Notes under the pieces: generated by a model
Seen by the model: the letters and a program-made list of their open reading frames with translations, nothing else
Databases searched by the model: none
Told to the model about the DNA's origin: nothing
Translations under genes and position numbers: made by a program
Shown here: positions 1 to 33,056 of the stretch, one piece after another
Layout: each line of letters opens with the position of its first letter
Position numbering within the stretch: position 1 is the first letter of the stretch
Source of the DNA: Fundidesulfovibrio agrisoli
GTDB taxonomy: Bacteria; Desulfobacterota; Desulfovibrionia; Desulfovibrionales; Desulfovibrionaceae
DNA: 33,056 nt
Assembly: GCF_022808715.1 (NCBI RefSeq)
Contig: NZ_JAKZKX010000033.1
Coordinates: forward strand, 1 to 33,056
Direction: 5' to 3'

Positions 1-318
1 CGGAGGACTTCCAGCGGGAAATCGCCTTCCTGGGCATCAAGGATTCGCCGTCCTACGTGCGCGAGCCCCAAGGCAACGGCATTGCGGAGCGTTTCGTGCG
101 CATCCTCAAGGAAAATCTGCTCTGGGTTCGCCGATTCCAGACGGTCGAGGATCTCCGCCTGGGCCTCCTGGCCTTCAAGGATACCTACAACTGGCAGTGG
201 CGCATCGGCAGGCACGGCTATCGCTCACCGGCCCAGGTGAGGGAAAGACAGAAACTGGAGGTCGCAAAGGCGGCCTGATTTTGGCGGCTAACTGTCCAAG
301 AAACCCTGGACCGCTACA
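1..318 (+). mobile_element. Right-hand part of an IS3-like insertion sequence (left part outside window)
   Basis: The segment carries the C-terminal end of an IS3-type DDE transposase followed by a putative right end. After the transposase stop at 276-278 the sequence runs through tgtccaagaaa and ends in ggaccgctaca at 318. Read in reverse it begins tgtagcggtcc, which resembles IS3-family terminal repeats as I remember them. Immediately after 318, codons homologous to the N-terminal part of an IS1595-type transposase begin, so 318 is a natural junction. The left end and target duplication lie outside the window, so the boundary is inferred. Confidence 0.6.
3..278 (+). CDS. IS3-family transposase OrfB, C-terminal fragment (5' end outside window)
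   Basis: The reading frame is open from the window edge to TGA at 276-278, giving about 91 residues. The stretch NGIAERFVRILKENLLW fits the last catalytic block of the rve integrase core; the glutamate of AERF is the probable third acidic residue of the DDE triad. The segment ATYNWQ-like (here DTYNWQW) with RSPAQVRER near the end matches the usual C-terminal tail of these transposases (an asparagine-rich Y-N-x-x-R region followed by P). A GTG at 57 could be mistaken for the start, but homologous-looking sequence continues upstream of it, so the gene is truncated only by the window edge. It would catalyse cut-and-paste or copy-out movement of its own element. IS3 family is the best fit; other rve-core families are possible. 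Confidence 0.75.
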   Translation, partial: EDFQREIAFLGIKDSPSYVREPQGNGIAERFVRILKENLLWVRRFQTVEDLRLGLLAFKDTYNWQWRIGRHGYRSPAQVRERQKLEVAKAA

Positions 319-974
319 ATCGTTCGAAAATTTCAGAGGCGAAATTTCGCCAGCTCGTGAAGCTCTTTGCCATTGACTTGGATGCCTCACAGATCGCCCA
401 AGTTGCTGGGTTGAACCGGAATACCGTGAATCGCTACCTCACGGCCATCCGGCAGCGGGTGGCCGAATTTTGTGAGCAGGAATCTCCGGTTTTCGGCGAA
501 GTGGAGGTTGACGAGAGCTACTTCGGACCTCGCAGAGTTAAGGGCCAACATGGGCGAGGGGCAGGCTGTAAAACCATAGTTTTCGGCATCTTCAAACGTC
601 AAGGAAAGGTATATACTGAGATCGTGCCGGATTGCAGCCGCAAGACCCTTCAGGCCATAATTCGTGGGCGAGTGGGCCTCGACAGCGTGATCCACTCAGA
701 TGGCTGGCGAGGATACTGGGGGCTCGTTGATCTAGGATATCAAAAGCACTTTCGGGTGAATCACGCCGAAAACGAATTTGCAAACGGACGAAATCATATC
801 AATGGGATAGAAAGCTTCTGGGGATATGCCAAAACCAGGTTGGCTCGATTCAGAGGCATGAAAAAGCACTTGTTTTTGTGGCACTTGAAGGAATGCGAAT
901 TTCGTTTCAATCACAGGGGGCAAGACATCTACAAAGCCCTCCTGAAAATCGTCAGGGCTAGGCCGCTGTTCTAG
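319..974 (+). pseudogene. IS1595-family (ISXO2-like) transposase, 5' end interrupted by the IS3-like element
   Basis: The protein carries an ISXO2-like DDE domain: VDESYFG (first Asp), HSDGWRGY (second Asp) and NHINGIESFWGYAKTRL (the N/E block), followed by a C-terminal FLKEC-like segment (HLKECEFRFNHR). The N-terminal helical region SKISEAKFRQLVKLFAIDLDASQIA is present, but no start codon precedes it: the frame is open back to 279, where it runs into IS3 sequence, and ends at the IS3 stop. Only about the first ten residues of a normal family member seem to be missing. A GTG at 357 could reinitiate, but would lose part of the N-terminal region. The right end of this older element is probably near the tagtcatgaccc just after 974. 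The catalytic residues look intact, so the gene is broken by insertion and not by decay. Confidence 0.75.
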
Positions 975-1063
975 TCATGACCCTTATTTTCATTTCAACA
1001 TCCAAATACTCCAACTCGCAAATGTATCATAAAACCTAGCATACCCCTTTCTCCCACATGAGA

Positions 1064-1107
1064 TATAAAAAACGGCCCCGCGCGCCCTCACAGGCGCGCG
1101 GGGCCGT
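1064..1107 (-). terminator. Intrinsic terminator of valS
   Basis: A perfect 15-bp inverted repeat (1072-1086 with 1093-1107, 6-nt loop ctcaca) is flanked on its left by a run of A on the plus strand, which is a U-tract for minus-strand transcripts. It starts 25 nt beyond the valS stop codon. It also separates valS from the IS sequences. Confidence 0.9.
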
Positions 1108-1131
1108 CTTCATTTCCAATCAGGTTCACTG

Positions 1132-3783
1132 CTAGCTCTTGAGCGTCTCGATCCTGCCTTTCAGCTCTTCCAGCTTGGCCACCTTGCCGCGCAGCATCTC
1201 GTCCTTCTCGCGCTCCTTGGCCACCACCTCGGCGGGGGCCTTGGCGGTGAAGTCCTCGTTGGCCAGCTTGCGGGCCACGATCTCGGCTTCCTTGGCGGTC
1301 TTGGCCAGCTCCTTGTTCAGGCGGGCCAGCTCCGCGTCGAAGTCCACGGCTCCGGCCAGGGGCACGAACACGGCGTTGCCGCCCGCGGCCGCGCTGGCCG
1401 AGGCCTTGGGCGCGGTGACGTCCGGCCCGGCGGTGAAGCTGCCCAGGCGCGCCAGCAGCGTGATCAGGCGCTCGTTATCGCGCAGCATGGCCAGGTCGGC
1501 CGGATCGGCGGTGCGCACCAGGCAATCGAGCTTCAAGGCCGGGCTGATGGACAGCTCCGAGCGGATGTTGCGCACGCTGACCACCACCTCCTGCAGCAAG
1601 CTCATCATGGCCACGGCCTGGGGCTTCACGTGCTGGGGGCGGGCGGCGGGATAGGGCACCTTGGAGATGTCCTTCTGGGCGTGGCCGGGCAGGTGGCTCC
1701 AGATCTCCTGGGTGACGAAGGGCATGATGGGGTGCAAGAGCACCAGCAGCTCGGAGAGCACGGTCCACAGGCACTGCTGGGCCTGGGCCTTGGCGGCCTC
1801 GTCCTCGCCCGACAGGTCGGACTTGGCGGCCTCCAGGTACCAGTCGCAGAACTCCAGCCACAGGAAGGAGTAGAGCCCCTGGGCCGCCTCGTTGAAGCGG
1901 TAGTCCTGGATGGCGGCGCTGGTGGCCTGCTTCATCTCCTCCAGACGGTGGAGGATCCAGGCGTGATGCAGGGGCAGCTCGCCGTCCAGGGGGACGCCGG
2001 GAAGCTCCTGGGGCAGGTTCATCAGGCTGAAGCGGGCCGCGTTCCAGAGCTTGTTGACGAAGTGGCGGTAGCCCTCGATGCGCTCCTCGGAGAGCTTGAT
2101 GTCGCGCCCCATGGCCGCGAAGGCAGTGAGGGTGAAGCGCAGGGCGTCGGTGCCGAACTTGTCGATCATTATCAGGGGGTCGATGACGTTGCCCGTGGAC
2201 TTGGACATCTTCTTGCCCTCGGCGTCGCGCACCAGGGCGTGGATGTACACGTGCCTGAAGGGCACCTCGTCCATGAAGTGCAGGCCCATCATCATCATGC
2301 GGGCCACCCAGAAGAAGAGGATGTCGAAGGCCGTGACCAGCACCGAGGTGGGGTAGAAGGCCTTGAGCTCCGGGGTCTTGTCCGGCCAGCCCAGGGTGGA
2401 GAAGGGCCACAGCGCGGAGGAGAACCAGGTGTCGAGCACGTCCGGGTCCTGCTGGAGGGCGCCGCCGCAGTCGCAGGCGGCGGGGTCCTGCCGGGCCACG
2501 ATGAGCTTGCCGCAGGCCTGGCAGGTCCAGGCCGGGATGCGGTGGCCCCACCAGATCTGGCGGGAGATGCACCAGTCGCGGATGTTGTCGAGCCAGTGGT
2601 AGTAGGTGGTGGTCCACTGCTCGGGATAGATCTGGGTGCGCCCGGTCTCCACGGCGGCGCGGGCCACCTCGGCCAGGGGCCCGGCCTTGACGAACCACTG
2701 GGGCGAGACGTGGGGCTCCACAACGGTCTTGCAGCGGTAGCACTCGCCCACGGAGTGGTCGTGCTCCTCCACGGAGACGAGCAGGCCCTGCTCCTTCAAG
2801 TCCTCCACGACCTTCTTGCGGCAGGCCTCGCGGGAGAGACCCTGGTAGGCGGCTCCGGCGGCGGCGTTCATGTTCCCCTCGCCGTCCATGACCTGGAGGA
2901 TCTCCAGGTTGTGGCGGCGGCCCAGGTCGAAGTCGTTCATGTCGTGGGCGGGGGTGACTTTGAGCGCGCCCGTGCCGAACTCGCGGTCCACGTAGGCGTC
3001 GGCGATCACCGGGATCTCGCGGCCCACCAGGGGCAGCTTGACCATCTTGCCCACGAAGGCGGCGTAGCGCTCGTCCTCGGGGTGCACGGCCACGGCCGTG
3101 TCGCCGAGCAGCGTCTCGGGGCGGGTGGTGGCCACGATGAGCTCGCCCGAGCCGTCGGCCAGCACGTAGCGCAGCTGGTAGAGCGCGCCCTTCTTGGGGC
3201 TGTGCTCCACTTCCAGGTCCGCCAGGGCGGTCTGGCAGCGGGGGCACCAGTTGATGATGTAGTCGCCCTTGTAGATCAGGCCCTCTTCGTAGAGGCGCAC
3301 GAAAACCTCGCGCACCGCCTTGGAGAGGCCCTCGTCCATGGTGAAGCGCTCGCGGGTCCAGTCGACGCTGGCGCCCATGCGCCTGATCTGGTTGAGGATC
3401 TTGCCGCCGTATTCCTTGCGCCATTCCCAGACCCTCTCGATGAAGGCCTCGCGGCCCAGCTCGTGGCGGGAGGAGCCCTCCTTGGCCAGGGCGCGCTCCA
3501 CCACGTTCTGGGTGGCGATGCCCGCGTGGTCGGTGCCGGGCACCCAGAGCACCTTGCGGCCCAGCTGGCGCATGTGGCGGCAGAGGATGTCCTGCACGGT
3601 GAGGTTCAGGGCGTGGCCCATGTGCAGGGTGCCGGTGACGTTGGGCGGCGGGATGACTATGGAAAACGGGTCGCCATCGGCGTCGGGATCGGCGGTTCCG
3701 GCCCCGGACTCGGCCCAAAACGAAAGCCAGCGGGCTTCGACGTCGACAGGTTCGTAGCCCTTGGCCAGTGTGGTATCAGACAT
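1132..3783 (-). CDS. valS: Valyl-tRNA synthetase
   Basis: Class Ia aminoacyl-tRNA synthetase that charges tRNA-Val in the cytoplasm, with an editing domain that removes mischarged threonine. The 883-residue protein has the HIGH-type signature HMGH at 54-57 after PPNVTGT, and KMSKS near 525-529. Between them lies the editing insert (ATTRPETLLGDTAVAVHP). Cysteine pairs (CPRC, CYRC, CQAC, CDC) suggest zinc-binding knuckles. The C-terminus is a charged helical arm rich in A, E and K, typical of the ValS coiled coil. I chose the ATG at 3783 because AAGGAG lies 8 nt upstream; an in-frame start at 3813 would add ten unconserved-looking residues and lacks such a site. The gene stands alone, with its own promoter and terminator, divergent from the next gene. 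Confidence 0.98.
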   Translation of the reverse strand: MSDTTLAKGYEPVDVEARWLSFWAESGAGTADPDADGDPFSIVIPPPNVTGTLHMGHALNLTVQDILCRHMRQLGRKVLWVPGTDHAGIATQNVVERALAKEGSSRHELGREAFIERVWEWRKEYGGKILNQIRRMGASVDWTRERFTMDEGLSKAVREVFVRLYEEGLIYKGDYIINWCPRCQTALADLEVEHSPKKGALYQLRYVLADGSGELIVATTRPETLLGDTAVAVHPEDERYAAFVGKMVKLPLVGREIPVIADAYVDREFGTGALKVTPAHDMNDFDLGRRHNLEILQVMDGEGNMNAAAGAAYQGLSREACRKKVVEDLKEQGLLVSVEEHDHSVGECYRCKTVVEPHVSPQWFVKAGPLAEVARAAVETGRTQIYPEQWTTTYYHWLDNIRDWCISRQIWWGHRIPAWTCQACGKLIVARQDPAACDCGGALQQDPDVLDTWFSSALWPFSTLGWPDKTPELKAFYPTSVLVTAFDILFFWVARMMMMGLHFMDEVPFRHVYIHALVRDAEGKKMSKSTGNVIDPLIMIDKFGTDALRFTLTAFAAMGRDIKLSEERIEGYRHFVNKLWNAARFSLMNLPQELPGVPLDGELPLHHAWILHRLEEMKQATSAAIQDYRFNEAAQGLYSFLWLEFCDWYLEAAKSDLSGEDEAAKAQAQQCLWTVLSELLVLLHPIMPFVTQEIWSHLPGHAQKDISKVPYPAARPQHVKPQAVAMMSLLQEVVVSVRNIRSELSISPALKLDCLVRTADPADLAMLRDNERLITLLARLGSFTAGPDVTAPKASASAAAGGNAVFVPLAGAVDFDAELARLNKELAKTAKEAEIVARKLANEDFTAKAPAEVVAKEREKDEMLRGKVAKLEELKGRIETLKS

Positions 3784-3809
3784 GAAATCGGCTCCTTTTC
3801 GGTGGCGGC

Positions 3810-3838
3810 GCAATACTCTTTTTTCGCGCCGTTGTCAT
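3810..3838 (-). promoter_or_regulatory. Putative sigma-70 promoter of valS
   Basis: On the minus strand ATGACA (5 of 6 matches to the -35 consensus) and TATTGC (3 of 6 to -10) are separated by 17 nt. Transcription would start about 20 nt before the chosen valS ATG. Inferred from sequence alone. Confidence 0.4.
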
Positions 3839-3924
3839 CTCCGCCACCCTGGAGGGCGCTTACACGCGGGGATAATGGACTTTCCGGCGTTGTGTCCGCC
3901 GGGCGGATGGGGCACAAGGGGCGC

Positions 3925-5157
3925 ATGATTCACGTGCTCTGGGACGAGGCCCACCTGTGGGGCGTGCTGCTCATCCGGGCGCTTGAGGCCTGGGGCCTGC
4001 CCGCGCGCCTGGTGCGCGCCCACGAGCTGGCCGGGGGGCTCTTGCGGCGCGAGGCCCCCGCGCTCTTGGCCGTGCCCGGCGGGTTCGCCAGCCGCAAGGC
4101 CGCCTGCCTGGGCCCCGCAGGCCTGGAGGCCGTGCGCGACTACGTGCGCGGCGGCGGCAGCTACCTGGGCATCTGCGGCGGCGCGGGCCTGGGCCTCACG
4201 GTGCCGGGCGGGCTGGCCCTGTGCCCCTGGACGCGCGAGCCCTTCGCCCACCGGCTGCAGCACTTCGCCTCCGGCAACGTGGAGCTGCTGCCACAGGCCG
4301 GACCCTACACCCCCGCAGGGCTGAGCGAGCCCCTGGCCCCGGTCTGGTGGCCCGCCGCGTTCCGGCCCCACGGCCCGGGCGTGAGCGTGGTGGCCGCCTA
4401 CGGCCGCCCCGGCCCGGGCTTCATGATGGCGGACATCCCGCTCTCCCTGGTGCCCGGCCAGGCCCTGGAGGACTGGGAGGCACTCTACGGCGTGCGCCTG
4501 GCCCCGGCCTTCTCCCCGGGCGATCCCTGCATCGTTGCCGGGGAGTTCGGCAAGGGGCGCTATGTGCTCTCCCACGCGCACCTGGAAACGCCCCAATCCC
4601 CGGCGGCCAACCTCTGGCTGGGGCACATCCTGGCGGAGCTGGCTGGCGTGCCCGCGCCGTCAACCCCGGCCCCGGCCTGGGCCATCGGCGAAGGCGTGCC
4701 CGCCTGGGACGACCCCCTGCTGGACCGGGCCATGGAGCTGATGCTGGGCGTGGTGGAGTTGGGCATCGCCCATGGGCTGTTGGCTTGGCGCGAGCCCTGG
4801 CTGCTTGGCTGGCGGCAGGGCCTGCCCGGAGCGCAGCTCTCGGGCATCCTGGCCATGCTGGATCATGCCCGCAGGCTCGCCCCCTCGGAGGCCTCGCGCA
4901 AGCACCTGGACCGCAAGCGGGAGGATCTGGCCCGCCACGTGGAGCTCTTGGGCAAGGGGCTCTCGGGATACCTGCTGGCCGAGCGCCTGGCGCTGAGCCT
5001 CATGCGGGTGGACCCTGAGGCAGTGCCCGAGCGCGGCCTCAAGGAAGCCCGTTTCACCCTGTTCGGCCCCCCGCCCGGAGCAGGCGGAACCGCTGGCGGA
5101 TTGTGCGGCCGGGTGCTCTCCGTATTGGAGGACTGCATCTGCCTCACTCAGGGTTGA
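3925..5157 (+). CDS. Uncharacterised BPL_N / glutamine-amidotransferase-like protein
   Basis: The 410-residue protein begins with a flavodoxin-like class I amidotransferase fold of the kind named BPL_N: MIHVLWDEAHLWG, then LLAVPGGFASRKA at about 47-60 and a nucleophile-elbow-like YLGICGGAGLGL with Cys84. Such domains occur at the N-terminus of some biotin protein ligases, but no ligase catalytic domain follows here. A segment at about 215-235 (CIVAGEFGKGRYVLSHAHLETP) resembles the end of an amidotransferase-type domain, and the C-terminal 170 residues are helical and unrecognised. No partner enzyme is adjacent, so substrate and function are unknown. The start at 3925 is preceded closely by aagggg; an ATG at 3907 would add six residues and cannot be excluded. 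No signal peptide is visible, so it is probably cytoplasmic. Confidence 0.75.
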   Translation: MIHVLWDEAHLWGVLLIRALEAWGLPARLVRAHELAGGLLRREAPALLAVPGGFASRKAACLGPAGLEAVRDYVRGGGSYLGICGGAGLGLTVPGGLALCPWTREPFAHRLQHFASGNVELLPQAGPYTPAGLSEPLAPVWWPAAFRPHGPGVSVVAAYGRPGPGFMMADIPLSLVPGQALEDWEALYGVRLAPAFSPGDPCIVAGEFGKGRYVLSHAHLETPQSPAANLWLGHILAELAGVPAPSTPAPAWAIGEGVPAWDDPLLDRAMELMLGVVELGIAHGLLAWREPWLLGWRQGLPGAQLSGILAMLDHARRLAPSEASRKHLDRKREDLARHVELLGKGLSGYLLAERLALSLMRVDPEAVPERGLKEARFTLFGPPPGAGGTAGGLCGRVLSVLEDCICLTQG

Positions 5158-5182
5158 CACAAGGGCGAACACGGCCCGCAGC

Positions 5183-5211
5183 TTGACTTCCGGGGGGGTC
5201 TGGCCTACTCG
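5183..5211 (+). promoter_or_regulatory. Possible sigma-70 promoter for the cysteine-rich protein gene
   Basis: TTGACT at 5183-5188 and TACTCG at 5206-5211 are 17 nt apart, just upstream of the start at 5230. The -10 is weak, and a leader of only about 12 nt would result. Confidence 0.3.
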
Positions 5212-5229
5212 CACAGCCTGGAGCACACA

Positions 5230-5556
5230 ATGAGACACACCTTCGCCTTCCTCACGGTTCTGATGCTCTGCGCCAGCCTGGCAACCGCCCAGGTCACCGT
5301 CACGCTGCCTTCGCAGAACCAGGTCACGGTCAACACCCTGCCCCCCATCGGCACGTGTTTCATCTGCGACTGCAACTCGACGAACCTGGAGTGCACGACC
5401 GCGTGCCAGTCCATCACCGAGTTCACACGCCGCCAGCAGTGCGATGCCACCTGCGGCCAGAACCTGGCCACCTGCCTGCAGAACGCCCAGACGCTGCAGC
5501 GCGCAGTGGATGACCAGCGCGCCGCCGCGCTCTCGACCTCGACGAAGACGCAATAA
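5230..5556 (+). CDS. Small secreted cysteine-rich protein, unknown function
   Basis: The 108-residue product has a clear Sec signal peptide (residues 1-20, hydrophobic FAFLTVLMLCASLA, cleavage after ATA). The mature part carries eight cysteines at 43, 46, 48, 55, 59, 71, 75 and 82. The first three form CFICDC; the next four form two CX3C motifs separated by 11 residues, a pattern that suggests a disulfide-stapled helical hairpin. The C-terminal third is helical and cysteine-free. A ggag at 5220-5223 sits 6 nt before the ATG, and a strong terminator follows. I do not recognise the family. An even number of mature cysteines fits full disulfide pairing in the periplasm, or metal binding through CFICDC; neither is shown. 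Confidence 0.75.
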   Translation: MRHTFAFLTVLMLCASLATAQVTVTLPSQNQVTVNTLPPIGTCFICDCNSTNLECTTACQSITEFTRRQQCDATCGQNLATCLQNAQTLQRAVDDQRAAALSTSTKTQ

Positions 5557-5583
5557 GGCGGACGAACGGATGCTTTTCAATGA

Positions 5584-5614
5584 GGCGGCCACCGGACAGG
5601 TGGCCGCCTTTTTT
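5584..5614 (+). terminator. Intrinsic terminator after the cysteine-rich protein gene
   Basis: A perfect 10-bp stem (5584-5593 with 5599-5608, 5-nt loop) is followed by six T residues. It lies 28 nt after the stop codon. Confidence 0.92.
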
Positions 5615-5681
5615 CTTTCCGCTGTAAGCTGTGTGCTGTGGATACAATTCCAGACAACCCTAACAACGCAGAAGAGATGTT

Positions 5682-5972
5682 ATGAAACTCATCATCCCTC
5701 AGCCCCGCCTATACTACTCCAACGGCGATGAAGACTTTCTCTTCCACTGGCTGAAATGGATCGCGGAAGGGAAGGATGCTATCTTGTGCGATGGCGGAGT
5801 GGAAATTACCCTGAATGACCCCGTCGACGACGCCAGCCTCAGGGAGTTGATCGGACTGATGGCCCGGTACTCGCTGGACATGAAGTGCCTGAAGCCTCTA
5901 CGCACCGCACAAAATGAGCACTGGTTCGCAGACCCTATGGCATACTGGCACAAATCAGTGTTCGGCAGTTAA
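5682..5972 (+). CDS. Hypothetical protein, 96 aa
   Basis: A small soluble, acidic to neutral protein rich in aromatic residues (FLFHWLKWI at 19-27, EHWFADPMAYWH at 79-90). It has no signal peptide or membrane segment. The layout of short strands and helices with an invariant-looking YYSNGDE near the start recalls small immunity-type proteins, but I do not recognise the family and no toxin gene is adjacent. Start ATG 5682 is preceded by a purine-rich agaagagatg. Base use is visibly richer in A and T than the surrounding genes, which suggests separate ancestry. It is insulated upstream by the terminator at 5584-5614. Confidence 0.65.
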   Translation: MKLIIPQPRLYYSNGDEDFLFHWLKWIAEGKDAILCDGGVEITLNDPVDDASLRELIGLMARYSLDMKCLKPLRTAQNEHWFADPMAYWHKSVFGS

Positions 5973-6135
5973 AGCAGCGACTCTGCATTCATAAAAACAA
6001 CGTTCGTTAATGAACGGCCTTCTGGCGAATGCCAAGCAAAGCTGATACCGTCCTTCGAAATCATGATGAGGCACTACACGAGCACTCAAACCATGTAACC
6101 AACCAGTGGCATCCCAAAAAGCGGCTTTTCAAAGA

Positions 6136-6651
6136 ATGAACATCACAAGCACTCCAAACATACTCCTCATACTCCTCGCAATATGTTTTGTATTGGAACA
6201 AATCAGCTGCCTCTTTCCAGGAACATTCGCCTACAAATTCGGAATCACCGTTCATTCAAGCATCATTGCGCCCATCTCTCCCGACAGTTGGAGAATTCTC
6301 GAATGCTACCATGAGAAATTGAAGATCTCCATGCGCGGGGACATCATCTATATCAGGCGTCGCTACCCACCACTCACATGGGGTTGGACTCCATTTGTTG
6401 CCGTTGTGGCAACGGACTCTCAAGGCGACACCCTCAGAATCAAAGCCTGCCCTGTTTCCGCAGTGATCTGGCTGTCCATGGCCGTATTTTCACTGTTAAA
6501 TGGCCTAGTGAACTCCAGCACCGTGGCGGGCATTGCAATTGGGATTCTGGGCAGTCTTTTGGTGATTGGCGGCGGGTATACCCTTTACACATGGTTCTCC
6601 CAGCCGGTCTTCCGGCTGTTCGATGTACTCGGCAAGCGATCTCCGCAGTAA
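6136..6651 (+). CDS. Hypothetical membrane protein, 171 aa
   Basis: Three hydrophobic segments are visible: one near the N-terminus (ILLILLAICFVLEQI), then a hairpin of two near the C-terminus (VIWLSMAVFSLLNGL and GIAIGILGSLLVIGGGY). Between them is a region of about 90 residues with charged segments that would face one side of the membrane. ATG 6136 is the likely start; a GTG at 6106 would add ten residues and has no better ribosome site. Like its upstream neighbour it is AT-richer than the rest of the window. I do not recognise the family. It could be an orphan acquired together with the 96-residue protein gene. Confidence 0.6.
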   Translation: MNITSTPNILLILLAICFVLEQISCLFPGTFAYKFGITVHSSIIAPISPDSWRILECYHEKLKISMRGDIIYIRRRYPPLTWGWTPFVAVVATDSQGDTLRIKACPVSAVIWLSMAVFSLLNGLVNSSTVAGIAIGILGSLLVIGGGYTLYTWFSQPVFRLFDVLGKRSPQ

Positions 6652-6789
6652 TCGTCCTCACTGAACCAGCGGTTCGGCATCCGGCAAGTTCGAACACGGG
6701 GCCTCACATGCTCGGAAGGCCGGGAGGACGTGCAGCGGGGCGAATGTCCTCTGCCCACCGGCACCATGTCTGTTTGAAAATCAGCCCAA

Positions 6790-6821
6790 AATGAAAAGGG
6801 GCGCCCGCAACGGACGCCCCT
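6790..6821 (-). terminator. Intrinsic terminator of ahbB
   Basis: A stem of about 11 bp with one mismatch (6797-6807 with 6811-6821, loop caa) is followed on the minus strand by TTTTCATTTT. It starts about 20 nt after the ahbB stop. Confidence 0.8.
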
Positions 6822-6843
6822 GACACTCATATCCCCGCCGCGC

Positions 6844-7323
6844 CTAGAAATAGCGCATGCTGGTCTTCTTGAACTCTTTCCTGCTCTTGAGCACGTCGTA
6901 CTCCTCCAGCCCGCTGAGCCGGGCCAGCTCGGCCACGGTCTGCGCGCACTCCTCCGGGGTCTTGGCGTGCACCATCGTGTACAGGTTGTACGGCCAGTCC
7001 ATGCAGTTCACCCGGTGGTAGCAGTGCGAAATCTCCGGCCGGGCGGCCATGAAGGCCCCCATGCGGGCCATGTCCTCGTCGTCCACATACCAGGCCACCA
7101 TGGCGTTGGAGCCGTACCCGGCCTTCTGGTGGCGCAGGGTGGCCCCGAAGCGCCTGATCTCGCCGCGCTGCTTCATGCCGCGCACCAGCTCCAGCACTTC
7201 CTCCTGGCTCGCGCCCGCCTGCCTCGCCACCTCGGCGAAGGGTTCGGGCACATCGGGCAGGTCGCCCTGCACCAGCGCCAGGATGCGCCGCTGCGTTTCC
7301 GTGAACTGCTTGGCTCCGCTCAT
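6844..7323 (-). CDS. ahbB: Siroheme decarboxylase subunit, AhbB type (Lrp/AsnC-fold)
   Basis: In the alternative heme pathway of sulfate reducers and archaea, AhbA and AhbB together decarboxylate siroheme to 12,18-didecarboxysiroheme in the cytoplasm. The 159-residue protein has an AsnC-like winged-helix region (about 8-60, ending in RRFGATLRHQ) and an effector-type domain with EISHCYHR (His100, His103) and WPYNLYTMVH, a pattern typical of this enzyme family and not of true Lrp regulators. The C-terminal KKTSMRYF also fits. The start at 7323 has AAGGAG 6 nt upstream. No ahbA partner is in the window. It is divergent from gpsA. A transcription regulator annotation would be the usual mistake; assignment to the B rather than A subunit is from recognition. 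Confidence 0.8.
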   Translation of the reverse strand: MSGAKQFTETQRRILALVQGDLPDVPEPFAEVARQAGASQEEVLELVRGMKQRGEIRRFGATLRHQKAGYGSNAMVAWYVDDEDMARMGAFMAARPEISHCYHRVNCMDWPYNLYTMVHAKTPEECAQTVAELARLSGLEEYDVLKSRKEFKKTSMRYF

Positions 7324-7343
7324 TTCATCTCCTTTCGACCCTA

Positions 7344-7371
7344 CGGATAACGGCTTTATCTCTAGCGGCAA
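7344..7371 (-). promoter_or_regulatory. Possible promoter of ahbB
   Basis: On the minus strand TTGCCG and TATCCG are spaced by 16 nt, upstream of the ahbB ribosome site. Both hexamers are partial matches. Confidence 0.3.
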
Positions 7372-7450
7372 CCTGTGCTACTGGCAATCCCGGCGGGGCG
7401 GCCTGGGCAACCCTGCGTCAAGCTTCCCGCCAATACTTCAGGAGCCTCCC

Positions 7451-8443
7451 ATGAAGATCGCCATCATCGGTGCCGGCAGCTGGGGCACCACCCTGGCCGA
7501 CCTGCTGGCCAACAAAGGTATCGAGACCACCCTCTGGGTGCGCGAGATGGAGCTGCTGGCCTCCATCAAGGGCACGGGCGAGAACACCTGGTACATGCCC
7601 GGCGTGAAGCTCTCCCCCAGCCTGCAGGTCACCATGGATCTGCCCAAGCTCTGCGCCGAGCACACCCTGTTCCTCATGGCCGTGCCCAGCCAGTTCCTGC
7701 GCGCCGTGCTCGGCGAGATGCGCGAGCTGCTGCCCAAGAACCCGGCCATCATCTGCGCCAGCAAGGGCATCGAGCTCGACACCGGCAAGACCATGTCCGA
7801 AGTCTGCGAGGAGGCCCTGGTGGGCAAGAAGCACCGCTTCGCCGTGCTCTCCGGCCCCAGCTTCGCCTATGAGGTCATCCGGCGCATGCCCACCGCCATC
7901 AGCCTGGGCTGCAAGGACAAGGATCTGGCCAAGCAGGCCCAGGAGATCTTCGCCACCGACTACTTCCGCGTCTACACCAACCCCGACGTGCGCGGGGTGG
8001 AGCTGGGCGGCGCGGTGAAGAACATCATCGCCATCGCCGCGGGCGTGGCCGACGAGTTGGGCTTCGGCTCCAACGCGCGCGCCGCGCTCATCACCCGCGG
8101 CCTGGCCGAGATGACCCGCCTGGGCGTGAAGATGGGCGCCGACCCCAAGACGTTCATGGGCCTCTCCGGCCTGGGCGACCTGGTGCTGACCTGCACGGGC
8201 GACCTCTCCCGCAACAGGCAGGTGGGCAAGCGCCTGGCCCAGGGCCAGAAGCTCATGGACATCCTGGGCGAGATGAAGATGGTTGCCGAAGGCGTGAAGA
8301 CCACCCAGGCCGTGCACGCCCTGGCCAGGAAGTTCAAGGTGGAGCTGCCCATCACGGAGCAGGTCAACGCCATCCTCTACGAGGACAAGAACCCAGCCCA
8401 GGCCGTGCGCGACCTGATGACCCGCACCCTGCGCGGCGAGTAG
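7451..8443 (+). CDS. gpsA: NAD(P)-dependent glycerol-3-phosphate dehydrogenase
   Basis: Reduces dihydroxyacetone phosphate to sn-glycerol 3-phosphate, the backbone of phospholipids, in the cytoplasm. The 330-residue length is normal. The Rossmann motif GAGSWGTTLA is at 7-16, followed by SGPSFAYEV near 138 and the catalytic lysine region ELGGAVKNIIAIAAG (Lys about 190). GSNARAALITRG and GLGDLVLTC match the family signature. AGGAG at 7440-7444 fixes the ATG at 7451. The gene is divergent from ahbB and is followed by a two-hairpin repeat and a terminator. Confidence 0.98.
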   Translation: MKIAIIGAGSWGTTLADLLANKGIETTLWVREMELLASIKGTGENTWYMPGVKLSPSLQVTMDLPKLCAEHTLFLMAVPSQFLRAVLGEMRELLPKNPAIICASKGIELDTGKTMSEVCEEALVGKKHRFAVLSGPSFAYEVIRRMPTAISLGCKDKDLAKQAQEIFATDYFRVYTNPDVRGVELGGAVKNIIAIAAGVADELGFGSNARAALITRGLAEMTRLGVKMGADPKTFMGLSGLGDLVLTCTGDLSRNRQVGKRLAQGQKLMDILGEMKMVAEGVKTTQAVHALARKFKVELPITEQVNAILYEDKNPAQAVRDLMTRTLRGE

Positions 8444-8452
8444 GATGTAAGA

Positions 8453-8503
8453 GCGGGGCGCCGCCCCGCACCCCGCCAGGGGGATGATCCCCCTGGACCC
8501 CGC
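8453..8503 (+). repeat. Two-hairpin intergenic repeat, copy A
   Basis: Hairpin 1 is gcggggc-gcc-gccccgc (8453-8469). A spacer acccc-g leads to hairpin 2, a 9-bp stem with loop tga (8476-8496), then acccc. The arrangement recurs at 8586, 20761, 22138, 23131 and 23389 with different but still paired stem sequences. It lies right after the gpsA stop and just before the terminator. Confidence 0.8.
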
Positions 8504-8510
8504 AATAAAA

Positions 8511-8540
8511 AACCGGGAAGGCTCCGCCTTCCCGGTTTTC
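8511..8540 (+). terminator. Intrinsic terminator after gpsA, possibly bidirectional
   Basis: A perfect 12-bp stem (8511-8522 with 8526-8537, loop tcc) is followed by TTCTTGTTT; the A run on its left could serve minus-strand transcripts. Confidence 0.88.
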
Positions 8541-8585
8541 TTGTTTCGCCCCATGGCAAAACTGTCGCCTGTAAACGCGAAGCGG

Positions 8586-8646
8586 TTGGGGGTGCAGGGG
8601 CATCATGCCCCTGCCGGAGGGGTTTGGAGAGGCAGCGCCTCCCCAA
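8586..8646 (-). repeat. Two-hairpin intergenic repeat, copy B (inverted orientation)
   Basis: Read on the minus strand it gives the same order as copy C: hairpin 1 around ggcgctgcc, spacer with acccctccgg, hairpin 2 caggggca-tga-tgcccctg, then caccccc. Near-identical to the copy at 20761-20820, with paired changes in the stems. Confidence 0.8.
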
Positions 8647-8720
8647 GAAATCTCGCCGCCCCTGCTCAGCCCGCCGAAGACACCGTGCCTGCTTGCCGTA
8701 ATTCAGGCGCGGTGAACCGC

Positions 8721-8815
8721 GCCGGGTCCGGCCCTGGCCGCTGCGCCGTCGAAGCGGCGATGTTCTTCAAATACAGCGGCGTTTCGGCGGCGCAGCGGCC
8801 AGGGCCGGACCCGGC
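8721..8815. repeat. Long perfect inverted repeat, 28-bp arms
   Basis: Arms 8721-8748 and 8788-8815 are perfectly complementary around a 39-nt centre. It ends 10 nt from the yjbQ stop. There is no U-tract directly beside either arm. The remaining part of this 380-nt gene-free stretch (8647-8720) shows only a short ggcgcgg/ccgcgcc palindrome. Confidence 0.85.
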
Positions 8816-8825
8816 AACAGACGCC

Positions 8826-9230
8826 TCAGCCCGCCGAACCCACCCAGGCCGCCCATACCTGCCTGCTGCGCGGGCCGTCGAACTCGCAGAAATACACCCC
8901 CTGCCAGGTGCCCAGCATGATGCGCCCGCCCGAGACGATGAGCGTGAGCCCGCAGCCCATGCAGCTCGACTTCAGGTGCGCGTCCGAGTTGCCCTCGGCG
9001 TGGCGGTAGTCGCCGCGCTCGGGAACCAGGCGGGCGAGCGTGGCGAGCATGTCGCGAACCACGTCCGGGTCGGCGTTCTCGTTGACGGTCAGCCCGGCGG
9101 TGGTGTGCGGGCAGTGCACCTGCAACAGGCCGTCGCGCCAGTTGTTTGCGCGCACCATCTCCTGGAGCTGGGCGGTGATGTCGAGCATCTGCTCGCGGCG
9201 GGAAGTGGAAAGGCTGATGGAGTGGCGCAT
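8826..9230 (-). CDS. YjbQ family (UPF0047) protein
   Basis: A 134-residue single-domain protein of the YjbQ/UPF0047 fold, members of which have weak thiamine phosphate synthase activity in some bacteria; the physiological role is unsettled. The conserved blocks are complete: VHCPHTTAGLTVNENAD at 38-54, YRHAEGNSDAHLKSSCMG at 75-92 with its histidine set, and GTWQGVYFCEFDGPR at 107-121. An ideal AAGGAGG lies 7 nt before the ATG at 9230. It is the last gene of the minus-strand block, downstream of cheV with 178 nt between them. That gap holds a small 7-bp hairpin around 9336-9354 and no clear promoter. Probably cytoplasmic. Confidence 0.92.
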   Translation of the reverse strand: MRHSISLSTSRREQMLDITAQLQEMVRANNWRDGLLQVHCPHTTAGLTVNENADPDVVRDMLATLARLVPERGDYRHAEGNSDAHLKSSCMGCGLTLIVSGGRIMLGTWQGVYFCEFDGPRSRQVWAAWVGSAG

Positions 9231-9408
9231 GGAGGTTCCTCCTTGGGATGGCCCGCGGCGGCGCCAGGCCCGGGCCGCAACCAATTGATCCGGCCTGGAA
9301 ACCCGCGGGCAAGGCGCGAGATACGCCCACGGCCGGCGCATGCCGGGCATGCGCGGGTGGTCTGCCGCTTCGGAGCGACGCGGCCGCGGGGAGTGTCGCT
9401 ATTGGCCG

Positions 9409-10383
9409 CTAGCGGCCCGAGGCGCACTTCCGGGCCAGGTCCGCCAGGATCTCCCTGGCCATGAACTCGGTCTGGGGCTTGGGGAACTGCCCGCTGGCCC
9501 CAACGGATTCGCCCTTGTGCTGCGTCTCCTCCGTGATGAGGGAGGAGAACAGGTACACCGGAATCCTGGTCAGTGCCGGGTCGTCCTTGATGGAGCGGCA
9601 CAGGGTGTAGCCGTCCATCACCGGCATCTCCACGTCGGAGACCACCACGGTCACCAGTTCCGTCAGGGGGACGCCCTGCTCCGCCGCCTGGGCGGCCTTT
9701 TCCCGCAGGATGTCCAGCGCGGCCTTGCCGCTGTCGGCCGACTCCACGGTGAAGGCCTGGTCCTGCTCCAGGGCGCGCTTGACCATGCGGCGCACCAGGG
9801 CCTGGTCGTCCACGTGCAGCACGCTGACGCAGCGGTCCGAGGTGACTCCCGTGGCGATGCCGAAGAAATCCTTGCCGGACTGCGGGTTGAGCTCGATGAC
9901 GATCTTCTCCATGTCCAGGATGAAGACGATGTGCCCCTCCAGGTTCACGATGCCCGTGAAGGCGTCGCGGGAGTACTCGTTGATGTGCTTGTCGGGCTGC
10001 TCCACGTCCTTCCAGCTCACGCGGTAGATGCGCGTGATGCCGGAGACAAGAAAGGCCGTCATGACCTGGTTGAACTCGGTGATGATGAGCTTCTGGGTGT
10101 CGCAGGGGGCCTGCTCCTGCTCCAGGTAGCGGGCCAGCTCCACCACGGGGATGACCTTGTCGCGGTCCTTGAAGTGGAAGGCCCCCCACACGGAGGGGTG
10201 CGCGGCTGTGGGCGGGCGCATGACCTGGTCGGGGATGCGGGTGATCTTGAGCACCTTGGCCACGTTGATGCCGTAATACTCGCGCCGCACGGAGTCTCCG
10301 TTCTGGCGGTCGATGTAGAAGCTCATGATCTCGACTTCGTTTGTGCCCACTTCCGTGAGCGCCAGTTGCTGGCCGCTGCTCAT
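9409..10383 (-). CDS. cheV: Chemotaxis coupling protein CheV (CheW domain plus receiver)
   Basis: Couples chemoreceptors to CheA and tunes adaptation through phosphorylation of its receiver domain. The 324-residue protein has an N-terminal CheW-like domain (about 15-165) and a C-terminal response-regulator domain (about 184-315). The receiver keeps the acidic pair Asp192-Asp193, the phospho-acceptor Asp250 in VVVSDVEMP, Ser280 or Ser281, and Lys302 in FPKPQ, so it should be phosphorylatable. The start at 10383 has gagg 6 nt upstream; an ATG two codons earlier is too close to that site. No other chemotaxis gene is nearby. The 187 nt between cheV and cobM contain GC-rich hairpins (10423-10441 and about 10471-10518), one possibly a weak terminator for cobM. 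Confidence 0.95.
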   Translation of the reverse strand: MSSGQQLALTEVGTNEVEIMSFYIDRQNGDSVRREYYGINVAKVLKITRIPDQVMRPPTAAHPSVWGAFHFKDRDKVIPVVELARYLEQEQAPCDTQKLIITEFNQVMTAFLVSGITRIYRVSWKDVEQPDKHINEYSRDAFTGIVNLEGHIVFILDMEKIVIELNPQSGKDFFGIATGVTSDRCVSVLHVDDQALVRRMVKRALEQDQAFTVESADSGKAALDILREKAAQAAEQGVPLTELVTVVVSDVEMPVMDGYTLCRSIKDDPALTRIPVYLFSSLITEETQHKGESVGASGQFPKPQTEFMAREILADLARKCASGR

Positions 10384-10570
10384 ACGCATCCTCGGTGGGG
10401 ACGAAAAAACAGGGTTCGTCTGTGTCCGGGCCGCCCGGACAGGCGCGGGTTACGACTCCCGGAACGCGGCGCGCGGCCCCGTCCCACGTGCGGAGCCCGG
10501 CGAGTTGCCGGGCCGCGCAACCACACTACCGCAGCGGCGGCACGGAAGAAAGGCCGTATTCCAGGCGGTC

Positions 10571-11332
10571 TCAGGCCACGCCGGTCCGGCAGCCGTGGGT
10601 GAAGGACGGGTCGTAGAGCTTGGAGCGCGTCCCGGCTCCGGCCCCGGGCAGCACCAGGAAGAGGGTCTGGCGGGTCAGGCCGCGCTTACGCACCAGCTCC
10701 GGGAAGTCCCGCACGGTGGAGAGGTGCAGCTCCTGCTCGGGCCAGCCCACGCGGTGGGCCACGGCCACCGCGGTATCCGGGGCGTGGCCTCCGGCCAGCA
10801 GCTCCTCGCGCACGGCCTCGGGCTCGGCCGAGGCCAGGTACACGGCCAGGGCGCTGTGGTGGCTGGCAAGCCCGCGCAGGGCCTCGGCCTCGGGCACGGG
10901 GGTGCGCCCGGCCAGGCGCGTGAGGATGAGCGTCTGTGTGACCTCGGGGGCGGTGGCCGGAATCCTGAACGCGGCCGAGGCGGCGGAAGCGGCGGTGACG
11001 CCCGGAACAACCTCGTATTCCACGCCCTCGGCCTCGAGCAGCCGTGCCTGCTCGGCCACGGTTCCGTAGAGGGCCGGGTCCCCGGCCTGGAGGCGCACCG
11101 CGCGCCCGCCCGAGCGCACGGCCTCCATGATGGCGGCGTGGGTTTCTTCGAGTGTCATGCCGGCGCTGTCCAGGATGCGCGCGCCCGGCCTGGCCATCTC
11201 CACCACGGCATTGGGCGTGAGCGAGCCCGGGTAGATGAGCGTGTCGGCCTGGGCGATGAGCCGGGCGGCCTTGAGCGTGAGCAGCTCCGGGTCGCCCGGG
11301 CCAGCGCCCACGAAATGCACGCGCGCGCTCAC
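10571..11332 (-). CDS. cobM: Cobalt-precorrin-4 C11-methyltransferase (CobM/CbiF)
   Basis: SAM-dependent methyltransferase that methylates C11 of the corrin precursor; CbiF in the anaerobic route. The 253-residue protein starts with VHFVGAGPGDPELLTLKAARLI, the glycine-rich tetrapyrrole methylase signature, then YPGSLT, a motif typical of the C11 enzyme, and LQAGDPALYG in the SAM pocket. The GTG start at 11332 has gggag 7 nt upstream, and overlaps the TGA of the upstream membrane protein gene by 4 nt (GTGA), a sign of translational coupling. Given cbiD in the same block, the anaerobic reaction is more likely than the aerobic one. Confidence 0.93.
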   Translation of the reverse strand: MSARVHFVGAGPGDPELLTLKAARLIAQADTLIYPGSLTPNAVVEMARPGARILDSAGMTLEETHAAIMEAVRSGGRAVRLQAGDPALYGTVAEQARLLEAEGVEYEVVPGVTAASAASAAFRIPATAPEVTQTLILTRLAGRTPVPEAEALRGLASHHSALAVYLASAEPEAVREELLAGGHAPDTAVAVAHRVGWPEQELHLSTVRDFPELVRKRGLTRQTLFLVLPGAGAGTRSKLYDPSFTHGCRTGVA

Positions 11333-12198
11333 GCTTTGCTCCCTTCGGGGGGGGACTTCTCGGCCATCTTGCCGAAGGTCCAGGTCAGGGCCACGGCGTA
11401 GAGCGCGGAGCCCACGCCCAGCAACGTGTTGTAATAGGGCGGCGCGGCCAGGGCCAGGCGGATGCCCAGTGTGGCCAGGGCGTAGCCCGAGTTGCGGAAC
11501 ACGGCCATGTAGCCCGGGATGAACCGCTGGGAGAGCAGCACCAGCAGGATGTCCGCGAAGACGAGCACGGTGTAGAAAGTGTCGAAGAAGTCGAAGGTGT
11601 GGTGCTGGGTCAGCCCCTGCCAGAGCGCTTTGCCGCCGAGCACCGTGAAGATGCCAAGCAGCACCAGGGCCACCATCTTCTTGGAGGCGATGAAGGCGTA
11701 GCGCCCGTAGCCGGAACGGGCCAGCTTCAGCTTGGGCTGCGGCAGCGCGCCGTAGACGCCCAGCAGCCCGAAGATGATCAGCGCCCCGACGCCGTCGGAG
11801 ATGATGTGCGTAAGCGGCGTCCAGTCCATGGTCAGGTGCAGGGGCTCGGGCAGGTTGATGAGCTCCTTGAAGGAATTGCGCAGAAGGATCAGGGAGAGGA
11901 TCTCGAACTGCTTGCCCATGGCCTTGGAAAAGGAGCACGGCAGGATGAAGATCAGGCCCAGCACCTCCAGGATGAGCACCAGGGTGAAGGCCACGTTCAC
12001 CGCGGCGAAGTGGTGCTCCGGCACGAAACCCGCCAGGGAGGGCGGCAGCAGGCCCAGGCGCTTGAGCTCGATGCCCGCCAGCGAGGCCAGGAAGATGATC
12101 ACCAGCGCGCCCGAAATGGAGCGCTCCGTGCGGTGGTCGTTCCAGAACTGGGAGATGGGCTCGAATATCTCGGTGGTTAATTCATAGGGGGATCTCAT
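11329..12198 (-). CDS. Uncharacterised multi-pass membrane protein within the cobalamin genes
   Basis: A 289-residue integral membrane protein with about seven hydrophobic helices (approximately 30-48, 67-92, 128-148, 170-188, 205-226, 240-256, 262-279). A conserved-looking cytosolic or periplasmic loop is ILLRNSFKELINLPEPLHLT at about 108-127. It matches none of the cobalt transporters I know (CbiM, CbiQ, NikM, CorA). ATG 12198 has ggaagg 5 nt upstream. Its stop overlaps the cobM start, and cbiET ends 77 nt upstream, so it is probably cotranscribed with the cobalamin genes. That gap holds the palindrome aggaat-g-attcct. Cobalt or corrinoid handling is a guess from context only. Confidence 0.8.
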   Translation of the reverse strand: MRSPYELTTEIFEPISQFWNDHRTERSISGALVIIFLASLAGIELKRLGLLPPSLAGFVPEHHFAAVNVAFTLVLILEVLGLIFILPCSFSKAMGKQFEILSLILLRNSFKELINLPEPLHLTMDWTPLTHIISDGVGALIIFGLLGVYGALPQPKLKLARSGYGRYAFIASKKMVALVLLGIFTVLGGKALWQGLTQHHTFDFFDTFYTVLVFADILLVLLSQRFIPGYMAVFRNSGYALATLGIRLALAAPPYYNTLLGVGSALYAVALTWTFGKMAEKSPPEGSKA

Positions 12199-12275
12199 GG
12201 CAGCCTTCCCGTGGCGGCCTTGCGCCACGGCCTGTCGGATGTGCGGCGGACCTGCCGCCACTTCAGGAATGATTC

Positions 12276-13520
12276 CTAGGGCAAACGCGCCGGTTTGTCA
12301 GCCCCGGCGATGAACACCGGGTTCCTGGCCGCAAGGCGCAGGTCCCCTGCCAGGGGTTCGGCCTCGTCCGCGCGCACCTGCATGACCTCGATGGCCCAGC
12401 CCAGGCGCTTGAACACCTCCAGGGCCGCCCCCAGGGAGGAGAGCAGCACCGTGTTGAGCACCAGCCGCCCGCCCGGGGCCAGGCGCTCGCAGCAGGCCTC
12501 CAGGGCCTGCGTCCCGCCTGAGAGGGACCCGCCCATGAAGATGCGCGCGGGCTCGGGCAGGGCCGCCAGGGCCTCGGGGGCCGCGCCCTCGGCAACGTCC
12601 ACCTGCCAGGCCCCGCAACGGGCCGCGTTGCGCCGGATCATGGCGCAGCGGACCGGGGAGCGCTCCACCGCGTACACGCGCCCGCCCCGCAGGAACGCGC
12701 AGGCCTCGATGCCCACCGCGCCGCTGCCCGCGCCCACGTCCCAGAGGAGGCTTTCGGGCTCCAGGCGCAGGGCCGCGATGGAGCAGGCCCGGGCCGGGCC
12801 CTTGGTCATGAGCCCGCCCTCGGTTTCGTAAAAGGCGTCGGGCCTGCCGAGCTGGGGCCTGGGAGCGCCGGAGGGCAGCTCCAGGAGCAGCAGGTTCAGC
12901 GGGGAGAAGCGCAGGGCCGCCGCGCCGGGCAGGTCCAGGGTGTGGATCTTCTCACCGGGCAGGCCCATGTCCTCCAGGACGGATGCTCGGGTCCGCGGGG
13001 GCAGGCCCCTTGCCAGGAGCATGGCGCAGAGCGCGTCCGGGGAGTTGGCCGCGTCCGTGTACACGGCCGCCCGGCCGGAAAAGGCCAGCGCGCACAGCAG
13101 CGGGCCGGGGTCCTCCCGGCCGTGCAGCGAGACGGCGGGCAGCTCCTGCCAGGGCAGGCCCAGGCGGGCGGCCGCGGCCTGCACCGCCGTGACCCCGGGG
13201 GTGAAGCGCAGGGCCTCACGCCCGAAGCGCTCCAGCAGGCGCGCCCCGATGCCGAAATACAGGGGGTCGCCGTCGGCCAGCACGGCCACGCGCAAGCCCT
13301 GAGCCCGAGCTTCGGCCACGCGCTCCAGGGCCTGCTCCAGCGGGCCGGCGAAGGGGATGGCCGCCTTGCCCAGGCGCTCGAATGCCGCCAGTTGGCGTTT
13401 GCCCCCGGCCAGCACGTCGCAGCGCGAAGCCGCCTCCAGCGTGCGGGGGCACGGCTCGCCGCCTATGCCCAGGCCCAGGACCTCCACGGCCGGGAGGCCG
13501 CCTTCGGATTGCGTCGCCAC
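12276..13520 (-). CDS. cbiET: Fused CbiE-CbiT precorrin methyltransferase / decarboxylase
   Basis: Bifunctional enzyme (CobL-like) that methylates C5 and C15 and decarboxylates the C12 acetate of the corrin ring. The 414 residues split into a tetrapyrrole methylase half (about 10-215, VEVLGLGIGGEP near the start and VLADGDPLYFGIG) and a Rossmann methyltransferase half (about 225-405, LLWDVGAGSGAVGIEAC near 258, then AVERSPVRCAMIRRNAARCG). The GTG start at 13520 is preceded by ggaggg. It is followed by the unknown membrane protein gene. Upstream, 96 nt separate it from a divergent Dabb gene, so it likely has its own promoter there. As a fusion it is intact and of ordinary length. Confidence 0.95.
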   Translation of the reverse strand: MATQSEGGLPAVEVLGLGIGGEPCPRTLEAASRCDVLAGGKRQLAAFERLGKAAIPFAGPLEQALERVAEARAQGLRVAVLADGDPLYFGIGARLLERFGREALRFTPGVTAVQAAAARLGLPWQELPAVSLHGREDPGPLLCALAFSGRAAVYTDAANSPDALCAMLLARGLPPRTRASVLEDMGLPGEKIHTLDLPGAAALRFSPLNLLLLELPSGAPRPQLGRPDAFYETEGGLMTKGPARACSIAALRLEPESLLWDVGAGSGAVGIEACAFLRGGRVYAVERSPVRCAMIRRNAARCGAWQVDVAEGAAPEALAALPEPARIFMGGSLSGGTQALEACCERLAPGGRLVLNTVLLSSLGAALEVFKRLGWAIEVMQVRADEAEPLAGDLRLAARNPVFIAGADKPARLP

Positions 13521-13616
13521 GATTCCCTCCGGGCGCGGCTTTACTTGGGCCGCGCCCCTGGCTTAGTGAACACCCACACGCGGCCCGCGCCGCCATACGA
13601 AACAAAAGGAAAAGCC

Positions 13617-13922
13617 ATGATCAAGCACATCGTCATGTGGACCCTGAAGGACGAGGCCGGCGGCAAGCCCAAGGCCGAGAACCTGGCCACCATGAAATCC
13701 CTGCTGGAGGCCCTGCCCGGCAAGGTGCCCGGCGTCATCGACCTGGAGGTGGCCACCGCCTCGCTGTTCGAGTCCGTGCCGCCCACGGACATCGTCCTCT
13801 ACACCACCTTCCCCGACAAGCAGACCCTCAAGGCCTACGCCGTGCACCCCGAGCACATGAAGGTGGTGGAGTTCATCAAGTCCGTGGTGGCCGAGCGCCG
13901 CGTGATCGACTACGAAATCTAG
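13617..13922 (+). CDS. Dabb (stress-responsive A/B barrel) domain protein
   Basis: A 101-residue protein with the dimeric alpha/beta barrel pattern: MIKHIVMWTLKDEA at the start, VPGVIDLEVATA, DIVLYTTFPDKQTLKAYAVHPEHMKVVEFIK, and a C-terminal RRVIDYEI strand. Such proteins form small dimers; bacterial members have no agreed function. aaagga lies 7 nt before the ATG. It is the only plus-strand gene inside the cobalamin block, divergent from cbiET and convergent with cbiD (60 nt gap). That gap holds a 7-bp hairpin (13930-13946) without a U-tract and a short gcccgt/gcccgc tandem run. Confidence 0.9.
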   Translation: MIKHIVMWTLKDEAGGKPKAENLATMKSLLEALPGKVPGVIDLEVATASLFESVPPTDIVLYTTFPDKQTLKAYAVHPEHMKVVEFIKSVVAERRVIDYEI

Positions 13923-13982
13923 CCTTTCCGCTGGCGACGCGCCAGCCCGCGCCCGTGCCCGTGCCCGCGCCCGTGATGGCCC

Positions 13983-15251
13983 CTACCGGCCCTCGCGGGC
14001 GCGCTGTTTTTCCGCCCCGGCCACTGCCAGCACCCCCGACTCGAACCCGAAACAGCATATGGAAATTTCCAGGCCCGGCCCGCCGAAGCCCCGGGCCGCT
14101 TCCAGCGCGGCCTGGGCGGTCCTCGCCGCGAACGCTTGGCGCAGCGGCCCGTCAGGGACCAGCTCCAGGGCGTGGCGGGCCGTATTGGCGCCGCCCACGG
14201 CGGCGCAAACCTCCGCCGGGCAGCCAGCCTCGCCCGCCAGGCGGGAGAGCAAGGCGAAGTCCGTGGGCTCGGCGTGGGCGTGGGTGTACTCCAGCCCCTG
14301 GGCCATCTTGGCCAGCTTGCCGAAATAGCAGCCCCAGGCCACGGCCGTGAAGCCCGTGGCGGCGGCCTGGCGCAGGGCGTGGGCGAAGAAGTCCGCCGCC
14401 TGCACGAAGGCGCGCTCGGGCAGCTCCGGCCGGCGGGCCATGAGCAGGCGTTCACTGCGCCTGCCCGTGGAGAAGGCCGCCACGCGCAGTCCGGCGGCCC
14501 GGGCCACGGAGAGGCCCGAATCGATGGTGGCCCGCCAGGCCGCGTGGCTGAAGGGCTTCACCACGCCCCCCGTGCCCAGGATGGAGATACCGCCCACGAT
14601 GCCCAGCCTGGGGTTGAGGGTGTGGCGGGCGATGGCCTCGCCGTCCTCCACCTCGATGAGCAGAGAGGCTCCGCCCGAATACCCGGCCTGGTCCAGAGAT
14701 TCTTGCGCGGCCAGGAGGATCTGCGCCCGGGGCGCGGGGTTGATGGCCGCCTGGCCCGGGGGCACGGGCAGCCCGGGCAGGGTGACGCGGCCCACGCCGT
14801 TCCCGCCGTCCAGTTCGATCCCAGGCTCCGGGCGCAATGTGGCCACGCAGGCGATCGTTGCCCCGTGGGTGGCGTCGGGGTCGTCCCCACCGTCCTTGAC
14901 CACCCAGGCCCGGGCCGCGTCCCCCTCCAGCGCCGCGCCCGCCACGGGCACGGCCAGGCGTCCTTGCGGCACCCTTGGTGGTTGCGCTGCCAGCGGCTGG
15001 ATCTCCGGCTGCTGATTTGCCGGTGGCTGCTCTTTCGGCGGATTGCCCCTCGGCGGCCGGGCTTCCTGCGGCGAAGTACCCGATGGCGATGTTCCCGGCG
15101 GCTGGGCTCCCGGCGGCAGGGGGATGTCCGCCACGTTTGGCGCGCTCCCCGTGAGCAGCAGGTTCAAGGCCGCCTTCGCCGCGGCGGCAGCAGCGGAGCC
15201 CGTGGTGAAGCCCTGGCGCAGGGGGCGCTCGCCGCGCTGCCTGGAACTCAT
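13983..15251 (-). CDS. cbiD: Cobalt-precorrin-5B C1-methyltransferase, with Pro-rich insertion
   Basis: CbiD methylates C1 in the anaerobic cobalamin pathway and is diagnostic for it. The N-terminal LRQGFTTGSAAAAAAKAAL (11-29) and later NPRLGIVGGISILGTGGVVKPFS are family signatures. The 422-residue length exceeds the usual 350-380 because residues about 48-97 form a Pro/Gln/Ser-rich, apparently disordered stretch inserted before VPVAG. The reading frame stays open and the flanks are normal, so this is an in-frame insertion in a surface loop. Its ATG overlaps the cbiA stop by 4 nt (ATGA), showing translational coupling with cbiA. Confidence 0.95.
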   Translation of the reverse strand: MSSRQRGERPLRQGFTTGSAAAAAAKAALNLLLTGSAPNVADIPLPPGAQPPGTSPSGTSPQEARPPRGNPPKEQPPANQQPEIQPLAAQPPRVPQGRLAVPVAGAALEGDAARAWVVKDGGDDPDATHGATIACVATLRPEPGIELDGGNGVGRVTLPGLPVPPGQAAINPAPRAQILLAAQESLDQAGYSGGASLLIEVEDGEAIARHTLNPRLGIVGGISILGTGGVVKPFSHAAWRATIDSGLSVARAAGLRVAAFSTGRRSERLLMARRPELPERAFVQAADFFAHALRQAAATGFTAVAWGCYFGKLAKMAQGLEYTHAHAEPTDFALLSRLAGEAGCPAEVCAAVGGANTARHALELVPDGPLRQAFAARTAQAALEAARGFGGPGLEISICCFGFESGVLAVAGAEKQRAREGR

Positions 15252-16741
15252 GCCCGGGCCATGCGTTTGGCGGCGAGCATGGCCGCCACGAAGGCCGGGG
15301 CCAGCTCCGGGTTGGAGGCGAAATGCAGGTGCACGTAGCTGCCCAGGGTGTTGCCGGAGAGAAAGCCCTCGGGCCCGTCGATGGCCCCCTTGCGCCCGCT
15401 CAGGGTGTAGGTCCCTGGCCCCGGGGCCTGCCCCGCCAGGCGCGAAAAGTGGAACTCGTGGCCCCTGGCCCTGGTTCCGGCCGGGCCGAGCGGCGTGTCC
15501 CGCTGGAACACTGCCTCCCGGTAGCCCAGGGCCGCGAAGCGCTCCCCCATGGCGGCCCGGCAGGCGAAGACCCCGCACATGGGCCAGGAGCGGCCCTCCC
15601 CGTTCTCAACGGCCTCCACGGCCTCCATGAGGAGCATGAACCCGCCGCACTCGGCGTACACGGGCCTGCCCGAGGCGCAGAAATCCCGAATTGAGGCCAG
15701 CATGGACCCGTTGCCCGAGAGCTTGGCCGCGTGCAGCTCGGGGTAGCCGCCCGGCAGGTAGAGCCCGTCCAGGCCGGGAGGCAGTACGGCGTCCTCCAGC
15801 GGCGAGAAGGGCACGATCTCGGCCCCGGCCATTTCCAACAGGCGCAGGTTCTCCTCGTAGCAGAAGCAGAAGGCCCGGTCCCGGGCCAGGCCCAGGCGCA
15901 CGCGCCCGGAGGGGGCCTGCTGCGCGGGAGCAGGCTCGGGAACGGCATCCGACGCTCGGCCCGGTCTGCCCACTTGCGGCGTGGGGGATTCGCGGACGGC
16001 CCCGGACGCGGGTGTCTCGAACACGCGCGAAGGCAGCCGCTCCAGCAGGGCCGCCGGGTCCAGGGTCTCCACCCAGTCCGCCAGCCGCGCCAGCCAGTCC
16101 GGCGGCTTGGAGCCGGTTCGGCCCTGAGCACGGCCCGCGTCCAGTCCCAAATCCCCGGCGGTCACCAGGCCCAGGTGGCGCGAGGGCAGCGCGATGTCCG
16201 GGGCCTTGGGCAGGCAGCCCAGCAGGGGCACGCCCGCGCGCTCCATGGCCTCGGCCAGAATCTCGCGGTGGCCGGGGCCGCCCACGCGGTTGAAGACCAC
16301 CCCGGCAAGCCCGAGCTCCGGGTCGAAGCGGGCGAAGCCCTGGGCCAGGGCCGCCGCGCTGCGGGCCATGCCCGAGGCGTCCGCCACCAAAAGCGCGGGG
16401 ATGCCCAGCAGCTTGGCCATGTGCGCCGCGCTGCCCAGTTCGCTCGTACCCGAGAGCCCGTCGAAGAGGCCCATGGCCCCCTCCACCAGGGCAACGTCCC
16501 CCCCTGCGGCGTACCGGGCGAAGATCTCCCGGTTGGCCCGGGGGGTGAGCATCCAGGAATCCAGGTTGTGGCTGGTTCGCCCGCAGGCCAGGGCGTGCAG
16601 GCCGGGGTCGATGAAGTCCGGCCCGGTCTTGAAGGCGCGCGCGTCCAGGCCCGCGCGGCGCATCCAGGCCAGCAGCCCGAGCGTCACGGAGGTTTTGCCG
16701 CACCCCGAGTGGGTGCCGGACACGAGCAGGGTTTTCGTCAT
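15248..16741 (-). CDS. cbiA: Cobyrinate a,c-diamide synthase
   Basis: Uses glutamine and ATP to amidate the a and c side chains of cobyrinic acid. The 497-residue protein has a dethiobiotin-synthetase-like ATPase domain (P-loop SGTHSGCGKTS near 8-18, FKTGPDFIDPGLH, VEGAMGLFDG) and a class I glutamine amidotransferase domain with the nucleophile Cys365 in YAECGGFML and the late histidine block HEFHFSRL. A Pro/Ala/Ser-rich linker of about 45 residues joins the two domains, longer than usual. The ATG at 16741 has no strong ribosome site. Only 30 nt separate it from a divergent gene, so its promoter must overlap that gene. It is coupled to cbiD. Confidence 0.95.
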   Translation of the reverse strand: MTKTLLVSGTHSGCGKTSVTLGLLAWMRRAGLDARAFKTGPDFIDPGLHALACGRTSHNLDSWMLTPRANREIFARYAAGGDVALVEGAMGLFDGLSGTSELGSAAHMAKLLGIPALLVADASGMARSAAALAQGFARFDPELGLAGVVFNRVGGPGHREILAEAMERAGVPLLGCLPKAPDIALPSRHLGLVTAGDLGLDAGRAQGRTGSKPPDWLARLADWVETLDPAALLERLPSRVFETPASGAVRESPTPQVGRPGRASDAVPEPAPAQQAPSGRVRLGLARDRAFCFCYEENLRLLEMAGAEIVPFSPLEDAVLPPGLDGLYLPGGYPELHAAKLSGNGSMLASIRDFCASGRPVYAECGGFMLLMEAVEAVENGEGRSWPMCGVFACRAAMGERFAALGYREAVFQRDTPLGPAGTRARGHEFHFSRLAGQAPGPGTYTLSGRKGAIDGPEGFLSGNTLGSYVHLHFASNPELAPAFVAAMLAAKRMARA

Positions 16742-16771
16742 GGCCCGTCGATGATAGGGGAACTGTCAGAC

Positions 16772-17038
16772 ATGGACAAGCACACCGAAAAGCTGCTGCG
16801 CACCATCCCCGGCATCGGCCCGGCCATGGCCCGCGACCTGTACAGCCTGGGCGTCCGCGCCCCGGAGGACCTTGCCGGGCGCGACCCGCAGCAGCTCTAC
16901 GACCAGCTCAGGGAGATGTCCGGCGGCAAGCTGGACCGCTGCGTGCTCTACGTGTTCCGCGAGGCGGTCTACTACGCCTCCACGCCGCCCGAAGGGCGCG
17001 ATCCCGAAAAACTCAAGTGGTGGAACTGGAAGGGCTAG
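16772..17038 (+). CDS. Helix-hairpin-helix protein, Cdd1 / pathogenicity-locus type
   Basis: An 88-residue protein starting with a helix-hairpin-helix: LLRTIPGIGPAMARDLYSLGVRAPEDLAGRDP, followed by LYDQL and a conserved DRCVLYVFREAVYYAS helix and a WWNW tail. This is the Cdd1 family pattern as I remember it; the fold suggests nucleic acid binding but no function is established. ATG 16772 is chosen because family-like sequence begins there; an in-frame ATG at 16751 is possible. It sits in a very tight space, 30 nt from divergent cbiA and 5 nt from the convergent end of the next gene. Probably cytoplasmic. Confidence 0.85.
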   Translation: MDKHTEKLLRTIPGIGPAMARDLYSLGVRAPEDLAGRDPQQLYDQLREMSGGKLDRCVLYVFREAVYYASTPPEGRDPEKLKWWNWKG

Positions 17039-17043
17039 TCCCC

Positions 17044-17631
17044 CTACCCCTTCAAATCCCGGAAGTTCCTGCGCACCTGCTCCAGCCGCTCCCGGTAGCC
17101 CTTGGCGTCGCCATACTCGAAGAAGAATCTGTAGCGGCTGTGCACGGCCTTCACGGGCCGGGCGTGGCGCACCGGGCACCAGAACTGCTCCGTCCTGGCG
17201 GCCACTTCGGCCACGTAGGCGATCACCCCGTTGAAATAGCTGCAGTAGGCGCAGTTCACCTTCTCGATCCAGTTCAGATACCGCAGGGCCTGGCGGTCCA
17301 TGACCACGTAGTCGCCCCGCTTCACGCGCGGGATGCCGTACACCGGGAAGCAGGCCAGCTGGTACAGGCTCACCACCACGTCCATGATCGCGCAGGGGAT
17401 CAGGGCCGACCAGATCACCGGGATGGTCAGGATCATCATCACGCCCGAGTCGTACACGTAGTCCGACCACTTGGCGGCCAGCTCCCGGTGGTAGGCCTCC
17501 ACATCCCTGGCGAAGCGGACCTTCTTGTTCCTGATGGTGTAGAGGAACTCGTTCTCGGTCTTGCGCAGCTCCCCCACGAGTTCCTTTTCCAGCTCCTCGA
17601 TGTTCTGAAGTATCTCGTCCACCCTGCTCAT
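17044..17631 (-). CDS. Uncharacterised membrane-anchored protein with Cys motifs
   Basis: The 195-residue protein has a charged helical N-terminus (about 1-55, probably coiled coil), one or two membrane helices (about 62-97), and a soluble C-terminal part with highly structured-looking motifs: YGIPRVKRGDYVVMDRQALRYLN, then CAYC at 127-130, SYFNG, and RTEQFWCPVRHA with Cys152 and His156. The Cys/His set could bind a metal or haem, but this is inference. The start at 17631 has gaggg 5 nt upstream. I recall similar conserved hypothetical proteins in proteobacteria but cannot name the family. The 205 nt upstream hold the wrbA terminator. Confidence 0.8.
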   Translation of the reverse strand: MSRVDEILQNIEELEKELVGELRKTENEFLYTIRNKKVRFARDVEAYHRELAAKWSDYVYDSGVMMILTIPVIWSALIPCAIMDVVVSLYQLACFPVYGIPRVKRGDYVVMDRQALRYLNWIEKVNCAYCSYFNGVIAYVAEVAARTEQFWCPVRHARPVKAVHSRYRFFFEYGDAKGYRERLEQVRRNFRDLKG

Positions 17632-17731
17632 GGTGCCCTCGCTGTGTTGCCGGTTGCGGGGATGCCTCCCCCTTGACGCCACGATTAGCACTGCGCGGCT
17701 GAAACCGCAGCGATTTCCTGCGGGTACGCGC

Positions 17732-17772
17732 AAAAAGGCCGGGAGCCCGGACAACTCGTCCGGGCTCCCGGC
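17732..17772 (-). terminator. Intrinsic terminator of wrbA
   Basis: A perfect 14-bp stem (17738-17751 with 17759-17772, 7-nt loop) is followed on the minus strand by five T residues. It begins 64 nt after the wrbA stop codon. Confidence 0.9.
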
Positions 17773-17836
17773 TCCCAATCGCGCCTCCAACCCGGAACCG
17801 CGCAAAAAACCGGGCCGGCGGCGCGTTCACGGGCTC

Positions 17837-18448
17837 TTACGCGGTGAGCTTGGCCGCTATCTGGGCCACGTGCCTGCCCTGCCAGACCGCGCCCTCCAGG
17901 TCGTTCTCGGAGGGTATGCGCGAACCGTCGGCCCCGGCGATGGTGGTGGCCCCGTAGGGGCTGCCGCCCTTGACCGCCTCCACGCCCGTCTGGCCCTGGT
18001 AGGCGTAGGGCAGGCCCACGATGACCATGCCCTGGTGCAGGAGCGTCACGTGGAAGCTCAAAATGGTGGACTCCTGCCCGCCGTGCTGCGTGGCCGAGCT
18101 TGCGAACACCGAACCCGCTTTGCCCACCAGCGCGCCCTGGACCCACAGCCCGCCCGTCGAATCCAGGAACTGGCGCATCTGCCCGCACATGTTGCCGAAG
18201 CGGGTGGGGGTGCCGAAGATGACCGCATCGGCCGCGCCCAGCTCCTCCACGGTGCAGACGGGCACGTTGGACATGAGCTTCTGGGCCTGGCCGGCTCCCA
18301 TCTTCTCCAGCACTTCGGGGGGCAGGGTCTCGGGCACCCGGCGCAGCACCGGGGTAGCCCCGGGCACCTGGGCCACGCCCTGGGCCACGGCCTGGGCCAT
18401 GGCGTGGATATGCCCATACATGGAATAGTAGACGATGAGCACGTTCAT
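17837..18448 (-). CDS. wrbA: NAD(P)H:quinone oxidoreductase, WrbA type
   Basis: FMN-dependent two-electron quinone reductase of flavodoxin fold, which avoids semiquinone formation under oxidative stress. The 203-residue length is typical. The FMN phosphate loop is [12 protein letters not shown] (7-18); [16 protein letters not shown] and [15 protein letters not shown] (isoalloxazine binding), LPYAYQGQ and [12 protein letters not shown] are WrbA signatures. The ATG at 18448 is preceded by ggagg with 5-6 nt spacing. It is monocistronic, divergent from kup, and ends in a strong terminator. Confidence 0.97.
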
Positions 18449-18516
18449 GCGAACCTCCGTTCGTCGGTCTGAGCCCCCATGCTACCTCATTTCGCGTAAA
18501 AGCAAAGGCCCGAATG

Positions 18517-18545
18517 TTGACTGGCGCGATGCCCCGGCGTAGAGC
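18517..18545 (+). promoter_or_regulatory. Putative sigma-70 promoter for the riboswitch-kup transcript
   Basis: TTGACT at 18517-18522 and TAGAGC at 18540-18545 are spaced by exactly 17 nt. Transcription would start around 18552, just before the first conserved riboswitch segment, which supports the assignment. The -10 is a weak match. Confidence 0.5.
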
Positions 18546-18549
18546 GCGT

Positions 18550-18780
18550 GTACGCATCGCCGAATCCCGCCCGGGCGGGAGCGGGGGAACCACCCAACGG
18601 GGCGCATCGCCGCGTGTGTCGCGTCCATGAAAACCATGTCCATGTTTTTCATGGAACAATAATAATTATAAATTATTATCCTCAAAAATCATACTCACTG
18701 TCTTTTGAGGGCGTCACGCAAGGCGTAGGGCAACCTTTCGGCCCGAGCCCGTCAGCTAACCTCGCAGGCGTCGAAGGGGC
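18550..18780 (+). ncRNA. ydaO/yuaA-type riboswitch (c-di-AMP) upstream of kup
   Basis: The leader of kup contains the conserved blocks of the ydaO class in order: CGCCGAATCC (18558-18567), GAGCGGGGGAACCA (18580-18593), GGGGCGCAUC (about 18599-18608, matching the GGGGUGAAU block), then GTAGGGCAAC (18726-18735) and the hallmark CCGTCAGCTAACCTCG (18749-18764). The closing P1 helix pairs CGCC 18558-18561 with GGCG 18767-18770. Riboswitches of this class bind cyclic di-AMP and commonly switch off K+ transporter and cell wall genes. Between the two halves lies an AT-rich insert with two hairpins (18625-18654 and 18680-18710) and an AT palindrome. Assignment is from motif recognition; ligand binding is inferred from the class. 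Confidence 0.93.
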
Positions 18781-18789
18781 TTCCGTGCA

Positions 18790-18822
18790 TTGCGGGGCCT
18801 CCCCCCGCAACCTCAACCGGAG
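18790..18822 (+). promoter_or_regulatory. Hairpin and ribosome site, probable expression platform of the riboswitch
   Basis: A perfect 8-bp stem (18790-18797 with 18803-18810, 5-nt loop) lies between the aptamer and the ggag at 18819-18822 that serves the kup ATG. There is no U-tract after the stem, so control of translation is more likely than classic termination. This is inference. Confidence 0.5.
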
Positions 18823-18830
18823 TCACGCGC

Positions 18831-20747
18831 ATGCGTTCCTGCTCCTTGCCGGCAGAGGACGGCCCCCACCACGGGGCCGCCTGCACGCCGGCACAGAAAG
18901 CCTCGCTGGCCTTGGCCGCCCTCGGCATCGTCTACGGCGACATCGGCACAAGCCCCCTCTACACCATCCAGGAGTGCTTCCACGGCCTCCACGCCATGCC
19001 CGTGACCCAACAGAACGTCCTGGGCGTGCTCTCCATGGTCTTCTGGTCCCTGATGATCGTGGTCAGCCTCAAGTACGTGGTCTTCATCCTGCGCGCCGAC
19101 AACAAGGGCGAGGGCGGCATCTTCGCCCTGCTGGCCATGTTGCGCGGCGGCCCGGCGAGCAAGGGCAAACACTGGCCCCTGATGCTGCTCATGGCCGCCT
19201 TCGGCGCGGCCCTGCTCTACGGCGACGGCGTCATCACCCCGGCCATCTCCGTGCTCTCGGCCGTGGAGGGCCTGAACGTGGCCACCAAGGCCGCCGCCAA
19301 TTTCGTGGTGCCCATCACCTGCGGCATCCTCGTCACCCTGTTCATGTTCCAGAAGCACGGCACCGCGGCCATCGGCAACGTGTTCGGCCCGGTCATGGTG
19401 GTCTGGTTCCTGGTGATCGGCGGGCTGGGCCTGCACTCCATACTCATGGCCCCCGGCATCCTCTACGCCCTCAACCCGGCCCACGCCGTGGAGTTCTTCG
19501 CCGCCAACGGCTTCCACGGCACCCTGGCCCTTGGCTCCGTGGTGCTGTGCATCACCGGCGGCGAGGCCCTCTACGCCGACATGGGCCACTTCGGCCGCAC
19601 GCCCATCCGGCTCTCCTGGTACATAATCGTCCTGCCGGGGCTGCTGCTGAACTACTTCGGCCAGGGGGCGCTCCTGCTGCGCAGCCCGGAGGCGGCCTTC
19701 AACCCGTTCTACTCCCTGGTGCCCGAGGCCGTGCTCTACCCCATGGTGGCCCTGTCCACGGCCGCGACGATCATCGCCTCCCAGGCCATGATCTCGGGCG
19801 TGTACTCCCTGACGCAACAGGCCATCCACCTGGGCTTCACCCCGCGCATGCTCATCGTGCACACCTCGCACAAGGCCATCGGCCAGATCTACATGCCGAG
19901 CGTCAACTGGGCGCTCATGCTGGCCTGCCTGACCCTGGTGCTCACCTTCGGGGAGTCCAGCCGCCTGGCCGGGGCCTACGGCATCGCCGTGACCGCCACC
20001 ATGGCCATCACCTCGGTGCTCTACTTCGAGGTGACCCGCGTGAACTGGGGCTGGTCCCTGTGGAAGAGCCTGCCCCTGCTGGTGCTCTTCCTGGCCTTCG
20101 ACTGCTCCTTCCTGGGCGCGAACCTGCTCAAGGTGGTGGACGGCGGCTGGATCACCCTCTCCATCGCCGTGGCCCTGCTGACCCTGATGGTCACCTGGCG
20201 CGACGGGCGCGCCCTGCTGGCCCGCCACTACAGCAACATGCGCATGCCCCTGGACATCTTCCTCAAGGACATGGCCGACTACAAGCCGCTGCGCACCTCG
20301 GGCACGGCGGTGTTCATGTCCATCTCGCCCGAGGGCGTGCCTCACACCCTGCTGCACCACTTCAAGCACAACGAGGCCCTGCACGAGCGCGTGGTGCTGC
20401 TCTCCATCACCTACGCCGAGGTGCCCCAGGTGCCGCCCGCGGAACGCCTGGACATCGCGGACCTGGGCCAGGGATTCCACCGCATCGTGGCGCGCTACGG
20501 CTTCATGGAGTCGCCCCAGGTGCCCGAAATCCTGGAGCTGGCCACCGAAAAGGGCCTGCCCATGGACGTCTACTCCACCTCGTTCTTCCTGGGGCGCGAG
20601 ACGCTGCTGACCACCGGGGACTCCCGCATGGCCAACTGGCGCAAGGTGCTGTTCGCCTTCATGTCGCGCAACTCCTGGAACGCCACGTCGTTCTTCAACA
20701 TTCCGCCGGGGCGCGTGGTGGAGCTGGGCAACCAGGTGGAGTTGTAA
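18831..20747 (+). CDS. kup: Kup/HAK/KUP-type potassium uptake protein
   Basis: Inner-membrane K+ (H+-coupled) importer. The 638-residue protein has the signature GIVYGDIGTSPLYT at 32-45, followed by about twelve membrane helices (for example MVFWSLMIVVSLKYVVFIL, LLYGDGVITPAISVLSAVEGL, ITGGEALYADMGHFG) and a cytoplasmic C-terminal domain of about 170 residues with family features such as RVVLLSITYAEVPQV and FHRIVARYGFMESP. ATG 18831 has ggag 8 nt upstream. Expression is placed under the c-di-AMP-type riboswitch, which fits the general rule that this messenger restrains K+ import. A two-hairpin repeat and a strong terminator follow. Confidence 0.97.
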   Translation: MRSCSLPAEDGPHHGAACTPAQKASLALAALGIVYGDIGTSPLYTIQECFHGLHAMPVTQQNVLGVLSMVFWSLMIVVSLKYVVFILRADNKGEGGIFALLAMLRGGPASKGKHWPLMLLMAAFGAALLYGDGVITPAISVLSAVEGLNVATKAAANFVVPITCGILVTLFMFQKHGTAAIGNVFGPVMVVWFLVIGGLGLHSILMAPGILYALNPAHAVEFFAANGFHGTLALGSVVLCITGGEALYADMGHFGRTPIRLSWYIIVLPGLLLNYFGQGALLLRSPEAAFNPFYSLVPEAVLYPMVALSTAATIIASQAMISGVYSLTQQAIHLGFTPRMLIVHTSHKAIGQIYMPSVNWALMLACLTLVLTFGESSRLAGAYGIAVTATMAITSVLYFEVTRVNWGWSLWKSLPLLVLFLAFDCSFLGANLLKVVDGGWITLSIAVALLTLMVTWRDGRALLARHYSNMRMPLDIFLKDMADYKPLRTSGTAVFMSISPEGVPHTLLHHFKHNEALHERVVLLSITYAEVPQVPPAERLDIADLGQGFHRIVARYGFMESPQVPEILELATEKGLPMDVYSTSFFLGRETLLTTGDSRMANWRKVLFAFMSRNSWNATSFFNIPPGRVVELGNQVEL

Positions 20748-20760
20748 CGGGACGAAGATC

Positions 20761-20820
20761 AGGGAGGCGCTGCCTCCCCGAACCCCTCCGGCAGGGGGAT
20801 GATCCCCCTGCACCCCCAAT
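20761..20820 (+). repeat. Two-hairpin intergenic repeat, copy C
   Basis: Hairpin 1 gggaggc-gct-gcctccc, spacer with acccctccgg, hairpin 2 with arms caggggga and tccccctg around tga, then caccccc. It begins 14 nt after the kup stop. Nearly identical to copy B in the opposite orientation. Confidence 0.8.
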
Positions 20821-20868
20821 CATGGTCTGGCGATCTGCCGTTACGTCAGGCCGGGAGCGCACACTTCA

Positions 20869-20906
20869 AAAACAAAACGCCGGGAAGACCCGGCGTTTTG
20901 TTTTTT
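20869..20906 (+). terminator. Bidirectional terminator between kup and the glycosyltransferase gene
   Basis: A perfect 16-bp stem (20869-20884 with 20889-20904, loop aaga) with A-rich left and T-rich right flanks can stop both kup (plus) and the converging gene that ends at 20930 (minus). Confidence 0.92.
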
Positions 20907-20929
20907 GGAGATGAGAAGGGATCAGGGGA

Positions 20930-22126
20930 TCAGTCTTTGCCGCCCCGGCGCGCAAGCTCCAGCTCGGCCCGGGCGATCTCGTCCCAGCCGAAGCGGCAGG
21001 CCACGCATCCGGCCTGCTCCACCAGTTCGGCGCGCCGTGCCGGGTCCTCCAGGATGCGCAGCACCTGGGCCGCGAAGCCTTGCACGTCGCCCTGGGGCAG
21101 GCGGACCATGCCGCCGGGGAAAATCTCGTCGTAGATGGCCAGGTCGTAGGCCACCACGGGCAGCCCGCTGGCCATGGCCTCCACGGCCACCTGCCCGAAG
21201 CTCTCGTAGTGGCTGGGCATGCAGAAGCACCCGGCGTTCTTGAGCAGCCGCACCTTCTCCGCGCCCTGTTTGAAGCCCAGCAGGTCCACGTTGCGCGCAA
21301 GCCCCGCCGCCTCGATCTCGTCCTTCAGGCGCTTGAACCAGGCGTCGCTGCCACCGCCGATGACGCCCAGGCGGGCCTCCGGGCGCTTGTCGCACACCGC
21401 GCGCCAGATCTTCACCAGGTCCAGGAGGCCCTTCTGAGGGTGCAGGCGGCCCAGGAACACGCCGTCGTACTTCGGCGTTTCCGGCAGAACCTCCACCTCT
21501 CCGAAGGCGTCCACGTCCACGCCCATGGTCACCACGGTGACGGCCCTGGGGTCCACCCGGCGGGCCAGCAGCGTGTCACGGTCCAGGCTGTTGAGCACCA
21601 GGAGCCTCGCCCCGAACAGCCGGGCCAGCCCGACGGCCAGCATCTGGGTGGACCAGTACAGAAGCCCCCGGATGGTGGGCACGCGCCAGCGCGGACGGAA
21701 CACGTTCTCGTAGCCCTTGAACGGGTTGGGCGCGATGAGGAACACGCACACCGTGAGCGCGGCCCTGGGGTTGCGGATCTTGGCCAGCAGGGCGGGAATC
21801 AGGTCCACCAGGAAGTCGGAGGGCGCGTACACGGCGTCCACGGGCTCCGGGTAGGGCATGAACAGGCAGCGGAAGAGCCGCCAGAGGTAGGTTTTGAGCA
21901 CGTTGCCCAGGCTGTCGGCCTCGCTCTCGAAGGGCTCGGGGAACACCTGGTACTCCATGCCCCGCACGTCCTGGGATTCGAAGACGCCGATCTGGCGCTT
22001 GGGCAGCATCACGGAGAGGCGCTCGCCCCAGGCCAGCCAGCGGCGGGCGATCTCCGAGAAGCGGACCTCGCTGCCGTCGCGGTTTTTCGTGTTCACGCGG
22101 CCCATGGCCGGGATGAAGATGCGCAT
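20930..22126 (-). CDS. Glycosyltransferase, GT4-like (GT-B fold)
   Basis: A 398-residue GT-B-type enzyme that would transfer a sugar from a nucleotide donor to an envelope glycan or lipid carrier. The N-terminal acceptor domain includes a hydrophobic patch (GLLYWSTQMLAVGLARLFGARLLVL) that may attach to the membrane. The C-terminal donor domain shows VFLGRLHPQKGLLDLVKIW, a VIGGGSD strand, and the EX7E signature in SHYESFGQVAVEAMASGLPVVAYD. The ATG at 22126 is preceded only by a distant ggagg (13 nt), so initiation may be weak or the start slightly different. It lies beside an EamA transporter, a second glycosyltransferase and a giant membrane protein, suggesting surface polysaccharide or glycosylation. 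Sugar and acceptor cannot be predicted. Confidence 0.9.
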   Translation of the reverse strand: MRIFIPAMGRVNTKNRDGSEVRFSEIARRWLAWGERLSVMLPKRQIGVFESQDVRGMEYQVFPEPFESEADSLGNVLKTYLWRLFRCLFMPYPEPVDAVYAPSDFLVDLIPALLAKIRNPRAALTVCVFLIAPNPFKGYENVFRPRWRVPTIRGLLYWSTQMLAVGLARLFGARLLVLNSLDRDTLLARRVDPRAVTVVTMGVDVDAFGEVEVLPETPKYDGVFLGRLHPQKGLLDLVKIWRAVCDKRPEARLGVIGGGSDAWFKRLKDEIEAAGLARNVDLLGFKQGAEKVRLLKNAGCFCMPSHYESFGQVAVEAMASGLPVVAYDLAIYDEIFPGGMVRLPQGDVQGFAAQVLRILEDPARRAELVEQAGCVACRFGWDEIARAELELARRGGKD

Positions 22127-22137
22127 ATAAGTCTCGT

Positions 22138-22220
22138 GCCTCCGGCGGGCAGAGAGGGCGCCGCCCTCCCCCGCACTCTTTGGGGACTCTCCCGCCAGGG
22201 AACTTCGTTCCCTGGACCCG
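22138..22220 (+). repeat. Two-hairpin intergenic repeat, copy D
   Basis: Starts cctccggcggg; hairpin 1 gagggc-gcc-gccctc, spacer ccccgcactc, second ccgcc, hairpin 2 ccagggaa-cttc-ttccctgg type around 22195-22215, then acccg. It fills the gap between the glycosyltransferase start and the EamA stop. Copy E has the same layout with different stem bases. Confidence 0.75.
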
Positions 22221-23105
22221 TTATTGCTTCGCGGGCTTCGCCGCGCCTCTTTTGAACCCAGGCAGGGCCACCACGGCCAGCCCCGCCAGAATCAGGGCCA
22301 TGCCCGCCATGCGGCGGGGACCGAAGGTCTCGCCCATGGCCAGCCTGGCGCAGACCGCCCCGAACACCGGGATGAGCAGCGAGAACGGGGCCACCGTGCC
22401 CGCCGGATAGGTGTTGAGGAGCTTCCCCCACCCCCCGTAACCGATGATGGTGGCGAACACGGTCAGGTAGAGCACCGCGCCCACCCCGTAAACATTCAGG
22501 TGCGTCAGGGCCTGCACGATGCGCTCCTGCCCCTCGAAGGCCCAGGAGAGCCCCAGCAGCGGCAGCGGCGGGATCAGGCTGAGCCAGGCGATGAGCCCGA
22601 GCATGTCCACCTTTTTGGCCCCGCGCATGAGGATGTTGCCCATGCTCCAGAACATGGCCGCGCCCAGGATGAGCAGGAAGCCCGCCAGGGTCACGCCGCC
22701 GGACCCGGCGGTCAGGCCGATGAGGCCGAGCCCGGCCAGGGCCACCAGCGACCCGGCCACTTGGCGCAGGCCCGGCTTCTCGCCCAGCACAAGGGCCGCC
22801 ACCGCGATGGTGATGAAGGCCTGGAACTGGAGCACCACCGAGGCCAGGCCCGGAGGCATGCCCACGGCCATGCCCAGGAACAGCAGGCTGAACTGTGCCA
22901 CGAACCAGGCCAGCCCAAGCGACACCAGCCGCTTCCAGGACATGTCCGGGCGGGGCAGGAAGGGCGCGAGCATGGCCACGGGCACGAAGCGCAAGGCGGC
23001 CAAGAGCAGCGGGGGGAAGGAGTCCAGCCCCACGCGGATGACCACGAAGTTGCCGCCCCAGAGCGCCACGACCACCAGGGCCAGAAGAATATCCTTGGGT
23101 TTCAC
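22221..23105 (-). CDS. EamA/DMT-family transporter
   Basis: A 294-residue inner-membrane permease with ten hydrophobic helices in two tandem EamA repeats. The N-terminal ILLALVVVALWGGNFVVIRVGL and LRFVPVAMLAPFLPRP are typical, as are VLGEKPGLRQVAGSLVALAGLGLI in repeat one and MGETFGPRRMAGMALILAGLAVVALPG in repeat two. Members export amino acids, metabolites or unknown solutes; the substrate cannot be read from sequence. The GTG start at 23105 has gagag closely upstream. It is flanked on both sides by two-hairpin repeats (D downstream, E upstream), an unusual symmetrical setting. Neighbouring glycosyltransferases on the same strand do not show overlap, so cotranscription is uncertain. Confidence 0.9.
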   Translation of the reverse strand: MKPKDILLALVVVALWGGNFVVIRVGLDSFPPLLLAALRFVPVAMLAPFLPRPDMSWKRLVSLGLAWFVAQFSLLFLGMAVGMPPGLASVVLQFQAFITIAVAALVLGEKPGLRQVAGSLVALAGLGLIGLTAGSGGVTLAGFLLILGAAMFWSMGNILMRGAKKVDMLGLIAWLSLIPPLPLLGLSWAFEGQERIVQALTHLNVYGVGAVLYLTVFATIIGYGGWGKLLNTYPAGTVAPFSLLIPVFGAVCARLAMGETFGPRRMAGMALILAGLAVVALPGFKRGAAKPAKQ

Positions 23106-23130
23106 GGCTCTCTCTTCGCTTTCAGGAAGA

Positions 23131-23202
23131 TGCCTCCGGCGGGCAAAGAGGGCGCTGCCCTCTCTGCACTCTCCCGCCAAAGGAACTTCGTTCCTTTGGA
23201 AT
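23131..23202 (+). repeat. Two-hairpin intergenic repeat, copy E
   Basis: Starts cctccggcggg; hairpin 1 agagggc-gct-gccctct, spacer gcactctcccgcc, hairpin 2 aaaggaa-cttc-g-ttccttt type, then ggaatcc. It lies just upstream of the EamA start. The stretch 23203-23388 beyond it shows only short GC palindromes (cgccgc-tt-gcggcg near 23272) and no gene. Confidence 0.75.
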
Positions 23203-23388
23203 CCTGTACTGCTTCGCGCCGACCACCGGCTTTACGGACAATCAGCCGGTTCTCATGAAAAATTTACCTATCGCCGCTTGCGGCGATGGCGGTCCGCCGG
23301 GGCGAGCGCCGCTTTGGGCGCGGTCCCGGCGGTTCCTCCCCTCCCGCGCTCCCCGGCACTGACCTCACGAATCCCGCGAAGCTGATGC

Positions 23389-23464
23389 CGGGTCCAGGGG
23401 GAGGCCCTCCCCCTGGCGGGTGCAGGGCAGCGCCCTGCCGGGGGTCCGGGGGCTGGCCCCCGGC
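23389..23464 (-). repeat. Two-hairpin intergenic repeat, copy F (inverted orientation)
   Basis: On the minus strand: ccgggggcc-agc-ccccgg type hairpin, then cagggc-gct-gccctg, spacer cacccgcc, and a stem agggggag-ggcc-ctccccct, then ggaccc. It has an extra leading hairpin. It ends 5 nt from the stop of the second glycosyltransferase and could act as its 3' end. Confidence 0.75.
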
Positions 23465-23469
23465 TCTTC

Positions 23470-24657
23470 CTACTTCTTCTTCCTCGCCAGCTCGTAAATA
23501 CCTTCCAGCTTCTGCGCCACGGCGTCCCAGTTCAGGGTCTCCTCGATGAGCCTGCGGGCGTTCTCCCTAATGGCGTCCCGCCTGGTCTCGTCCGTGAGGG
23601 CCTCCACGATCTTCACCCCGAAAGCTTGCGAATCGCTGACCGGGGCCACGTAGCCGCAGTCGTGCTCGGTGAGGAAGCGTTCGATCTCGCCCACGGCGTT
23701 GGAGACGATGGGCACGCCCGAGGCCAGGTAGTCCCCGAAGCGGATGGGGAAGCGGGCCTTCTCGATGGGGTCGTCGTCCATGGGCAGCAGCAGGGCGTCG
23801 GCGGCGGCCAGGTGGGCGGGCACCTCTGCGGGCGGCTTTTCGCCCAGCCTGAGGATGCGCCCGTCCGCGCGCTCCAGATACGGGGCGAGGCGGCGCTCGA
23901 AATCCGCCGGGATGTGCATCTTGCCCAGGAAGGCCAGGCGCAGCTCGGGCACGTCGCGCCGGGCGCGCTCGTAGGCGTCCAGCAGCTGGAAGAGCGACTC
24001 GGTGTAGGTGTGCCCCATGGAAAGGACCATGGGGGCGTCCCCGGGCATCATGGCGTCCAGCCCGGTGGCGGCGCGGGCCTGCATCTTGTCCAGCGGGCTT
24101 TTGCCCATGGTGGGGCAGTTGGGAATGTAGTGGATGCGCCCGTCCGGCACTCCGGCGGTCCGGAAGGAGTCCATGAGCATGGCGCTGGCGGCGGTGCACT
24201 GGCGGGCCATGCGGGGCATGGTGTCGTTGCACCAGCCCACGAAGCGCTGGTAGAGCCCGGGGTGCTGGTTGGCGAAGCCGCCCTTCCAGAGATCGTCGTG
24301 GTCGAGCACGATGGGCAGGCCCGGGCGGAGATAGTGTGCGGCCAGGGTGGGCACTGCCATGGGGTGCAGGGGGAAGGCGAAGGTGTGCAGCACGTCGCAC
24401 TTCAGGGCCAGGGCGTAGGCCGTGTTGTAGAGCATGCGCAGGCTGTGCAGGGTGTGGAAGCCCTTCAGCCGGTACTTGGGCAGCAGCACCGTGGTCAGCC
24501 CGCCCTCCACGCGCCTGGTGGTGGAGAGGGTGTCCTCCCGGTTGGCGCAGAGCAGCGTGACCTTGTGCCCGCGCCGCACCAGGCCGCGCGCCAGGTGCAC
24601 GCAGCGGAAGTAGGTGCCGTAGTTCTCCACATTGTGGTTCAGAAAGAGGATGTGCAT
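23470..24657 (-). CDS. Glycosyltransferase, GT4-like (GT-B fold)
   Basis: A 395-residue GT-B protein. The N-terminus MHILFLNHNVENYGTYFRCVHLARGLVRRGHKVTLLCA is a classic acceptor-domain start; DHDDLWKGG and an Asn-containing IHYIPNCP hinge follow. The donor domain has VLSMGHTYTESLFQLLDAY and ALLLPMDDDPIEKARFPIRFGDYLASGVPIVSNAVGEIERF; here the EX7E motif is changed (the first position region reads DDDPIEKARFPIR), so donor binding may differ from its neighbour. The C-terminal LIEETLNWDAVAQKLEGIYE is typical. The start at 24657 has no strong ribosome site. It is downstream of the giant membrane protein gene (86 nt) on the same strand and probably works with it on an envelope glycan. Confidence 0.9.
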   Translation of the reverse strand: MHILFLNHNVENYGTYFRCVHLARGLVRRGHKVTLLCANREDTLSTTRRVEGGLTTVLLPKYRLKGFHTLHSLRMLYNTAYALALKCDVLHTFAFPLHPMAVPTLAAHYLRPGLPIVLDHDDLWKGGFANQHPGLYQRFVGWCNDTMPRMARQCTAASAMLMDSFRTAGVPDGRIHYIPNCPTMGKSPLDKMQARAATGLDAMMPGDAPMVLSMGHTYTESLFQLLDAYERARRDVPELRLAFLGKMHIPADFERRLAPYLERADGRILRLGEKPPAEVPAHLAAADALLLPMDDDPIEKARFPIRFGDYLASGVPIVSNAVGEIERFLTEHDCGYVAPVSDSQAFGVKIVEALTDETRRDAIRENARRLIEETLNWDAVAQKLEGIYELARKKK

Positions 24658-24743
24658 CGGGGGGTCTCGTCCGTTTCAACCAAGATTATGTGCGGCGGCG
24701 CGCCTCGGCGCGCGGGGGACGTTCGCCGGATTGCGCCCCGGCG

Positions 24744-27700
24744 TCAAGGGGTTCGTTCCTTGCGCCGCCCGCGCAGCCCGGTCCAGGTGACCCAGGTGGC
24801 CCAGGCCGCCAGCGCCAGGCAGGCCGACCCGGCCAGCGCCCAGACCGCCAGGGTGATCCGGTCGCCCAGGGAGCGCAGGCGCTGCGGCGTGTAGAACACA
24901 TCCACAGGCCCCTGCCAGCCGGGTGAATCCGGCGAAGCGACGTAGGCGTTCATGAACCCGTAGGCCTTGAGGGGCGCACGCCCGTCCGCCCGCCAGTTCG
25001 GGTTGTGGCTCTCGGAGAAGAGCAGCACCCGCCCGGAGCCGGAGGGAACGACGGCCTTGTAATGCGCCTGGTCCACGCGCTCCAGGGCCACGGGCGGCGT
25101 GGGCTCGGGGCGCTCGTCAGGCCCCTGGCGCAGGGCGATCAGGTCGCAGGCCTCGGAAGGCGAGCCCAGCACGGCCAGGCGCGCGGGCGCGTCCGGCCCG
25201 GCCTCCACCGCGCCGAGATCGCGCCATTGCGGGCCTTCAGGCCCGAGAATGTGCGCGCTGGCGCTGTACAGCCCGGCGCGCGGGGCCGGGGCCTCAAAGG
25301 AAGCAGGCAGGGCCACGCCCTGGCCCATGCAGGCCGGGCCCACCGGGTTTTGGGCCTTGAGGCGCAGGCGCATGGGCGTGTTGGGCGTGTTGGCCAGGGA
25401 GTGCAGCTGGGCCTGGCGCATGGACACGCGGATGCGCACCGTGCGGCAGGCGGCCTGCACGTCGGAGCGCATGCGGCGGCCGTAGACGTCCTCCCAAGAG
25501 TTGCCCGTGCCTCCGGCCAGCTCGAACAGGGGGCGGAAGGGGCCGCCGTCCACGGCCCACTCGGCCCGAACGAAGGAGACGCCCGCCGGGTCGCCGAAAA
25601 GGCGCGGGTAGCACTCCAGCTCAAACCCGGAGGCGGCCCGGGGCAGCTCCACTGTGAACTCGGCCACGCCGACGTCCGGGCCTTCGGCGGCCAGCATGCC
25701 CGCGCCAGCGCCGTCCACGGACTCGGAGCGAAGATTTTCGGTCGTGAGAGTTATGCCGGGCAGTTCGGCCAAGAGGGGCTCGTCCCAGGAGTCGGCCGCC
25801 AGGCGCGAACCGGGCAGCGCGCAGGACGCGGCCCCGGAGAGGGCCAGCGCGCCTCGTTCGGGCGGGAAGGCGGCGTCCATGGCGGCGCGCGCGGCGGCCA
25901 GATCGGCCTCGGGCGCGGCCAGAACCCCTGCGACCACGGCCCCGCGCCCCGGAGCCTCGAACACCAGGACGCCGCCGGAAGCGGGGGCGAGGCCCAGGTC
26001 GACCCAGCGCCAGCCCCTGTCCAGCAGATCGGGCCTGTCCGCCGGGCGCAGTTCGCGGCCGCCCAGGCTGGCGGAAGGCCCCCACTGCCCGGGCACGGCG
26101 GCCACCCGGGCCAGCAGGCGAAGGTTTTCCCCCTTGGGCAGGGGCACTTCCAGGCGGGCCGGACCGTCGCTCACCAGGGCGGCCCCGTTGAGGGGCGAGC
26201 CCTCGAACCAGATGTGCCTGTCCCAGCGTTCGGCCAGGGAGGCCCAGCCTGAAGGCATGGCCCGTCCGGTCGGCGCGGCGGCGATCCAGGTGCCCGCCGG
26301 CAGCCAGGGCAGCAGCAGCTCCGGCCAGGAGCCGCCCCAGGAGCGCAGGCCGCCCGTGGCCTCGCCCAGGGCGGACAGGGTTTCTCCCTCGGCGTCGGTG
26401 CCGAAAACCTGGGCCTCGGCGGCGAAGAGGTCCCCGGGCAACTCGGCCAGCCCCGCCAGCAGGGGCGCGCCACCGGAGGCCAGGGCCAGGGTGCGGGCCG
26501 TGCGCAGGCGCGGCAGGTACCCGGCGTTGTCCAGCACCGTGAACGGGCCGCAGCTCCACTTCGCGTCCGGGCGCAGGTCGCGCTGGGCCGCCAGGAAGCG
26601 CGGCAGGCTGTCGCCGGGGTCGGCCAGGGTTTCGGAGCCGCGCTTCACCCGGGGCATCCAGCCGAAATCGGAATAGCTGAGCGCGGGCACGGCCGCGTCG
26701 TAGACCACGCGGCGCACCGCGCCCAGGCCCAGCAGCCGCCCGAAGGCGTCGGTGAGCGGCCCGGGCCGGTTGAGCATGGAGAGCAGGAACCGCCCGAAGG
26801 GCTGGCCCACGAAGGTGGGGCCGAGCAGGCTGTCCTTGCCCAGAAGGCCGAAATTGCGGGTGAGCGAGGTGGCGGGGGGCGCGGGCACGTCGCCGGTTGG
26901 CCCGGCCACGGTGGGCAGCACCGTGATGCGGTAGAAGCCCGGATCGTCGTGGAGCGCCTTGACCAGCTCGCGCTCCTCCTCCGGCAGGGGCTGGAGCATG
27001 AGCGACATGGTCTGGGTGGTGGCGTTGCGCGGCACGGTGAGCGCCCCGCTCCACCAGGGCCAGAGGTAGACCCCGGCGGCCGTGGCGGCCAGCAGCCCGG
27101 CCATGACGCCGGGCCAGCGGTAGTCCTTCCAGAAGGAGCGGCGGCGCACCGCCTCCAGCCCAAGGCCCACCATCAGCGCCAGCCCCGCCTGGTAGAGCGG
27201 CAGCCAGCGCATGGGCCGGGCCATGAGGAAGAAGACCATCTGCACCCGGGCCAGCAGCCCTTCATAGAGGATGCGGCCGGGCATGGTCTGCGCCCCGGAG
27301 AGCATCCAGAACCCGCCCAGCAGGCACAGCCCACCGAACCACTTGAGCGAGCGCGGCGCAACCGGGGCCAGGAGCCCCAGCAGGGCCAGGCCCAGCAGGG
27401 CGAAGGCCGAGACGATCCAGGGCTCGCGGAAGGGGCCCTCCACGGGGTAGGCCTGCTCCGTGCCCATGCCCAGGTTGTCGGTGTGGCCGATCATGGCCTG
27501 GCGGGGCGGTGCGGAGAAGTCCTTATAGAGATGGAGGTAGTGGGCGCGCACGTCCTCCATGCGCTGGTTGTACTTGGCCCCGGCCGAGCCCGTGGCGGCG
27601 GCGGGCAGCAGCCAGTGGGCCTGGGCCCCGAGCACCACGCACCCGGCCACGGCCAGCACGGCCAGGGGCCGGGCCCCGCGCGCCGCGATCACGGCGGCCA

Positions 27701-28397
27701 CGCCCCAGACCAGCAGGAAGGCTGCCGTGAGCACGATGCCCATGGGCGAGGCCGAGAATCCCAGCGCACCGGCCAGGCCGCAGCCCAGGGCCCAGGCTAA
27801 GAAGGCCGCGCCCCGCGCGGAGGCGGCCCTGTCAGCGAAATAGACGGTCCAGGGGGCCAGGGCCAGGGCGAAGCCGATCTCGAAGCCGTGGCCCGAGACG
27901 GCCATGGTGTAGGTGCGAGGGTTGAACTGGCTGAGCAGGCAGACCGCCAGGCTCGGCCCGAACCCCAGCCCCAGCCTGCGGCAGAGCAGCCAGTACCCTG
28001 CCGCGCCCGGCAGGGCGTAGAACAGGAAGTGCCAGCGGGCCAGGGCCGCCCCGCCCAGGAAGGCCAGCCCATTGCGCATCAGGGCGTCGAAGGCCCAGTC
28101 GATGCCGTTGAAGGTGGCCGGGGAGCCGAGCTCGAATATGGAGGACCAGGCGTCGCTGGAGATGGAGCCGTAGGCTTCAATCTGAGATGGATAGGGCGGG
28201 ATGGTCTGGTCCCAGTTCTGGTAGATGTGACCGGGTTCGAAGAGCACCCCCCGGTAGGATACCGCGAACAGGGCGGCCACCAGGCAGCAGGCCGCGAGCA
28301 GGCACCATGGCGAGCCGGGGGAGAAAGCCGGGCCTGAAACAGGGCTAGCACCTGGGGGGGTGCCCTGGGCGGAGCTGTTCGGGGAACTTGGGCGCAT
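24744..28397 (-). CDS. Very large membrane protein, GT-C / AftD- or YfhO-like architecture
   Basis: About 1217 residues. After a short cytosolic tail the first helix is WCLLAACCLVAALFAVSYRG. An extracytoplasmic loop with NWDQTIPPYPSQIEAYGSISSDAWSS follows, where acidic residues could be catalytic as in GT-C enzymes, then roughly ten more helices up to about residue 450. Residues about 455-1165 are soluble and probably periplasmic, including beta-rich segments that may bind carbohydrate. One last helix (LAVWALAGSACLALAAWATWV) precedes a basic tail. This layout resembles arabinofuranosyltransferase AftD and YfhO-type proteins; the exact family is not certain. The ATG at 28397 is used; an in-frame GTG at 28406 is also possible. 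Two glycosyltransferases downstream suggest a shared surface glycan role. Confidence 0.8.
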   Translation of the reverse strand: MRPSSPNSSAQGTPPGASPVSGPAFSPGSPWCLLAACCLVAALFAVSYRGVLFEPGHIYQNWDQTIPPYPSQIEAYGSISSDAWSSIFELGSPATFNGIDWAFDALMRNGLAFLGGAALARWHFLFYALPGAAGYWLLCRRLGLGFGPSLAVCLLSQFNPRTYTMAVSGHGFEIGFALALAPWTVYFADRAASARGAAFLAWALGCGLAGALGFSASPMGIVLTAAFLLVWGVAAVIAARGARPLAVLAVAGCVVLGAQAHWLLPAAATGSAGAKYNQRMEDVRAHYLHLYKDFSAPPRQAMIGHTDNLGMGTEQAYPVEGPFREPWIVSAFALLGLALLGLLAPVAPRSLKWFGGLCLLGGFWMLSGAQTMPGRILYEGLLARVQMVFFLMARPMRWLPLYQAGLALMVGLGLEAVRRRSFWKDYRWPGVMAGLLAATAAGVYLWPWWSGALTVPRNATTQTMSLMLQPLPEEERELVKALHDDPGFYRITVLPTVAGPTGDVPAPPATSLTRNFGLLGKDSLLGPTFVGQPFGRFLLSMLNRPGPLTDAFGRLLGLGAVRRVVYDAAVPALSYSDFGWMPRVKRGSETLADPGDSLPRFLAAQRDLRPDAKWSCGPFTVLDNAGYLPRLRTARTLALASGGAPLLAGLAELPGDLFAAEAQVFGTDAEGETLSALGEATGGLRSWGGSWPELLLPWLPAGTWIAAAPTGRAMPSGWASLAERWDRHIWFEGSPLNGAALVSDGPARLEVPLPKGENLRLLARVAAVPGQWGPSASLGGRELRPADRPDLLDRGWRWVDLGLAPASGGVLVFEAPGRGAVVAGVLAAPEADLAAARAAMDAAFPPERGALALSGAASCALPGSRLAADSWDEPLLAELPGITLTTENLRSESVDGAGAGMLAAEGPDVGVAEFTVELPRAASGFELECYPRLFGDPAGVSFVRAEWAVDGGPFRPLFELAGGTGNSWEDVYGRRMRSDVQAACRTVRIRVSMRQAQLHSLANTPNTPMRLRLKAQNPVGPACMGQGVALPASFEAPAPRAGLYSASAHILGPEGPQWRDLGAVEAGPDAPARLAVLGSPSEACDLIALRQGPDERPEPTPPVALERVDQAHYKAVVPSGSGRVLLFSESHNPNWRADGRAPLKAYGFMNAYVASPDSPGWQGPVDVFYTPQRLRSLGDRITLAVWALAGSACLALAAWATWVTWTGLRGRRKERTP

Positions 28398-28563
28398 GCG
28401 TGTCACGCCGGGTCAGTGCCACGCCCTGGAGGATTTGAAAAGGGCCGCGAGCAGCCCAATCCCTTGTGCGGCCCCGCGTGGTTTCCCGATTTTCTTTTTG
28501 CCTGAGCTGGGGTATCCAGGCAGGACGGCGGGCGTTTCCCGGACGGCTTCGGATCGGAGCGGC

Positions 28564-28581
28564 TTGTTATAAAATGCACAA
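28564..28581 (+). promoter_or_regulatory. Rex-box-like operator 1 upstream of the atp genes, overlapping a -10 element
   Basis: TTGTTAT-AAAA-TGCACAA matches the Rex operator form TTGTGAA-N4-TTCACAA at 11 of 14 positions, with the correct 4-nt A/T spacer. It contains TATAAA (28568-28573), which could be a -10 hexamer. It sits about 200 nt before atpZ in the 380-nt divergent gap. Other stretches of that gap (28582-28672) show A-runs but nothing I can name. Confidence 0.5.
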
Positions 28582-28672
28582 GCATTGGCGCACCCCAGGG
28601 CCGCACCCCGCCCGCCCGCGAGACGAACCCAAAAAAAATCCTGAAAAAAACCAGCGTGAACCCTTTGGCGCG

Positions 28673-28702
28673 TTGACGTAAAGAGCGCCCTTGTGGTAGG
28701 CC
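28673..28702 (+). promoter_or_regulatory. Possible promoter of the atp genes
   Basis: TTGACG at 28673-28678 matches 5 of 6 positions of a -35; TAGGCC at 28697-28702 is a weak -10 at 18 nt spacing. Its start site would fall at or just before the second Rex-like box. Confidence 0.35.
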
Positions 28703-28710
28703 AGCCGGAC

Positions 28711-28728
28711 TTGTGAAGCAATGCACGA
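28711..28728 (+). promoter_or_regulatory. Rex-box-like operator 2 upstream of the atp genes
   Basis: TTGTGAA-GCAA-TGCACGA matches TTGTGAA-N4-TTCACAA at 12 of 14 positions, with a perfect left half. It lies 50 nt before the atpZ ATG. A CRP/FNR-type (HcpR) site of form TTGTGA-N6-TCACAA fits less well. The rex gene lies 2 kb downstream. Confidence 0.6.
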
Positions 28729-28777
28729 GTTCCGGGGCCGCGCGGGAGCGCTTCCGAAAGGCACGCGAGAGGCTCGG

Positions 28778-29104
28778 ATGATCCTTAAAAAACGAGACAA
28801 GTCTACCTGGGACGGCATCGAGAAGGCCGCCATGATGGGCACGAACTTCGTGGCCCACACGGTGGTCGGCCTGGTGATCGGCTACTACTTCGACAAGTGG
28901 CTGAACACCGCGCCCTGGGGGTTGATCGTCTGGCTGCTGCTGGGCATCGTGGCGGGCTTCCGCGACATGTACCTGCAGGCCATGAAGATCACCCGCTCCC
29001 AATCACTGGACGGCCCGCAGGCCGGCCAGAATGCAGCCCCGGCGGACGCCGCCAAGCCAGGAGTGAACCCGGAGGAAAAGCCCGGAGGGAAGAAGGATGC
29101 GTGA
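28778..29104 (+). CDS. atpZ: AtpZ/AtpI-type small F0 accessory protein
   Basis: A 108-residue membrane protein with two helices joined by a short turn: GTNFVAHTVVGLVIGYYFDKWLNT and PWGLIVWLLLGIVAGFRDMYL, the AtpZ pattern. Proteins of this kind accompany F0 operons and have been linked to Mg2+/Ca2+ supply and c-ring assembly. The C-terminal 35 residues are hydrophilic and low in complexity (A, P, G, K). ATG 28778 has gagagg 5 nt upstream; an earlier in-frame ATG at 28721 falls inside the second Rex-like box and is unlikely. It overlaps the next gene by 8 nt, indicating coupling. Confidence 0.88.
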   Translation: MILKKRDKSTWDGIEKAAMMGTNFVAHTVVGLVIGYYFDKWLNTAPWGLIVWLLLGIVAGFRDMYLQAMKITRSQSLDGPQAGQNAAPADAAKPGVNPEEKPGGKKDA

Positions 29105-29516
29105 GCGCCTCGATTCCCTTCTGGAGCGGGCCGGGTTCCACCACGCGGAAGGCCGCGAGCTTGTGCGCATGCAGATCGCCATGGCCACGGGGCTGAGCCT
29201 CGCGGCGGTGTCCATCTCCGAGTTGTCTGACTGGGGCTGGGCTTTCATGGGCGGCGCGGCGCTCATCACGGTGAACTTCTGGTGGCTGGTGAAGTACGCG
29301 CAGAACGTGACGAGCAACGCGGCGGGCGCCGCGGGCGGAGCGTTCTTCAGGTTTTTCGTGCGCTTCGGCATTACCGGGGCGGGGCTTTATGCGATGATCG
29401 TCGAGGCGGGATGGCCGGTGTGGGCCATCGTGGCGGGGACGATCACTGTGATGGTGACCATTCTGGTGTGGGGGGCCCGTAAAAGGGCCAGGTCTAACAG
29501 CGCGAAGGAGGCCTAG
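29097..29516 (+). CDS. atpI: ATP synthase subunit I (AtpI-like)
   Basis: A 139-residue protein with four predicted helices (about 25-41, 48-66, 78-98, 106-124). The family helps assemble the c-ring. N-terminal [21 protein letters not shown] is cytosolic. It starts within the end of atpZ, with ggaggga and aagg just upstream, and is followed after 4 nt by atp[10 protein letters not shown] and [19 protein letters not shown] resemble AtpI-type sequences of related bacteria. The family is poorly conserved; context is the main support. Confidence 0.85.
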
Positions 29517-29520
29517 GGCT

Positions 29521-30207
29521 ATGGCTGGCGGATTGGAACATCCGGTATTGTTTTTGGAAATGGCGGCCAAAGGTGCGGGGCTGAACATCCCCAATGAAGT
29601 TCTCTTCGCCTGGTTGGCCATGGCCGTACTCATCACCCTGGGCCTCATTACGTCTTCCAGGCTTCAGATGGTGCCCGGCGGGCTTCAAAACTTCTTCGAA
29701 TACATGATCGGAGGGCTGGAGAACTTCACCGTGGAGACCATGGGTGAAGACGGCCGCCGCGTATTCCCGGTTCTGGCCGGCATCTTCCTGTTCATCCTGA
29801 CCTGCAACTTCATGGGCCTGGTCCCGGGCTTCGACTCGGCCACCAACGCCATCAACACCAACGCGGCCATGGCCGTGTTCGTGTTCGTCTACTACAACTA
29901 CTGGGGCATCAGGAACTGGGGCCCCGGCTACATCAAGCACTTCATGGGCCCCATGCCCGCGCTGGCCCCCATGATGCTCATCCTCGAAATCATGAGCCAC
30001 CTGGCCAGGCCGCTGTCGCTCACGCTGCGACTCTTCGGCAACGTCCGCGGCGAAGAACTGGTTCTGATGCTGCTGTTCATGCTGGCGCCCATCGCCGCCA
30101 CGCTGCCCATCTACTTCCTGTTCTCGCTGGCCGACTTCATCCAGGCCTTCGTGTTCTTCATGCTGACCCTGATCTATCTGAAGGGAGCTTTCGAACACGC
30201 CCACTAA
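29521..30207 (+). CDS. atpB: F0F1 ATP synthase subunit a
   Basis: Membrane stator subunit that forms the ion half-channels next to the c-ring. The 228-residue protein has the essential arginine, Arg170, in [14 protein letters not shown], and the usual C-terminal [18 protein letters not shown] helix. [19 protein letters not shown] in the middle is typical for subunit a. AAGGAGG lies about 9 nt before the ATG, just 4 nt after atpI. The length is at the short end of the family but nothing appears missing. Confidence 0.98.
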
Positions 30208-30229
30208 ACCGGGGGAAATGGTCATTTGA

Positions 30230-30583
<354 letters not shown>

Positions 30584-30597
30584 TCACGACATGCTTG

Positions 30598-30630
30598 CCG
30601 GGAGGCTCCGCAGGGGCCTCCCGGTTTTTT
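30598..30630 (+). terminator. Intrinsic terminator after atpE
   Basis: A perfect 9-bp stem (30598-30606 with 30616-30624, 9-nt loop) is followed by six T residues. It separates atpE from rex, though partial read-through is possible. Confidence 0.92.
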
Positions 30631-30658
30631 CTTCCACCCAATCCCCACAAATGCCCAC

Positions 30659-31303
30659 ATGGTGAAGAGCGAACACATACCGCGCGCAACAATCCAGCGA
30701 CTGGCCCTCTACGTCCAGGTGCTGGAGACCTTCCGCAGGGAAGGTTCCGAGGTTGTCTCCTCCGAGACCCTTGCCAAGGCGTGCAACGTGAACCCTTCCC
30801 AGATCCGCAAGGACCTCGCCTACTTCGGCGAGTTCGGCGTTCGCGGGGTGGGCTACTTCGTCCAGGATCTCATCTCCTCCATCAAGCAGGCCTTGGGCGT
30901 CGACCGGGTCTGGAAGGCCGCCCTGGTGGGCGTGGGCAACCTGGGCAAGGCCCTCTTGCGCCATCAGGACTTTCCGCGCCGGGGTTTCCACATCGTGGGC
31001 GCCTTCGACTGCGACCCCTTCAAGATAGGCGAGGAGGTCTCCGGGCTTGAGGTCATCTGTTCCCGCCGGCTCAAGGAGAAGGTGGAGGAGCTCGACATCG
31101 AGATCGGCCTCATCACCACCCCGCCCGAACGCGCCCAGCGCGCGGCCAACTACCTGGCGGACGCGGGCGTGCGCGGCATCATCAACTTCGCCCCGGCCCG
31201 GCTGACCCTGCCTGACGACATCCACATCGAATACGTGGATTTCTTCCACCACCTTTACGCGGTGGCCTTCAACCTGACCCTGGACAAGGCCGAGAAAGAA
31301 TAG
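30659..31303 (+). CDS. rex: Redox-sensing transcriptional repressor Rex
   Basis: Dimeric repressor that binds DNA when NADH is low and releases it when NADH binds, so it reads the NADH/NAD+ ratio. The 214-residue protein has a winged-helix domain (about 5-80, with SSETLAKACNVNPSQIRKDLAYFGEFGVRGVGY, the typical Rex recognition region) and a Rossmann NAD(H) domain with GVGNLGKALL at 91-100, followed by FDCDPFKIG and a domain-swapped C-terminal helix (DFFHHLYAVAFNLTL). No strong ribosome site precedes ATG 30659, which lies 28 nt after the atpE terminator. Two Rex-like boxes lie upstream of atpZ, suggesting that Rex controls the cluster it follows. Confidence 0.97.
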   Translation: MVKSEHIPRATIQRLALYVQVLETFRREGSEVVSSETLAKACNVNPSQIRKDLAYFGEFGVRGVGYFVQDLISSIKQALGVDRVWKAALVGVGNLGKALLRHQDFPRRGFHIVGAFDCDPFKIGEEVSGLEVICSRRLKEKVEELDIEIGLITTPPERAQRAANYLADAGVRGIINFAPARLTLPDDIHIEYVDFFHHLYAVAFNLTLDKAEKE

Positions 31304-31418
31304 CTCCCACCGCCTTGATGATCCGGCCTGATTTTCCCGAGCACATTCTCCGCGTTTTCGGCTATCTCTCCCTTACGGACCGGCGCTTGCGCCGTGATTC
31401 GACACGAGCGGAGGAACC

Positions 31419-32204
31419 ATGCACCGTCACGTCGCGCTGCTGACCGACTTCGGCCTGGACGACCCCTACGTGGGCCAGATGAAGGGGGCGCTGGCCATGC
31501 ACGGCCCGTGTGTGCCCGTGCTTGACCTGTGCCACCATGTCACACCCTACAACACACTTCAGGCGGGGTTCCTCCTGCGGGCCAGCTGCGGGCACTTCCC
31601 GCCCGGCACGGTGTTCGTGAACGTGGTGGACCCGGGCGTGGGCGGGTCGCGGCGCATCGTGATCCTGGAGGCGCTGGACCGATTTTTCCTGGCCCCGGAC
31701 AACGGACTGCTGACCATGGTGTTGGAGGCCGCCCCGGATTGCCGGGCCTTCGCGGCCGACATCTCGCATTTCGCAAAGGCCAGCGCCACATTCCACGGGC
31801 GCGACGTGTTCGCGCCGCTTGCGGTGCGCCTTGCCTTGGGCGCGGACCCGGACGTGCTTGGTACGCAGGTGGACCCGGCCGGGCTCGTCCGCCTGCCCGA
31901 GCTCTGGGCCCACAGAATCTCTGAAGGAGCGGCCGCGCGCGTTCTGCATGTGGACCGATTCGGCAATTGCCTGCTGAACATGGAAATTGACCCATGGAAA
32001 TCAGCGATCGAAAGCGGCGAGGCGGTGAGACTTGCCTCGGGGCAATCTGTAACGCCTTGCGCGAGCTACGAGGCCTTGAACCCAGGTTGTGTCGGCATCC
32101 TGGCAGGGAGCCAGGGCGTCATGGAACTGGCCATGAACATGAGCAGCGCTGCCGAGCAGCTTATGCTGGAACCGGGTTCGGAAGTGATCTTCCTTTTCGG
32201 CTGA
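31419..32204 (+). CDS. SAM hydrolase / SAM hydroxide adenosyltransferase family protein (DUF62)
   Basis: A 261-residue enzyme of the fluorinase-like superfamily that attacks S-adenosylmethionine with water or hydroxide to give adenosine and methionine. Signatures present: LLTDFGLDDPYVGQMKGAL at 7-25, HFPPGTVFVNVVDPGVG, FLAPDNGLL and FHGRDVFAPLA, and the C-terminal beta domain with DRFGNCLLN. ggagg a few nt before the ATG supports the start. It precedes cobS by 11 nt and is probably cotranscribed with it. Members of this family are often found near corrinoid or transport genes, but their role in the cell is not settled. Confidence 0.93.
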   Translation: MHRHVALLTDFGLDDPYVGQMKGALAMHGPCVPVLDLCHHVTPYNTLQAGFLLRASCGHFPPGTVFVNVVDPGVGGSRRIVILEALDRFFLAPDNGLLTMVLEAAPDCRAFAADISHFAKASATFHGRDVFAPLAVRLALGADPDVLGTQVDPAGLVRLPELWAHRISEGAAARVLHVDRFGNCLLNMEIDPWKSAIESGEAVRLASGQSVTPCASYEALNPGCVGILAGSQGVMELAMNMSSAAEQLMLEPGSEVIFLFG

Positions 32205-32215
32205 AGGATTTTCGG

Positions 32216-32944
32216 ATGAATCTGCACATATTCAGCGCCACCCTCTCGTTCCTGACCCGGCTCGGGAGGCCGCGCATCCTGGCCGAGGGCGAATTCGCGC
32301 GCACCCTGGCCTGGTTCCCCCTGGTGGGGCTGGCTGTTGGCCTGCTGGCCGCCGCTCCCGGCGCGTTCGGGCTTTTCTCGGCGTATCCCTTGCTCCTGGG
32401 CTGGCTTGCCGTGGGATTGAGCCTTTGGTTCACGCGCGGCCTGCACGCGGACGGCCTGGCCGACGTGGCGGACGCCTGGGGCAGCGGGGCCGTGGGAGAG
32501 CGCTTCTGGACCATCATGAAGGACAGCCGCGCCGGGCCGTTCGGGGTGCTGGGGCTGGTTATGGGCCTGGGCGGTCAGGTGCTGGCTTTCGGGGAGCTGG
32601 CCCGCCAGGGGCGGTTCGGGGCCATCGCCTGGTGCTTCGTGCTGGGCCGGGCGCTGTCCGTGATGGCGCTCGCGGCCAACCGGAGGCGCGTGCGGCCGGG
32701 GTTGTCGTCGCTGTTCGCGCCCGGGGCCACGGCTTGGGTCGCAGGGTGCGTCGGTGCCCAGGCAGTGGCTGCCGGGTTGCTGCTGGATGGCTGGCGGCCT
32801 GTCATCATCGCCGTGCCGCTGTGCGGGGTGCTGCTCTGGCGGATGAGCGCCCTCTCACGGAAACAGTGCGGCTTCAACGGTGATTTCATGGGCGCGGCCA
32901 TCATGGCCGGGGAACTGCTGGGGGCGCTGGCCGCGTTGGCCTGA
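32216..32944 (+). CDS. cobS: Adenosylcobinamide-GDP ribazoletransferase (cobalamin synthase)
   Basis: Integral membrane enzyme that joins adenosylcobinamide-GDP with alpha-ribazole (phosphate) in the last steps of cobalamin assembly. The 242-residue protein has the conserved acidic motif GLHADGLADVADAWGSG at about 73-89 and MKDSRAGPFGVLGLV near 100-114, which hold the Mg2+-binding aspartates. Six or so hydrophobic segments and a C-terminal GFNGDFMGAAIMAGELL are typical. AAGGA lies 7 nt before the ATG. It complements the cbi genes 16 kb to the left, which lie on the other strand. Confidence 0.96.
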   Translation: MNLHIFSATLSFLTRLGRPRILAEGEFARTLAWFPLVGLAVGLLAAAPGAFGLFSAYPLLLGWLAVGLSLWFTRGLHADGLADVADAWGSGAVGERFWTIMKDSRAGPFGVLGLVMGLGGQVLAFGELARQGRFGAIAWCFVLGRALSVMALAANRRRVRPGLSSLFAPGATAWVAGCVGAQAVAAGLLLDGWRPVIIAVPLCGVLLWRMSALSRKQCGFNGDFMGAAIMAGELLGALAALA

Positions 32945-33009
32945 ACGCACCTGTTTCGCCCAAGATCTCAGAAAATTTGCTGGTTGTAGCCTCCGTTGGG
33001 CGCTCCGTG

Positions 33010-33056
33010 GGCGGAAGCCATCAGACATATTTGAAGAATGTCGAATGGCTTCCGCC
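33010..33056. repeat. Inverted repeat at the window end, possible terminator
   Basis: Perfect 12-bp arms (33010-33021 and 33045-33056) enclose an inner 5-bp stem (gacat / atgtc). The right arm ends exactly at the window edge, so a following U-tract cannot be judged. It lies 65 nt after the cobS stop. Confidence 0.6.

Follow-up and report, generated by a model that had tools for sequence, protein, structure and literature searches.

Riboswitch aptamers often carry long folded insertions, the origin of which is usually not known. Such variable insertions are described in PMC2258182 as long, nonconserved, and self-folding and as sitting at tolerant places. Bacterial MITEs such as Correia, RUP, and ERIC, as described in a review (PMC10969869), are short and noncoding, have terminal inverted repeats, occur in many copies, are flanked by a short target duplication, and give folded transcripts. 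The same review raises riboswitches as a possibility and cites the case of the BOX element, which is located between a pair of T-box riboswitches in the trp operon of pneumococcus (PMC3049150); there, a small mobile repeat sits in a riboswitch leader whose components are expected to fold independently. Bacillus subtilis KimA, formerly YdaO, is under the control of a c-di-AMP riboswitch (PMC7288161).

The locus that we describe here appears to be a riboswitch of standard type whose variable insertion is a mobile element, and this element belongs to a family for which we found no description. The element family shares the MITE features listed above but differs from Correia, RUP, and ERIC, as described there, in having CTAG ends, a length near 110 bp, and three internal hairpins with compensatory changes. 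Whereas BOX lies between two riboswitches in the text cited, this element lies inside one aptamer, and unlike the variable insertions covered in PMC2258182, it has a source that can be named and boundaries that are known. A literature search that covered subscription journals thinly, and is weak evidence to that extent, turned up neither a case in which one aptamer contains a MITE nor a description of an ~110-bp CTAG element family.

The window, which is the whole stretch of DNA that was analyzed, comprises 33,056 nucleotides of Fundidesulfovibrio agrisoli (contig NZ_JAKZKX010000033.1, positions 1 to 33,056, forward strand). Its features at the locus are as follows.

18517 to 18545, plus strand: putative promoter, TTGACT (18517 to 18522), 17 nt, TAGAGC (18540 to 18545), from sequence reading
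18548 to 18785, plus strand: c-di-AMP (ydaO/yuaA) riboswitch aptamer, interrupted by the element (RF00379, 77.9 bits)
18608 to 18612, plus strand: 5′ side of the host stem (CGCC) plus the first base of the loop, immediately ahead of the element (RF00379 alignment, fold)
18613 to 18722, plus strand: full-length MITE-like element, 110 nt (held-out model R2, 79.5 bits, E = 4.5e-20, positions 1 to 111 of 111)
18624 to 18655, plus strand: element hairpin 1 (fold; compensatory changes among copies)
18659 to 18679, plus strand: element hairpin 2, an AT-rich palindrome and the weakest conserved of the three (fold; 77.2% of cells paired, 70.3% without the window and sister copies)
18680 to 18710, plus strand: element hairpin 3, with 8 outer pairs (fold; compensatory changes among copies)
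18722 to 18725, plus strand: 3′ side of the host stem (GGCG) (RF00379 alignment, fold)
18786 to 18830, plus strand: predicted expression platform, a segment that could pair with the Shine-Dalgarno sequence (UUCCG with CGGAG) around a GC hairpin without a U-tract (each of the remaining five genus kup leaders has a counterpart)
18831 to 20747, plus strand: kup, K+ uptake transporter, 638 aa (PF02705, 623 bits; PF22776, 171 bits)

Elsewhere in the window, two minus-strand frames drew no domain match: one of 1,220 aa (24744 to 28406; Pfam) and one of 354 aa (16766 to 17830; Pfam and NCBIfam).

An Rfam 15 scan of the whole window gave RF00379 (c-di-AMP/ydaO) as the sole match above its gathering score (18548 to 18785, plus strand; 77.9 bits, E = 1.1e-16, gathering score 38). 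The match covers positions 1 to 134 of the 134-position model, the conserved aptamer residues are present in the alignment, and the extra sequence sits in the variable stem CGCC...GGCG. The leader lies ahead of a gene for K+ transport, the known c-di-AMP regulon, with kup beginning at 18831; the Kup protein passed the NCBIfam cutoff of TIGR00794 (581 bits; cutoff, 539.6) and missed that of NF008015 (728 bits; cutoff, 883). A second RF00379 copy in the same genome has no insert (100.9 bits, stem CGCC-GCAA-GGCG) and is followed by an APC-type permease (PF13520) that is putatively KimA-like. Among 34 family leaders (8 that the genus search supplied, counting the own genome, and 26 more taken from the 53 hits of the family search), the downstream gene was a Kup relative in 21 and a relative of the second-copy permease in 13. 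The c-di-AMP cyclase gene, DAC, was found in all seven genus genomes; in the own genome (PF02457, G000:C12:264187-264534, 129.4 bits), its frame contains what we take to be the DGA and RHR motifs.

A first-pass annotation made from the letters of the window had proposed a ydaO-type riboswitch ahead of kup, and this main identification stands, given the Rfam match, the Kup domain matches, the leader contexts across the family, and DAC in 7/7 genomes. The link that it drew between c-di-AMP and K+ import comes as no surprise, given 34 leaders that all precede a relative of Kup or of the second-copy permease and the distribution of DAC. A c-di-AMP riboswitch upstream of kup is supported. It has the conserved halves, the stems, and the K+-import gene context of known ydaO riboswitches and differs from them in its translational-looking platform and in the 110-nt mobile element within a variable peripheral stem. 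As a separate observation, the kup aptamer of another genus member, G001 (L007, 1501 to 1661), has about 27 extra nucleotides at a different place, between GGGGGAACC and GGGGCGCAT.

The extra segment, first put at about 115 nt, is real and spans 110 nt (18613 to 18722). Its GC content is 0.356 over 18618 to 18718, compared with 0.676 for the window, and the lowest-GC 100-mer of the window begins at 18615. Folded as RNA, positions 18612 to 18724 reach -37.5 kcal/mol, against -18.6 (standard deviation, 3.1) in 200 shuffles (z = -6.1), and folding of the insert as DNA gives the same z. These values agree with the earlier description of an AT-rich inserted segment in a GC-rich genome; the AT-rich palindrome lies at 18659 to 18679. 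The insert alone folds into a stem closed by its two ends plus three hairpins. Two of these had been called perfect; both do fold, but hairpin 1 contains a C-U mismatch; hairpin 3 has 8 outer pairs. The outermost bases are CGTG and CAAG where the family has CTAG and CTAG. G18722, the base that ends the element, is at the same time part of a host-stem pair. When 18600 to 18735 was scanned permissively against Rfam for other known RNAs, three chance-level matches came up (E = 1.6 to 2.6), far below gathering.

Comparison among related genomes, an approach suggested in the first-pass annotation, recovered both the same insert in a sister species and dispersed copies across the genus. Searched as DNA against the seven genus genomes, 18618 to 18718 recovered the insert in the sister, G003, at 96% identity, along with partial matches elsewhere, such as those in G002 (82%, 70 nt), G004 (79%, 74 nt), and G006 (83%, 50 nt), and many further short matches to hairpin 1. 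Dispersed elements at the matched places end in CTAGTGTsGCGTCC...GGACGCsACACTAG; at least 18 end pairs span 44 to 112 bp, many of them 109 to 112 bp, except that a single pairing, which reuses an end of a different pair, measures 182 bp. One subfamily keeps the hairpin order of the window insert, with some copies folding into fewer hairpins, and the window insert aligns end to end with ten family copies, four of which are internally shorter. A second subfamily (L045, L055, L053, L066, and L069) has the same ends and a different interior with one strong hairpin.

A covariance model (R2) built from the ten other copies, with the window and G003 copies left out, finds the window insert over positions 1 to 111 at 79.5 bits (E = 4.5e-20, a rough value given the short calibration) and scores the G003 insert at 84.4 bits; it had no match in six other leaders. 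Across 12 aligned copies, 89.3% of 441 cells are paired as the 41-pair structure requires, both sides have changed in 10 pairs, and the terminal inverted repeats pair over 11 positions (90.9% of cells). Covariation was 0.171, compared with 0.113 in shuffled alignments (0 of 500 as high) and 0.038 to 0.065 in slid controls, and it was 0.149 against 0.104 (0 of 500) once the copies of the window and G003 were removed. The number of pair types lends no support, because shuffles reached it in 134 of 500 cases with 12 copies and 249 of 500 without those two. Because the copies are related, none of these shuffle results is a probability.

Beyond the genus, a model that includes the window copy (R1) matched in at least 37 of 288 family genomes and at least 9 of 44 genera. 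There were up to at least 13 matches per genome, where no more than 13 candidates were scored in each and some places were counted on both strands. The 16 loci of other genera that were scored among L164 to L181 all matched R1 over positions 1 to 111, as expected because R1 had selected them, and their ends are readable in the sequence; this scoring excluded L170, which comes from the own genus, and L176, which is offset where its contig ends. Forty other loci of about 3 kb each, holding a copy or a single end-like match, contained no Rfam match that would place the element in another structured RNA.

Thirty-one copies (L011 to L013, L016 to L018, L048, L053, L060, L063, L065, L066, L069, L070, L164 to L175, and L177 to L181) showed a tendency to lie toward gene 3′ ends: at 29 of 62 ends, the TAG within CTAG falls in frame behind an open frame of 100 codons or more. 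Long open frames are frequent by chance in GC-rich DNA, so this tendency is only suggestive. Copies also lie about 2.3 kb from the DAC gene in two species (G004:C10:35357-35466 and G002:C2:387981-388041), probably by chance.

Past mobility of the family is supported by sequence comparison at an 84-bp copy in the sister species (L048), whose flanks were compared across the genus. In the own genome this site is empty, and the flanks meet over a single CTAG (G000:C14:2894-3296 and 3293-3696); the filled site reads CTAG-element-CTAG, so the duplication is CTAG or the TA inside it. The same place is also empty, and without CTAG, in G006, G002, and G005. For the window copy we infer the target duplication and empty site, because its outer bases have changed and none of the leaders compared offers a near-identical empty site.

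At 110 nt, the element is too small for a transposase gene, and searches across two transposase families and a subset of the genomes found no autonomous transposase with the same ends. As for a possible IS630/Tc1-mariner origin, the CTAG ends are compatible with duplication of either TA or CTAG, and IS630-type DDE_3 (PF13358) had a partial match in one of the seven genus genomes. DDE_Tnp_1 matched in 6 of 11 genomes, and 30 loci were scanned for element ends; at the three loci inspected closely (L234, L235, and L245), the end-like matches proved to be coding sequence. Facing end pairs at insertion sequence distance were sought by eye in four genomes; among the matches listed, which extend into G260 and include none from G268, one candidate was followed, a 1.1-kb stretch of G259.

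L189, 537 to 1646 (G259:C1:104034-105145): transposase gene inside an element copy, with the 8-bp direct repeat TTTCTTAA on either side

We take this gene to be IS1595-like. Its position within a copy of the element, with an 8-bp direct repeat on each side, led to its rejection as the partner.

The insertion site can be read from the uninterrupted leaders. Between GGGGyGnAT and GTAGGG, 21 of the 23 readable leaders have 11 to 15 nt (CGCCGCAAGGC in 11 of the 21), and the window and G003 have 117; the 23 are those among 34 that fit the simple pattern, the other 11 being uncounted. Subtracting the 110-nt element from 117 and adding back a four-base target gives 11, which places the element in the tetraloop. 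Among 111 distinct RF00379 hits (53 from the family and 64 from the phylum), a length of 238 nt occurs only in the window and G003, and the next longest are 161 nt (G001) and 160 nt (G564). The insert was thus carried by two species among the hits searched, where the stricter filters of the family and phylum searches lost some weak matches, so that further interrupted copies could be missed.

The first-pass annotation had offered two origins for the insert, an added regulatory module or a recent insertion. The former gives way to a copy of a mobile element, on the evidence of the held-out model, the dispersed copies, and the empty site. The latter holds as to insertion but not as to age, since the insert is common to a sister that differs at 50 of 387 fourfold kup sites and both CTAG ends have changed. 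A peripheral domain that grew in place, resembling the repeat merely through a shared palindromic, AT-rich character, would be in keeping with the commonness of stem-loop peripheral insertions in riboswitches (PMC2258182). We consider such growth highly improbable in the face of the exact element length, both ends, the hairpin order, the 79.5 bits from a model that excludes the window copy, and the gap in RF00379 lengths between 161 and 238 nt.

Whether the switch outlived the insertion is a distinct question. A killed or weakened switch would leave the leader as a decaying relic and Kup constitutive or low, and the window aptamer does score lower than the uninterrupted own-genome copy (77.9 against 100.9 bits), though a long insertion itself costs score. 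Yet among the 5 of 128 aptamer positions that differ between the window and G003, none lies in the conserved core: they fall at the 5′ end, in an apical loop, and in the host stem, where one C-G becomes U-G. The conserved residues are present, and the host stem is still predicted, at a mean probability of 0.77 when the element is in place and of 0.82 or 0.79 when a CAAG or a CTAG loop, respectively, replaces it. With 200 shuffled inserts the mean was 0.011 and none was as high as the element, and in the opposite orientation of the element the stem was lost. Pairing of the insert with the rest of the leader was 0.008 per base, compared with 0.124 for shuffled inserts; the host stem stays predicted because the element folds on itself. 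These foldings ignored pseudoknots, and the host-stem figures do not bear on formation of the aptamer core. On balance a killed or weakened switch seems improbable.

A further alternative is co-option. The element would then be a functional component of the switch, maintained by selection, and would delay the aptamer 3′ half, induce pausing or cleavage by RNase III, or bind a factor. The element differs from that of G003 at only 4 of 110 positions, where about 13 would be expected from the 152 of 1,304 fourfold sites that differ in five genes (one poorly aligned at one end; Poisson, about 0.004). None of the four differences breaks a pair: one restores pairing at the C-U mismatch of hairpin 1, another exchanges A-U for G-U, and the remaining two fall at unpaired positions. 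Correia is a known case of a MITE whose transcripts are cut by RNase III (PMC10969869). Such low divergence is not special to the window copy, however, since a further shared copy, which lies in no aptamer, has changed at 1 of 111 positions with flanks likewise little changed; AT-rich hairpin DNA may also mutate unlike GC-rich codons, and among the hits searched only two species have the insert. Co-option is conceivable, and we think it rather unlikely.

Downstream of the aptamer, the hairpin TTGCGGGG-CCTCC-CCCCGCAA has no U-tract, a reading of the earlier annotation that sequence inspection confirmed. By eye, a segment just 3′ of the aptamer is able to pair with the Shine-Dalgarno sequence in 6/6 kup leaders of the genus: CUCCGG/CCGGAG in G005 and G006, CCUCCG/CGGAGG in G001, UUCCG/CGGAG in the window and G003, and CCUCCUAA/UUAGGAGG in G002, where the helix is kept through changed bases. 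Computed folds pair the Shine-Dalgarno sequence in five of the six, with G002 by eye only. The segment in 6/6 leaders and the missing U-tract point to translational repression upon c-di-AMP binding, in line with the translational control proposed earlier, and an OFF switch of this kind is the likely mode of kup control predicted from sequence. An alternative pairing for the ligand-free state was not found for the kup leader.

At the upstream end, the 17-nt-spaced promoter noted previously has readable hexamers, and GTTGAC occurs at the matching place in four kup leaders compared; its second hexamer is weak, however, and a consensus scan did not include the TTGACT-TAGAGC pair among its sites. 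The same scan gave two minus-strand sites within the insert and none on the plus strand.

Taken as a whole, we consider it probable that this is a c-di-AMP riboswitch on kup with a MITE-like insertion that predates the sister split, a self-folding element, and a retained aptamer; the aptamer, the element, its exact site, and the past mobility of the family are the parts of this account that the sequence itself shows. A 110-bp nonautonomous MITE-like element with a CTAG target would have entered the variable peripheral stem before the split, at an apical tetraloop with an ancestral form of about CGCC-GC[A/T]A-GGCG. Given its inverted-repeat ends and its interior of three hairpins, the element transcript would fold by itself into a closed four-way junction atop the stem and leave the two conserved aptamer halves able to meet. 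We infer that the aptamer still binds c-di-AMP. Binding would favor the helix over the kup Shine-Dalgarno sequence, and Kup synthesis would fall at high c-di-AMP (high K+).

Most likely, the element is a neutral, self-contained knob on a peripheral helix, and it may influence timing or cleavage by RNase. More speculatively, a self-folding family of this kind may be harmless to structured RNA, may here have become a fixed riboswitch domain that alters the timing or stability of kup control, and may perhaps be a general source of long riboswitch insertions. For this locus the origin of the insertion can be named, with its family, boundaries, and site identified in an aptamer otherwise without sign of decay, and it may represent one natural route by which riboswitches can gain extra domains. 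The same aptamer with and without the element, together with the uninterrupted copy in the same genome, would allow a direct test of mobile DNA adding RNA domains.
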